Below the pieces are notes generated by a model. The model did no database searches and was not told the DNA's origin. It worked only from the letters and a program-made list of their open reading frames with translations. A stretch of 52,454 nucleotides of DNA. Origin: Desulfuromonas sp. (GTDB taxonomy: Bacteria > Desulfobacterota > Desulfuromonadia > Desulfuromonadales > Geopsychrobacteraceae). Positions within the stretch are counted from its first letter, which is position 1. Each line of letters opens with the position of its first letter. A program made the position numbers and the translations under genes. Location of the stretch: the NCBI GenBank assembly GCA_002868865.1, contig PKUC01000002.1, forward strand, positions 1 through 52,454, in the 5' to 3' direction. Below, piece by piece: positions 1-52,454 of the stretch.

Positions 1-715
1 CCTTATTATAGATAAGAGCTTCTCCCGTAGGCTGAACCACTTGCCCTCCTGCCGCTACGACAACGGCATGACCGGCAGCGGTATCCCACTCCATGGTAGG
101 TCCGAGCCGGGGGTAGAGATCAGCGCAGCCTTCCGCAACCACGCAGAGCTTCAATGAACTGCCTATCGAAAGGGCATCTTTGACCTTTATTGTCTCAAGA
201 TAGTCGCTCAGTTCCGGTGAGGGATGCGAACGACTCATTACGACAACAAATCCATCATCTGCGGGCATCCTCGTCTGGATGGGGAGTGCTGCTTCATCAC
301 CTGTGCGTGTAAAGGCACCAAGAGCGGTGCTCCCATAATAAAATTTATCTTGAGCGGGAACGTACACAACTCCGAGAATGCTCTGATTTCCTTCAATCAG
401 AGCAATATTGACTGTAAATTCGCCATTTCGCTTGATAAATTCTTTTGTTCCATCAAGCGGATCGACCAACCAAAAGCGGGGCCATTCGCGCCGTTGCTGA
501 TAGGAAATGTCAGCGCCTTCTTCAGAGAGAATCGGAATACCCGGAAAGTGCCGAGTCAGACCCGCAACGATCGTGTCATGAGAGGCTTTATCTGCGGCTG
601 TAAGTGGCGATTTATCTTCCTTGAATTCAATCTGATGCTCGCCATCGTAGATGTCCATGATGGCGGTCCCGGCGTCCTTCGCTATACAACAGAGTTGTTC
701 AATGTCGATCTGCAT
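1..715 (-). CDS. cysQ: 3'(2'),5'-bisphosphate nucleotidase CysQ (3' end cut by window edge)
   Basis: Reads off the left edge; 238 codons are visible from the ATG at 715, which begins MQIDIEQLC. It is an inositol-monophosphatase-fold protein: the metal-binding signature WLVDPLDGTKEFI is present with an upstream EEG metal-ligand motif, and EWDTAAGHAV near the end is the second family signature. CysQ hydrolyses 3'-phosphoadenosine 5'-phosphate (PAP), the by-product left when PAPS gives up its sulfate, and so relieves product inhibition. It starts 21 bases after the stop of cysNC and is almost certainly co-transcribed with cysD and cysNC. PAPS-making and PAP-removing genes are thus side by side, which means PAPS is actually consumed in this organism. 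Only the last part of the C-terminus is missing. Confidence 0.93.
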   Translation of the reverse strand, partial: MQIDIEQLCCIAKDAGTAIMDIYDGEHQIEFKEDKSPLTAADKASHDTIVAGLTRHFPGIPILSEEGADISYQQRREWPRFWLVDPLDGTKEFIKRNGEFTVNIALIEGNQSILGVVYVPAQDKFYYGSTALGAFTRTGDEAALPIQTRMPADDGFVVVMSRSHPSPELSDYLETIKVKDALSIGSSLKLCVVAEGCADLYPRLGPTMEWDTAAGHAVVVAAGGQVVQPTGEALIYNK

Positions 716-736
716 GAATCTAATTCCTGAATAATT

Positions 737-2638
737 TTAAAGAGGTACTGTTATCCCCCACAATTTCCGGACGATATCCTCGGCGAGTTGCTCTGCGGGA
801 TGTTCTCCCCCCTTAACAACGATCTCCGGATTTTCAGGAATCTCGTAGACGGAATCGACCCCGGTGAAGTTTTTCAATTCTCCGGCACGGGCTTTTTTGT
901 AGAGCCCTTTAACGTCCCGTTCTTCACAAATCGTCAGCGGTGTATCGACAAATACTTCGACAAATTCTCCCGGCTCTAAAAGGTCGCGAGCCAGTTGGCG
1001 CTCACTTTTGAACGGTGAGATAAAGGAAACTAAAACAATAAGCCCTGCGTCGGCCATCAGCTTTGCAGTTTCCGCCACTCTGCGGATATTCTCTACCCGG
1101 TCAACATCGGTAAAACCGAGATCACGATTGAGTCCGTGCCGGACATTGTCACCGTCAAGGGTATAGGTGTGTTTACCGATGGAGTGCAACTTCTTTTCGA
1201 CCAGATTAGCGATAGTCGATTTGCCCGCACCCGACAAGCCGGTGAACCAGAGAACTCTTGATTTTTGACCCTTAAGTTCGGCCCGGGCATTTTTGTCGAT
1301 GGTCATCGCTTGCCAGTGGATATTGGTTGCGCGCCGCAGAGCAAAATTGATCATTCCAGCCCCAACGGTGGCATTGGTGAAGCGATCGATCAGAATAAAA
1401 TTTCCGGTTGCACGGTTTTGCTGATAGGGGTCGCAAGAGATCGCCTTGCTCAGCGATAGGTTGCATATCCCAACTTCGTTGAGAGCCAGGCTTTTACCCG
1501 GTTCCTGTTGCAGGGTGTTCACATTGATTTTGTGTTTAAGTGTCGTGACCTGCACCGGAACGGTTGTTGCGCCGGTTTTAAGCAGATAACTTCTTCCTGG
1601 GAGGAGCGGTTCTTCGTGCATCCAGACCAGATGGGTCTCGAATTGGTCCGCGTGCTCAGGCCGTTGTTGCGCATCGGACAGCAGATCCCCGCGACTGATG
1701 TCGATCTCGTCAGTGAGGGTCAGGGTGACCGCCTGTCCGGCTCCGGCCGCGTCGAGATCTCCATCAAAGGTAACAATCCGGGACACGCAACTGCTTTGTC
1801 CAGAACCGGGAACGATTATCTCATCGCCCGGCCGAACTGTGCCCGATGCGATGGTTCCGGAGAAACCGCGAAAATCGAGATCAGGCCGGTTGACCCATTG
1901 GACCGGCATGCGGAACGGTTTGTCGTTACCGACATCGGCAATCTGTACTGTTTCCAGATAGGAGATCAGGGTCGGACCCGTGTACCATGGGGTCCGATCA
2001 CTCAGCTGAATAACGTTGTCCCCCTCCAGCGCCGAAAGCGGGATTGGAGTTATTGTGTCAAAACCCAGGTCGGTCGCGAAGGCACTATATTCTTTGCAGA
2101 TGTCGGCAAAAACCTGCTCATCGTAATCAACAAGGTCCATCTTGTTGACCGCCAGAACGACGTGACGGATACCAACAAGAGAAACCAGATAGCTGTGGCG
2201 CTTGCTCTGAGTCAGAACACCTTTGCGGGCATCGATGAGGATAACAGCGACACCGGCTGTTGAGGCGCCGGTAACCATGTTGCGGGTGTACTGCTCATGT
2301 CCCGGTGTGTCGGCGACTATGAACTTGCGTTTATCGGTCGAAAAAAACCGGTAAGCCACGTCGATGGTAATCCCCTGCTCCCGTTCGGCCTGCAGGCCGT
2401 CGAGCAGCAGGGCATAATCGATATTCTCCCCCTGAGTCCCGACCTTTTTGCTGTCCGCTTCCAGTGACGCCAGTTGGTCTTCGAAGATCATCTTCGAATC
2501 CCATAGCAGTCGTCCTATCAGGGTGCTTTTGCCATCGTCCACGCTACCGCAGGTGATAAAGCGCAGCATCGATTTTTCTTCCTGCGCTTTCAGGTAGGCG
2601 TGGATGTCTTGTGCGATTAAGTCAGATTGGTGGGCCAT
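737..2638 (-). CDS. cysNC: Bifunctional sulfate adenylyltransferase subunit 1 / adenylylsulfate kinase CysN-CysC
   Basis: A 633-residue fusion of the NodQ type. The N-terminal part is the GTPase subunit of ATP sulfurylase: P-loop [10 protein letters not shown] near residue 30, [12 protein letters not shown] (G3) and NKMDL (G4), followed by the EF-Tu-like beta-barrel domains. From about residue 455 comes an APS kinase with an intact P-loop (GLSGAGKST, residues 466-474), [15 protein letters not shown], and the [17 protein letters not shown] substrate loop. With CysD it makes APS from sulfate and ATP, and the kinase half converts APS to PAPS. Its ATG overlaps the cysD stop by one base (TAATG), so translation is probably coupled. 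It serves as the internal reference for the divergent APS-kinase-like gene at 3592-4338. Confidence 0.96.
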
Positions 2639-3543
2639 TAGAAATACCCCTCCTGTTTTTTCTTTTCCATGCTTCCTGCTTGATCGTGGTCGATCAAACG
2701 CCCTTGCCTCTCTGAGGTGCGGGTTAACAGCATCTCCTGGATGATCTCGGGCAGAGTCGCGGCGGTCGATTCAACCGCACCGGTTAAGGGGTAACAGCCG
2801 AGGGTGCGAAAGCGGACCGACTTCATCTCAACCTTTTCACCGGGCAACAGCTCCATGCGATCGTCGTCGACCAGAATCAACATCCCGTCGCGCTCAACCA
2901 CCGGTCGCACCTTGGAAAAGTAAAGCGGGACGATGGGGATACTCTCCAGATAGATGTACTGCCAGATGTCCAGCTCGGTCCAGTTGGAGAGCGGGAAGGC
3001 GCGGATGCTCTCGCCAGGTTTTACGCGCGCGTTGTACAGGTTCCACAGCTCGGGACGCTGACTTTTAGGGTCCCAGCGGTGGGTGTCGGTGCGGAACGAG
3101 AAGATCCGCTCCTTGGCGCGCGACTTCTCCTCGTCGCGACGGGCACCACCGAAGGCGGCATCAAACTTATACTTGTCGAGCCCCTGTTTGAGGGCTTCGG
3201 TTTTCATGACGTCGGTGTACAACGCGCTGCCGTGCGTGAAGGGAGACATCCCTTGTTCGACACCATCCTGGTTCGTGTAGACCAGCAGGTCAAAACCGCA
3301 CTCTGAACGCATCTTCTCGCGAAACTCGATCATTTCGCGAAATTTCCAGGTCGTGTCGACGTGCATCAGCGGGAAGGGGATCTTCGCTGGGAAAAACGCT
3401 TTGCGGGCCAAGTGAAGCATGACCGCTGAGTCTTTCCCGATGGAATAGAGCATGACCGGGTTTTCAAACTCGGCCGCAACTTCACGGATAATGTGGATAC
3501 TTTCAGCCTCCAGTTGTCGGAGGTGTGTCATGTCAATAATCAT
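2638..3543 (-). CDS. cysD: Sulfate adenylyltransferase subunit 2 CysD
   Basis: 301 residues, the normal length of CysD. It is a PAPS-reductase/ATP-PPase-fold protein; the conserved start [20 protein letters not shown] and the PP-loop [18 protein letters not shown] are close to textbook, as are [20 protein letters not shown] and the C-terminal [13 protein letters not shown]. It adenylates sulfate with the GTPase CysN. The ATG at 3543 is used here; an ATG four codons in (MTHLRQ) is also possible. A TATAAT hexamer lies on the minus strand at 3577-3582, about 35 bases before the start, but I see no good -35 partner. Order cysD-cysNC-cysQ, one transcription unit by spacing. Confidence 0.96.
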
Positions 3544-3591
3544 GGGATCTCTTTTAGTTGCAGGCGTTATCGCTGCATTATAAGCGACCGC

Positions 3592-4338
3592 TTACTTTCT
3601 ACTGAGGCTTTTGCCGGTAAGAACATTATTATTAATGTAACTTACTATTTGCTCACAAGCTTCATCAACAGAAATGCAATCGACATCGAGAACGATCTCC
3701 GGCGCATCAGACTCCTGGTAGTCAAAATGGATTCCGGGGAAATCCTGATATTCTCCGGAGCGCGCCTTTGCGTAGTGCCCCTGTTGATCACGTTTTTCAC
3801 AGGCTTCCGGTGTCGTACGAAGGTATACTTCAACAAAGTTTGTTGAAATCTCTCGCGCAAAGTTTCTGCTGGCGCTGTAAGGAGATACAAAGGAGGCAAC
3901 GACGATAATACCGTTTTTTTCAAGCATTGCGGCAAGGTGACCGGAGCGTTTTATGTGTTTATTGACCTCTTCTGGAGTAAAACCTGTTTCGGGAAATAAC
4001 GGCCGCACGTCGCGGCTGTCGATCCGCTCGACTTTAAGTTTATCGGCACGTAGCTTTTCAAATACCCGCGAAGCCAGTTCTTTCTTTCCGGATGCGGGCA
4101 GTCCGGTAAACCAGAGAACAAACGAAGGGACCTCTTTTTTACCGTAGGAGATCTTCTGCCAAAGACGTTCGTGGAAGAAATACAACCCCATTTTGGCAAA
4201 CACTTCCAAAAGACCGACAGTAATGGCAAGCGCAAAAGCACCCGTAAAGATAAAGACGATGACTGCGGTGGTAAATGTCGCCCAGGTCCTCCAGGAAATC
4301 GCCTTAAGTACGGAGCGTGATTTGGTTTCATATTGCAT
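3592..4338 (-). CDS. DUF2061 membrane domain fused to a divergent adenylylsulfate kinase-like domain
   Basis: 248 residues in two parts. Residues about 12-63 match the small DUF2061 family (SWRTWATFTTA, a hydrophobic stretch, then EVFAKMGLYFFHERLWQ), predicted to sit in the inner membrane. Residues about 72-235 align with APS kinase: WFTGLPASGK, then FVSPYSASRNFAR (canonical FISPF-SER-AR) and GHYAKARSGEYQDFPG (canonical [16 protein letters not shown]). The key oddity is the P-loop: K85 is kept but the following Ser/Thr, which contacts Mg-ATP, is Lys86, and the substrate motif [10 protein letters not shown] reads DSRDVRPLFP. It may therefore bind nucleotide poorly or phosphorylate something other than APS. 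It follows the nucleotide-sugar dehydrogenase by 12 bases, so it belongs to the polysaccharide unit at least as much as to cysDNCQ. Domain assignment is firm; catalytic activity is doubtful. Confidence 0.8.
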   Translation of the reverse strand: MQYETKSRSVLKAISWRTWATFTTAVIVFIFTGAFALAITVGLLEVFAKMGLYFFHERLWQKISYGKKEVPSFVLWFTGLPASGKKELASRVFEKLRADKLKVERIDSRDVRPLFPETGFTPEEVNKHIKRSGHLAAMLEKNGIIVVASFVSPYSASRNFAREISTNFVEVYLRTTPEACEKRDQQGHYAKARSGEYQDFPGIHFDYQESDAPEIVLDVDCISVDEACEQIVSYINNNVLTGKSLSRK

Positions 4339-4350
4339 ATGGGTTACACC

Positions 4351-5673
4351 CTACAAACTCCAATATGACAATCCCGTTTTTTCAACGTCCCTGCGTTCAA
4401 GAACGTTCTTCACATCGATGACAACCCCCTGACCGGCACACAATTGCTTCAGTCGTACGGGATCTAAGTCGCTGAAAGCGCCGTGCGCAACCGCCCAGAC
4501 GATCGCATCCACACCGCTGACGTTGTCTAAGTCAACCAGTTCAATCCCGTACTCGGCCCGTGTCTCCTCGGCGCAGGCCATCGGATCGTGGACCAGCACC
4601 TGGACCCCATAATCCTCGAGTTCGTGGATGATGTCGATCACCTTGCTGTTGCGGATGTCAGGGCAGTTTTCCTTAAAGGTCAGCCCCAAAACCAGGACCC
4701 TGGTGCCCTTGATCGCCTTGTCGGCCTGAATCATCTTTTTGATGCAGTTTTCGGCAACGTACTTACCCATGCCGTCGTTGATGCGCCGACCGGCGAGGAT
4801 CACCTGCGGAAGGTAACCGATCTCTTCGGCCTTGTAGGTGAGGTAGTAGGGATCGACGCCAATGCAGTGACCACCGACCAGACCGGGCGTAAAGGGCAGG
4901 AAATTCCACTTGGTTCCAGCCGCCGCCAGCACATCCATTGTGGGGATACCCATGCGGCCGAAGATCAGCGCCAGCTCATTCATCAGGGCAATATTCAGAT
5001 CGCGCTGGGTGTTTTCGATCACCTTGGCGGCTTCAGCGACCTTGATGCTGGCAGCACGATGAACACCGGCGGTGACGATCATCTCGTAGACCTGCGCGAC
5101 GGTTTCAAGGGTTTCCCCATCCTGCCCGGAAACCACCTTGACGATCTTGTCGACCGTGTGAACCTTGTCGCCGGGATTGATTCGCTCCGGCGAATACCCC
5201 ACTTTAAAATCAACACCACAGGTCAGTCCCGATTCCCGTTCAAGGATCGGTACGCAAACATCTTCAGTCACGCCGGGGTAGACCGTCGATTCATAGACGA
5301 TGATCGCGCCCTTTTCCAGGTTTTGGCCGATGGTGCGCGACGCGGATTCGAGAGGAGTGAGATCAGGTTTTTTGTTGTTGTCGATCGGCGTCGGAACGGT
5401 GACAATCAAAAACGACGCTTCTCCGATACGGGCTGGATCTGTGGTGTAGTCGATGGTGGTGGCCTTAAGCTCGTCGGCGGTTAACTCGCCAGTGGCGTCA
5501 AACCCATCGCGCAGTTGCTGTATCTTACCAGCATGGATATCAAACCCGATGACATCGACCTGCTTTCCGAAAGCCGCGGCCAGCGGCAACCCGACATACC
5601 CGAGACCGATCACGGCGACTTTCGCTTGTCTATCAAGAATCTGTTGAACAGTGATCACTTTTTTCGCTCCCAT
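4351..5673 (-). CDS. Nucleotide-sugar dehydrogenase, TviB/WbpO type (UDP-HexNAc 6-dehydrogenase)
   Basis: 440 residues. The N-terminal NAD-binding site VAVIGLGYVGLPLAAAFGK and the catalytic cysteine segment GLVGGHCIGVDPYYLTYKAE identify the UDP-glucose/GDP-mannose dehydrogenase superfamily. The HCIGVDPYYLTYKAEEIGY version with AGRRINDGM is typical of the UDP-N-acetylhexosamine branch (TviB, WbpO, WbpA) and differs from the ugd at 9944, which has [12 protein letters not shown]. The likely reaction is four-electron oxidation of UDP-GlcNAc or UDP-GalNAc to the uronic acid for a capsule or O-chain; the exact sugar cannot be read from sequence. The start MGAKKVITVQQIL at 5673 gives the expected length. 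Confidence 0.88.
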   Translation of the reverse strand: MGAKKVITVQQILDRQAKVAVIGLGYVGLPLAAAFGKQVDVIGFDIHAGKIQQLRDGFDATGELTADELKATTIDYTTDPARIGEASFLIVTVPTPIDNNKKPDLTPLESASRTIGQNLEKGAIIVYESTVYPGVTEDVCVPILERESGLTCGVDFKVGYSPERINPGDKVHTVDKIVKVVSGQDGETLETVAQVYEMIVTAGVHRAASIKVAEAAKVIENTQRDLNIALMNELALIFGRMGIPTMDVLAAAGTKWNFLPFTPGLVGGHCIGVDPYYLTYKAEEIGYLPQVILAGRRINDGMGKYVAENCIKKMIQADKAIKGTRVLVLGLTFKENCPDIRNSKVIDIIHELEDYGVQVLVHDPMACAEETRAEYGIELVDLDNVSGVDAIVWAVAHGAFSDLDPVRLKQLCAGQGVVIDVKNVLERRDVEKTGLSYWSL

Positions 5674-5745
5674 ATTTTACACTCTACCGAGCAGAACAAG
5701 GACTCAATTTTTCTTTGAGCCTGCCATTCACCCAACAAAGTTCAG

Positions 5746-6753
5746 CTATTTTTCAAAATACGCACGGTACCAGTCGACAAAACGACCGACGCCATCCTCA
5801 ATGGATGTCTGTGGTTTAAAACCGACATCGGCAATCAGCGCATCGACATCGGCATAGGTCGCCGGAACGTCACCGGGCTGGATCGGCAACATCTCTTTTT
5901 GTGCGGTTTTGCCCAGGGCTGTTTCAAGGGTTTCGATCAGGTGCATCAGTTCCACCGGGTTGTTATTGCCGATGTTATACAGGCGATAGGGTGCTGCACT
6001 GGTGGCTGAATCCGGAGCAGCGCTATCCCAGTCAGGATTGGACGGCGCGGTGTGATCGAGGGTCCGCACCACCCCTTCGACGATATCATCGATATAGGTA
6101 AAGTCGCGGCGCATCTTGCCGTGATTGAAGACCTGAATCGGCTGACCGGCGAGGATCGCTTCTGCAAACAGAAACATCGCCATGTCGGGCCGCCCCCAGG
6201 GACCGTAAACGGTAAAAAAGCGTAGTCCCGTCGTCGGCAAGCCGTAGAGATGGCTGTAGGTGTGCGCCATCAACTCATTGGCCTTTTTGGTCGCCGCGTA
6301 GAGGGAGACCGGATGGTCGACATTGTGATGCACCGAAAACGGCATCGTCGTGTTGGCGCCGTAAACCGACGAAGATGAGGCATAAACCAGATGCTTCACC
6401 TCGTTGTGACGGCAGCCTTCGAGGATATTGGTAAAACCGACGAGATTGCTGTCGATATAAGCATGGGGGTTCTGCAGCGAATAGCGTACCCCGGCCTGCG
6501 CAGCGAGGTTGACCACCTTGTCGAACCGCTCACCTGCAAACAGCGCCGCGATCCCGTCACGATCAGCCAGATCCATCTCGACAAAACGAAAACCGGGCAA
6601 GCCCTGTAATTGCGACAACCGCGCCTGTTTCAGGCTGACATCGTAGTAGTCATTCAAATTGTCGAGGCCAACCACCTCATCCCCCCGTGCCAGCAGAACA
6701 CGCGAGAGATGAAAACCGATAAAACCTGCAGCGCCCGTTACCAGGATTTTCAT
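5746..6753 (-). CDS. UDP-glucuronate 4-epimerase-like NAD-dependent epimerase
   Basis: 335 residues, extended SDR fold. The Rossmann motif [15 protein letters not shown] opens the protein; the Ser-Tyr-Lys site is in YASSSSVYG and [25 protein letters not shown] and [10 protein letters not shown] are characteristic of UDP-glucuronate 4-epimerases (LspL/Cap1J type). It converts UDP-glucuronate, which the ugd at 9944 can supply, to UDP-galacturonate. An upstream ATG at 6828 keeps the frame open, but the ATG at 6753 is preferred: it opens directly on [13 protein letters not shown] and is preceded by AAGGAAC at a proper distance; the longer form would also overlap rfbA. Confidence 0.88.
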
Positions 6754-6805
6754 ACAAGAGTTCCTTGACCCAAAAAATGCGTTAATGAATAGTACAAAGC
6801 AAGAG

Positions 6806-7696
6806 TTACTCGCGTTCGAGACGAACATCTCGAAGAATCATTTCCAAATAATCTCGATAGGTTGACGCCGGTGTCATGGAAATAACTTTCTCCATGTACC
6901 TCACATCAATAAATCCCTTTCGAAGCGCAATCTCCTCCAAACACGCAATCTTGAGACCTTGCCGCACTTCAAGTGTTCCGATGAAATGACTGGCTTCAAG
7001 CAAGCTGGTATGGGTTCCCGTATCGAGCCAAGCAATGCCACGCTCAAGTCGTTTAACCCGTAGAGAACCAGCTTTAAGATACTCTAGGTTGACGTCTGTG
7101 ATCTCCAGTTCACCACGTTGCGAGGGCTTAATATTCTTGGTAATTTCTACGACCTGTTCATCATATAAATAAAACCCAGGCACCGCATAGTTAGATTTAG
7201 GAACCACTGGTTTTTCTTCGATATTCAGAGCGTGCCCCTGTTGATCAAACTCGACAACACCGTAGCGTTCAGGGTCGGCAACGGGGTAGCCAAAGACCTC
7301 AGCACCTCCAGAAAACTCTGTAAACATCTTTACCAGACCCATATTTCCGTAGAAAATATTGTCGCCAAGAATCAAGCTGACCGGCTGGCCATTTATAAAT
7401 TCTTCACCAACAAGAAAGGCCTGAGCAATCCCTTTTGGTTCAGGTTGTACAGCGTAGGTTAATGAAATTCCAAACCTTGAACCATCACCGAGCAGCTGTT
7501 GAAACCGTGGAGTGTCCTGAGGAGTGGAAATAATCAGAATGTCCTGCACACCGGCACGCATCAAGGTCGATAGCGGATAATAAATCATCGGCTTATCATA
7601 AACCGGCTGCAACTGTTTACTGGCTACCAATGTCAGGGGATAGAGTCGACTACCAGCCCCCCCGGCCAGAACAATTCCTTTTTTTACACCGACCAT
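6806..7696 (-). CDS. rfbA: Glucose-1-phosphate thymidylyltransferase RmlA
   Basis: 296 residues, typical RmlA length. Nucleotidyl-transferase signature [16 protein letters not shown], the dTTP/uridine-binding segment [28 protein letters not shown], and the C-terminal [15 protein letters not shown] all match. It makes dTDP-glucose for the next enzyme RmlB. An AAAGGAAC ribosome-binding site lies just before the ATG at 7696. It sits 48 bases after rfbB. Neither rmlC nor rmlD is in the window, so the final sugar could be dTDP-rhamnose made with genes elsewhere, or an amino or fucosyl derivative. Confidence 0.96.
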
Positions 7697-7744
7697 CTTT
7701 ATTCAGTTCCTTTCTGCCAGATTTTTTTTCAGAGCCTGACACCA

Positions 7745-8809
7745 TTATCGGTTGCCATACATTCTCTCGTAGTAGTCCTGATAACTTCCATCGAGCACAC
7801 CAGCGACCCAGTCTGGATTATCCAGATACCAGTCGACGGTCTTGCGAATGCCCTCTTCAAATGTCACCGCTGGGGTCCAGCCGAGCTCATCCTTTATTTT
7901 AGTCGCGTCGATGGCATAGCGGCGGTCATGCCCGGGGCGGTCGGTGACGTAGCGAATCAACGATGTCCGGGGTTCACCGCTGTCACGCAGACCAACTTTT
8001 TCATCGAGCAGGTTACAGACCGTGGTGACAATCTCGATATTCTGTTTTTCGTTGTTACCACCGATGTTGTAGGTCTGACCCAAAGTCCCTTTTTCGAGCA
8101 CACGCAGAACAGCCGCACAGTGATCTTCAACGTAGAGCCAGTCACGAACCTGCTTGCCATCACCATAAACGGGCAGTTGTTTGTCATTAAGGGCATTGTT
8201 GATGATCAGCGGGATCAATTTTTCGGGGAAGTGGTACGGACCGTAATTATTTGAGCAGTTGGTAATCAGCACCGGCAGCCCATAGGTGTGGTAATAAGCC
8301 TGAACCAGATGATCGGATGAGGCCTTACTGGCCGAATAAGGTGAACGGGGGTCGTAGGATGTCTCCTCGGTGAAATACCCGGTCGCCCCAAGACTGCCGT
8401 AAACCTCATCGGTCGAGACATGGAGAAAGCGTTTATCAGCCAAACCGGTCCCATCCTGCAGCCAGGATTTACGTGCAGCTTCCAGCAGAGTGAAGGTGCC
8501 GACGATGTTTGTTTGTATAAATTCCGCGGGGCCGGCAATACTGCGATCAACATGGGATTCAGCAGCAAAATGAACAACCGTGTCGATCTTCTCTTCAGTG
8601 AAGATCTGTTCAACCAGTGCCGCGTCGGTGATATCCCCCTTAACGAAACGATAACGACTATCGTCTTCGATGTCGCGGAGGTTTTCAGGGTTCCCGGCGT
8701 AGGTCAGTTTGTCGAGATTGATCAACCGACAGTTCGATTTCTGTCGAAGGACAGAGCGGACAAAGTTGCTGCCGATGAAACCGCAGCCGCCGGTGACAAG
8801 AACATTCAT
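7745..8809 (-). CDS. rfbB: dTDP-glucose 4,6-dehydratase RmlB
   Basis: 354 residues from the chosen start. [14 protein letters not shown] is the NAD site; [12 protein letters not shown] and [10 protein letters not shown], with the active-site [11 protein letters not shown], are RmlB signatures, and the C-terminal [18 protein letters not shown] is common in the family. It converts dTDP-glucose to dTDP-4-keto-6-deoxyglucose. The frame is open to 8875, but the ATG at 8809 is preceded by GAGGGTG and gives the family N-terminus MNVLVTGG. The extra 22 codons would run into the terminator hairpin at 8835-8884, which argues against them. Confidence 0.95.
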
Positions 8810-8834
8810 GTGACACCCTCTTATGTAATCGGAC

Positions 8835-8884
8835 AGAAAAAAGGGATTGAGAGATAACGACTTATCGTCTCCCAATCCCTTTTA
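8835..8884 (-). terminator. Rho-independent terminator between comEA-like gene and rfbB
   Basis: An 11-base-pair perfect stem (AAAAGGGATTG pairing with CAATCCCTTTT) with further pairing inside. Read on the minus strand it is followed by a run of T. It lies 37 bases past the ComEA-like stop codon and before the rfbB start, so it ends the comEA transcript and implies that rfbB has its own promoter, which I could not identify. Confidence 0.75.
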
Positions 8885-8920
8885 TTCAATAACGAAAAGA
8901 ACCCGTGTTAATCAGCTGAC

Positions 8921-9211
8921 TTACTGTGTCTTTTTCTCGTCTTCTACTACGATCTGGTCCTTGATCCGGTCAAGTTTCTTTTCACCAATTCCTTTGATGT
9001 TAATCAGTTCGGCGACATCGGAAAAAGCGCCATGTTGCTTTCTGTACTCTATAATCTTGAGCGCTGTTTTTTCGCCGATACCGTTCAGCTCAGAAAACTG
9101 CTCAACCGTTGCGGTGTTGATATTAAGCTTTTCCTGCGCCAAAACAGGCTGACAGAACAGCAAAACCGACAACAGCACAACACTCAAAATTCGTGCACTG
9201 GCTACAAACAT
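8921..9211 (-). CDS. Secreted ComEA-like helix-hairpin-helix protein
   Basis: 96 residues. A signal peptide (MFVASARILSVVLLSVLLF, cleavage probably after PVLAQ) is followed by a single ComEA domain with two helix-hairpin-helix motifs: LNINTATVEQFSELNGIGEK and LINIKGIGEKKLDRI. ComEA-type proteins bind double-stranded DNA in the periplasm and help pull it in during natural transformation, though many single-domain versions have no proven role. The frame is open to an ATG at 9241; I prefer 9211 because AAGGGGTGGGG precedes it and a normal signal peptide results. It stands alone, followed by its own terminator, amid polysaccharide genes. Confidence 0.85.
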   Translation of the reverse strand: MFVASARILSVVLLSVLLFCQPVLAQEKLNINTATVEQFSELNGIGEKTALKIIEYRKQHGAFSDVAELINIKGIGEKKLDRIKDQIVVEDEKKTQ

Positions 9212-9377
9212 AATCCCCACCCCTTTCTTAAAAGGCCCCATTTAAGGGCGTTAAAAACTCCGATAGATACCGGGTTCTTTTCGCCGTATCGTGTGTAATC
9301 GATCTACAGTAAATGCGATCATCCACACAGCAGGTCACTTTACCAGTTTTTCCGGTTAAAATGAACCAGAAAACAAC

Positions 9378-9947
9378 CTATCCCCTGTCAAGAATATAGC
9401 GTGCAGCAGAAGCAAGGCTGTCAAAACAGCAACCTCGGTCCACACTGAACGTCTCTGGATCGTTTTCAGGCTGAATCTTAAGCGAGCGACACCCTGCTGC
9501 ACGCCCGGCATCAACGTCGGACATCTTGTCACCAACCATCCAGGAGCGAGGCAGATCGATCGACAAGTCTGCAGCCGCCTGCAGCAAAAGACCGGGACTT
9601 CCCTTGCGACACGTACAGGATCGTGTCAGCGGGCCGTCCCCTGCGGTCGGGTGATGAGGGCAGACATAAATGCCATCGAGAACCACACCGGACTCAGCTA
9701 GAACCGCCTGCATGTGCCGGTTAATCTCTGTCACCGTTTCAAAGGAAAAGTATCCACGGGCCACACCCGACTGATTGGTAACTACAACCAACAGAAAACC
9801 TGCTGCTTGGAGCTTTCTGAGGGCTTCAGGAGCACCCGGAAGCAACTCAAAATCATCGATCCGCTGCAGATAATGGCATTCACGATTGATCGTTCCGTCG
9901 CGGTCGAGGAACACCGCGGGACGTAATGGCGTAGAGACGGTTCTCAC
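9378..9947 (-). CDS. gmhB: D-glycero-beta-D-manno-heptose-1,7-bisphosphate 7-phosphatase GmhB
   Basis: 189 residues, HAD superfamily. [13 protein letters not shown] holds the nucleophile Asp; [13 protein letters not shown] is the family loop; the zinc-binding residues are in CPHHP followed by [26 protein letters not shown] is HAD motif 4. It removes the 7-phosphate of heptose bisphosphate on the way to ADP-heptose. The start is GTG at 9947, overlapping the ugd stop by four bases (GTGA), so it is translationally coupled. Heptose genes gmhA, hldE and gmhB are all here; the last epimerase hldD is not in the window. Confidence 0.94.
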
Positions 9948-11287
9948 AGATCTTTCTGCCAGTTTTTACCGCGGCCGACTCCGTAATAATCGAACCCTTG
10001 CAGAGTCAACCACTCGGGATCATAAATGTTACGGCCATCAAAGATCGTCGGCTGACGCAACTGCGAGCGGATTTCGGTAAAATCGGGGCTGCGAAACTCC
10101 TGCCATTCGGTTATCACCACCAGAGCATCTGCACCCGTCAGGGTTTCCTCCGGAGTCTGGCAGAAGAGCAGGTCCGCCCGGTCACCATAAATCCTCCGAG
10201 CCTCATTCATCGCCTGCGGGTCGTAAGCCTGAACCCGTGCACCGGCGGCCCATAACTGCTCCATCAGCACCCGGCTGGGTGCTTCACGCATATCGTCGGT
10301 CCCCGGCTTGAATGCCAGTCCCCACAGGGCGATGACGACACCTTTTAATTGACCATCAAAATGGCTGTGGATCTTCTTATAGAGGAGCGATTTCTGCTCG
10401 GTATTGACCGTTTCCACGGCATTGAGCAATCGAGCCTCGTATCCGGCCTGATGGGCAGTTCGTCCCAGCGCCTGCACATCTTTCGGAAAGCAGGATCCGC
10501 CATATCCGGCACCGGGATAGATAAAGGAATAGCCGATCCGTGAATCCGAGCCGATACCATGACGCACCTGTTCGATGTCGGCGCCGACCCGCTCGGCAAT
10601 ATTGGCCAGTTCGTTCATGAAGCTGATCTTTGTCGCGAGCATGGCGTTTGCCGCATACTTGGTCAGTTCCGCTGAGCGCACATCCATGACCACCATACGA
10701 TCCCGATTCCGATTAAATGGTGCATAAAGAACCTTGAGCAGCTCCGTTGTGCGTGGATTTTCTGTCCCGACCACGACCCGGTCCGGCTTCATGAAGTCAG
10801 CGATGGCGTTCCCCTCTTTGAGAAACTCCGGATTGGAAACGACATCAAACTCAAAATCCACCCCCCGATCATCCAGGGCTTTCTGAACTTCGCGACGTAC
10901 CAAATCGGCAGTTCCAACAGGCACCGTCGATTTGTCGACAACAATCCGGTAGTCCGTCAAGCGCTCCCCGATGCTGCGCGCAACAGCAAGGACATACTGC
11001 AGATCCGCAGAACCGTCCTCATCCGGCGGAGTTCCTACCGCAATAAACTGAAACAGACCATGCGCAACAGCAGCATCGATATCGGCGGTAAACTCCAGCC
11101 GCCCGGCCCGAGCATTGCTCTGAATCAGTTCGGTCAGCCCAGGTTCATAGATCGGCACCTGACCCTTTTGCAGCATCTCTATTTTATCTTGGTCAATATC
11201 AACACAAACGACATCGTTTCCTGCCTCGGCGAGACAGGCGCCGGTGACAAGACCGACGTAGCCTGAACCAAAAATGGTCACCTTCAT
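9944..11287 (-). CDS. ugd: UDP-glucose 6-dehydrogenase
   Basis: 447 residues. [19 protein letters not shown] is the NAD site and [18 protein letters not shown] holds the catalytic cysteine, the classical UDP-glucose dehydrogenase form. The central [20 protein letters not shown] and the C-terminal [17 protein letters not shown] also match. It oxidises UDP-glucose to UDP-glucuronate, the substrate of the 4-epimerase at 5746. Its placement inside the heptose operon (26 bases after hldE, overlapping gmhB) suggests that the uronic acid is used in the LPS core rather than only in a capsule. Confidence 0.95.
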
Positions 11288-11313
11288 GAAGTTTTCCCTC
11301 TTATAAATTTGGC

Positions 11314-12786
11314 CTATACAGCCGGGTCATTATATTGCTGGACTATTTTTTCGATCAGGCTGGTGGTTGATTTGCCGTCGACAAAGGTAATCAACTCGAC
11401 ACGACCACCATCACGTTCCACAACATCTTTGCCCACAACCGCCTCGGCTGTGTAGTCCCCACCCTTGACGAGAATATCCGGGCGGACGATCTTGATCAGC
11501 TCATACGGCGTATCTTCATCAAAGATCACCAGATAATCGACACAATCGAGAGCTGCCAGGATATGAGCCCGCTCCTGCTGTTCGATCAGTGGACGCAGCT
11601 CCCCCTTCAGTCGCCGGATCGACCGGTCCGAATTCAGACCCAGCACAAGAACATCACCGAGCTGTTTTGCCTTCTGCAGGTATTTCACATGACCGACATG
11701 CAGTAGATCGAAACAACCATTGGTAAACACAACCGTCTTTTTCTGCGCCTTCACGTCTTCCAGAATATCCTGCAGGACGTCTGGAGCAACAATCTTATGA
11801 TCTTCGTGATGTGACGGAAGAGCTGCTTCGAGAATCTCCTGCGGAGAAACGGTCGATGTCCCAATTTTACCGACCACGACCCCGGCCGCAACGTTGGAGA
11901 GCCAGGCAGCCTCTTCGAGGCGGAGACCTGCCGCAATTCCGGCGCCCAATACCGCAAGGACAGTATCACCGGCACCCGTCACATCAAAAACCTCGCGGGC
12001 CTTGGTGGAAAGATGCGTTTCATCTTTCCCGGTAAAAATGGTCATTCCCTCTTCACTGCGGGTCAGAACAAGGCTTTCCAATTGATAATCAGCGATCAAT
12101 GCGCGGCCGATCTGAATCAAATCAGAGGAACGTCGCAGAGACCGTCCCGTCGCAAGCTCTGCTTCAGCGCGGTTTGGCGTCAGCAGCGTCGCACCTGTAT
12201 AGCGGCTATAGTCGGCTCCCTTGGGATCAACGATAACTGGAATTTTCAACTGTTTTGCGTGGCTGATCAGGGTCTGTAAAACCGTCGGGGTTAAAACACC
12301 CTTGAGGTAGTCAGAAACCAATATCGCCTGATAAGACCGGTCACAAGACAAGAAGATGTCGATAAGCTTCTGTTCTGTAACTACGCTAAGCAGCGACGTC
12401 TTTTCACGATCGATACGCAGCATCTGTTGATTGTTCGCCACGATTCTCGTTTTACGGGTCGTCGTCCGTTGCGGATCGGCAACAACTCCCTGAACATCAA
12501 TCGACAAAGCCTGCAGTTGACGTGTCAGTTCGCGACCGTCGGGATCATCGCCAACGACGCTGGCAACATCGACCATGCAGCCCAGAGCCAACAGATTATT
12601 TATGACATTACCGGCTCCACCGAGACGCAGGTCTTCATCACTCACACCAACCACAGGGACAGGAGCCTCGGGAGATATCCTCGCAGCATGTCCCCACAGA
12701 TATTCGTCCAGCATTAAATCGCCAACGACGAGGATTCGTGTCTGCTTGAATGCATTCAAAATCTTTTTCATATTTTGGTCGTTCAT
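11314..12786 (-). CDS. hldE: Bifunctional heptose-7-phosphate kinase / heptose-1-phosphate adenylyltransferase HldE
   Basis: 490 residues, the normal fused length. Residues about 10-325 form a ribokinase-fold sugar kinase ([24 protein letters not shown], and the catalytic [14 protein letters not shown]). Residues about 350-490 form the cytidylyltransferase-like domain with [17 protein letters not shown] and its HxGH motif, then [17 protein letters not shown]. It makes heptose-1,7-bisphosphate and, after GmhB acts, ADP-heptose. It lies 22 bases after gmhA. Confidence 0.96.
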
Positions 12787-12808
12787 CTATACTCCACGAA
12801 TTCAGACC

Positions 12809-13393
12809 TTAACACAGGTCGGAGTGCGCACAAGCTTCCTGCTCTATGAGGTCACACAGGATATGTATAATCGCAACATGAGCTTCTTGAATCAGTGGTG
12901 TCGATTCAGAAGGGACCGTTAGATCGGCATCCACGATTTCAGAAATCTGGCCCCCATCTCGTCCCAAAAGACCCACGGTAAAGCACCCCGCTTGTCGTGC
13001 TACCAAAAGAGCTCTATGGACATTTTCGGACTGTCCACTTGTTGAAATACCAACAACAACATCACCGGATTCAACCAACGCTTCAACTTGACGGCTGAAG
13101 ATGGCATCAAAGCCGTAGTCATTCCCCACAGCGGTCAACACAGAGCTATCCGTTGTCAGGGCAACAGCAGGCAGCGCTTTGCGCTCCCTGAGAAATCGGC
13201 CGACAAGTTCTGCCGCAAAGTGTTGCGCATCAGCAGCAGATCCGCCGTTCCCCATGACCAGAACTTTTCGCCCTATTGAAAGGGCTTTTGATATTTCCTC
13301 GGCGCAACCGGCAATAGATTCCGTAAGCTCCTCGGCGACACGAGTCATAACTTCAAGATGAGAGGCAATATGCTTTTTGATATGATCCTGCAC
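12809..13393 (-). CDS. gmhA: Sedoheptulose-7-phosphate isomerase GmhA
   Basis: SIS-domain protein: VMGNGGSAADAQHFAAELVGRF, ALTTDSSVLTAVGNDYGF, GISTSGQSENV and the C-terminal EAHVAIIHILCDLIE are all GmhA signatures. It isomerises sedoheptulose 7-phosphate, the first step to LPS heptose. Start choice: the frame is open to a GTG at 13468, but that codon overlaps a likely extended -10 element; a GTG at 13393 preceded by TAGGAGT gives 194 residues beginning VQDHIKKHI, the usual GmhA size. First gene of the gmhA-hldE-ugd-gmhB unit. Confidence 0.94.
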   Translation of the reverse strand: MQDHIKKHIASHLEVMTRVAEELTESIAGCAEEISKALSIGRKVLVMGNGGSAADAQHFAAELVGRFLRERKALPAVALTTDSSVLTAVGNDYGFDAIFSRQVEALVESGDVVVGISTSGQSENVHRALLVARQAGCFTVGLLGRDGGQISEIVDADLTVPSESTPLIQEAHVAIIHILCDLIEQEACAHSDLC

Positions 13394-13458
13394 AACAATA
13401 CTCCTATGCGAAGTGCAATGGATTTCAGGTGTCCCAAAATCAAGAAAAACAGGACGGG

Positions 13459-13467
13459 ATGATATCA
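13459..13467 (-). promoter_or_regulatory. Candidate extended -10 promoter of the gmhA operon
   Basis: On the minus strand the sequence TGATATCAT is an extended -10 (TGnTATCAT, five of six to consensus). No convincing -35 is seen, which is tolerated for extended -10 promoters. It lies in the 190-base divergent gap between gmhA and the GT9 gene and would give a leader of about 60 bases to the GTG at 13393. No clear promoter was found for the plus-strand gene in the same gap. Confidence 0.4.
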
Positions 13468-13583
13468 CAAAATGGGGGAAAAGTTCTTTTCTGTTTTTGA
13501 AGTTTCCGTTTGCATCTCAGTGGACTTTCTATAGACTACACACCGCTTTCCAAACGATATAGAATCGTGACGAGGTCAGGTCA

Positions 13584-14636
13584 ATGTTCAAAACACCACC
13601 CAAAAACCTGTGTATCTTACGGCTATCGGCCATTGGCGACGTCACACATGTGCTTCCGGCGCTGCGGACAATTCAAGCGCACTGGCCACACACCAATATC
13701 ACCTGGGTTATCGGTAAAGCAGAAGCCACCTTGGTCAACGGAATAAACGGTGTCGAATTTATCATTTTTGACAAGAGCAAGGGGCTAGCGGCCTACCGTG
13801 AGTTAAAAAAGACACTCAATCATCGTCAGTTTGACGTTCTTCTTCACATGCAGGTTTCTCTGCGGTCTAGCATTGCAAGCCTTATGATCAAGGCCCCCAT
13901 CAGGATCGGTTTTGACCGAAGAAGAGCTCGTAACGGTCAGTGGCTCTTTACAAATGTCAAAATAGCGGAAAAATCATCTCAGCATGTTCTCGACAGCTTC
14001 CTGGAATTTCCACGTCTCATGGGTCTTGAAACAACTGATCCGTGCTGGGACCTGCCGATTTCAACGGGGGCTGAACATTTTATAGAGTCTCTCGCACCCA
14101 CTGACAATCGATACATTGCAATTAACGCCTGCAGCAGTAATCGCGCACGCAACTGGCGCAATTGGGCAATCGATGCCTACGCGGCAGTGATCGACTACGC
14201 CTACGAGAACTATGGTGTCAGAACGGTGCTCACAGGCGGTCCCGATTCCCTCGAAAAAAACTATGCTCTCCAGATAACTGAAGCAACACGACATAAGCCG
14301 ATATCAACAGTAGGTCAGACAACACTCCCCCAACTGGCAGCCCTCCTAAAACGCGCCGAGGTTTTAATTGCCCCAGACACGGGACCAGCGCACATCGCTA
14401 CTGCGGTCAACACACCTGTCATAGGCCTATACGCCAGCTCCAACCCGAAAAGGACCGGTCCCTACCGTTCGCTCACCACAACAGTAGACAAATACCCTCA
14501 GGCAATCGCAGACGAATTCAAAAAAGACGTTGATCATGTACGGTGGGGGCAACGGGTACGTAACCCAAACGTCATGAATTTGATCACGGTTCAAGAGGTT
14601 AAGGAGATGCTCAATAAGATACTGTCATCGCGGTAG
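13584..14636 (+). CDS. Glycosyltransferase family 9 (heptosyltransferase WaaC/WaaF-like)
   Basis: 350 residues, the only plus-strand gene before 48 kb. The N-terminus LCILRLSAIGDVTHVLPALR is the classic GT9 start with the catalytic Asp of the SAIGDV motif; the C-terminal half has IAPDTGPAHIATAVNTPVIG and the NPKRTGPYR segment typical of heptosyltransferase I-like enzymes. It likely transfers heptose from ADP-heptose to Kdo or to another heptose of the inner core, at the cytoplasmic face of the inner membrane. GAGG lies before the ATG. It diverges from gmhA and converges on the lipid kinase gene, overlapping its end by 12 bases; no terminator is visible there. Which heptose it adds cannot be told. 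Confidence 0.87.
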   Translation: MFKTPPKNLCILRLSAIGDVTHVLPALRTIQAHWPHTNITWVIGKAEATLVNGINGVEFIIFDKSKGLAAYRELKKTLNHRQFDVLLHMQVSLRSSIASLMIKAPIRIGFDRRRARNGQWLFTNVKIAEKSSQHVLDSFLEFPRLMGLETTDPCWDLPISTGAEHFIESLAPTDNRYIAINACSSNRARNWRNWAIDAYAAVIDYAYENYGVRTVLTGGPDSLEKNYALQITEATRHKPISTVGQTTLPQLAALLKRAEVLIAPDTGPAHIATAVNTPVIGLYASSNPKRTGPYRSLTTTVDKYPQAIADEFKKDVDHVRWGQRVRNPNVMNLITVQEVKEMLNKILSSR

Positions 14637-15503
14637 AATCATCGTTATAGGATTTGACGCCAGAGAAATTTTGGCAGGAAAACACGAAACGTCATCACCA
14701 TCAACCTGCACAGCAACACCCTCCCCATCGATACGCACCTCCCCTGTCGTAAAAAAATGAGACATCGACCGTGGAAAGGGTTTTCTGATCAGTAAAAAAA
14801 AAGAATAGAGCAGCAAGGCGAAACGTCCGGGGCGAGTCAGCACACAGACCTCAAGCGATGATTTACGAAGCGACGCAGATGGACTTAAAACAAAGCGACC
14901 GCCATAATAGCGGGCATTGGAAACAACCACACCATATCCGCTTACGCTCTGACCATTGCCATCGTTCACTAATATCTGTGGGAAGGGATAACGCCAGTAG
15001 GTACGCAACGCGCTGTAAACATAAGCAAACTTACCCAGCCGGGCCTTCCAACGGCCATCCACACGCCTAACCACTTCTGCATCGAACCCAGCACTTGCCA
15101 TCAGGGTGAACAGACGCCCATCGATGCATCCAAGAAAGACGGGGGCTTCTAACCCTGTCAGGATTTGCTCGCAGGCCTTGTATACGTCGAAAGAAATTCC
15201 GACTTCAAGGGCAAAGACATTTGTAGTGCCAAGCGGAAGAAAAGCCAACGGAATCCCACCAGGGTACATCCCGTTAACAACTTCGTTCAATGTTCCATCA
15301 CCACCAGCGGCAACAATGAGCGTATAGTCCTCATCCTGGCATTGACGTGCCCGCCGCTCTGCATCACCCGCCGCACGGGTAAAATACAGAGTTACCGAAC
15401 AATTTCGATTCTGAAGATATTGTCTTGCTCCTTCAGCCAGAGCCCTCGCCTGCGAACCTGCTACCGGATTTGCAATCATCAGGATCCGCCGGTCGATAGT
15501 CAT
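14625..15503 (-). CDS. Diacylglycerol kinase-family lipid kinase (YegS/DgkB-like)
   Basis: 292 residues. The N-terminal catalytic domain shows NPVAGS, the nucleotide-binding VAAGGDGTLNEVVNGM and LPLGTTNVFALEVGI; the C-terminal beta-sandwich follows (SGYGVVVSNARYYGG, then VCVLTRP and the end VQVDGDDVSCFPAKISL). Members phosphorylate diacylglycerol or related lipids. The ATG overlaps the stop of the sulfatase-family gene by four bases (ATGA). This coupling matters: LtaS- and EptA-type enzymes leave diacylglycerol behind when they take a head group from a phospholipid, and a kinase would recycle it. The substrate is inferred, not shown. Confidence 0.85.
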   Translation of the reverse strand: MTIDRRILMIANPVAGSQARALAEGARQYLQNRNCSVTLYFTRAAGDAERRARQCQDEDYTLIVAAGGDGTLNEVVNGMYPGGIPLAFLPLGTTNVFALEVGISFDVYKACEQILTGLEAPVFLGCIDGRLFTLMASAGFDAEVVRRVDGRWKARLGKFAYVYSALRTYWRYPFPQILVNDGNGQSVSGYGVVVSNARYYGGRFVLSPSASLRKSSLEVCVLTRPGRFALLLYSFFLLIRKPFPRSMSHFFTTGEVRIDGEGVAVQVDGDDVSCFPAKISLASNPITMILPR

Positions 15504-17386
15504 TGTGTTGCCTTACTAAACCGTGAGAGTTCATCCATGACTGCAAGAATTCTGTTCTGGCGACTTCGATAAAAGAAACCAGAATCGGGATAGGGTTCAT
15601 CAAGGCGGGTAGTTACGGCATCATCAAACAGATGGCTGCCGGCTTTCATCGGAAAGTTTGCCTTAAACTCATCATCGACATAACCGACGCGACTCCAATC
15701 CGATACGAGAACATATTCGCGACGGTCTGGGCCAAACATATTGATTCCCGTTGAATAATCGGAAGGTGGATTTGTAACTCCCAGAATCGGCATAATCGTC
15801 GCGGGAATATCAACATGACTTGTCAAATAAGAAAACTCTTGAGGCTCCCGATCCGGCAGATAAAGAACCATGGGAACATGAGTCTGAGCATCCGTAAACG
15901 CGTTATTGTGACCCCATCGACCCGTATCCAAAAACTCTTCACCATGATCCCCGGTAATCATAACAAGCGTATTTGTCAATAAGCCAAGCGATGCCAGCTT
16001 TTCAAACACAGCCCCGAGCAGCGTATCGACGTGATAGCAAGAATTGATATACCGGTTCTTGATAAGTGGCAGGTCCTTGTCTAACCGCATTTTCAAGTAA
16101 TTTAAATCTTTCAGGTAGTCACTTTTAAGGATGTTGTTTTCAGAAAAGGTGTAGGGCGCATGGGGAGATTCAAGAAAAGCATAGGCAAAAAACGGCTGGT
16201 CGCCATCTGCGTTGTCGGTCAAAAAACGTATTAACTGAGCCACGGTCTGCTCGTCACGCCGATATCCGCGCCCCTTGACATTCTGTTGTAAACGAGCAGC
16301 CGGGACCGTTGAAAAAACAGTTTTGTCAAATTCAGGATAGGTCAACTTTTGACTGGCGAAGACACCAAATTCATACCCCTTATCCTGTAATACATCCAGC
16401 AGAACTGGACTCTTCTGCTGATCGATGAACTTGAACCAATAGGGTCCGGGCAAGCCATAAAACAGCGAAAAAATCCCCATCCGAGTAGCATTTCCACCGC
16501 TGAAATGCTGCAAAAATCGAAAACTATCCCGCGAAAACGCATCGGTGTGGGGCATGATTTCAGGCGACAGCATATCTGCCCGTAGTGATTCGACAGTAAT
16601 AAATAGAACATTGAGGGGCTGAACTGAAGAATCAACGATGAGGGAGGAGCGTGGATATTCTAACAGCCCGGACTGCGACTTAACTTCAACCCCTGCTGTC
16701 TTTTTCACCTCAAAGCCCATTTTTTTTGCCAGTTTTCGAAAAGTCAATGGCGTGTAAAATGGGAAGTGTTGTGCCGATTGCAAAACCGGTGTATATGCCT
16801 GAATCTGACTCACGCCATAAATCAGCCGATCACCGGCGGTCACAAACACAATAAAGAGAACTACGACCCGCAGAGAGAACCGAATTCTCTGACGACTGTC
16901 ACGCCCAAGCAGCCACCATAAGACCACATATAAAATAATTTCATACGCGAGGAGGATTGAGCCGCGCAAAAAAACCGAAAAAAATGTACTCGTAGTGCCC
17001 CCCAAAGATTCAATGCCGCCGGGTGTTTTCAGAAGATTCCAGACAAAACTATTTACATGAAATCCATAGAGGTCATAAATGAATGAGTCGGCATAGAGGA
17101 GGACAAAGGTCAGAGACGAAAACAAAACCGGAACAAAAAAAGAAAATAACTTTAGGCAGTTACTGAGCTTGTCAATTATAAAAAAGGGGGATAAAAACAA
17201 AAAAGACAACAAAACAGCAGGAAGAACATAAACGATGGACTGACTGAATAAAGCAAAATAACTAAATATGGTTTCTAAAAAATTTCCGTCCTGAACAACA
17301 GGAAAGAAAAAAGCAAGAAACGCAACAACACAAATATAATTAATTAAAAAAAACCTGGTTAGTACTGATTTAACTTTAGATTTCAT
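15500..17386 (-). CDS. Membrane sulfatase-fold protein of the LtaS/YejM (PbgA) type
   Basis: 628 residues: about five hydrophobic segments in residues 10-205, then a periplasmic alkaline-phosphatase-superfamily domain from about 255. FITVESLRADM and SGGNATRMGIFSLFYGL closely recall YejM/PbgA of enterobacteria; GDHGEEFLDTGRWGHNN is the C-terminal metal site. The expected catalytic set is complete: E266, T301 as nucleophile, D480 and H481. Two readings are possible: a PbgA-like regulator of LPS synthesis that binds lipid A, or an active phosphoethanolamine/phosphoglycerol transferase that decorates LPS. The complete active site and the coupled lipid kinase favour an enzyme; the YejM-like motifs favour the regulator. 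True sulfatase activity is unlikely since the nucleophile is Thr rather than Cys/Ser in a CxPxR motif. Confidence 0.8.
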   Translation of the reverse strand: MKSKVKSVLTRFFLINYICVVAFLAFFFPVVQDGNFLETIFSYFALFSQSIVYVLPAVLLSFLFLSPFFIIDKLSNCLKLFSFFVPVLFSSLTFVLLYADSFIYDLYGFHVNSFVWNLLKTPGGIESLGGTTSTFFSVFLRGSILLAYEIILYVVLWWLLGRDSRQRIRFSLRVVVLFIVFVTAGDRLIYGVSQIQAYTPVLQSAQHFPFYTPLTFRKLAKKMGFEVKKTAGVEVKSQSGLLEYPRSSLIVDSSVQPLNVLFITVESLRADMLSPEIMPHTDAFSRDSFRFLQHFSGGNATRMGIFSLFYGLPGPYWFKFIDQQKSPVLLDVLQDKGYEFGVFASQKLTYPEFDKTVFSTVPAARLQQNVKGRGYRRDEQTVAQLIRFLTDNADGDQPFFAYAFLESPHAPYTFSENNILKSDYLKDLNYLKMRLDKDLPLIKNRYINSCYHVDTLLGAVFEKLASLGLLTNTLVMITGDHGEEFLDTGRWGHNNAFTDAQTHVPMVLYLPDREPQEFSYLTSHVDIPATIMPILGVTNPPSDYSTGINMFGPDRREYVLVSDWSRVGYVDDEFKANFPMKAGSHLFDDAVTTRLDEPYPDSGFFYRSRQNRILAVMDELSRFSKATQ

Positions 17387-17405
17387 ATCGCGGATCGAGG
17401 AAAAC

Positions 17406-18152
17406 CTAACTCGTTTTCCTATAGCCCTTCATCAGAGAGTTCCAGTCCTGATCTAAAAAGTGAAAATCAGGAGAATTATTTTTAAACTTATTCAATGATC
17501 TTTTCAGACGATATAAAGTTGCGCGCTTCCACCGCCCATCACTTCGAATTGCCCCCTTATCAAAATCGATCAAAGTAAAGTTAGATTTATTATCTATCAG
17601 TATATTTCTGGCATTTAAATCGGCGTGAAAAACACCTGCATCATGAAAACGGCGAATGAGTCTACCGAGAGAAACCCACAATTTCTCATCAAGGCGGCCC
17701 AACATCAACGCGTCTGCGAACGTTACAGAAGCAGGAATGAATTCTGTGATCAGGTCGGCGCGATAAAACAACCCGCAACGCTGTACCGTAGCAGCAACCG
17801 GGCGTGGCACAGGAAATCCCATCTGAAAAAGTTTTGAAAGCAAGTTCCACTCGCGCCATGGTCGACTGGATTCCAACGAAAGAAACAGGTAACGGTCACT
17901 CACTGCTCGCGCCACAAATCCACCACGACGATAATGCCTTAAAACGACTTTTTTCTCATCGACGTTAAAAAAATAAGCATCACCACGGCCAACAGCCTGA
18001 CCAAAGTTTTTTTCTGGATCTACACGACGGCAAACATCAAGGTATATTTCTAAAGATAGGCCGACATAAGATTTGTCGAACAGAACAGTGATTGTATTGA
18101 ATTTTTCAACGGTTGGAATAACTTTAATATCGACCGGAGTATAAGCAATCAT
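17406..18152 (-). CDS. kdkA: Kdo kinase, KdkA/WaaP-family LPS kinase
   Basis: 248 residues. Protein-kinase-like fold of the LPS-kinase family: KKVVLRHYRRGG holds the ATP-binding Lys, RPWREWNLLSKL the helix C Glu, FHADLNARNILID the catalytic loop (H176, D178, N183) and LIDFDKG the metal-binding Asp. LRHYRRGG with SRPWREW is characteristic of KdkA, which phosphorylates the first Kdo on lipid A. The reported frame opens on a TTG at 18155 just before ATG 18152; I use the ATG. It begins five bases after the preceding gene. Together with waaA downstream this suggests an inner core with phosphorylated Kdo, as in Haemophilus and Vibrio. Confidence 0.85.
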   Translation of the reverse strand: MIAYTPVDIKVIPTVEKFNTITVLFDKSYVGLSLEIYLDVCRRVDPEKNFGQAVGRGDAYFFNVDEKKVVLRHYRRGGFVARAVSDRYLFLSLESSRPWREWNLLSKLFQMGFPVPRPVAATVQRCGLFYRADLITEFIPASVTFADALMLGRLDEKLWVSLGRLIRRFHDAGVFHADLNARNILIDNKSNFTLIDFDKGAIRSDGRWKRATLYRLKRSLNKFKNNSPDFHFLDQDWNSLMKGYRKTS

Positions 18153-18156
18153 CAAA

Positions 18157-19224
18157 CTAGCTTCTTCTCATCAAATAATCACAGATCCTCTCCGTCGCCA
18201 TTCCGTCCGTAGAGCCAACCAGTGCCTCTGTGTATTCTTTTCGTTTTTTTGAATACATTTCAGGATTTCTCAACTGGGTAGAAACAACAGAATGAAGCTC
18301 ATTGTAACGAGAGGAATGTGCGCCTAAATCATAATAGTTACGAATGTCTGGGTCCATCCTTCTGTTAAACCGATAACGAAGTGGCCCTCGATATGTCCAG
18401 CGTAATTTCAAAAAATCACACCAAACTATAGGCTTATCAAGTGCTGCAAACTCAAACAGCGCAGAAGACGCCTCACTGATCAGTAGATCAGCGGTTACCA
18501 TGAAAGGAACCAGAGATTGTTCCTCCATTCTGGCCAGATATACATGAGGATATCGCTCCCAAACAGTCAACTTTTTTCTCTGCTTCTCGTAGCGTTTTTT
18601 GATCAACGAAAAATAATGGGCTTTTATAATTATGTTGTAATCATCGAAGTCCTCTGGAAAATGATCAGGAAAACACTCGAGCGAACTTGGATAAAATGTC
18701 GGCGCATAAAGAATCGTTGATTTTGTCGGATCGAGGCCACATGCAGACAGATTGATGCCCGCCTCCTCTCCTTTGAACGCTGCATCAAGCTTGGCGAATC
18801 CGGTTTTGACAAAGTTGTTCTCGGGATACATCTCCTTAATCAGTGAATACCTGCCTTCACCCTCGACAAAACGAACTGTCATCGGTGTCGATGATTTTGT
18901 GTAATAACTCATCTTCGGTCCAACGCCATGGCCGAACTGGGCTGACTTCGAAAATTCGTGGAGTTCATCCAAGCCATCAAAACGATTCCCGAAGATCACC
19001 CAATCAGCTTTTTGCTGTAGATAATAGGAAAGCGCTTCTCGACTATCACTGACCCAATGCACAGGAACGTTCTCATTTTTTACAACATCATCAAATAACT
19101 CACGGAAATCACTATTATGGTAAATCACTAAGCAACATTCACAATTATTCTCACGCAGTAGCCTTGCAACAGGAAGGTATTGCGGAAGGTAATAAAACTC
19201 TTGAACATCGAATAGAATTTTCAT
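18157..19224 (-). CDS. CDP-glycerol glycerophosphotransferase-family protein
   Basis: 355 residues, GT-B-like. FGHGVGPKMSYYTKS, a KTGFAKLD stretch, ILYAPTFYPSSLECFP and ISEASSALFEFAALDKPIVW follow the order of motifs of the TagB/TagF-type family, although the usual SDYSS is SEASS. There is no signal peptide or clear membrane helix; it would act at the cytoplasmic face. The family moves phospho-alcohols (glycerol or ribitol phosphate) from a CDP donor to a glycan. The next gene upstream, 40 bases away, is a LicC-like cytidylyltransferase that could make that donor, and kdkA follows. Acceptor and phospho-alcohol are unknown. Confidence 0.65.
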   Translation of the reverse strand: MKILFDVQEFYYLPQYLPVARLLRENNCECCLVIYHNSDFRELFDDVVKNENVPVHWVSDSREALSYYLQQKADWVIFGNRFDGLDELHEFSKSAQFGHGVGPKMSYYTKSSTPMTVRFVEGEGRYSLIKEMYPENNFVKTGFAKLDAAFKGEEAGINLSACGLDPTKSTILYAPTFYPSSLECFPDHFPEDFDDYNIIIKAHYFSLIKKRYEKQRKKLTVWERYPHVYLARMEEQSLVPFMVTADLLISEASSALFEFAALDKPIVWCDFLKLRWTYRGPLRYRFNRRMDPDIRNYYDLGAHSSRYNELHSVVSTQLRNPEMYSKKRKEYTEALVGSTDGMATERICDYLMRRS

Positions 19225-19264
19225 AGGGAAACAAAGTTATTCAATAATGACAGGCACTTGAACA

Positions 19265-20008
19265 TCAAAAAATCTTCTTGAACACGGCTTTCTTGACCGC
19301 CTCAACATCGGGATGAAAGTCAATCTCTCTCCAGTCATCAGGTGAAATTTCGCAGACATCAATATCTTTCCCCTCAGCAATCATGGAGTTGAAGATCTCC
19401 AACCAGAAGCGATTTCTGTTATCCATATCTTGCGCCATGGACAACAATTTTTTTCTGAACTGAGTCCTCATCTTTTCACCACGCACAACAACCAACCCGA
19501 CCGATTCTGCCTGTGCCTCATCAAGAGGGATTTCTTTGGATATCCGCTTGACGTGTCCCTCTTCAATCAAGACTTTCATATCATCATCATCATAGCTACT
19601 TTTACGATCTATCGTTATTTGAGTCGTCGGGTCACTACCTTGAGAGATATGATCATAAATACCTGTCTTATAGATATTATCGCCATTTGTTATAACAAAG
19701 TCCCTATCCTCCATAATGTAGTTAACACACCAAAGAGAAAGCAGGTTATTTGAAATATCATAAAAGGGATTAAACACAATTTCGACTGGAATTTCAGAGC
19801 TGAATTGCTCAATCCTTTCTTCAATCTGGATACTTCTGTAACCTGTCACAACATAAACTTTTTTTATTGATTTACAAACGACAGCATTTTTTATTTGTCT
19901 CTCAAGAAGCGTAGTCCCATCACCAAGATCCAACAGTGACTTAGGAGTATCTTTTGTAAGAGGAAAAAGTCTCGTCCCTGTACCAGCTGCAAGTATTATA
20001 AGATTCAT
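19265..20008 (-). CDS. NTP transferase, LicC-like CTP:phospho-alcohol cytidylyltransferase
   Basis: 247 residues. AAGTGTRLFPLTKDTPKSLL is the nucleotidyltransferase P-loop-like signature; NPFYDISNNLLSLW is the hallmark of the LicC/phosphocholine-type branch; VITNGDNIYKTG supplies a metal-binding Asp and DDWREIDFHPDVEAV the C-terminal metal-binding motif. Enzymes of this branch make CDP-choline, CDP-ethanolamine or related compounds. Adjacency to a CDP-glycerol transferase-like gene suggests a two-gene route that adds a phospho-alcohol to LPS. No choline kinase or transporter (licA/licB) is seen nearby, so phosphocholine is less likely. Confidence 0.75.
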   Translation of the reverse strand: MNLIILAAGTGTRLFPLTKDTPKSLLDLGDGTTLLERQIKNAVVCKSIKKVYVVTGYRSIQIEERIEQFSSEIPVEIVFNPFYDISNNLLSLWCVNYIMEDRDFVITNGDNIYKTGIYDHISQGSDPTTQITIDRKSSYDDDDMKVLIEEGHVKRISKEIPLDEAQAESVGLVVVRGEKMRTQFRKKLLSMAQDMDNRNRFWLEIFNSMIAEGKDIDVCEISPDDWREIDFHPDVEAVKKAVFKKIF

Positions 20009-20081
20009 ATATGCTCTCCTAAGATTAATACATATGTATCACCAGAAGTATGTATTGAAACACACCCTGCCGTCATGTCCC

Positions 20082-20723
20082 TTATGACAAAGGACGTTTT
20101 CTCAATACTGAAAGGTAGGGGATTGCACTTTCGTGAACACATCCAATTTGTGCAGGAAAAGGTAAATTCAGAATCTTTGCCATAGCAAAGCGATGGCAGC
20201 CCGCACCGGAAAAAAAAGGAACTCCATCCGCACCGATATGTATTAAAACTCCGCCGGACTCCCTGAAACCACCTTTTCTGATACGATCCCTGACCTTAAA
20301 TCCGCCCGAGTTTTTTATTTCGTTAAAAACAACATCTAACCCCTCAAAGCGCTTCTTCACATCCTGCAAATCAGCACACTCATCGTAACGCCCAAATTTG
20401 GCAATCTTGTCCAGCATAAAGCCTTCTGCACCGGAATCCTCCCAAGACAGACCTTCAGACCAGTGCGAGAAGCAATAAACCATCTTTTCAAGCGAGTTCA
20501 CAGGAAACACGTCTACAGAGGGCCAGGGACTTTTTACGACAACCCCGGACGACTGTCTCAATCGGAGCTTGGTCAGTTTCTTAATCGCTTTGGGTGAAAC
20601 ATAATCGTTGCAACGGTCTGGCTCGATCCACACCCGTTCAGCATACCTAGGCGCACCGCTCCCATAGCGCAATCTGTTCATTGAGTCAAAAACGAAGGCT
20701 CTGCTAAGATGTTTAAATCTCAT
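20082..20723 (-). CDS. Uncharacterised protein with a C-terminal ParB-like segment
   Basis: 213 residues, no signal peptide or membrane helix. I do not recognise the family with certainty. The C-terminal segment GGVLIHIGADGVPFFSGAGC followed by HRFAMAKILNLPFPAQIG has the shape of a ParB/sulfiredoxin-fold core, where a G-x-HR-x-x-A motif binds a nucleotide phosphate. The central part (VFPVNSLEKMVYCF, DLQDVKKRFEGLDVVF) is helical and charged. Similar proteins occur inside surface-polysaccharide gene sets. It could be a nucleotide-using enzyme such as a small kinase rather than a DNA-binding protein; that is inference. Its ATG at 20723 lies 57 bases after the upstream glycosyltransferase gene. 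Confidence 0.6.
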   Translation of the reverse strand: MRFKHLSRAFVFDSMNRLRYGSGAPRYAERVWIEPDRCNDYVSPKAIKKLTKLRLRQSSGVVVKSPWPSVDVFPVNSLEKMVYCFSHWSEGLSWEDSGAEGFMLDKIAKFGRYDECADLQDVKKRFEGLDVVFNEIKNSGGFKVRDRIRKGGFRESGGVLIHIGADGVPFFSGAGCHRFAMAKILNLPFPAQIGCVHESAIPYLSVLRKRPLS

Positions 20724-20780
20724 ACCAATCTATTTATGCAATACCACAGGTTGATTTAATCGGACCATTGCATCCCCCCC

Positions 20781-21611
20781 CTAAGCCGATCCCTTAAACC
20801 TGATAGCATAGTGACGGCAGAGAGCTTCCCACTGCATTTTATTTTGATCTAACTTGATATTCGTATTCTTGAGTGCTTTCCCCTGAGTACGAATGATAGG
20901 GATCGGCTTCATACCCGGATCAAGAGACTTGCGCACTTGGGTCCCCTGAAGAAAAGACATGGCCTTAAACCACAGGTCATCAGCTTTGGGAGTTAACTTC
21001 AAAAACAGTTCACTCTTGCAGACATCGCCCATCAGGGAACGGGGTGGATAAAGCACCCCCCCATAGCCAACAGGCATCAATTCAGGATAAGTTGCTCCCC
21101 CTTCCCTTTCGATCGGCCACATGGCATAAGGCAGGAGCGTATCATTATCGCCATAAGTGATCTTTCGACATCGGTGGGTTATGATCGAATCAGGAAATTT
21201 TCGATGATCAACCCAAAGCCTACCCAACCAACCGGCATCGTACATACTGTCGTCATCGCATGTCACAATAACATCATCAGGAAAAGCTTCGAGAGAGTGA
21301 ATCAATTTTCTGTGCGAGCACGTCAAAGGTGAATATCGTATCTCGAACCGTCTTCCTTCTAGCTGAACCAACGTTTCAGGTAGGGAGTTTTTTAAATCAT
21401 CATTGAGCCACAGAACGATTTTTTCAGGTTTGCATTCCTGTGCCAACAGACTACGAATTGTCAGGTGCAGTGTCTTTAAGCGTGAGGGGATCGATGTCAA
21501 CGAAACGACAACAGGCAAATCATCCGCAGTTTCCTCGTGGAGAGAGCAACAGCTTAGCCGCAGAAGTCGCCAGCTACTATACAAAGACAGAGGATATTCT
21601 TTGACTTTCAA
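20781..21611 (-). CDS. Glycosyltransferase family A-like protein
   Basis: 276 residues. VVVSLTSIPSRLKTLHLTIR, IVLWLNDDLKNSLPETL and the acidic VTCDDDSMYDAGWLGRLW give the GT-A fold with a D-D-D metal-binding site; MPVGYGGVLYPPRSL and KADDLWFKAMSFL are seen in small glycosyltransferases of capsule and LPS loci. The sugar donor is unknown. The start is a TTG at 21611 in a TTGA overlap with the stop of the upstream GT2 gene, preceded by GAGGAT; no ATG is available before the SMYDAG segment, so a TTG start is needed. Confidence 0.72.
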   Translation of the reverse strand: MKVKEYPLSLYSSWRLLRLSCCSLHEETADDLPVVVSLTSIPSRLKTLHLTIRSLLAQECKPEKIVLWLNDDLKNSLPETLVQLEGRRFEIRYSPLTCSHRKLIHSLEAFPDDVIVTCDDDSMYDAGWLGRLWVDHRKFPDSIITHRCRKITYGDNDTLLPYAMWPIEREGGATYPELMPVGYGGVLYPPRSLMGDVCKSELFLKLTPKADDLWFKAMSFLQGTQVRKSLDPGMKPIPIIRTQGKALKNTNIKLDQNKMQWEALCRHYAIRFKGSA

Positions 21612-22450
21612 GACCGGGTATCCTCATTGAGATATTGGTCAAGACCCAGGGGAGACCTGACAACCTTGTGTTTTTTGGTATACGCGCTTATCTCTCTGTT
21701 TTTCAGCCTCGTCTCCAACGTCGAGTAACCACGCGAATGATCAAGATGCAAACAGATGGCCGAATAGCGGATACGCTTTCCTTCAAGGCCTAAGTGAACC
21801 AGACGATAACCGAACTCACAATCCTGACCACCATACTGCATATTTTCGTTAAAACCGTTAACGGCAACGATATGCTCTCTGTGACAGGAAGCGCTGTGTC
21901 CGTTCCAGGTCGTTCGTGTTCGACTTATGCGATTCAAGAAGTCGGCAAACCGGCCTTTAGCGATCAGCTTCAAAGCTTTATGGTTGGTTTTGAAACCAGC
22001 ATCTTTGAGCCAGCCAAGATCAAAAGCTCTCTGGGAGACAATGTCATCTTTCGTAATCGCCTTACTTACATCCATCGGCAGCTTAAAATAGCCACCGGAA
22101 AGATAGCAGCCCTTTTCTGCAAAGCGGAGATGTTGAGCGACGAAATCGTTTCGAGGAATACAGTCACCGTCGGTAAATATCACATATTCACCTTCGGTGG
22201 CAGCAATGGCCTTGTTCAAAATTCTGGATTTTTGAAACCCATCATCCCTTTGCCAGACATGCTTGATCGGAATTTCAGATTCAACACGCATGCGGTCGAT
22301 CAAAGATCGAGTTTCCTCGGTCGATCCGTCGTCAGCAATAACGATTTCAAAATCCCGTACTGTCTGGCAGAAAAATCCCCACAATACCTTTTCCAACCAA
22401 GCTGTAGAATTGTAAGTCGAAAATATTACAGAAGCTTTAACAGTATTCAT
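21608..22450 (-). CDS. Glycosyltransferase family 2 with galactosyltransferase-like C-terminus
   Basis: 280 residues. SVIFSTYNSTAWLEKVLWGF opens a GT2 domain; VIADDGSTEETR, QRDDGFQKSRILNKAI and VIFTDGDCIPRNDF (DxD) are the nucleotide-sugar and metal sites; the C-terminal GFNENMQYGGQDCEFGYRLV matches the GT7-like domain found in chondroitin-type and galactosyl transferases. Probably a cytoplasmic enzyme of LPS core or O-chain assembly. ATG 22450 is preceded by AAGGTAA. Four-base overlap with the downstream gene. Confidence 0.83.
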   Translation of the reverse strand: MNTVKASVIFSTYNSTAWLEKVLWGFFCQTVRDFEIVIADDGSTEETRSLIDRMRVESEIPIKHVWQRDDGFQKSRILNKAIAATEGEYVIFTDGDCIPRNDFVAQHLRFAEKGCYLSGGYFKLPMDVSKAITKDDIVSQRAFDLGWLKDAGFKTNHKALKLIAKGRFADFLNRISRTRTTWNGHSASCHREHIVAVNGFNENMQYGGQDCEFGYRLVHLGLEGKRIRYSAICLHLDHSRGYSTLETRLKNREISAYTKKHKVVRSPLGLDQYLNEDTRS

Positions 22451-22533
22451 TTACCTTAAGTACTTTCAAGAAAAAGTAGCAACAGTCAAAAGTGAGAATC
22501 AAAGACAGATACAGCCTAACCCTAAGCGCACAC

Positions 22534-23436
22534 TTACTTCAGATTTTCAAAAAATTTTCTATTATCAAAATCCCTCACAGCCCTACGAGCAGGATTCATC
22601 TGACTCTCAGAGCCTCCATGAGAAAGGAGCGGAGGGAAGGCTTGATACACGGTCCCTCTGCCCTTGAGTCGTTGAGTAAACTGAGCTCCGACCCCACTTG
22701 ATCTTGTCGGTTTGCGTTTCCACCGAGAAAGAGGCATCGGTCGCACCCAGTACCCTAGAGTTTCAAGAAAAGATCGATCCGCAAAAAAACCAGCGAGATC
22801 AAACCAATCGGTTCTCCTGACCGGAAGCCCAGGAATGTTTTTTCTTACAAATCTAATCCATCGACCGTCCGGCTCATCATCCAGTCCAGAGAAGAGATTT
22901 AACACTCGTCGTTTTTCATCATAAGCAGTTCCTTCCCACAGCTCTCTTAACTTCGGGAAAAAATTGTTAGTCAGACCAACATCATCTTGAAGAGAGAGCT
23001 GGTAACCAGCCCCTGCTGCCTTAGCAAGAATGAATTGCATCTGGTGCGTTCTCCAAAAAGCTTTCTTACCAAAATTTTTCTTAGCCTCCAACCAAACTCC
23101 GAGGTCACCAAAACAACGTCGTAGAACTTTTTTTGCGTGAGAATAGTCCGCATCGGATTCATCATTCTGAACAATTAAACAAATGTTCCATGTTTCATGT
23201 TCTAAAGCGCTGTGAAGTTCCTCAATTAACCGAGCACAATCATCCGGTCTGCGATAAGTCGTGATAAAAATCGAAACATCCAATTTTTTCAATTGGTTAA
23301 GTTTGCTTACTGCCCTGTCACCACCTATCCATTCCGCTATGAACTCAGAATCGGACTCACGAGGAAGAAGAGGTCGGTTAAGACATGTCTCTAGCTTCCT
23401 AACATATTTTTCACCTAGTTCATAAGGGGTCAGCAT
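22534..23436 (-). CDS. Glycosyltransferase-like protein (GT-A fold, divergent)
   Basis: 300 residues. DVSIFITTYRRPDDCARLIE is a GT2-like beginning at about residue 50, after a leader region that may contact other core enzymes. The acidic motif is LSLQDDVGLTNNF, an unusual place-holder for the DxD; RVLNLFSGLDDEPDGRW and TDWFDLAGFFADRSF follow. The C-terminal SRWKRKPTRSSGVGAQ is strongly basic and could bind membrane. Donor and acceptor unknown. The gene lies between two non-coding gaps (83 and 192 bases), so it may have its own promoter. Confidence 0.6.
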   Translation of the reverse strand: MLTPYELGEKYVRKLETCLNRPLLPRESDSEFIAEWIGGDRAVSKLNQLKKLDVSIFITTYRRPDDCARLIEELHSALEHETWNICLIVQNDESDADYSHAKKVLRRCFGDLGVWLEAKKNFGKKAFWRTHQMQFILAKAAGAGYQLSLQDDVGLTNNFFPKLRELWEGTAYDEKRRVLNLFSGLDDEPDGRWIRFVRKNIPGLPVRRTDWFDLAGFFADRSFLETLGYWVRPMPLSRWKRKPTRSSGVGAQFTQRLKGRGTVYQAFPPLLSHGGSESQMNPARRAVRDFDNRKFFENLK

Positions 23437-23628
23437 TATTTGCTCAAATATTCTACATTTAGAAGTTCAATTGGTCATTCAGGACAACGGACTCTTTTTG
23501 CTAGCCGCACGCATTGTATCCAACTTGGATGAGATAAAAACTGTATCCACAAATTTTAGCTCTCTCAGAACTGTTGAACAACAATTATCTCAGCCTTTTG
23601 ATTTTACTAGTAGACCTTTGGAATTTCA
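23437..23628. other. AT-rich intergenic gap, possible gene remnant
   Basis: No complete gene fits here. On the minus strand one frame is open for about 30 codons and includes VLRELKFVDTVFISSKLDT, which has a coding-like composition, but it has a stop shortly upstream and no start. It may be the remains of a polysaccharide gene, or chance. No clear promoter or terminator was recognised. Confidence 0.3.
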
Positions 23629-24573
23629 CTAATCCTGAACAGAAGCGAATGGTCTGAGCAACAACCATTTAAGAAAGCAATAAAAAGAAATATATAAAAT
23701 TTTCAGCGTTCTAATTTTTAAACAAAAAAAAGATAAACATTTAATACTTCCCCAACCCCCCAAACTAGAGCTATTCAAATATTTAAATAAATATTTTTTT
23801 ACCCTAAAATAAAAAGCTTTTTTGTCAAAATACTTATCATTAATATTTTTAGCGGTGTCAGCCATTCCATCAACAATTAAGAAGTAGGCCAATTTCTTTT
23901 TATCTAAATTAGCCGAGGTCATAATCGACCCAGACCTAATACGCCGCCTAAAATATGAATCTTTTTCAATATAAATAGATTTTGCACATGAAGATAAAGG
24001 GAAAATTATTTCCTCATCTTCATGAATCATATCCTTAAAGACTAATCCATTATCAATCCAAATACTTTTTTTGGAGATATAGAGACAAGCGCTCGAAAAA
24101 AATGATTTATTATTAACCATCTTGCTTATAAAAAAATCTTTACTTTCATAAAAACCTGAGATCTTTCGATAATACTCTCTATAAAACTCTCCTTTAAAGC
24201 CCTTATCATAAAACGTTTCACCAGAAAAATATAAGATATCAGGCTTATTATTTTCCAAGACCAATTCAGAAACACGCTCTATAAAATCATTTTCCAGAAT
24301 ATCATCCGAGTCAAAAAAATATATATAATCCCCTGTTGCTCTTTCCAATCCTACATTTCTGGCCAATCCAAGGCCCATATTCTTTTGTTTTACTATGGAT
24401 ACAAATTCTACTTTATCAAACCCATCAATAATAGTACCTGTAGAATCCGTGCTCCCATCATCAATGACTATAACCTCGTAAGGAGAAACAGATTGGCTAA
24501 CAACTGACGAAATAGCTTCGAATATATATTTTTCAACATTATAAGCAGGTATTACAACTGAAATCTTTACCAC
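23629..24573 (-). CDS. Glycosyltransferase family 2
   Basis: 314 residues. SVVIPAYNVEKYIFEAISSV, VIVIDDGSTDSTG, NMGLGLARNVGLERA and IYFFDSDDILENDF are the full GT2 set. The C-terminal quarter is rich in Lys, Phe and Tyr and may associate with the membrane. The start is GTG at 24573 with AGAGGAGATT just before it; it overlaps the upstream gene by seven bases. The base composition is clearly more AT-rich than neighbours, with long A and T runs and AT-ending codons, which suggests transfer from another organism. Confidence 0.87.
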   Translation of the reverse strand: MVKISVVIPAYNVEKYIFEAISSVVSQSVSPYEVIVIDDGSTDSTGTIIDGFDKVEFVSIVKQKNMGLGLARNVGLERATGDYIYFFDSDDILENDFIERVSELVLENNKPDILYFSGETFYDKGFKGEFYREYYRKISGFYESKDFFISKMVNNKSFFSSACLYISKKSIWIDNGLVFKDMIHEDEEIIFPLSSCAKSIYIEKDSYFRRRIRSGSIMTSANLDKKKLAYFLIVDGMADTAKNINDKYFDKKAFYFRVKKYLFKYLNSSSLGGWGSIKCLSFFCLKIRTLKILYISFYCFLKWLLLRPFASVQD

Positions 24574-25541
24574 AATCTCCTCTTAACTGACCTGATCTTT
24601 TTATTGAAAAATCTCTTTATAAAAAATTCAAACACATACACAACTATTTTCAGCCTATCTAAGACACTAAAGGGCCTGAGTATCTCAAAAAGCGTTCGCC
24701 CAATATATTTATTTTGCAGATTCTCATTTCCCTCTTCACCGTACTCACCTCCTACAAACAAACAGGCATCAACAGTAACCCTAATCTTGTCCATAGAGGT
24801 TCGGCGAGACCAGACTCCCCCTTCGTGAACCCGGTAGACCGCAGGGGTCACAGAATCGATATACGCTGCACCCCCGAACCGCGCTGCATAGGCTGAAAGA
24901 CAGACATCTCCCGCTGTAGGAAAGTTTCGCCTAGCAGACCATTCATAATCAAATCGTCGCAACATTCTCGTCAACGTCGGTATAAATGGTGCTGACTGGT
25001 GGTCTCTCTGACTATAATTCACACAATATTCGTCACGAAGTAATGCGCCCAAGACTTTTCCATCATGGACTCTATACGCATTATGGTAAACAACAGAGAC
25101 ATCTAGGTTTTTATCCAATAAGTCTGATTGCTTTTGTAGCTTACCATTATCAGTCCAGTAGTCATCCCCTTCACAAAGAGCGATATACTCACCACGAGAA
25201 GCTGGGAAAGTATAAAAAGATGGTCTTATTCCTTTTGAATATTGATTTTCATTTTGAATTATTTTTCGTATTAACTTTGGATACTTATCTGCATAATAAT
25301 TAATAATTTTTATGGTTCCATCTGTTGATGCATCATCATGAATTATTATTTCAAAAGGAAAGGTCGTAACTTGAGCAAGAAAACCACTTATTGCGGCCTC
25401 AATATACTCCTCATGATTAAACGTATGACAAACGATAGTCACCTTAGGTTTTGCATCTTTATCTTGCCATGCTGACACGATTTCACTCTGCGTCAAAGGC
25501 TTGAGAGCTTGCGGAGCGGAATCTCCTTTTTTCAATTTCAT
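24567..25541 (-). CDS. Glycosyltransferase family 2
   Basis: 324 residues from the ATG at 25541 (an in-frame TTG three codons earlier is less likely). TIVCHTFNHEEYIEAAISGF, IIIHDDASTDGTIKIINYYA and YIALCEGDDYWTDNGKLQ are family 2 motifs of the type common in O-antigen and capsule loci. The C-terminus (VVYVFEFFIKRFFNKKIRS) is amphipathic and basic. It starts 20 bases after the Trm112-like gene and so may be read through from the lpxK unit. AT content is raised, less than in the next gene. Confidence 0.87.
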   Translation of the reverse strand: MKLKKGDSAPQALKPLTQSEIVSAWQDKDAKPKVTIVCHTFNHEEYIEAAISGFLAQVTTFPFEIIIHDDASTDGTIKIINYYADKYPKLIRKIIQNENQYSKGIRPSFYTFPASRGEYIALCEGDDYWTDNGKLQKQSDLLDKNLDVSVVYHNAYRVHDGKVLGALLRDEYCVNYSQRDHQSAPFIPTLTRMLRRFDYEWSARRNFPTAGDVCLSAYAARFGGAAYIDSVTPAVYRVHEGGVWSRRTSMDKIRVTVDACLFVGGEYGEEGNENLQNKYIGRTLFEILRPFSVLDRLKIVVYVFEFFIKRFFNKKIRSVKRRLW

Positions 25542-25561
25542 ATAACTCAAATCTTAACCCA

Positions 25562-25732
25562 TCATATTTTTTTTGAGCATCTCGTCTCGTCAATCAACAT
25601 TACCGGGATACCATCACGTAACGGATAGGCCAGCTGGCAATGTTCACAGACAATAACTGTCCCCTGAGGGGATACACTCGACTTACACTTCGGACAGGCT
25701 AAGACTTTAAGCAGCGTCTCATTCAATTTCAT
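25562..25732 (-). CDS. Trm112/YcaR-family small zinc-ribbon-like protein
   Basis: 56 residues: begins MKLNETLLKVLACPKCKSS and ends with LRDGIPVMLIDETRCSKKI. The cysteine pairs CPKC and CEHC form a zinc ribbon-like core, and YPLRDGIPVML is the family signature. In many proteobacteria a gene of this family (ycaR) directly follows lpxK, exactly as here; its start overlaps the lpxK stop by 14 bases. Trm112 acts as an activator of methyltransferases in eukaryotes and archaea, but the role of the bacterial form beside lpxK is not established. Confidence 0.88.
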   Translation of the reverse strand: MKLNETLLKVLACPKCKSSVSPQGTVIVCEHCQLAYPLRDGIPVMLIDETRCSKKI

Positions 25733-26804
25733 TTTGTATCCTCTTGCAGATCATCTCCAACTGGACATCAAGTGCCTGCTTATCGAAAAAATCAAGTTGC
25801 AGAGAAGCAACATAGCACGGTTTTCCAAGCTCTTGATTCGACAGTTTTACGGCGTCTTTTTCTGTGGTCACATAGTAATCCACACTATCGCGTTGTGACC
25901 GTAACCACTCAAGCCTTGCCCCCGAATAAATAGCATGGTCAGGAAACTCTACCCTCTGGGTTAGAGTCAGCCCCATCTCCAGCAAATCTAGAAAAAACAA
26001 CTGTGGGTTAGCAATCCCAGCAAAAGCAAGCCCACGTTGCCCCTTTAGGCTATTCAGACCGACTGGCTGTCCAGCCAAGGAGGTCATCTGGCTGGATATT
26101 TGATGGCGACAAACCGCAGCGGGAAGGCCATATATTGTATTTGATGCCACTCTCTTTGTTGCACGAGTCATGACAAGCAGATCCGCCCTTCTCAATGCAC
26201 CATGAAATTCGCGCAACAAGCCAGCGGGAAGAGGAAACCCATTTCCGTACGGACGGCGCTCATCCAAAAGGACGACATTGAGATCTCGTGCAACCTGTTG
26301 GTGCTGAAATGCATCATCCAGAATAATCACATCCGCCTTTTTTTCGGCATTGATCTCAACGATTGCATCTTTCCTTTTAGGTGCAATCATTATCAATGAT
26401 CGCAGATGCTTCTGAGCCAGCAGGAAAGGTTCATCTCCACAGTACGCGGGTGAACACAATGGACCATTTCCATCCGAAACAACCGCGCAACGACCGGAGA
26501 AGGTGCCACCATATCCTCGACTTACAACAGCTGGTCGTATTCCTCTATTTTCGAAGTACCCGAGAAGATAGTTAACAAAAGGGGTTTTTCCAGTACCACC
26601 AACGGCAATATTACCGACCGAGATAACGGGAATCCTGGATCGATAGGATGGCAACACTTTTGCTCCGTACAACATAGACCGGAGCCACGCGATACCCCCA
26701 TAAATCAAACCAAACGGAACCATAGCACAAAACAGGCCCCATTCCACCACCCCAGCCGGTCCTGACACCGCAAATCGTCTATGAATCTCCTCGATTCCTT
26801 TCAC
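25719..26804 (-). CDS. lpxK: Tetraacyldisaccharide 4'-kinase LpxK
   Basis: 361 residues. SVGNIAVGGTGKTPFVNYLL is the P-loop with the typical VGGTGKTP; VVSRGYGG, SPAYCGDEPFLLAQK, VIILDDAFQHQQVARDL and VLLDERRPYGNGFPLPAG are LpxK motifs. One N-terminal helix (GLFCAMVPFGLIYGGIAW) anchors it to the inner membrane. It adds the 4'-phosphate to lipid A. The start is GTG at 26804 in a GTGA overlap with waaA. Confidence 0.95.
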   Translation of the reverse strand: MKGIEEIHRRFAVSGPAGVVEWGLFCAMVPFGLIYGGIAWLRSMLYGAKVLPSYRSRIPVISVGNIAVGGTGKTPFVNYLLGYFENRGIRPAVVSRGYGGTFSGRCAVVSDGNGPLCSPAYCGDEPFLLAQKHLRSLIMIAPKRKDAIVEINAEKKADVIILDDAFQHQQVARDLNVVLLDERRPYGNGFPLPAGLLREFHGALRRADLLVMTRATKRVASNTIYGLPAAVCRHQISSQMTSLAGQPVGLNSLKGQRGLAFAGIANPQLFFLDLLEMGLTLTQRVEFPDHAIYSGARLEWLRSQRDSVDYYVTTEKDAVKLSNQELGKPCYVASLQLDFFDKQALDVQLEMICKRIQNEIE

Positions 26805-28102
26805 TTTTTTGACTCAAGAATCCGACAGATACTGGAAAGCGTTTTCTCTGTCGCACCTACATTTTCTCGGATCAATGTCAGTCCAGCCTGCCCCATCTGA
26901 TCACATAACTGTTCATTCCGGTACAGTTCAACCAGACAACTCACAAGCTCATCTCCAGAACCAACCTTGATCCCGCCACCACAGGCAAGCAGCAACCGGG
27001 ATATTTCCTTAAAATTAGAGATATGCGAACCGAAAAGAACCGGTTTTCCTTGCTGCGCAGGCTCTAGAAGGTTGTGTCCTCCGACAGGGACAAGACTGCC
27101 GCCAACGAAAATCACGTCAGCCAAAGCATAAAACTTTGTCAACTCTCCAACCGTATCGACCAGCAGGATCTGAACCTCTTCACCCCCTTTTTTTTCCTTA
27201 CCCAGAGAAGAGCGCAGAGCAAAAGGGATGTCTTCCTTTTTCAACAGTTCAGCAACGGAGATACAACAACCGGGATGCCGTGGAGCAAAAATCGGAAAGC
27301 TTGGGATACCACGTGAAATTAGTTGTTTATGGCACTGAAGCAAAATCTCTGCTTCACCTGAACGGATTGAACCGGCGACCCAAACAAATTTTCCGGCCAA
27401 CAGCTTTTTTTTCACCTGATCATCCAAAATGGCTACAGTACCAGGCATCGACACGGGTAGATCAAATTTCATATTGCCTGTCACCTGTACCAACTCAGGC
27501 GGCGCTCCCAGGGCTTTAATACGCCGTGCACAGGTAGCATCCTGCATAGCAAAGGCAGAAATTTTTTCAAGTAATGGCTTGACCAAGCTTTTTATTGAAA
27601 GGTATCGCGGAAAAGATTTTTTTGAGATACGACCGTTTGCAAGAACCAAAGGGATCGAATTTTCCTCAGCTATGCGAATGAAATTTGGCCAGATCTCTGT
27701 TTCGATAATAATTACAACATCAGGTTGAATTAGCCTAAATGACCGCTTTACGACAAGCGACAAGTCGAAAGGAGAGAAAACAACAAGATCGACATCTGCG
27801 GCCTCACACGCAACCTGCTGGCCGGTAAAGGTCATCCCGGATAACACAATTCGGCTTTCAGGAAACTTGTCCTTCAAAGCCTTTATCAATGGAAAAGACG
27901 CACGAACCTCGCCGACAGAAGCAGCATGGACCCAGAAAACCTGTTTACCGCACAAAGCCTGCAGATCAAACCCAGAATAAAAACCGAGTCGCTGACAAAC
28001 ACCCTTTAAACTGTTGCCATACGGAAGACCTTTGATAAATGCGTAGGGCACCAAAAACAGGCTAGCAACAAACAGTATCAGATCATACAGCAGATACACC
28101 AT
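26801..28102 (-). CDS. waaA: 3-deoxy-D-manno-octulosonic acid transferase WaaA (KdtA)
   Basis: 433 residues from the preferred ATG at 28102. A membrane-anchor helix (YLLYDLILFVASLFLVPYA) is followed by a GT-B enzyme with VHAASVGEVRA, IETEIWPNFIRIA, LANGRISKKSFPRY and the C-terminal FVGGSLVPVGGHNLLEPAQ. It adds Kdo to lipid IVA. The frame opens at 28138, but TTGGAGGGCC directly before the 28102 ATG decides the start; this start lies inside the end of the acyltransferase gene (20 bases). The number of Kdo residues added cannot be told from sequence, although the kdkA gene suggests one phosphorylated Kdo. Confidence 0.95.
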   Translation of the reverse strand: MVYLLYDLILFVASLFLVPYAFIKGLPYGNSLKGVCQRLGFYSGFDLQALCGKQVFWVHAASVGEVRASFPLIKALKDKFPESRIVLSGMTFTGQQVACEAADVDLVVFSPFDLSLVVKRSFRLIQPDVVIIIETEIWPNFIRIAEENSIPLVLANGRISKKSFPRYLSIKSLVKPLLEKISAFAMQDATCARRIKALGAPPELVQVTGNMKFDLPVSMPGTVAILDDQVKKKLLAGKFVWVAGSIRSGEAEILLQCHKQLISRGIPSFPIFAPRHPGCCISVAELLKKEDIPFALRSSLGKEKKGGEEVQILLVDTVGELTKFYALADVIFVGGSLVPVGGHNLLEPAQQGKPVLFGSHISNFKEISRLLLACGGGIKVGSGDELVSCLVELYRNEQLCDQMGQAGLTLIRENVGATEKTLSSICRILESKK

Positions 28103-28748
28103 GGCCCTCCAACACTGAATGTGCGTGCTGATGAACATCCTCCATGGCCTGACTCAAGCGGGCACGGAACCTTTCCACACCTTCTTCCTTGGTAAAATAC
28201 AGAGGGGTACCAAAAGCGTAAACACAACGGCCGAATGGGAGCGGAAAAAGAAAGCGGTCCCACGATGAAAAGCGAAAACCGCGGCTACAACAAAAGGCCA
28301 TCGGCACAACAGGGCGACCAGAAAGTCTGGCCAGTTGAATAACGCCATCTTTCAATTCACGTCGTGGGCCACGCGGGCCATCCGGCGTAAGAACAATGTC
28401 GACTTTCTCCTGAGTTAGCGAGACCAGTGATCGAAATGCGGCTCTGCCTCCCCGACTGGATGAACCGCGTACGGCATCGATATCAAAATAACGCATCGTC
28501 CGCGAGAGAAGCTCCCCATCCTTGGACTCACTTATAAGAACGTTAACTTTCGGTCCGCGATAAGAAAAAACCATCAACATGGTCTGTTCGTGCCAATACG
28601 GCAGGATCATATGCTCGCCACTTTTCCAAAAGGCACGCAAAACGTCTTCTCCTACAAATTCAACACGATTCAAACGATAAATCAGTCGAATCAAAAAAGA
28701 CGCAAGCGGTGGGACAAGACACAGCAGAACTCGATCGCTAATTTTCAT
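28083..28748 (-). CDS. DUF374 lysophospholipid acyltransferase-like protein
   Basis: 221 residues. A membrane-proximal hydrophobic N-terminus (VLLCLVPPLASFLIRLIY) is followed by LPYWHEQTMLM, where the His replaces the usual HxxxxD position, SESKDGELLSR, and TPDGPRGPRRELKDGVIQLA, the DUF374 signature. The family resembles the LPLAT fold and in deltaproteobacteria is regularly placed between msbA and waaA, so it probably acylates lipid A or its precursor in place of, or besides, LpxL. ATGA overlap with msbA. The acyl donor and acceptor are inferred from context. Confidence 0.85.
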   Translation of the reverse strand: MKISDRVLLCLVPPLASFLIRLIYRLNRVEFVGEDVLRAFWKSGEHMILPYWHEQTMLMVFSYRGPKVNVLISESKDGELLSRTMRYFDIDAVRGSSSRGGRAAFRSLVSLTQEKVDIVLTPDGPRGPRRELKDGVIQLARLSGRPVVPMAFCCSRGFRFSSWDRFLFPLPFGRCVYAFGTPLYFTKEEGVERFRARLSQAMEDVHQHAHSVLEGHGVSAV

Positions 28749-30490
28749 GAGGAGCTCTGTTCGCTAAACTGCATATCGTAAAGACGCTTATACAAGCCTC
28801 CTTGCTGTAACAGTTCATGATGTGATCCGGATTGAATCAACTTGCCATTATCGAGAACAAAAATCTTATCAGAATCTATTATTGTAGAAAGACGATGAGC
28901 GATAACAATTGTCGTTTTACCGTTCACTAAGTTACTGAGAGCTTTTTGTACCTTTGTTTCGCTTTCAGTATCTAAAGCACTTGTTGCTTCGTCAAGAAGA
29001 AGAATTGGAGCATCTTGCAAGATTGCACGTGCAATACAAAGTCTTTGTCTTTGCCCCCCAGAAAGTCTAACACCTCGATTTCCAATAATTGTTTCATACC
29101 CATCAGAAAGAGAGCATATAAAGTCATGCGCATGTGCAAGTTTAGCAGCTGAAATAATCTCATCGGTAGAGACACCGTCTCGACCGTAAGCAATATTCTC
29201 AGCCACAGTAGCATCAAAAAGAAAGCTTTCTTGATCGACCATAGCAAGGTGGTCATGCAGCGATTTTTGAGTCACATCGCGTACATCATTGCCATCAACC
29301 ACAACACAACCTGACTGAGGGTCATAGAAGCGTGCCAACAAAGCAAAAAGCGTTGTTTTTCCTGCACCACTCGGTCCCACCAACGCCACAACTTCACCCG
29401 GTGAGATTTCACATGAAAAATTTTCTAACACCTTTTTGTCTTCGTAAGAAAATGATACCCCCTTAAATTGGATCTCACCTTTTACGTTTGACAATTCAAC
29501 GGCAGGACTCTTTTCAATAATGTCAGGAGCCTCATCCAAGACATCAAAAATGCGTTCAGCAGCGCCTAAAGCACTTTGGACGATATTATTGACCTTCACC
29601 AAACTTTTCAGAGGGGTGTACATCAAAGAAATTGCAGTCAGAATGGAAAACAACTGTCCTTGAGTCATCTGTCCGGTCATAACACGCTGCAAACCGTACC
29701 ATAATGCGACTGCGGCACCAGCAGAACTTATCAGTTCAACTATTGGAGCTGACAGCGCAGAATATTTCACAGTCTTTTTGGAGTAGTTGTAGTACTTTTT
29801 GTTTTGACATTCAAAACGATCTATCTCATTAATTTCTCTAGAGAAAGATTTTACAATCTTTATTCCAGAAAATGCTTGTTCCAACGTCCCACTGAGAATG
29901 GCCATGGCCCCCTGGCCTCTCTTAGAGATATATTTAATACGTTTACCGATGCGGGAAGCAGGATAGACCGTTAGCGGTATAGCGACAAAGGCCATCAACG
30001 CCATCTTCCAGTCCGTATAAAAAGCTACAGTCACCAGAGCAACAAGCGTCAAGGACTCTTTCACAAGAGTCACAACAACATTAGAAAGTGTTGACTGAAC
30101 CAAATTGACATCATTCAAAATTCTAGACATCAATTTTCCTGTAGAGTTTTTGGTATAAAAGCGTATTGACAGGCTCAGAAGATGCTTAAAAATACTATTG
30201 CGAATATCTTGAACAGCTAATTGCCCTGCAGTTTTTATAAAGTAGGATTGTACATACCGTGAAAAGCCCTTAAATCCAGCTAGGGCAACGACAAAAAACG
30301 GGACAAGCTTTGCCAGCGCAAAATCGCCTTGGACAACGATTCGATCAATAAACGGTTCCACCAGTTTCGCAACAAGTGCATCTGACCCGGCGACACCAAC
30401 CGAAGCCAGCATCGACAGGGCAATACGTCCCCAATAGGGGCGGGCAAAAGCAAAAAGTCTTGCATATATGGTACGGTTATTCTGTTTCAC
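28745..30490 (-). CDS. msbA: Lipid A export ABC transporter MsbA
   Basis: 581 residues from the chosen start, the same size as well-studied MsbA. Six-helix membrane domain in residues about 10-310, then the ATPase: Walker [20 protein letters not shown], signature LSGGQRQRLCIARA, Walker B ILLLDEATSALDTE and the switch His in IVIAHRLSTI. It flips lipid A-core across the inner membrane. The frame extends to 30571, but a GTG at 30490 overlaps the lpxB stop by four bases (GTGA), which fits the tight coupling throughout this cluster. Confidence 0.95.
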   Translation of the reverse strand: MKQNNRTIYARLFAFARPYWGRIALSMLASVGVAGSDALVAKLVEPFIDRIVVQGDFALAKLVPFFVVALAGFKGFSRYVQSYFIKTAGQLAVQDIRNSIFKHLLSLSIRFYTKNSTGKLMSRILNDVNLVQSTLSNVVVTLVKESLTLVALVTVAFYTDWKMALMAFVAIPLTVYPASRIGKRIKYISKRGQGAMAILSGTLEQAFSGIKIVKSFSREINEIDRFECQNKKYYNYSKKTVKYSALSAPIVELISSAGAAVALWYGLQRVMTGQMTQGQLFSILTAISLMYTPLKSLVKVNNIVQSALGAAERIFDVLDEAPDIIEKSPAVELSNVKGEIQFKGVSFSYEDKKVLENFSCEISPGEVVALVGPSGAGKTTLFALLARFYDPQSGCVVVDGNDVRDVTQKSLHDHLAMVDQESFLFDATVAENIAYGRDGVSTDEIISAAKLAHAHDFICSLSDGYETIIGNRGVRLSGGQRQRLCIARAILQDAPILLLDEATSALDTESETKVQKALSNLVNGKTTIVIAHRLSTIIDSDKIFVLDNGKLIQSGSHHELLQQGGLYKRLYDMQFSEQSSS

Positions 30491-31665
30491 GCGCTTTCTT
30501 TCTTGAACTCGATAGAATGCCTGTGTCCCCGGCTCATTTCGGTTGCGATCCGTGCGACCCGTTTGGAACAACCGGCGCTCCCCATCAGCTCCTGAACATC
30601 TTTAAGAGCGGAGCGAATTTTGGCGGCATAAGCCTGATCATCGAGCAAATTTAGGATTTCACCGCTCAGAGCATCGGCATCGGCGGCGTCTTGAAGAAAC
30701 TCACGGACGACCTGTTTGCCTGCAACGATATTCACAAGGCTGAAATAAGGAATCTGTACCAGTCTTGAGCCGACGGCATAGGTTAGCGGTGATGCCTTGT
30801 AAAGCACAGTCATCGGGGTGCCGGACAGAGCAACCTGCAATGTCACAGTCCCGGAAACAGTCAAAACCGCGTCACAAGCAGAGGCAACATCGTAGATATT
30901 CTCTTTGACAAGAACAATATTCAGTTTACTGCCCTTCAGCGCCTTCTCAAAATCGCCTTCATGTAGTGAGGGCGCGACAGGTAGCAGAAAAACGACATCC
31001 GGTTTGCTCTGCTGGATCTTCATTGCAGATTCGAGCAGGGTCTCAAAAATATATTTCACTTCACTGCTACGACTTCCAGGAAAAAGACCAACGATCTGTG
31101 ACGCATGATCGATTTCGAGAGTATCGCGCAGACTACGCTCTTTCGGGCGTTCTGCAAACTCATCGAGCAGCGGATTACCGACATAGACGGCTTCAACCGG
31201 CTGTTTTTTAAAAAGTTCCGGTTCGAACGGAAAGATCAGCGCCAGGCGATCGACCCGAGCGCCGATAGTTTTGATCCTTCCCCTGCGCCAGGCCCAGACC
31301 TTTGGGCTGATATAATACAACACGGGAACCCCCGACTTTTTTGCAACTTTGGCGAGACGCAAATTAAAATCGGGAAAATCGATCAAAACCAGCAGGTCCG
31401 GCCTTTGATCACTGCGCAGGATAGTTTTTAACTGCCGGTACCTCGTGACGATCCGTGGCAAGTGCGCGACCACCTCAACGAGGCCCATCACCGAGAGCTC
31501 TGCAGAAGAAAAAAGCAGGCGGCAGCCGGCCTGCTTCATCCGCGCACCACCCACCCCGAAAAACTCCAGATCCGGGTCGATACGACTGGCGGCCTTTAAG
31601 AGATTACCGCCATGCAGATCTCCTGAAGATTCCCCGGCAACAATCAGCGCACGCCTTTTGCCCAC
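30487..31665 (-). CDS. lpxB: Lipid A disaccharide synthase LpxB
   Basis: 392 residues from the chosen start. VAGESSGDLHGGNLL, FFGVGGARMKQAG, LVLIDFPDFNLRLA, YYISPKVWAWRRGRI and LPGSRSSEVKYI are the LpxB signatures. It joins UDP-diacylglucosamine and lipid X. The frame is open to 31722; a GTG at 31665 preceded by TTGGAGAG at seven bases gives the family N-terminus and avoids the hairpin at 31684-31733. LpxH or LpxI, needed to make lipid X, is not in the window. Confidence 0.94.
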   Translation of the reverse strand: MGKRRALIVAGESSGDLHGGNLLKAASRIDPDLEFFGVGGARMKQAGCRLLFSSAELSVMGLVEVVAHLPRIVTRYRQLKTILRSDQRPDLLVLIDFPDFNLRLAKVAKKSGVPVLYYISPKVWAWRRGRIKTIGARVDRLALIFPFEPELFKKQPVEAVYVGNPLLDEFAERPKERSLRDTLEIDHASQIVGLFPGSRSSEVKYIFETLLESAMKIQQSKPDVVFLLPVAPSLHEGDFEKALKGSKLNIVLVKENIYDVASACDAVLTVSGTVTLQVALSGTPMTVLYKASPLTYAVGSRLVQIPYFSLVNIVAGKQVVREFLQDAADADALSGEILNLLDDQAYAAKIRSALKDVQELMGSAGCSKRVARIATEMSRGHRHSIEFKKESA

Positions 31666-31683
31666 GAGCACTCTCCAACACGT

Positions 31684-31733
31684 AAAAAAGAAGAAGCCGC
31701 GGTCTCCATCACGTGGGCGCAACTTCCTCTTTG
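31684..31733 (-). terminator. Terminator-like hairpin (possible attenuator) between lpxA and lpxB
   Basis: On the minus strand a stem of about 15 pairs (AAAGAGGAAGTTGCG against CGCGGCTTCTTCTTT, three of them G-T) encloses a 16-base loop and runs into a T tract. It lies 22 bases past the lpxA stop and about 20 bases before the lpxB start codon, in the leader of lpxB. It could end or reduce transcription between the two halves of the lipid A cluster. Confidence 0.55.
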
Positions 31734-31755
31734 TAATCCACTCAATGTCCTACAA

Positions 31756-32526
31756 TCAGCGCGCCAGGCCACGCTCACTCTTTGCGAGAAAATCACGGAA
31801 TACCGTCAGAGCTGGATCGCTTCCCAACTCATCATCGATTTTATGGATGGCTTCTTCCAGCGAAATGCCAGCTCGAAAGACGAAACGGTACGCCTGCTTG
31901 ATGGCCGCCATCGACTCGGAAGAGAAACCACGTCTTTTTAGACCGATCAGATTCAGCCCGACCGTTTTGGCGCGATCCCCCTGCACGATGGTGTACGGAG
32001 CTACATCCTGAGCGATCATTGAACCACCGCTCGCCATAACATGGCACCCGACCCGGCAGAACTGATGTACAGCAGACAAACCACCCAGAATCGCATAGTC
32101 GTCTACCGAAACATGTCCGGCCAGGGTTGCGGCATTGGCAAGAATGACATGGTCACCGACCACACAGTCGTGAGCGATATGAGAGTAGGCCATAAACAGG
32201 TTGTCGTTACCAACCGTGGTTTGTCCACCCCCGTCTTCCGTACCCAGATGAATGGTGACAAATTCACGGACGGTATTGCGGTCCCCGATCACCAACGTAG
32301 AATCTTCGCCGTGAAATTTCAGATCCTGCGGAACCGCACCCACCGAGGCAAATTGAAAGATCCGGTTCTGCTCACCGATTCGGGTTCGGCCTTCGATAAC
32401 CGCATGGGGGCCGACCGTCGTTCCGGCACCGATAGTCACATTCGCGCCGATAACGGCATATGGACCGATACTGACATCCTCTGCGAGGACGGCACCTTCA
32501 CTGACGATCGCTGTTGGGTGAATCAT
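31756..32526 (-). CDS. lpxA: UDP-N-acetylglucosamine acyltransferase LpxA
   Basis: 256 residues. Left-handed beta-helix with hexapeptide repeats from the first residues (MIHPTAIVSEGAVLAEDVSI). SHIAHDCVVGDHVILANAAT contains the catalytic His, and GGLSAVHQFCRVG and GLNLIGLKRRGFS are diagnostic. It puts the first acyl chain on UDP-GlcNAc. It follows fabZ by 17 bases. Confidence 0.96.
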   Translation of the reverse strand: MIHPTAIVSEGAVLAEDVSIGPYAVIGANVTIGAGTTVGPHAVIEGRTRIGEQNRIFQFASVGAVPQDLKFHGEDSTLVIGDRNTVREFVTIHLGTEDGGGQTTVGNDNLFMAYSHIAHDCVVGDHVILANAATLAGHVSVDDYAILGGLSAVHQFCRVGCHVMASGGSMIAQDVAPYTIVQGDRAKTVGLNLIGLKRRGFSSESMAAIKQAYRFVFRAGISLEEAIHKIDDELGSDPALTVFRDFLAKSERGLAR

Positions 32527-32543
32527 CTTTTCGCCTTATCCTG

Positions 32544-32981
32544 CTATTTGTCCGCAAATGTTGCTTTGAGTTCTGCTTCAGCTACCAGGGTGGTCTCAAC
32601 ATAGGCCTTACCGGAAAATAGATAGATTCCACGGCGGCAGGAGACCAGCTCCAATTCAATCCGCAAGGTATCCCCCGGTAAAACCGGCTTGCGAAAACGA
32701 GCCTTTTCGACGCCGACAAAATATGTCACCTTGTCATCACCGATTTTATCAACCACAGAAACATAGGCCCCACCGACCTGAGCCATCGCTTCGATGATAA
32801 GGACTCCGGGCATGATCGGATGGTCCGGAAAATGTCCCTGAAAAAAGGGTTCATTAATGGTGACGTTTTTATAACCAGCAACCTTTTTCCCCTCTTCCAT
32901 CTCTTCCAAACGGTCCACAAGCAAAAAAGGATACCGGTGGGGAAGAACCTTCATGATCTCCTGCACATTCATGACCAGCAT
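32544..32981 (-). CDS. fabZ: 3-hydroxyacyl-ACP dehydratase FabZ
   Basis: 145 residues, hot-dog fold. LPHRYPFLLVDRL and GHFPDHPIMPGVLIIEAMAQ carry the catalytic His and Glu of FabZ. It competes with LpxA and LpxD for hydroxyacyl-ACP, which is why it is commonly placed between them. The first ATG at 32981 follows GAGGAG, which lies in the last codons of lpxD; a second ATG three codons in is possible. Confidence 0.96.
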   Translation of the reverse strand: MLVMNVQEIMKVLPHRYPFLLVDRLEEMEEGKKVAGYKNVTINEPFFQGHFPDHPIMPGVLIIEAMAQVGGAYVSVVDKIGDDKVTYFVGVEKARFRKPVLPGDTLRIELELVSCRRGIYLFSGKAYVETTLVAEAELKATFADK

Positions 32982-32987
32982 AATTGT

Positions 32988-34028
32988 CTACTTCTCCTCA
33001 ATCTCTAATTGCAGTTGTGCCAATGTCTTTTCAAGTTGATTTATTTTTTTCCGCATCTCCGGCAAATGACCAAAGGTCATGGCGGCCTTCAGCCACTCCC
33101 TGTGGTTTATAGCCGGAAATCCAGACAACACCTGGGGAGCGTCCTCGGTCTTCAGATTATTGGTCACCCCCCCCTTGCCACCGATAGTGATATTATCACC
33201 CATCGTAACATGACCAGCCACCGCGGACTGACCACCGAAGGTGCAGTGATTGCCGACCTTGCTGCTACCAGCAATACCGACCTGGGCAGTAATGACGGTA
33301 TCTTCACCGATCTGAACGTTGTGGGCGATATGGACCATATTGTCGAGTTTGGTCCCCCTCGCGATACGCGTTTCTCCCAGAGCGGCCCGATCAATACAGG
33401 CGCACGAGCCGATCTCGACATCATCCTCGAGGACGACGATTCCGACTTGGGGAATTTTATAGTAACTTGAACCGTCCGGAGCAAAGCCGAAACCGTCCGA
33501 TCCGATCACCGCCGAAGGCTGAAGAATCACCCTATCCCCCAATCGGCTCCCTTCACGCACGACCGCGTTGGCATGCAGAATACAGTTTTTACCAATGCGT
33601 ACATTGTCGTAGATGACCACACCGGGCAGCAGCACCGTTCCGTCACCGATGATGACGTTTTCGCCCACAACGCATCCAGGATGGATCGACACGCTATCCC
33701 CACAGCAGACCGAGTCAGCGACATGCGCTTGCGAAGAAACACCGATCTCCGGGAACTGCGGTCCCTGCAGATGAGTCAGTATTTTGGCAAACGCCAGATA
33801 GGGATTAGCGCACACCAGAGTTGTCTTGCCGTCAACCTCGATCCCCGGAGGAACGATAACCGCCGTCGCCTCAGTTACGGTCAACTGCGAGCGATACTTG
33901 GGGTTTGACAGAAACGTCAGGTCGCCGCTGCGGGCGGTGTCGATGGGAGCGACACGGCATACCTCGACGGAACCATCACCGACAACATGCCCCTCGACAA
34001 GGCGCGCCAGATCCTGAAGTTTTGCCAT
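32988..34028 (-). CDS. lpxD: UDP-3-O-acylglucosamine N-acyltransferase LpxD
   Basis: 346 residues. N-terminal uridine-binding domain (GDLTFLSNPKYRSQL) and hexapeptide beta-helix (VIGSDGFGFAPDGSSYYKIP, MVHIAHNVQIGEDTVITAQ with the catalytic His), then an acyl-ACP-binding helix at the C-terminus. It adds the second acyl chain. A GTG directly before the ATG at 34028 is also open; the ATG gives the usual MAKLQDLA start. Confidence 0.95.
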   Translation of the reverse strand: MAKLQDLARLVEGHVVGDGSVEVCRVAPIDTARSGDLTFLSNPKYRSQLTVTEATAVIVPPGIEVDGKTTLVCANPYLAFAKILTHLQGPQFPEIGVSSQAHVADSVCCGDSVSIHPGCVVGENVIIGDGTVLLPGVVIYDNVRIGKNCILHANAVVREGSRLGDRVILQPSAVIGSDGFGFAPDGSSYYKIPQVGIVVLEDDVEIGSCACIDRAALGETRIARGTKLDNMVHIAHNVQIGEDTVITAQVGIAGSSKVGNHCTFGGQSAVAGHVTMGDNITIGGKGGVTNNLKTEDAPQVLSGFPAINHREWLKAAMTFGHLPEMRKKINQLEKTLAQLQLEIEEK

Positions 34029-34040
34029 CACCCTGTCCCG

Positions 34041-34544
34041 CTACTCAGACTTTGCATTGTAAGCATCGATCACCTGTTGCGTCAGATCAGCTTGATCCGA
34101 TGCGTAAAGAAGCGAGCTTTCGGTTTTTTCGAGGATAACGTCGTAACCGCCTTCTTTGCCGATACGATCGATCACTTCAAAAATCTCGGACAAAATCTGC
34201 TTGGTAAAATCAGCATCCTTCTGTTGCAGCTCTTCCTGAATGTCTTTCGTAAAGCGCTCCAACTCCTTGACCTTCTGCTGGTACTCCCGTGACTTCTGGG
34301 CTTTCGCGTCATCCGACAGCAGAACGGCCTGTTTCTCGATATCCTGTTTCATCGCCAAAAGTGCATCCTGCTTCTCTTTGACGACAGCTTCATACGCCTT
34401 GACCTGATCGCTGATATCCTGCTTGGCCGTCACCCCTGCCTCTGACAGGTTCAAAGCCTTTTGTAGATCGATATAAGCCACACCCCCTGCGTAAACCGAT
34501 GTGGCAGAAAAGAATACAAGTAGAAAAACAACAACTGACTTCAT
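34041..34544 (-). CDS. skp: Periplasmic OmpH/Skp-family chaperone
   Basis: 167 residues from the chosen start. Signal peptide MKSVVVFLLVFFSATSVYA, then VAYIDLQKALNLSEAG (the OmpH start) and long coiled-coil arms (residues about 40-110) with many Lys, Glu and Gln, ending in a short hydrophobic strand. It shields outer-membrane proteins in the periplasm on their way to BamA, whose gene is just upstream. Frame open to 34574; AGGAGG before the ATG at 34544 sets the start. Confidence 0.92.
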   Translation of the reverse strand: MKSVVVFLLVFFSATSVYAGGVAYIDLQKALNLSEAGVTAKQDISDQVKAYEAVVKEKQDALLAMKQDIEKQAVLLSDDAKAQKSREYQQKVKELERFTKDIQEELQQKDADFTKQILSEIFEVIDRIGKEGGYDVILEKTESSLLYASDQADLTQQVIDAYNAKSE

Positions 34545-34574
34545 CAACGTTAAACCTCCTGAGTGTGTGTTCAT

Positions 34575-36839
34575 TTAAAATGCGGTTCCGATGGAAAATT
34601 CAAAAACCGTATTTTTTTCTTCATCCCTTGGATCCAGGTTGTACCCCCACTCAAAACGGAGCGGGCCCAACGGGCTGAACCAACGGACACCCCAGCCAGC
34701 ACTGTAACGCATATCGCGGAAATAATCTTCACCTTTAGCCCAAGCGTTGCCGGTATCGGCGAACAGCACCCCCTTCAGTCCCATGCTCTTGGAGATCGGA
34801 AAGAGGTACTCGAGATTAAAATATGCCGATTTGTTGCCACCGACAAAGTCACCCGTGTTCTCATCCTGAGGGCCAACCTCGCGGGTTTCAAATCCCCGGA
34901 TGGAGCGGAGCCCGCCGAGAAAGAACTTCTCGTCGATCGGTACCGCATCATCAGTAGTTTCAGCGACAAACGCCATCTGACCATGCAGGGAGACCACCGT
35001 TCCCCAGAACGCCGGCCAGAAATGCCTGTGTGAACCGATGCTCTTGGCAAAATGCTCTGTCCCGCCCAGCCCGGCATATTCGAAGCTGACCTTTGATATC
35101 CCCCCACTCGAGGGGTCCTGATAATAGTCGGTACTGTTGCGGGTCACGGAAGCCGTCACCGAGGAGAGGGTCGACTCCCCCTCCTGCTCCGTAATCAGCA
35201 GGCTGGAAGACGTGACATCGTAGATCTCCTTGTCTTCATAGCGATAGGTCAGAAAACCTTTCACATCACGGGCCAGGGGATATCCGGCACGCAGCGCACC
35301 ACCGGTGGTCCGCTCGGAAAAGTCACTCCAGTCCTGCTCCCGCTTGTAAACATCGAAACCGAGGCTCCACTTGCTGTCGAGGAAGTAGGGATCGGTCACC
35401 CCGACCCGATAGGTCGTGGAGGCGCCACCCAGCGAGGCGGCCAGATCCAGTTTGACGCCGTAACCACGGAAATTATCCTGACTGATGGAACCCTGCGCAA
35501 CAAAATGATCGACCGAGGAATACCCGGCCCCCAGGGTAAAGGTCCCTGTCGGCCTTTCCACCACCTCAACTTCAAGGTTGGCCAGCGACGGTGACGTGCT
35601 CTGCGAATCGCGCAGGCTGACCGATTCAAAAAAACCGAGGTTACGCACCGACCTGCGACTCTGCCGTAACTTCGTCGCGCTGTACAGATCCCCTTCGGCA
35701 AGCTCTAACTGGCGGCGGATGACCTTGTCCCGCGTTCTGGTGTTGCCCTTAATCTCTATCCTGTCGATATGAACCAGCGGTCCCTGCTCGATATCGAACG
35801 TCAGATCGATGCGCTGCAGCTCTCTGTTCTTTCTGGTCAGCGGTGCCACATTGACGTAAGCATACCCCTGATCAGCATAGAAATCGGTCAGCGCCAGAAC
35901 AGATCTACGCAGTTCCGAGCGGTTAAAAACGGCGGCGGGCTCCATCACAACCTGCGCCATCAGCGTTTCCTTGGTCTCGAGCAGGTCACCGCTGATATCG
36001 AGGGTCCCGACCTGATATTGCAGTCCTTCATGAATCTCAAAAACGATCTCCAGGTATTCCTCTTCGTCATTGAGAGCGATCTGTGGTTGCAGAGCATCAA
36101 CATCCATGTACCCCCGATCGTGGTAATACTCAACGATCAGCATGACATCGTTCTGTGCCATATCCTCACGGAACGTTCCACGACCGGTCAACCAGGAAAG
36201 CCACCAGCGTTCACGGGTTTCAATCACATCTTCAAGGTCGTCACCTGCTACGGCATGATTGCCGACAAAGGAGATTTTACCCACCAGGATATTCTCCCCC
36301 TCATCAATTTTCAGGGTGAGAACAGCCTCATTCCCGTCATCAACATCAAGGAGCGGTTCGATCTTGGCTGTCCTGTGACCCTCCTCGATATAGGCCTGAA
36401 GAAACGCATCTATCGTCTGTTGAACTTCAGCGTCATCATACAGTGCCGGGGTCTTAATCGTCACCAGTTCGCGCAGTTCTTCTTCGTCTATCTCGTCAAA
36501 CCCCTCAATCTTGACCTCAGTGAGCAGAGGCCTCTCGACGACGGTAAACGACAATATCTGCCCCCGTTCACCGTCGATAATCTCTGCAGAGATGTCATCA
36601 AAACGATTCAACGCGTAGATATCGCGGATGGCTTGATCTATCTCTTCGCTGGTGACGGGCCGATCAGCATCGATCTCGATATCGATAACCGCCCTGATGC
36701 TCGACACCGCGACCCGGCTGGCACCAACAACGACAATATCTTCAAGTTCATAATTTTCGGCCTGAGCAAAACCCGCTGCCAATAAAATCAGAACGCAGAG
36801 GCAGATCGTGCGCATGGATATCCAAGATAAGTATTTCAT
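34575..36839 (-). CDS. bamA: Outer membrane protein assembly factor BamA
   Basis: 754 residues. Signal peptide (ICLCVLILLAAGFAQA), five POTRA domains to about residue 345 (for example VKIEGFDEIDEEELRELV and RIEIKGNTRTRDKVIRRQLE), then the Omp85 beta-barrel with the conserved FFLGGLRSIRGFETREVGP in the L6 loop and a final aromatic residue (FSIGTAF). It inserts barrel proteins into the outer membrane. The preferred ATG is at 36839, but one eight codons later (MRTICLC) gives a cleaner signal peptide. Confidence 0.96.
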   Translation of the reverse strand: MKYLSWISMRTICLCVLILLAAGFAQAENYELEDIVVVGASRVAVSSIRAVIDIEIDADRPVTSEEIDQAIRDIYALNRFDDISAEIIDGERGQILSFTVVERPLLTEVKIEGFDEIDEEELRELVTIKTPALYDDAEVQQTIDAFLQAYIEEGHRTAKIEPLLDVDDGNEAVLTLKIDEGENILVGKISFVGNHAVAGDDLEDVIETRERWWLSWLTGRGTFREDMAQNDVMLIVEYYHDRGYMDVDALQPQIALNDEEEYLEIVFEIHEGLQYQVGTLDISGDLLETKETLMAQVVMEPAAVFNRSELRRSVLALTDFYADQGYAYVNVAPLTRKNRELQRIDLTFDIEQGPLVHIDRIEIKGNTRTRDKVIRRQLELAEGDLYSATKLRQSRRSVRNLGFFESVSLRDSQSTSPSLANLEVEVVERPTGTFTLGAGYSSVDHFVAQGSISQDNFRGYGVKLDLAASLGGASTTYRVGVTDPYFLDSKWSLGFDVYKREQDWSDFSERTTGGALRAGYPLARDVKGFLTYRYEDKEIYDVTSSSLLITEQEGESTLSSVTASVTRNSTDYYQDPSSGGISKVSFEYAGLGGTEHFAKSIGSHRHFWPAFWGTVVSLHGQMAFVAETTDDAVPIDEKFFLGGLRSIRGFETREVGPQDENTGDFVGGNKSAYFNLEYLFPISKSMGLKGVLFADTGNAWAKGEDYFRDMRYSAGWGVRWFSPLGPLRFEWGYNLDPRDEEKNTVFEFSIGTAF

Positions 36840-36878
36840 CAGTCCTATTATCGAACCTCTTGTTTTTTGTTCCTGATG

Positions 36879-37556
36879 TTAATTCAGACAGTCGTTGACC
36901 AGCTGCCCATCGTCCATTCGCAGGGTGCGATCAAGGCTGCTTGCCAGATGTTCATTATGAGTAACAATCACCATTGTCAGCCCGCGCTCACGGTGGAGGC
37001 GGTCGAGCAGTGTCATGATTTCGTTCGATGTGCGCCGGTCGAGATTCCCGGTGGGTTCATCGGCCAGCAGCAGCTTGGGATCACGCACCAGCGCTCTGGC
37101 AATCGCGACCCGTTGCTGTTCTCCGCCGGACAGAGCTCCCGGCTTATGGGTCAAACGGTCAGTCAGCCCAACCTCGGACAAAAGCGCCTCTGCCTGTCGG
37201 GTAGCTTCTTTTCTGGCAACCCGGCCAATCAGCAGCGGCATCATCACATTTTCCACCGCTGTGAATTCAGGCAGCAGCTGATGAAACTGAAAAATAAACC
37301 CGACAGAGCGGTTGCGAAAAGCATCCAGCCTGTCCCCCTGCAGGGCAAAAACATCTTCACCGGAAAACAGCACCTGTCCCGATGTCGGGCGATCGATTCC
37401 CCCGAGGATATGCATCAACGTGGTTTTTCCCGCGCCCGAGCGACCGACCACCGACACCCGTTCCCCCCTATTGACGGTCAGGTTGAGGTGACGTAGGACC
37501 GACAACTCACCACCGGTGGTCTGAAAACTTTTATTGAGGTTGCGAACTTCGATCAT
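36879..37556 (-). CDS. lolD: Lipoprotein-releasing ABC transporter ATPase LolD
   Basis: 225 residues. Walker [19 protein letters not shown], signature [18 protein letters not shown], Walker [13 protein letters not shown], switch His in [10 protein letters not shown]. Together with the LolC-type protein directly upstream it extracts lipoproteins from the inner membrane. Seven bases separate it from lolC. Similar to MacB and FtsE ATPases, but the neighbour decides the function. Confidence 0.94.
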
Positions 37557-37563
37557 CCCGGAC

Positions 37564-38814
37564 CTATTCGTAGCGGAGCGTTTCAGCCGGATCCATCCGC
37601 GACGCCCTCCACGCAGGGTAAACTGTCGCAGAAAGCGATATCGTCATCGCCACCACAACCACCGCAATCACATCGGTCGTGACAACCTCCGAGGGGAAAT
37701 GCTCCATACCGTAAACGGCCTGATCAAAAATCTTGATGTGCAAGCCGCTCTCAAGGGCCTTAATAATCCGGTCGGCGTAGTGAGCAAGGGTGACTCCAAG
37801 CGCAGCCCCCATCGTCGTCCCCAGGGTGCCAACAACAAACCCTTCAAAGATAAAGATCTTCATGATACTGCGGGCGTTCGCACCCATCGCTCGCAGCACG
37901 GCGATATCACGGTTTTTCTCCATAACCACCATAATCAGGGTGGTCGCAATATTAAACGCCGCCACCAGAACGATGATTGCGAGAACGATAAACAGACCCA
38001 GTTTTTCCAACTTCAAAGCCGACAGAAACGATCCGTAGAGACTCTGCCAGGGACGGATCACGTACGGAAAATCGAACTGGCGGCTGAGGTCCTCAGCAAC
38101 AGCAGGAGCCTGATCAAAACGGTCCAATTCGATCTCGACCCCTGTCACCATCTCGCCCATATCGAAAAAACTCTGCGCCACCGGCAACGGGATATAGGCG
38201 TAAAAGCTGTCGATCAGGCTGCTCTGTTTCTCAAAAATCGCCACGACCTGAAACGGCTTCATCTTAGGGATCATGCCGAAGGGGGTGATATTGAACAGCG
38301 GAGGAATCACATTAACAGAATCCCCGACCGACACACCGATACTCGTTGCAGTGTCGATGCCGATCACAATTCCCGGCCGCTCCGCACTGTCATCGAACAG
38401 GATCGTCCCCGCGGAACGGCCATCGATCGTCAACAGCTCCTGCTGAAGGGCCTTATGATCCGGCTCTACCCCCTTGACACTGACAGCAGCAACATTGCCA
38501 CGCGATACAAGCATCGCCTCTTTGGCGACAAAGGGAGAGACAGCAACCACATGCGGCATGGTCGTCGCCCGCTCAACCAACGGTTGATAATCCTCCAGAC
38601 CTTCGCCGAACTTCTGGACCAGCACGTGGGGAACGTTACCGAGAATCTGCTGGCGCACCCCGTCGGTAAAACCGGTCATCACCGCAAGAACAAGAATCAG
38701 TGCCGCAACCCCCAAGGTAACTCCGGCAATCGAAATAAAGGAGATCACCGAAATAAAGGTCTGCTTGCGCTTGGCCCGCAGATAGCGGAGGCTGATGAAC
38801 CATTCGTAGGGCAT
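37564..38814 (-). CDS. lolC: Lipoprotein-releasing ABC transporter permease LolC/LolE family
   Basis: 416 residues. N-terminal helix preceded by [20 protein letters not shown], the classic LolC/E start, a large periplasmic domain (residues about 50-265) and three C-terminal helices ([20 protein letters not shown] and following), ending [18 protein letters not shown]. Only one such gene is present, so the complex is probably the LolF-type homodimer with LolD. The ATG is at 38814. Confidence 0.94.
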
Positions 38815-38834
38815 CCGGAGCGTCCCTGCGGGCC

Positions 38835-40319
38835 TCAGCCCACCTCCGGCCTGAGCTGCGGGAACAGAATCACGTCGCGGATCGACGCCGAATCGGTCAG
38901 CAGCATCACCAGTCGATCGATACCGATGCCCTCACCGGCGGTGGGGGGCAGACCATATTCCAGCGCGCGAACATAGTCATCATCCATGGCATGAGCTTCC
39001 TCATCGCCCGCGGCCTTCTCTTCGAGTTGTTTGACAAAGCGCTCCCGCTGATCAACAGGATCGTTGAGCTCTGAAAATGCATTGGCCAGCTCACGACCGA
39101 CAATAAACAGTTCAAAGCGATCGACAACCTCAGGGTTTTCATCGTTTTTACGGGAGAGAGGTGAAATCTCAGTCGGGTATTCAGTGATAAAGGTCGGCTG
39201 CCACAACTTCGGCTCGACCACTTCGTCAAAAATCTCCGCAAGGAGCTTGCCGTGCCCGATCCGGTCATCCAGTTCCAACCCGAGGGTGCGGGCATAGCTC
39301 AGCGCGCTGGTGCGATCTTCGAGAACTTCAGGCTCCACCTGCCCATACTTGACGATCGACTCTTTCAGGGTTAAGCGATCCCACGGCGGAGTCAAATCGA
39401 CATCTTTGCCGCCGTAAGGGATGACAAAGCTGCCACAGACCTGCTTGGCGATGGAGCTGATCATCTCTTCGGTCAGATCCATCAGATCGTGATAGGTCGC
39501 GTAAGCCTGATAAAATTCCATCATCGTAAATTCAGGATTATGCTGAATCGATATTCCTTCATTACGGAAGTTGCGGTTGATCTCAAACACGCGGTCGTAG
39601 CCACCGACCACAAGGCGCTTGAGATAAAGCTCCGGCGCAATCCGGAGGAAGAGGTCCATCTTCAGGGTGTTGTGATGGGTCACAAACGGTTTGGCCGTCG
39701 CACCACCCGCCACCGGCTGCATCATCGGTGTTTCAACCTCAAGATAGTCCCGCTCGAGCATGAAGTTACGGATCAGGCTGACAATCCGGCTGCGTTTTCG
39801 GAACACCTCGCGCACATCGGGATTGACGATCAGGTCGAGGTAACGCTGACGATAGCGGGTTTCAACATCGGTCAACCCATGCCATTTTTCCGGCAGGGGC
39901 AGCAGTGATTTGGTCAACAGGCGGATCGTCTTGGCACGCAGTGAAAGTTCATCGGTCTTGGTCCGGAACGGGACACCGCGGATACCGATGATATCGCCGA
40001 TATCGAAGCGCCGGAACAGTTCAAAACTGTCTTCACCGATCTGGTTTTTGGCAATATAGACCTGAAACCGACCGCTGCCATCCTGTAACTGCAGAAAAGC
40101 CGCTTTGCCGAAGTCGCGCCGCGCCATAATTCGCCCGGCGATGGCATATTCCGCTTCGGTCTCCTGCAGCGCCTCGGCATCATCATCGATGTGCATTTCG
40201 GCGATTTGAGCAGTGGTGTGCGACGTCTTGAAATCATTGGCAAACGGGTTGACCCCGCCCTCACGGTAGGAATCAAGTTTTGCGCGTCTCTGACCTAAAA
40301 GATCGTTCTGTTCTTCCAT
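38835..40319 (-). CDS. lysS: Lysyl-tRNA synthetase, class II
   Basis: 494 residues. N-terminal OB-fold tRNA-binding domain ([20 protein letters not shown]), motif 2 around [19 protein letters not shown] and motif 3 [20 protein letters not shown]. It charges tRNA-Lys. First gene of the outer-membrane biogenesis unit; lysS before lolCD is a recurring order in Desulfuromonadales. A likely promoter lies just upstream. Confidence 0.97.
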
Positions 40320-40355
40320 CGAATATCTATCCTTTGTAAGAAAATCAAGCTTCGA

Positions 40356-40385
40356 AAAATACCCCTACCCCGTGCTTGTCGTCAA
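40356..40385 (-). promoter_or_regulatory. Candidate sigma70 promoter of lysS
   Basis: Minus-strand TTGACG (-35) and TATTTT (-10) with an 18-base spacer, ending about 35 bases before the lysS ATG. It separates the mutM operon from the lysS-bamA-lpx unit; no strong terminator was found after mutM, only an uncertain CCGG-bounded hairpin. Confidence 0.5.
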
Positions 40386-40446
40386 GGGAAAAGCCGGTTC
40401 TCCGAACGAATGCGCCGGACAGATGGGGGACATCGCTCAAGACGGT

Positions 40447-41262
40447 TCAGCGCTGGCAGTGACGACAGAAGAAGGTTGAACGCTGGTTCTGCTGAACAAC
40501 GACAATTTTATGGCCGCATGTCAGGCAGGGAGAACCGGCCCGCCCATAGACCTGTAGCTGCTGGCGGAAATATCCGGGACGACCGTCAACCTGCCGGAAA
40601 TCGGCCAGGGTTGTCCCGCCCGCTTCAAGGGCTAGGCGCAGCACCCTGTCGATAGCGGCAGCGAGAATGCGATAACGGTTGAGCGAAATCTGCCCAGCAG
40701 GTCGATCAGGCCTGATGTTTGCCAGAAAAAGGCTCTCATTGGCATAGATATTCCCGACGCCGACAACGGTCTTTTGATCGAGCAGAAACGCTTTAACCGC
40801 TATCGAACGACGTCGTGAATGGCGATAGAGAAGATCTCCGTCAAAAGCTTCGGACAGCGGTTCCGGGCCCAGCTTCGCCAGCAACGGATGATCCGAAGGA
40901 TCGCCATCGGTCCACAACAATGCACCAAAGCGGCGGGGATCAGTCATCCGCAGACAGGTTCCATCCTCAAAACAGATATCGACATGGTCATGTTTGCCAG
41001 CCGGCTCCGAGTCGTCCACAACTCGCAGATGTCCGGACATCCCCAGATGTAACAGCAACCCGCCCTGCTCAAGATGAAACAGAAGGTATTTGGCCCGGCG
41101 GGACACCGCCCGTATCGCCTGACCATCCAGCAGCACCTGCAGCTCAGGATCGAGTGGCCAGCGGAGTTTTTCCGTGCGCAAGACAACGCGGCAGATCGTA
41201 CGCCCGACAACAAGCGGCTCGACCCCACGACGGGTGATTTCTACTTCGGGCAGTTCGGGCAT
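40447..41262 (-). CDS. mutM: Formamidopyrimidine-DNA glycosylase MutM (Fpg)
   Basis: 271 residues. The N-terminus PELPEVEITRRGVEPLV carries the catalytic Pro and Glu, LLHLGMSGHLRV the conserved Lys region is varied but in place, GNIYANESLFLANIRP is the helix-two-turn-helix, and the C-terminal zinc finger has CLTC and CRHC. It removes 8-oxoguanine. Last gene of the 47.8-40.4 kb unit, nine bases after the YchJ-like gene. Confidence 0.95.
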   Translation of the reverse strand: MPELPEVEITRRGVEPLVVGRTICRVVLRTEKLRWPLDPELQVLLDGQAIRAVSRRAKYLLFHLEQGGLLLHLGMSGHLRVVDDSEPAGKHDHVDICFEDGTCLRMTDPRRFGALLWTDGDPSDHPLLAKLGPEPLSEAFDGDLLYRHSRRRSIAVKAFLLDQKTVVGVGNIYANESLFLANIRPDRPAGQISLNRYRILAAAIDRVLRLALEAGGTTLADFRQVDGRPGYFRQQLQVYGRAGSPCLTCGHKIVVVQQNQRSTFFCRHCQR

Positions 41263-41271
41263 GGTCTTCGC

Positions 41272-41697
41272 TTAAAACCGGATTTTCTCAGTCGCCTGGT
41301 CAAAATGGGAAAAGGCGATCCGCCCCACAGGTCCGGAATAGTCGGCGCGGGTCAGCTTCTGAGCGGAGTGGTAACACCACTGCTCACCCTCACGGATTAG
41401 CAGAGCCAACTCGAACAGAAGCTGCGTGTTGCCATCCACTCCCACCCGCATCCACAGCAGCACTTCAACCTGGCCGTCACTAAGGATACGCTGATCAGCG
41501 ATCCCCCAATCACTCAGTGCTGTTCCTGTCAACTGTTCTGCGGCAAACAGAAGATATTCGGAACGGGAGGTAAAGTGCGCCAGAAAAGGTGCATCTGGAT
41601 GATAGCTGTCGTAAATCAGACCGAAATCACCGCGCTCTAGCGCCTGCATCCGTGCTTCAATCGTCGAGGTGGGATCTGTAAAAGGATTCGTCTTCAT
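41272..41697 (-). CDS. YchJ-like NTF2-fold protein
   Basis: 141 residues. ARMQALERGDFGLIYDSYHP followed by LLFAAEQLTGT and a beta-rich end resembles the middle domain of YchJ proteins (an NTF2-like cone), but the SEC-C zinc motifs that flank it in the E. coli protein are missing. No known activity. It begins three bases before the stop of the permease gene and precedes mutM, so it is co-expressed with transport genes. Confidence 0.6.
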   Translation of the reverse strand: MKTNPFTDPTSTIEARMQALERGDFGLIYDSYHPDAPFLAHFTSRSEYLLFAAEQLTGTALSDWGIADQRILSDGQVEVLLWMRVGVDGNTQLLFELALLIREGEQWCYHSAQKLTRADYSGPVGRIAFSHFDQATEKIRF

Positions 41698-42555
41698 CTA
41701 GTCTTTCAAGCGGGGATCGAGGGCGTCGCGAATCCCCTCACCGAGGAGATTATAACCGAGGACAGTAATCAGAATAGCCAGACCAGGGAAGACCGACAGC
41801 CACCAGGCACTGCCGAGGGTCTGCTTACCTACGATGAGCATATTGCCCCAGGAAGGCGTCGGTGGCTGCACACCGATGCCGAGAAACGACAGCGCACTCT
41901 CCGTCAGGATCGCCCCTGCCACTCCCAATGTCGCCGAAACCAGCACCGGCGATAACGCGTTCGGCAGGATATGCCGGAAGATAAGACACAGATCCGAAGC
42001 GCCCAGAGCCCGGGCAGCAAGAACAAAATCCCGTTCACGCAAAGACAGGAATTCAGCACGGACCAACCGCGCAACCCCCATCCAGCTGGTCATCCCGATG
42101 ACAATCATGATGTTCCAGATCGACGGATTCAAAAAGGCGATGACGGCAAGAATCAGAAAAAATGTCGGAAAACAGAGCATAATATCGACAAAGCGCATAA
42201 TCAGGGTATCAACCCAACCGCCGTAAAACCCGGACAGGGCACCGAAAGCAATGCCGATCAGACAGGAGATGCCGACGGCAACAAAACCGACCAGTAAAGA
42301 GATCCGCGCACCGTACAACAACCTCAGCAGGACATCACGACCCAGATCGTCCGTGCCTAGAGGGTGCTTTAAGCCGGGAGGCTGTAGACTTTGAGAAACA
42401 TCGATGGCAGACGGGTCGCTGCCGCTCAGCGAAGCCAGCGCCGCAAGCAGAAACATCCCGAGGACAATACCGGCCCCTGCCAGCGCCATCCGGTTATGGC
42501 GCAAACGCTGCCAAATCACAGTACGCCAGAAGGATTGTCTTCGCTGCAGCATCAT
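41698..42555 (-). CDS. Peptide ABC transporter permease, OppC/DppC family
   Basis: 285 residues. OppC-type N-terminus with a cytoplasmic leader and first helix (IVLGMFLLAALASLSG), then KHPLGTDDLGRDVLLRLLYG, the family hallmark, and the coupling loop AARALGASDLCLIFRHILPN. About six membrane helices. It pairs with the OppB-type gene 55 bases upstream and the binding protein beyond it. No ATPase gene is present in the window. Confidence 0.92.
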   Translation of the reverse strand: MMLQRRQSFWRTVIWQRLRHNRMALAGAGIVLGMFLLAALASLSGSDPSAIDVSQSLQPPGLKHPLGTDDLGRDVLLRLLYGARISLLVGFVAVGISCLIGIAFGALSGFYGGWVDTLIMRFVDIMLCFPTFFLILAVIAFLNPSIWNIMIVIGMTSWMGVARLVRAEFLSLRERDFVLAARALGASDLCLIFRHILPNALSPVLVSATLGVAGAILTESALSFLGIGVQPPTPSWGNMLIVGKQTLGSAWWLSVFPGLAILITVLGYNLLGEGIRDALDPRLKD

Positions 42556-42610
42556 CGGCTTACCCCATTAAAAAGTCCGGCGATCACCAAAGCTGACCCG
42601 ACACGACACA

Positions 42611-43600
42611 TCACTGACCGTCTCCCTGGCTGTGACGGATACGCGGATCGGCGAGGGCATAGGAGATATCGGCCAGCAGATTGCCCACCAGAGTCAGGAT
42701 GGCGCCCATCACCAGTATCCCCATAATCAATGGATAATCGCGCATCATCACCCCGTCGTAAAATAATTTCCCCATCCCGGGGATGGCGAAGATGGTCTCG
42801 AAGATGACGCTGCCACCGATCAGACCCGGGACGGACAGTCCGAGGATAGTAATAACCGGCAACAGAGCATTTCGCAGCGCGTGACGATAGATAACGACCC
42901 GTTCCGATAACCCCTTCGCCCGGGCAGTAAGAATATAATCCTGACGAATCACTTCCAGCATATTGGAACGCATATATCGGGAAAAGCCGGCCAGTCCACC
43001 AATCGCAGAGATAAAGACCGGAAGGATAAGATGTTGAACCCGGTCCAGCATCTGGCCACCGAAGCTGAGATAGGCATACCCCAACGACTTGATCCCGGAG
43101 ATCGGCAGCAACCCCAGACGCACTCCGAACCAATCCATCATCAACAGCGCCAGCCAGAACGACGGCATGGCAAAGCCGACAAAGACCAGCACCGTCGTAG
43201 CACGATCAAAGAGGGAATTGCGCCGCACCGCGGACAACACCCCCAGCGGCACCGCCACAGCTAGAATCACCAGAATCGACAGCAGGTTGAGGAGCACGGT
43301 AACCGGCAAGCGCTCGGTGATTTTGTCGAGGACAGGGCGGTGATCCAACGCAAACGACTCACCGAAATCGAAACGGATCAACCGCCCCAACCAGCGAACG
43401 TACTGTACCGGCAGCGGTTGATCGAGCCCGTAGTAGACCCGTAGCCGCTCCTGAAGCTCACTGCTGGCCTCGGGGTTCATTTGCGTCTGCAGATCGGTCG
43501 GTTCACCGGGTGCCAGATGGATCACAACGAAGGTGATTAAGGTGATCCCGAGCAACAGCGGTATCATCATCAACAGACGTTTTATCAGGTATTGCAGCAT
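42611..43600 (-). CDS. Peptide ABC transporter permease, OppB/DppB family
   Basis: 329 residues. Begins with [20 protein letters not shown] and the HLAPGEP signature; coupling loop [20 protein letters not shown] and the end [10 protein letters not shown] are typical. Six membrane helices. It forms the transmembrane pore with the OppC-type protein. It lies 45 bases after the binding-protein gene. Confidence 0.93.
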
Positions 43601-43645
43601 CTTAAGTACAAATCACCTTACCGAAAGAGTCATACCGCTGGAGCT

Positions 43646-45277
43646 TCAGCGACTGTATTTCTGTTCGTCCTCTGGAACATACCAGTGGTTGAAGTTGTAT
43701 CGGATCCCGGCCGGCGCGGGCTCAATCCCGCGAAACCGCTTGGCAACTGCGGGCAGCGCTTCTGGAATGTACAAAAAGGTGTAAGGTTGCTCCTCGGCCA
43801 GAATCTCCTGGAAACGGTCGTAATACGCTTTGCGCTGCTGTTGATCAAAGGTACGCCGCCCCCGTTCAAGCAGATCATCAACCTCCTGATTTTTATAATT
43901 GATAAAGTTGAGCTGTCGGGGACCGGTTTTGCTGGAATGCCAGATATTATACTGATCCGGTTCCGGTCCACCGGTCCAACCGAGGATGGTCGCGTCGAAA
44001 TTTCCCGGATTGATAAATTCCTTCAGAAAGGTCGCCCACTCTATAATTCTCAGCTGAACATCGACGCCGACCTCACGGAAACGTCGCTGGATAATCTCAC
44101 CGCTTTTGGCGCGCAGATCATTGCCCTGATTGGTCACGATAGTAAACGCCAACGCCTGACCATCTTTGTCGACAATCCCGTCATTATCGGTGTCAACCCA
44201 GCCTGCGTCGGCGAGCAATTGACGCGCCTTGATCGGATCATAACCATAAGTTTTTACTTGAGCATTATAGACCCAAGTATCCGGTTTGTAAGGACCTGTG
44301 GCCACACGTCCATAGCCGAGCAGAACCCCGTCGATGATCTCCTGCTTGTCGATGGCATAGGTCAGCGCCTGGCGGACCCTCTTGTCCTGGAAAAAGGGAC
44401 TGCGCAGATTGTAACCGAGATACGAGTAACCGAAGTTCAGATAATTGTACTTATTGAACAGACGGGAAAACGCACCTGTATCGGTCTGACGATCAAACTG
44501 CAAAGGGGTCAGTCCCATAAAATCGAGGCTACCGGTTTTTAGTTCCAGAAACTGAGTCGACTGATCCGGAATGATACGGTAAACGATCCGTTTAATATAA
44601 GGCTGGCCCTCAAAATAATCAGGATTGGCTTCAAGAACGATCTTTTCGCCGGCACTCCACGCGCTCAGTCGGTAAGGTCCGGTGCCGACCGGCTGTCGCG
44701 ACAACGGACTTTTGGTGATGTCCTTGCCTTCGAGAAGATGTTTCGGGTGGATCGGCATCCCCCAACTGATCAGCGCTGGCGCATAAGGCTCGTTGTAGGT
44801 GACGCGAAAGGTGTAGGGGTCAGGGGTTTCTGCGCTCGCGACCTGGCGAAACGATTCGGCATACGCGGTCGGCGTCTTGGGATCAGTGTAGAGCTGATAG
44901 TTAAACAACACATCGGCAGAAGTAAAAGGCGCGCCGTCATGCCAGGTAACACCTTTGCGAAGGTTAAAGGTTATCGTCAACCGGTCCGGAGACACCTGCC
45001 ACGATTCGGCCAGTTCCCCTTCTATCTTCAGGTCCTTGTCGTAACGCACCAGGCCACTATAGACCAGGCTGCTGATATCACTCGATGCACTGTCCGACGA
45101 CAGCACCGGCAGCAAATTGCTGGCATCACCGATAGACGCTTCGATAAAGGTATCGCCACGAACCGGTCCCGAGGGTGTTGCCGCCGGCAGCGTGGCCTGC
45201 TCTGTCTGATTACATCCCCACAGCACAAACATCAACAGAACAGCAGCGAACAGATTCAGCAGGTTACGATTCATCAT
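43646..45277 (-). CDS. Peptide-binding lipoprotein of an Opp/Dpp ABC transporter
   Basis: 543 residues. Lipoprotein signal with lipobox LWGC, so it is anchored in a membrane. SBP family 5 motifs: LAESWQVSPDRLTITFNLRK, GVTWHDGAPFTSADVLFNYQ and VRQALTYAIDKQEII. A DTDNDGIVDKDGQ stretch at about residue 355 looks like a calcium-binding loop, seen in related binding proteins. It captures oligopeptides or similar ligands in the periplasm and passes them to the two permeases. Two ATGs in a row start the gene. Confidence 0.92.
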   Translation of the reverse strand: MMNRNLLNLFAAVLLMFVLWGCNQTEQATLPAATPSGPVRGDTFIEASIGDASNLLPVLSSDSASSDISSLVYSGLVRYDKDLKIEGELAESWQVSPDRLTITFNLRKGVTWHDGAPFTSADVLFNYQLYTDPKTPTAYAESFRQVASAETPDPYTFRVTYNEPYAPALISWGMPIHPKHLLEGKDITKSPLSRQPVGTGPYRLSAWSAGEKIVLEANPDYFEGQPYIKRIVYRIIPDQSTQFLELKTGSLDFMGLTPLQFDRQTDTGAFSRLFNKYNYLNFGYSYLGYNLRSPFFQDKRVRQALTYAIDKQEIIDGVLLGYGRVATGPYKPDTWVYNAQVKTYGYDPIKARQLLADAGWVDTDNDGIVDKDGQALAFTIVTNQGNDLRAKSGEIIQRRFREVGVDVQLRIIEWATFLKEFINPGNFDATILGWTGGPEPDQYNIWHSSKTGPRQLNFINYKNQEVDDLLERGRRTFDQQQRKAYYDRFQEILAEEQPYTFLYIPEALPAVAKRFRGIEPAPAGIRYNFNHWYVPEDEQKYSR

Positions 45278-45286
45278 CGGTGTCTC

Positions 45287-46042
45287 TCAGTCAACAAACG
45301 TCTCGACAGCCATACCGGCCGGCGGATCAAGAAGAAAACGGCTATCAGCGATATCTCCATTGAGCTGCAGAACCGAAAAGCGCGCCGTCATGCGGGTCTT
45401 TTGCGGCCCCGCCTCCACATCGATGCGATGAGGAAACTGCTGTTTTTCGGAGTAATCATCGTACGCGACCCTGAGAACTGGCTCCGCGGAATACCAGTAG
45501 ACAACCTCAGACAGCCTCAACTCCTGGTCGAAAAGGATATCCTGACGCTGTGGCGGGTTTTCTATCGTAAGGCGATACCCGGTCCCCTCTCGCTGGACAC
45601 GCCGTTGCGGGGAATCGATGAGCGGCGGGTCGACCAGCAGCAACCGCACCAGTTGATCTGTATCGATCGGCAACCGGATAAAACGAGCCAGATTTTCTCC
45701 TGTGGCGCGGTCTCGATAGAAGCGTCCGGGCACAGTGGTATGAAGGTGCACGGCCATCATATCCTGCTCGACGGCCAACTGAACCAGTAACTGACCGAAG
45801 GTCGACAGGACATCTGCACGGAAACGATCCGGCTTTTCGACAGAGAGAAACTGTTGTGTCGGGACATAGCGCCCGTTGGCGGTGACACCCACCCGGGCTT
45901 CACCGTCCAGCGAAGAGAACATCTGAGCTTGGGCAGTCACAGCGCCCAGCAGTTGCTCAGCCGAAGGCAACGGCCCACTCGGCACCACCGGTCGAATACA
46001 GCCGGACAGAATCGCCACAAGGACAAATAAAACGACCCTCAT
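45287..46042 (-). CDS. DUF4292 lipoprotein (LolA/LolB-like fold)
   Basis: 251 residues. Lipobox ILSGC after a short signal peptide. The body matches DUF4292: SSLDGEARVGVTANGRYVP, FLSVEKPDRFRADVLSTFGQ, then a beta-rich series. The fold resembles LolA/LolB, half-barrels that carry lipoproteins. It lies next to the TPR lipoprotein with stop and start adjoining (TAAATG). It may act as the outer-membrane lipoprotein receptor, which is otherwise unseen here; that role is inferred from fold and neighbours. Confidence 0.78.
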   Translation of the reverse strand: MRVVLFVLVAILSGCIRPVVPSGPLPSAEQLLGAVTAQAQMFSSLDGEARVGVTANGRYVPTQQFLSVEKPDRFRADVLSTFGQLLVQLAVEQDMMAVHLHTTVPGRFYRDRATGENLARFIRLPIDTDQLVRLLLVDPPLIDSPQRRVQREGTGYRLTIENPPQRQDILFDQELRLSEVVYWYSAEPVLRVAYDDYSEKQQFPHRIDVEAGPQKTRMTARFSVLQLNGDIADSRFLLDPPAGMAVETFVD

Positions 46043-47806
46043 TTAAATCTCTCCATTCGGCAGAGCGTCCAGCTTTTCACCAATCCCTTCCGCCGCCGGA
46101 TCGACCGCCAGAATCTGTCGATACATCTCCGCCGCCAGCGGCCAGAGCGTCAGAGCCCGGTACAACTCAGCCAGATGTTCCAGAATCACCACATCACCAG
46201 GCTGCAGCGACAAAGCCCTCTCCAGAGACTCGCGACCTTCATCATAACGCCCGAGCTTGAAATAAACCCAGCCAAGGGTATCGAGGATATAAGCGGTTTC
46301 TTTAACCGCCAGGGCCCGTTGTGCCAGATCGAGTGCCTGTAAAAGATCCACGCCACGCTCCGCCTTGAGATAGGCGAGGTAGTTCAATGCATCCGCGTGA
46401 TTCGGCGCGGTTTCGAGGATTGTCTCCATCTGCCGCTTGGCATCATCCTGCTCTCCACGCTTCTCGAGAATAACGCCGTATTGATATCGCAGGCTGATGT
46501 TGCCCGGATGATGCTCCAATCCTTCGCTGAGGCGCTGTGCCGCAGCAGTTGTTTGCCCCAGAGAATCGAGTGCCAGCGCCAGATAATAGTAGAGCACCGG
46601 GTCACGGAGGCCTTCATCGAGAGTCTCCTCGAGCAGCTCGATCGCCCGCTGTGGCTCATCGTACTTTTGCAGTAGATAGGTGCGCTGGGTGATCGTCTCC
46701 AGATAGACATCGTCGCCGGAGTCAACCTTGCCCAGCGCCTCCAATGCCTCCTGCCAGAGTCCGCGACCGGAAAGCGCCAGCCCCAGATAATAGTAACTGC
46801 GTGTATGCTCTGGTTGTAAGCGGATCACTTTGCGAAAACTGAGTTCGGCGTCGGGCCAGAGGTCCATCTCCAACTGAAGCAGTCCGATACGCCCCAAAAT
46901 CTGCGGTTGATCGGGGTGCAACTCGTCGAGAGCTACCAGAGCTTCCAACGCCTCATCATACCGCTCTTTGATGACAAGGATCCGGGCCAACCGATCGCGG
47001 AGCATAATCGAGCGCGGGTCCTGATCCACCGCACTGCGGTACAGAGCAATTGCTTCAGCATAACGCTCACCCTGCTCGAGAACCATACCCAGCTCTATAA
47101 TAAGCGGCATCTGGCCCGGCTTCATGTCAAGAAGCACACGATATTCATCAACAGCCTGCGGAATCTGTTCGGCATCCCGGTAGAAGCGGGCCAGAGTTAA
47201 TCGCGACGCAAAATCTCCTGGAGTTTCAGCGACCAGCGCCTGAACAATGGCGATGGCGACTGCGAAATCGCCTTGGCGGGCCAGCGCCTGCGCTAGTTTC
47301 AAACGTAACTCTGCCGAGGGCGGTTTGTCCGCAGCCGCTGCTTTATTATACTCAGTAACGGCTTGCGAGTACTTTTTCTGGTACAGCAACAGATCGCCCA
47401 GCAGTTCGTGACCGGCGGAGTCGTCCGGAGACGAGCCTAACATCTGCTGCAGGACGTCAACGGCCTGCTCCTGCTGACCGGTATGCATGTAAGCCTTTGC
47501 CAGGCCCATCTGCAAATAACGGGATTGCGGATCGAGTGCCACCGCCCTCCGAAGAGCCTGCAGAGCATCATCCCATCGTCCCGCCGCAGCCAGCAGACGA
47601 TACTGGCCATAGGCATAGGTCGCCTTGGCCTCAGGCAACGCCACTTCTGACACGTAATCGGCCGGAAGCTGTTCGTGTAATAAGACCGGGGCGGTTCTGC
47701 GACCGGACAAGCACCCGCTTAACATCAACACAAGGATGCTAAAGAGCACTGCCGTTCGGAACATGCAATGAGCACCGCGGCATCCCTGTTTTTTCATATC
47801 TATCAA
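46043..47806 (-). CDS. Tetratricopeptide repeat lipoprotein
   Basis: 587 residues. N-terminal signal with lipobox LMLSGC; then about fourteen TPR units (for example AGRWDDALQALRRAVALDPQ, GRYDEGRESLERALSLQPGD) covering nearly the whole chain. Proteins of this kind gather partners at the outer membrane, and this one may be involved in surface polysaccharide or outer-membrane assembly. The frame opens with a TTG at 47806 that has GAGGGTG at close spacing; an ATG three codons later (47797) is the alternative. First gene of the unit that runs to mutM. Confidence 0.85.
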   Translation of the reverse strand: MIDMKKQGCRGAHCMFRTAVLFSILVLMLSGCLSGRRTAPVLLHEQLPADYVSEVALPEAKATYAYGQYRLLAAAGRWDDALQALRRAVALDPQSRYLQMGLAKAYMHTGQQEQAVDVLQQMLGSSPDDSAGHELLGDLLLYQKKYSQAVTEYNKAAAADKPPSAELRLKLAQALARQGDFAVAIAIVQALVAETPGDFASRLTLARFYRDAEQIPQAVDEYRVLLDMKPGQMPLIIELGMVLEQGERYAEAIALYRSAVDQDPRSIMLRDRLARILVIKERYDEALEALVALDELHPDQPQILGRIGLLQLEMDLWPDAELSFRKVIRLQPEHTRSYYYLGLALSGRGLWQEALEALGKVDSGDDVYLETITQRTYLLQKYDEPQRAIELLEETLDEGLRDPVLYYYLALALDSLGQTTAAAQRLSEGLEHHPGNISLRYQYGVILEKRGEQDDAKRQMETILETAPNHADALNYLAYLKAERGVDLLQALDLAQRALAVKETAYILDTLGWVYFKLGRYDEGRESLERALSLQPGDVVILEHLAELYRALTLWPLAAEMYRQILAVDPAAEGIGEKLDALPNGEI

Positions 47807-47837
47807 AGTGGCACCCTCTTCTTTCGGACCGTCTTAC

Positions 47838-47915
47838 TTAAGCTCCGCAGTTACTAGCACAGCAACCCCCACCGGTCAAACCGGCTGCGCAGACGGCAGA
47901 AGCACAGCAACCCAC
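47838..47915 (-). other. Short Cys-rich open frame in the leader of the TPR gene
   Basis: 25 codons from a GTG, reading GCCASAVCAAGLTG then GGCCASNCGA and a stop. The two halves repeat the pattern GCCAS-(x)-C-x-A, which is unusual for chance sequence. There is no good ribosome-binding site, and a stop lies six codons upstream, so translation is uncertain. It could be a leader peptide, a small exported peptide, or coincidence. The rest of the 248-base divergent gap holds the promoter below. Confidence 0.2.
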
Positions 47916-47969
47916 AGAAAGCAGAATAATTCAAGGGACCTACACCCGGTACGCAATCGATTGTTACAG

Positions 47970-47998
47970 TCGACAGAGCATCAACACTGGTCTATACT
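47970..47998 (+). promoter_or_regulatory. Sigma70-like promoter of the SLC5-phosphatase operon
   Basis: TCGACA (-35) and TATACT (-10) with an exact 17-base spacer. Transcription would begin near 48005 and give a leader of about 50 bases to the ATG at 48055. Five of six bases match consensus in each box. Confidence 0.65.
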
Positions 47999-48054
47999 GA
48001 ACGATATAGATGCATAACACTTTGTAACGCCCACCTGACGACCGGGGATGCCTG

Positions 48055-48294
48055 ATGAAACAACCACAGGGCAGTTCAACACGTGAAGCCTGGATCCTCT
48101 GCCTGATTCTGGGGATCATTATGTTGAACTTTCCGTTTATCCAGATCTTCAATTCGGGAAAGTTCCTGCTGGGCGTACCGGTTCTGGTCGTCTACTTTTT
48201 TATCGGCTGGCCGCTCTCCATTTTGGTCATCTACCTGTTCACCTGTCAACTCGAAAGAGATGATCAGGACGACGAAGATCGGGGCGATTCATGA
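48055..48294 (+). CDS. Small two-helix membrane protein coupled to the SLC5-type sensor (CbrX-like position)
   Basis: 79 residues. Two hydrophobic segments (AWILCLILGIIMLNFPFIQI and LLGVPVLVVYFFIGWPLSIL) with a strongly acidic tail (ERDDQDDEDRGDS). Its stop overlaps the next ATG by four bases (ATGA), so translation is coupled. Small membrane proteins of this size accompany many sodium:solute symporters, and in Pseudomonas the small ORF cbrX is coupled to cbrA in the same way. Probably a subunit or folding partner of the following protein. Confidence 0.75.
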   Translation: MKQPQGSSTREAWILCLILGIIMLNFPFIQIFNSGKFLLGVPVLVVYFFIGWPLSILVIYLFTCQLERDDQDDEDRGDS

Positions 48295-51200
48295 TTTCCG
48301 CACAGGTTGTCGCCCTCGCCTCACTGGCCTATTTTGCTCTGCTGTTCGGTGTCGCCTACTACGCCGACAGACGACGCGAACAGGGTCGCAGCCTGATCTC
48401 TAACTCGTATATCTATTCGTTATCGGTGGCAGTCTACTGCACCTCCTGGACATATTACGGCAGCGTCGGTCGCGCCGCGACCAGTGGTTTGGATTTTCTC
48501 CCGGTTTATCTGGGTCCGACCCTGATCGCCTTTACCTGGTGGTTCCTGCTGCGCAAGATGGTCCGCGTCAGCAAGGAGCAGAACATCACCAGCATCGCCG
48601 ACTTTCTCTCCAGCCGTTATGATCGATCGGCTCTGCTCGGCGCGATTGTCACCCTGTTCGCGATCCTCGGCATCATGCCGTATATCGCTCTGCAGCTTAA
48701 AGCGGTGGCCCACACCTTCGACATCCTGGTTTACCCCACCGCTCAGCGCGGGCACTCGCTGCACAGCCTGTTCCCCGCGCTGCCCGAAATGTTCGATACC
48801 GCTTTTATCATGGCGCTGATCCTCGGCCTGTTCGGTGTCCTGTTCGGTGCGCGCAGTCTCGATGCATCAGAACGTCACGAAGGGCTGGTCGCGGCCGTGG
48901 CATTGGAATCTCTGATCAAGATCATCGCCTTTCTCGCCGTCGGCCTGTTCGTCACCTATGGGCTGTTTGATGGTTTCGGCGATATTTTCAGACGTTTTCA
49001 CGCTCAGTTTCCCGACCGTGACACGCTGTTCAGGCTCGGCGAGGGAGCGATCTCCTACCCCAACTGGTTCACCCTGACCTTTATTTCGATGATGGCGGTC
49101 ATGTTCCTGCCCCGTCAGTTTCACATCATGGTCATCGAAAATGCCGACGAGCGGCACATCAAGCAGTCGATGTGGCGCTTTCCGGCCTTTATTTTTCTGA
49201 TCAACCTGTTCGTCATTCCCATCGCTTTGGGCGGCTTGCTGTTTACCGGTGGTGATGCCTCACAGGCCGATTATTTCGTCATCAACCTGCCCCTGGCATC
49301 AGGCCACCCGTGGCTGGCGCTGCTGGTCTTTATCGGTGGATTTTCCGCATCGGCCGGAATGGTGATGGTGTCATCAGTCACCTTGTCGACCATGACCCTA
49401 AATCACCTGATCATGCCGCTGATCCTCAAGTGCAAATTCCCCTTCGGGGATTACTCGGGCATACTGCTCAACATCAAGCGACTCGGCATCCTGCTGGTCG
49501 TCCTGCTCGGTTATTTCTACTTTCGGGTGATCGGCGAATCGTACGCGCTGGTCAATATCGGCCTGATCTCTTTTATGGCAGCCACCCAGTTCGCGCCAGC
49601 CATGCTTGGCGGCCTCTATTGGCGGCGCGCCAACCATAAGGCGGCTATTGTCGGGCTGTCGCTAGGGTTTCTCCTCTGGTTCTATACCCTGCTGATCCCT
49701 TCGTTTGTACTGTCCGGCTGGCTCGAAAGCGACATTCTCGAAAAGGGCCTGTTTGGCATCACCCTGCTCCGTCCGCTGGAACTGTTCGGTCTGAGCGGCT
49801 TCGACATCTGGACACACTCGCTGTTCTGGAGCATGTTCTTCAACCTCGCCGCCTTTCTCACCCTTTCATTTTTCACCCGCCAGAGTGAATCGGAAGCCCT
49901 GCAGGCCAGCCGATTTGTGGATGCCCTGGGAGAATCCCATTTTATTTCCCAGCGGCAACGGATCAGCCGCGCACCCACCGTGCTGGAATTTGTCGAGCTG
50001 ATGTCGAAGTTTATCGGTGAAAAACAGGCCAACGCCTCTATTGCCGAATATCTGGCGCAGAACAATCAGGAAATCAATCACCGCGGCAGCCTGTCAGACG
50101 ATGAAATCCCCAAATTGAAGACCTTCACCGAGCGCACCCTGGCCGGATATGTCGGCGCCGCACCGGCACGGATTATCCTCGAAAACTATCTGTCGACCCG
50201 CGGCAGCAGAATGGAAGACGTCTTCGATATTTTCGGCTCCGTCACCCTCAGCCGGACCGCCAGCCGCGAACAGCTCAGCGTCCTCTACGAAGCCTCGCAG
50301 ATCGTCGCCAGCGGCAATGAACTGCAACAATCCCTCGACGACATTCTCGGGCTGCTGGCGCAACAGTTCAAATTCGACCTCTGCGTCATCCGCTTCCTCG
50401 ATGATCAGCAGATGACCCTCACGGTGCGCAGCCAGCAGGGCATGTCCTCCGAACATTTTGGCGAATCGGAACGCAATCTGGATATGACCACCTATATCGG
50501 TTCGGCCTTCCTGTCGAACAAACCGGTGCTCGTCAACGATTGTGACTACCTCGACAAACCGACCTCCGCCGCAATCATCCGCCGTGAGGGGATCAAATCG
50601 TTCGCCCACGCACCCATCGTCATCGAAGGGCAACCGGTCGGTGTCCTCTCAGCCTTTTCGCGTTCATCCAAGGGGATCTTCACCGATGAGTTCGTGGCGC
50701 TGTTCAACAACATCGCCGGACAGGTGGCCATCGCCTGGCGGAACGATCAGCAGCTGACCGGACTGCTCGAAAGCCGCGAACATGAGCGCGAGCTGGAGAT
50801 CGCCAAAACCATCCAGATGGGACTCCTGCCGGCCAACGTCCCCCATGTCGGCGCCATCGATCTGGCTGGCCTCTGCGTACCCGCACATCAGGTGGGGGGA
50901 GATTATTACGACTTTATCGGTCACAGCGATCAGGCCCTCGATCTGATCGTCGCCGACGTCTCCGGTCACAATATCGGCTCTGCGCTGATCATGGCCGAAA
51001 CCCGCACCTTCATTCAGTCACAGGCGACAACCCTCACCCAGCCGCACCAGATGCTCGAGGCTCTCAACCATTTCTTCTATAACGATCTGACCCGGGCTGA
51101 ACTGTTCGTCACCATGTTCTACATGCAATACCTGCCGGAAAACCATCAGCTGCGCTACGCCAGCGCCGGTCACAACAAGCCGCTGCTGTGGCGTAAATCT

Positions 51201-51566
51201 GATAACAGCACAAGCTGGCTCGATGCAGAGGGTCTGATCCTCGGCATCAAACCGCAGGTCACGTTCGAACAGGTCACAACCAGTCTGCAGCCGGGCGATA
51301 TCCTGGTGCTGTACACCGACGGGGTCACCGAGGCGGAGAATGCAGGCGGCGAGTTTTTTGGAGAAGAACAATTGGAAAAGCTAGTGCGCCGCTGCACCGG
51401 GCTGAGCGCCGAGGAGATCATCAACGCCATCCTGCAACAAATTCGCACATTCAGCGGACACCACCATTTCAAGGATGACATCTCACTCGTTGTCCTTAAA
51501 ATCTTGGAACAGCAAGAAGACACTGCACATATATCAACGGCCAACCCGCAAGGAGAACCACTATGA
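48291..51566 (+). CDS. SLC5-STAC-GAF-PP2C fusion: transporter-like sensor with SpoIIE-type phosphatase output
   Basis: 1091 residues. Residues 1-535 form about 13 membrane helices of the sodium:solute symporter (SLC5/PutP) family, closest in feel to the sensor part of CbrA (YIYSLSVAVYCTSWTYYGSVG, ASERHEGLVAAVALESLIKI, MTLNHLIMPLIL). Residues about 545-640 look like a STAC linker (RTLAGYVGAAPARIILENYL). Residues about 660-820 form a GAF domain. From about 825 a short coiled stretch (REHERELEIAKTIQMGLLP) leads to a PP2C/SpoIIE phosphatase with metal Asp residues in GGDYYDF (about 870), ADVSGHNIGSAL, YTDGVTEAENAGGEFFG and DDISLVVLK (about 1063). There is no histidine kinase. The phosphatase should dephosphorylate the STAS protein encoded next. 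Overlaps both neighbours by four bases. Confidence 0.9.
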   Translation: MISAQVVALASLAYFALLFGVAYYADRRREQGRSLISNSYIYSLSVAVYCTSWTYYGSVGRAATSGLDFLPVYLGPTLIAFTWWFLLRKMVRVSKEQNITSIADFLSSRYDRSALLGAIVTLFAILGIMPYIALQLKAVAHTFDILVYPTAQRGHSLHSLFPALPEMFDTAFIMALILGLFGVLFGARSLDASERHEGLVAAVALESLIKIIAFLAVGLFVTYGLFDGFGDIFRRFHAQFPDRDTLFRLGEGAISYPNWFTLTFISMMAVMFLPRQFHIMVIENADERHIKQSMWRFPAFIFLINLFVIPIALGGLLFTGGDASQADYFVINLPLASGHPWLALLVFIGGFSASAGMVMVSSVTLSTMTLNHLIMPLILKCKFPFGDYSGILLNIKRLGILLVVLLGYFYFRVIGESYALVNIGLISFMAATQFAPAMLGGLYWRRANHKAAIVGLSLGFLLWFYTLLIPSFVLSGWLESDILEKGLFGITLLRPLELFGLSGFDIWTHSLFWSMFFNLAAFLTLSFFTRQSESEALQASRFVDALGESHFISQRQRISRAPTVLEFVELMSKFIGEKQANASIAEYLAQNNQEINHRGSLSDDEIPKLKTFTERTLAGYVGAAPARIILENYLSTRGSRMEDVFDIFGSVTLSRTASREQLSVLYEASQIVASGNELQQSLDDILGLLAQQFKFDLCVIRFLDDQQMTLTVRSQQGMSSEHFGESERNLDMTTYIGSAFLSNKPVLVNDCDYLDKPTSAAIIRREGIKSFAHAPIVIEGQPVGVLSAFSRSSKGIFTDEFVALFNNIAGQVAIAWRNDQQLTGLLESREHERELEIAKTIQMGLLPANVPHVGAIDLAGLCVPAHQVGGDYYDFIGHSDQALDLIVADVSGHNIGSALIMAETRTFIQSQATTLTQPHQMLEALNHFFYNDLTRAELFVTMFYMQYLPENHQLRYASAGHNKPLLWRKSDNSTSWLDAEGLILGIKPQVTFEQVTTSLQPGDILVLYTDGVTEAENAGGEFFGEEQLEKLVRRCTGLSAEEIINAILQQIRTFSGHHHFKDDISLVVLKILEQQEDTAHISTANPQGEPL

Positions 51567-51904
51567 AACTGACCACCGAAGAGCATGGCGATATCGTCAA
51601 GATTATCGTCGATGAGGAAAGAATGGACGCCCACAACAGTGGGGCGCTTAAAGAAGAGATGCTGCGCTTGTTTGACAATGACAAATGCAATCTGGTGATC
51701 GACCTGTCAGCGGTTCGATTCGTCGATTCGTCCGGTCTCGGCGCACTGGTTTCCGGGTTTAAAAATGCCAGCAGCAGGGACGGCAGCCTCAAACTCTGCT
51801 GTCTGCAGCCGCAGGTGCGCTCCATGTTCGAACTGACCCGTCTGCATCGTGTTTTCGAAATCTATTCGTCAGCCGATGAAGCCCTCGAAAGCTTCACCCA
51901 ATAA
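51563..51904 (+). CDS. STAS-domain anti-sigma factor antagonist (RsbV/SpoIIAA-like)
   Basis: 113 residues, single STAS domain. VRFVDSSGLGALVSGFKNAS contains the phospho-acceptor serine (S56, the first Ser after Asp55, by analogy with SpoIIAA). Unphosphorylated, it would bind the RsbW-like kinase encoded next; phosphorylated, it would let go. It is the expected substrate of the PP2C domain, whose gene it overlaps by four bases. Confidence 0.93.
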   Translation: MKLTTEEHGDIVKIIVDEERMDAHNSGALKEEMLRLFDNDKCNLVIDLSAVRFVDSSGLGALVSGFKNASSRDGSLKLCCLQPQVRSMFELTRLHRVFEIYSSADEALESFTQ

Positions 51905-51923
51905 AGCATAGGTAGAGAAAGCT

Positions 51924-52346
51924 ATGTCGGAAATTATCGCCGTTGACATTACGATTCCCAGTCAGACCAAATATCTGAGTCTGATCGGGCGGATCGGCGA
52001 AAACCTGGCCCACACCGCGATCCCCTTTCTGGGGGATCGTGATGAATTGGCGTTCCACCTCAACCTGGTCCTGACCGAAGCTGCCACCAATGCCATCTGC
52101 CATGGCAACAGGGAAGATCCCGACAAGCAGCTCCGGGTCGTCATCTCCATCTCAGAGGAACGCCTGTTTCTCCAGGTTTTCGATCAGGGCAAGGGGTTCG
52201 ATCTCTATAAACTGGCCGGTTCTGTGGCTAAAGAAACCGATGAAGAGGGGCGTGGCGTGCAGCTGATCTGCCGCTTGATGGACGCCGTCGATTATCGCAA
52301 AAGCCCGGACGGGTATGTCCTCGAAATGGTGAAAAATCTTCAGTAG
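51924..52346 (+). CDS. RsbW-like serine kinase / anti-sigma factor (HATPase_c)
   Basis: 140 residues, GHKL ATPase fold: N-box LTEAATNAICHGN (E52, N56), G1 box DQGKGFD (D87, G89, G91) and G2 box GRGVQLICRLMD. This is the size of RsbW/SpoIIAB. It would phosphorylate the STAS protein and hold back a partner protein. No sigma factor gene is found within the window, so its target is unknown; non-sigma targets are known in other proteobacteria. Confidence 0.92.
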   Translation: MSEIIAVDITIPSQTKYLSLIGRIGENLAHTAIPFLGDRDELAFHLNLVLTEAATNAICHGNREDPDKQLRVVISISEERLFLQVFDQGKGFDLYKLAGSVAKETDEEGRGVQLICRLMDAVDYRKSPDGYVLEMVKNLQ

Positions 52347-52356
52347 TCGACCCTGT

Positions 52357-52454
52357 TCAGGGCTGCGAAGGTCCCATCTGGTCGATCCATTCAACCAGAT
52401 GGAGATGATCTCTCAGGCGATACCCGCCATCGACGCCGCCACCATAACAGGCAA
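52357..52454 (-). CDS. 3' end of an unidentified gene (partial)
   Basis: Minus-strand frame running in from the right edge for 31 codons and ending with ...YRLRDHLHLVEWIDQMGPSQP and a TGA. The composition is protein-like, and the gene would converge on the RsbW-like gene with 10 bases between stops. The piece is too short to name; the other two minus-strand frames are also partly open. Confidence 0.35.
   Translation of the reverse strand, partial: ACYGGGVDGGYRLRDHLHLVEWIDQMGPSQP

Follow-up and report, generated by a model that had tools for sequence, protein, structure and literature searches.

A CbrA-like transceptor with a serine-phosphatase output as the probable sensor of a membrane partner-switching module in Desulfuromonas sp.

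In a 52,454-nt stretch of Desulfuromonas sp. DNA (the window), open reading frame calls place a set of four genes, here called X, T, S and W, in this order on the forward strand, with the following features.

47970..47998, + strand: promoter-like site TCGACA-17-TATACT ahead of the operon (consensus scan)
48055..48294, + strand: X, CbrX-like two-helix membrane protein, 79 aa (ORF; ATGA overlap with T)
48291..51566, + strand: T, SLC5-STAC-GAF-PP2C transceptor phosphatase, 1091 aa (Pfam, CbrA chain match, model fold)
48291..49880, + strand: SLC5 domain of T, residues ~1-530 (alignment to CbrA; K210 at the CbrA K196 position)
49917..50246, + strand: STAC domain of T, residues ~543-652 (CbrA chain match to residue 637; model helices)
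50268..50750, + strand: GAF domain of T, residues ~660-820 (Pfam; solved GAF 2qyb)
50685..50825, + strand: long helix between GAF and PP2C, residues 799-845, likely transmission linker (DSSP on model)
50856..51509, + strand: PP2C/SpoIIE domain of T, residues 856-1073 (D871, D889, D1010, D1062, D1063)
51563..51904, + strand: S, stand-alone STAS protein of the anti-sigma-antagonist type, 113 aa (DSSG at 55-58)
51924..52346, + strand: W, RsbW/SpoIIAB-like GHKL serine kinase, 140 aa (E52, N56, D87, G89, G91, G109, G111)
52123..52454, no strand: contig end overlapping the start of contig C95 (332 columns, 97.6%, no gaps)

The frames of X and T, and likewise those of T and S, overlap by ATGA, and 19 bases (51905-51923) separate S from W. 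These coordinates bear out the gene order and spacing described in a sequence-only reading of the same DNA, which had taken the set for a partner-switching module driven by a transporter-shaped sensor and which, as a whole, is partly supported by the present analysis. Five promoter-like sites were observed in the region against 2.4 in shuffled sequences, so the match at 47970 is graded weak. Since the contig end overlaps the start of C95, the joined sequence points to W as the last gene of the operon, with convergent HAD-phosphatase and lgt genes after it.

The domain order that had been proposed for T, SLC5-STAC-GAF-PP2C, holds, as does its kinship with CbrA: residues 7-637 match the solved SLC5-STAC chain of CbrA, 10ed_A (E=5.8e-70; 6e-93 with a profile), and Pfam recognizes a GAF domain (678-816, E=2e-16) and a SpoIIE domain (880-1071, E=1.2e-54). 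The domain search fell short of expectation in one respect, the Pfam SSF model being absent from the matches at E<=1. The SLC5-STAC call therefore rests on the 10ed_A match, the fold and a weak match to the monocarboxylate permease MctP, the best among NCBIfam transporter models (2.3e-12; 46 bits against a cut-off of 625). In T, the SLC5 domain precedes a STAC four-helix bundle, according to the chain match and to four helices at residues 564-636 of the predicted model, which are flanked by low confidence on both sides. The GAF domain is 44% identical to the solved GAF 2qyb from Geobacter sulfurreducens PCA.

A lysine (K210) occupies the Na2 site in 31/31 T sequences of alignment A4, which used 31 of 39 stretches and omitted L009, L023, L024, L027 and the second copy of L041 for inner stops, L013 as one of a similar pair, and L053 and L054 as not PP2C; in a wider set this lysine is found in 28 of 29 PP2C rows, with V in the remaining one. 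Because of this residue, sodium coupling of T should not be assumed. The CbrA pocket positions that were mapped are mostly kept in the T family, with T51 and T54 in place of S53 and A56, as in most homologues without PP2C; given these replacements, histidine need not be the ligand of T.

Within T, conservation is highest in SLC5 and STAC (mean majority conservation of 0.78 for SLC5, 0.75 for GAF and 0.69 for PP2C). Conservation above that of the output domain and retention of most of the pocket argue against a purely cytosolic sensor, in which the GAF domain would detect a nucleotide, a 2-oxo acid, a redox cofactor or the like, while SLC5-STAC would serve as an anchor or modulating transporter and no external solute would be involved. 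We nevertheless give this alternative a substantial chance, if somewhat below an even one. The GAF domain is nearly as conserved as SLC5 and is present in all 28 PP2C tree rows and in a frame-broken row, and other PP2C phosphatases, RsbZ among them, also carry GAF domains (PMC12143880). Moreover, the SLC5 domain of CbrA is reported not to be essential for signal perception (PMC9100948), so that, by analogy, T may sense through GAF or through some other cytosolic cue; CbrA without SLC5 is also described as still signalling, with sensing thought to be cytoplasmic.

The output of T is SpoIIE/PP2C, not the DHp-CA of a histidine kinase, which places T outside the kinase family and makes it a member only of the transceptor family. 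This domain matches RssB, SiaA, Rv1364c and SpoIIE, all of which are signalling phosphatases. Loss of catalytic aspartates had been named as a finding that would refute the proposed module; D871, D889, D1010, D1062 and D1063 are instead invariant in 31/31 T sequences, and a subset of them presumably binds metal. In the predicted model a helix (residues 799-845; pLDDT <50 at 824-829) joins the sensor to the phosphatase, and it is likely to be a transmission linker. In RsbU, helical linkers pair PP2C domains to switch activity, and the authors of that work predict the same mechanism for GAF-bearing phosphatases (PMC12143880).

X contains two hydrophobic stretches and lies upstream of T in an overlapping frame. 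The small membrane protein that had been seen in the module is thus present, and its HMM also matches an ORF just upstream of 79 of the 88 SLC5-STAC genes without a PP2C match, a set that includes at least two duplicate pairs (L082/L164 and L084/L177). As these ORFs stand in the position of CbrX, X is not just any small protein. It is linked to P. putida CbrX only through these homologous ORFs; comparison of X with solved structures gave no credible match, and the CbrX chain was not among the PDB matches at E<=10. CbrX is bound to the SLC5 domain of CbrA in a cryo-EM structure (PMC13022988) and is described as dispensable for growth on histidine. The distribution of these ORFs points to CbrX-like proteins as a general subunit throughout the SLC5-STAC sensor family.

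S is a STAS protein (Pfam, E=1.7e-22) that passes TIGR00377 (84.7 against a cut-off of 53.45) and matches TM1442, SpoIIAA and RsbV. Its motif D55-S56-S57-G58 is invariant in 33/33 sequences. Phosphorylation had been assigned to S56; the phosphosite of SpoIIAA, with the numbering that we take to apply, aligns instead with S57, which is the likely phosphosite, S56 being possible. W is a GHKL ATPase of about 140 aa (Pfam HATPase_c_2, E=2.2e-20) with what we take to be the N-box Glu/Asn and the G boxes. Among solved chains it is closest to RsbW and SpoIIAB, and it falls below the cut-offs of both equivalog models. The catalytic residues inspected in S and W are unvaried in 33/33 sequences, all of those available having been used in both alignments; for X, 32 of 36 were used (L014, L020, L026 and L031 were left out). 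Median identity to the window is 0.77 for S, 0.67 for T, 0.55 for W and 0.51 for X. The highest value, that of S, is expected of a protein that has to match a kinase as well as a phosphatase.

All three switch proteins are thus of standard type, as they would be in an ordinary RsbU-RsbV-RsbW stress module in which SLC5 is a decayed leftover. The 0.78 conservation of SLC5-STAC, the invariant lysine at the Na2 site and the conserved small subunit render such decay very improbable, and on these alignments the reading is disfavoured.

Conservation of the gene order in relatives, on which the sequence-only reading had made its case depend, was found: X, S and W flank T at 55 of 67 loci, counted as distinct by PP2C sequence, which excludes a chance arrangement. 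Part of the cassette is absent at the other 12, of which three are cut off (L027, L081, L201) and nine are not, although one of the nine, L227, has only 480 bases downstream. These nine uncut T genes have no adjoining S and W; they belong to seven genomes, at least six of which carry another, complete cassette. A T match occurs in 175 of 200 genomes of the Geobacter/Desulfuromonas class, with E printed as 0 in 158 and above 0 in 17 that may hold fragments or kinase-type proteins; one of the 17, G282, has a full PP2C gene (L163). Among the 297 genomes of the phylum searched, no full-length T was found outside this class, and 17 of the 18 homologues retrieved from other classes look kinase-type by loose motif patterns. 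On a quick tree the PP2C output needs one change when six rows with uncalled output are set aside, including L024 (PP2C with a broken frame), and two changes in the PP2C group when L024 is counted as a group of its own. The single change fits a one-off exchange of the output domain.

Taken with the nature of the parts, these observations make it probable that the four genes form a membrane partner-switching module in which the transceptor T is the sensor, X its small subunit and PP2C the output. T would be an SLC5-STAC protein of the CbrA/CrbS kind in which PP2C replaces the histidine kinase. We infer the following cycle. W would phosphorylate S with ATP on a serine of the DSSG motif, and phosphorylated S would leave W free to hold its client. 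An active state of SLC5, brought about by a ligand or driven by protons, and/or of GAF would trigger T, the change running from STAC through GAF and the 47-residue helix until the PP2C domains pair. The paired PP2C domains would dephosphorylate S, and bare S would bind W, so that the client is released. A switch of gene expression may in this way be under the control of nutrient or metabolic state.

One candidate signal is acetate or another short monocarboxylate, T reporting carbon supply in acetate oxidisers. The T51/T54 pair and the MctP match are in line with this proposal, but the latter is weak and far below its cut-off. Family f4, which is without T in the nine members listed, includes a genome that we take to be Pelobacter carbinolicus and hence of an organism that does not oxidise acetate; another genome, presumably P. 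propionicus, has a T match with E printed as 0. Since the latter keeps T, the absence of T does not follow from the loss of acetate oxidation, and the attempt to link T to acetate by this loss pattern was abandoned. We regard acetate as an unlikely signal. Pelobacter species are reported to be unable to oxidise acetate (PMC3543383), and the passages of PMC2669807 searched mention neither sigma nor symporter genes.

The likeness to CbrX-CbrA of Pseudomonas, whose partner is CbrB, extends to SLC5 and STAC, the Na2-site lysine and the upstream overlapping gene for a small hairpin protein. Unlike CbrA, T has GAF in place of PAS, T51/T54 in place of S53/A56, and a PP2C output with no histidine kinase or response regulator. 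By published description, CrbS/MxtR (acetate) and RpuS (control of a pyruvate symporter) share the SLC5-STAC transceptor architecture; their output is two-component, whereas here the partners are PP2C, STAS and RsbW-like. With the RsbU/RsbP/RsbZ-RsbV-RsbW system of sigma-B and with SpoIIE-SpoIIAA-SpoIIAB, the module shares a PP2C phosphatase, a STAS substrate and a GHKL kinase with the same key residues; it differs from them in its transporter-shaped membrane sensor and in an operon without a sigma gene. SiaA-SiaB-SiaC-SiaD of P. aeruginosa likewise combines a PP2C phosphatase, similar in fold to that of T, with partner proteins; we take its sensor not to be SLC5 and its known client to be a diguanylate cyclase. 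The CrsR and HsbR response regulators presumably combine phosphatase and kinase parts in a single chain, whereas the present module has them on separate proteins, with the phosphatase bound to the membrane. CrsR-CrsA of Shewanella and HsbR-HsbA of Pseudomonas are proteobacterial partner switches reported to govern RpoS (PMC6482189).

The sequence-only reading had held the combination to be not well described. This fits the literature searched: no description of an SLC5-STAC-PP2C-STAS-RsbW operon occurs among the matches listed, which comprise titles and beginnings of abstracts and leave subscription journals mostly outside, and we do not claim absence from print. It has to be qualified in that proteins joining solute/sodium-symporter, HATPase_c, GAF and PP2C_SIG domains have already been noted in Actinobacteria (PMC7918813). 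By that description they represent the same general symporter-GAF-PP2C fusion; unlike T, they carry HATPase_c in the same chain, and no STAC is named. SLC5-STAC proteins are described in the literature as sensors for histidine kinases or GGDEF proteins; the Geobacter/Desulfuromonas class would drive a serine phosphatase, with adjoining STAS substrate and kinase, from the same membrane sensor. As one sensor family is thus associated with two output chemistries, comparison of the outputs can show how transporter motion passes through STAC. The module also lends support to the idea that kinases and PP2C phosphatases exchange sensor domains (PMC12143880), and for metal-reducing, electricity-producing bacteria it offers an input to global regulation that is concrete and can be tested.

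Most likely, W holds a sigma factor as its client. The sigma-70 factors found in this genome are only two, RpoD and one of the RpoS type, which makes the latter the best candidate, although we would put its identification as the client at slightly less than even. Its co-occurrence with T gives no support: a strict RpoS match was found in 157 of 175 genomes with T and in 21 of 25 without (Fisher p=0.49), seven genomes absent from both lists having been placed by elimination. The strict cut-off misses real factors, G047 being unmatched despite a factor of RpoS-like size (385-residue frame), and the family's own cut-off was passed by 0/200 genomes; on account of the p value and these misses, the phylogenetic-profile approach to an RpoS client was dropped.

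Alternatively, W may hold a client other than a sigma factor, such as a diguanylate cyclase, a response regulator or an enzyme, as in systems of the SiaABCD/HsbA type. This would agree with the fold similarity to SiaA, with SiaABC being reported to respond to carbon availability (PMC7647112), with family f4, in which 9/9 members listed have an RpoS match and no T match, and with the neighbourhoods examined, where no sigma gene lies next to the cassette, either here or in relatives; in the relative L049, the genes converging on W are instead those of a response regulator and a kinase. On the other hand, no cyclase gene was seen adjoining the cassette in these neighbourhoods, and the nearest solved chains to W are RsbW and SpoIIAB. 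We consider a non-sigma client a real possibility that falls a little short of evens. It is tempting to speculate that a CbrA-type transceptor became a serine-phosphatase transceptor when its output domain was exchanged once, and that this protein and its CbrX-like subunit control how much RpoS, or how much of the one sigma-like client of W, is available according to carbon supply. This full scenario is rather doubtful; if true, T would be a main gate of the general stress or starvation response in the Geobacter/Desulfuromonas class.

The final 4.4 kb of the window is occupied by four plus-strand genes, encoding a small membrane protein (X), a transporter-shaped sensor with a phosphatase output (T), a STAS protein (S) and an RsbW-like kinase (W). 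The ORF coordinates bear out the layout proposed in the sequence-only reading, including the ATGA overlaps at X/T and T/S and the 19-base spacing between S and W:

48055-48294, plus strand, X, ORF for CbrX-like small membrane protein
48291-51566, plus strand, T, ORF for SLC5-STAC-GAF-PP2C protein
51563-51904, plus strand, S, ORF for STAS protein
51924-52346, plus strand, W, ORF for RsbW-like kinase

The four-gene order, which that reading had proposed to look for in related genomes, is widespread in Desulfuromonadia. With E up to 1e-150 as the threshold, 175 of 200 genomes in the class gave a match to T; in 158 of these the E value was printed as 0, and all 158 matches were stronger than the best one from outside the class (869 bits, in an even sample of 297 genomes across the phylum). 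The 17 weaker matches may represent fragments or kinase-type proteins; one of these genomes, G282, has a full PP2C gene. In the same search, T had no match in the nine listed genomes of one family (f4) or in the six of one genus (g256). In the fetched DNA, X, S and W are found in order around 55 of 67 distinct T genes, with median identities to the window of 0.51 (X), 0.67 (T), 0.77 (S) and 0.55 (W). Three of the other 12 loci are cut short; the remaining nine are copies of T without adjoining S and W, one of which (L227) has only 480 bases of DNA downstream. Extra SLC5-STAC-GAF-PP2C copies without adjoining STAS and kinase genes were seen at L041, L052, L159, L206, L223, L224, L225 and L227. 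Since a separate complete cassette was present in all six genomes checked (G044, G046, G084, G391, G404 and G431) of the seven concerned, which include G399, several sensors may feed one switch. At L036 (2807-6019, single contig of G055), the GAF region of T carries an in-frame stop that splits the gene, with X, S and W still there.

The domains recognized by Pfam were GAF and SpoIIE (T), STAS (S) and HATPase_c_2 (W); with E up to 1, the membrane half of T went unmatched. Residues 7-637 of T nevertheless matched the solved SLC5-STAC chain 10ed_A (5.8e-70; 6e-93 when a profile of 31 relatives was used), which is labelled a histidine kinase in the database and which we identify as CbrA by the position of K196, the length and the paper. 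The GAF part matched 2qyb (2.5e-32), which the database names as the GAF region from a putative Geobacter sulfurreducens PCA membrane protein. AlphaFold modelled T (mean pLDDT 78, pTM 0.54) with transporter helices, four helices at 564-636 flanked by low-confidence stretches, a GAF fold, a single long helix (799-845) and a PP2C fold. The best 50 Foldseek rows for this model include SLC5 transporters, RssB, SiaA, Rv1364c and 2qyb; 10ed is absent from them.

Careful alignment reveals no loss of the catalytic aspartates of T, D871, D889, D1010, D1062 and D1063 being invariant (31/31). Likewise, E52, N56, D87, G89, G91, G109 and G111 of W and the D55-S56-S57-G58 motif of S are invariant (33/33 each). 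The phosphorylated residue of SpoIIAA, which we take to be S58, aligns with S57 of S rather than with S56, where the sequence-only reading had placed the phosphosite. In the sensor half, K210 lies at the position of CbrA K196 in the profile alignment and is invariant (31/31); in a wider set, 28 of 29 PP2C rows have K here and the remaining row has V. CbrA K196 is the lysine of the Na2 site (PMC13022988). When the CbrA pocket was mapped on T by hand count from the profile alignment (F248 and F406 fall outside the mapping), Y51, W55, F71 and Y75 corresponded to Y49, W53, F69 and Y73, kept in 25, 29, 27 and 28 of 29 PP2C rows, and S53 and A56 to T51 and T54, kept in 27 and 29. As T51 and T54 are also usual in SLC5-STAC rows without PP2C, the pocket is a property of the wider family, and histidine is not to be presumed the ligand.

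X, of 79 residues with two hydrophobic stretches, has counterparts beyond the PP2C-type loci. Of 88 PP2C-lacking SLC5-STAC loci from several phyla, 79 have a small ORF directly 5′ that the HMM of X detected, and only one of 80 matches lay elsewhere. This is the position of CbrX relative to cbrA, which its gene overlaps; the cryo-EM structure shows CbrX packed on the SLC5 domain, and CbrX is dispensable for growth on histidine (PMC13022988). The link rests on the position of homologous ORFs; PDB matches of X at E up to 10 included no CbrX chain.

The phosphatase output appears confined to the class within the phylum sample, in which PP2C-type T was sought (a scan of named genomes gave at least 80 loci). 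At 1e-150, T matched 51 of the 297 genomes, 12 from this class and 39 from others; the matches that extend through the phosphatase are from this class, and those from other classes stop at or before residue 886. A simple pattern called kinase-like motifs in 17 of 18 loci from other classes (L164-L181), L179 being left uncalled. A quick tree (76 SLC5-STAC rows, single-value support, midpoint root) has a branch with SH-aLRT 99 that sets apart 29 rows, the PP2C rows together with one broken PP2C protein, and a single change separates PP2C from kinase output among the 70 rows with output called. A single exchange of the output domain is the simplest reading of these sequence comparisons.

SLC5-STAC proteins have been described as kinases, with mention of GGDEF outputs (PMC5715377). 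The claim that the present combination is not well described holds for the operon: among the matches listed, titles and abstract beginnings offered no phosphatase linked to STAC and accompanied by STAS and RsbW-like genes of its own. It holds less well for the protein, as symporter-domain proteins with GAF and PP2C_SIG, as in T, are noted in Actinobacteria, where HATPase_c is named as well (PMC7918813). RsbU is turned on by linker helices that pair its PP2C domains, and the same switching has been predicted for GAF-bearing phosphatases, with exchangeable sensors proposed (PMC12143880). T fits this scheme, since kinases share its sensor half and a long helix forms its linker; by analogy, helix 799-845 may pair the PP2C domains as in RsbU. 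Data on CbrA suggest a possible modulating rather than sensing role for SLC5 (PMC9100948), which calls for caution with T.

Among HATPase_c_2 matches within the genome, W ranked first (73 bits). A partial second copy of W on contig C95 reflects contig overlap; the others were one in a 614-residue frame (27.5 against a cut-off of 27.4) and 13 below the cut-off. S likewise ranked first of four STAS matches; two of the others lie within 526- and 618-residue frames and one contains an internal stop. Besides T, the only SpoIIE phosphatase is a stand-alone 242-residue protein (L064 1360-2088, contig C43); among the ORFs of its 3.6 kb locus we noticed neither a STAS nor an RsbW-like protein, and the phosphatase may also act on S. 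Searches with sigma-70 regions 2 and 3 revealed two factors and no RpoH, FliA or ECF factor in this 2.66-Mb genome, given as 100% complete. One, in a 608-residue frame, is taken by its length to be RpoD; the other (331 residues) has RpoS as its best NCBIfam model (345 bits, below the cut-off of 394). The gene for the latter adjoins one for a LysM/M23-like protein, much as rpoS adjoins nlpD. These results make RpoS the best sigma candidate. Partner switching on RpoS has been reported in Pseudomonas and Shewanella (PMC6482189). Co-occurrence across the class lends no support: a strict RpoS match was found in 157 of 175 genomes with T and 21 of 25 without (p=0.49), including 14 of the 15 f4 and g256 genomes lacking a T match. 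RpoS is a possible client of W, though somewhat less likely than not.

The window ends in 332 bases (52123-52454) that match the start of C95 (L003 1-332) at 97.6% without gaps, in what looks like two strain variants, and this overlap indicates that C95 follows the window contig and that W is the last gene of the operon. On the opposite strand 3′ of W lie genes for a HAD-type phosphatase, lgt, a pseudouridine synthase, guaA and guaB, named from protein sequences. HAD-type and lgt genes convergent on W are plain in seven of the 16 W-holding neighbourhoods printed (L035, L039, L042, L043, L045, L047 and L051); a response-regulator and kinase pair takes their place in L049, and the others have less clear gene calls or short stretches. 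None of the neighbourhoods printed has a sigma gene adjoining the cassette. Upstream, a gene for a 517-533-residue protein, which looks like a kinase or phosphotransferase, directly precedes X in L035 to L040 and L044, with start regions alike among these; in the window and some other loci its place is taken by a divergent TPR lipoprotein gene.
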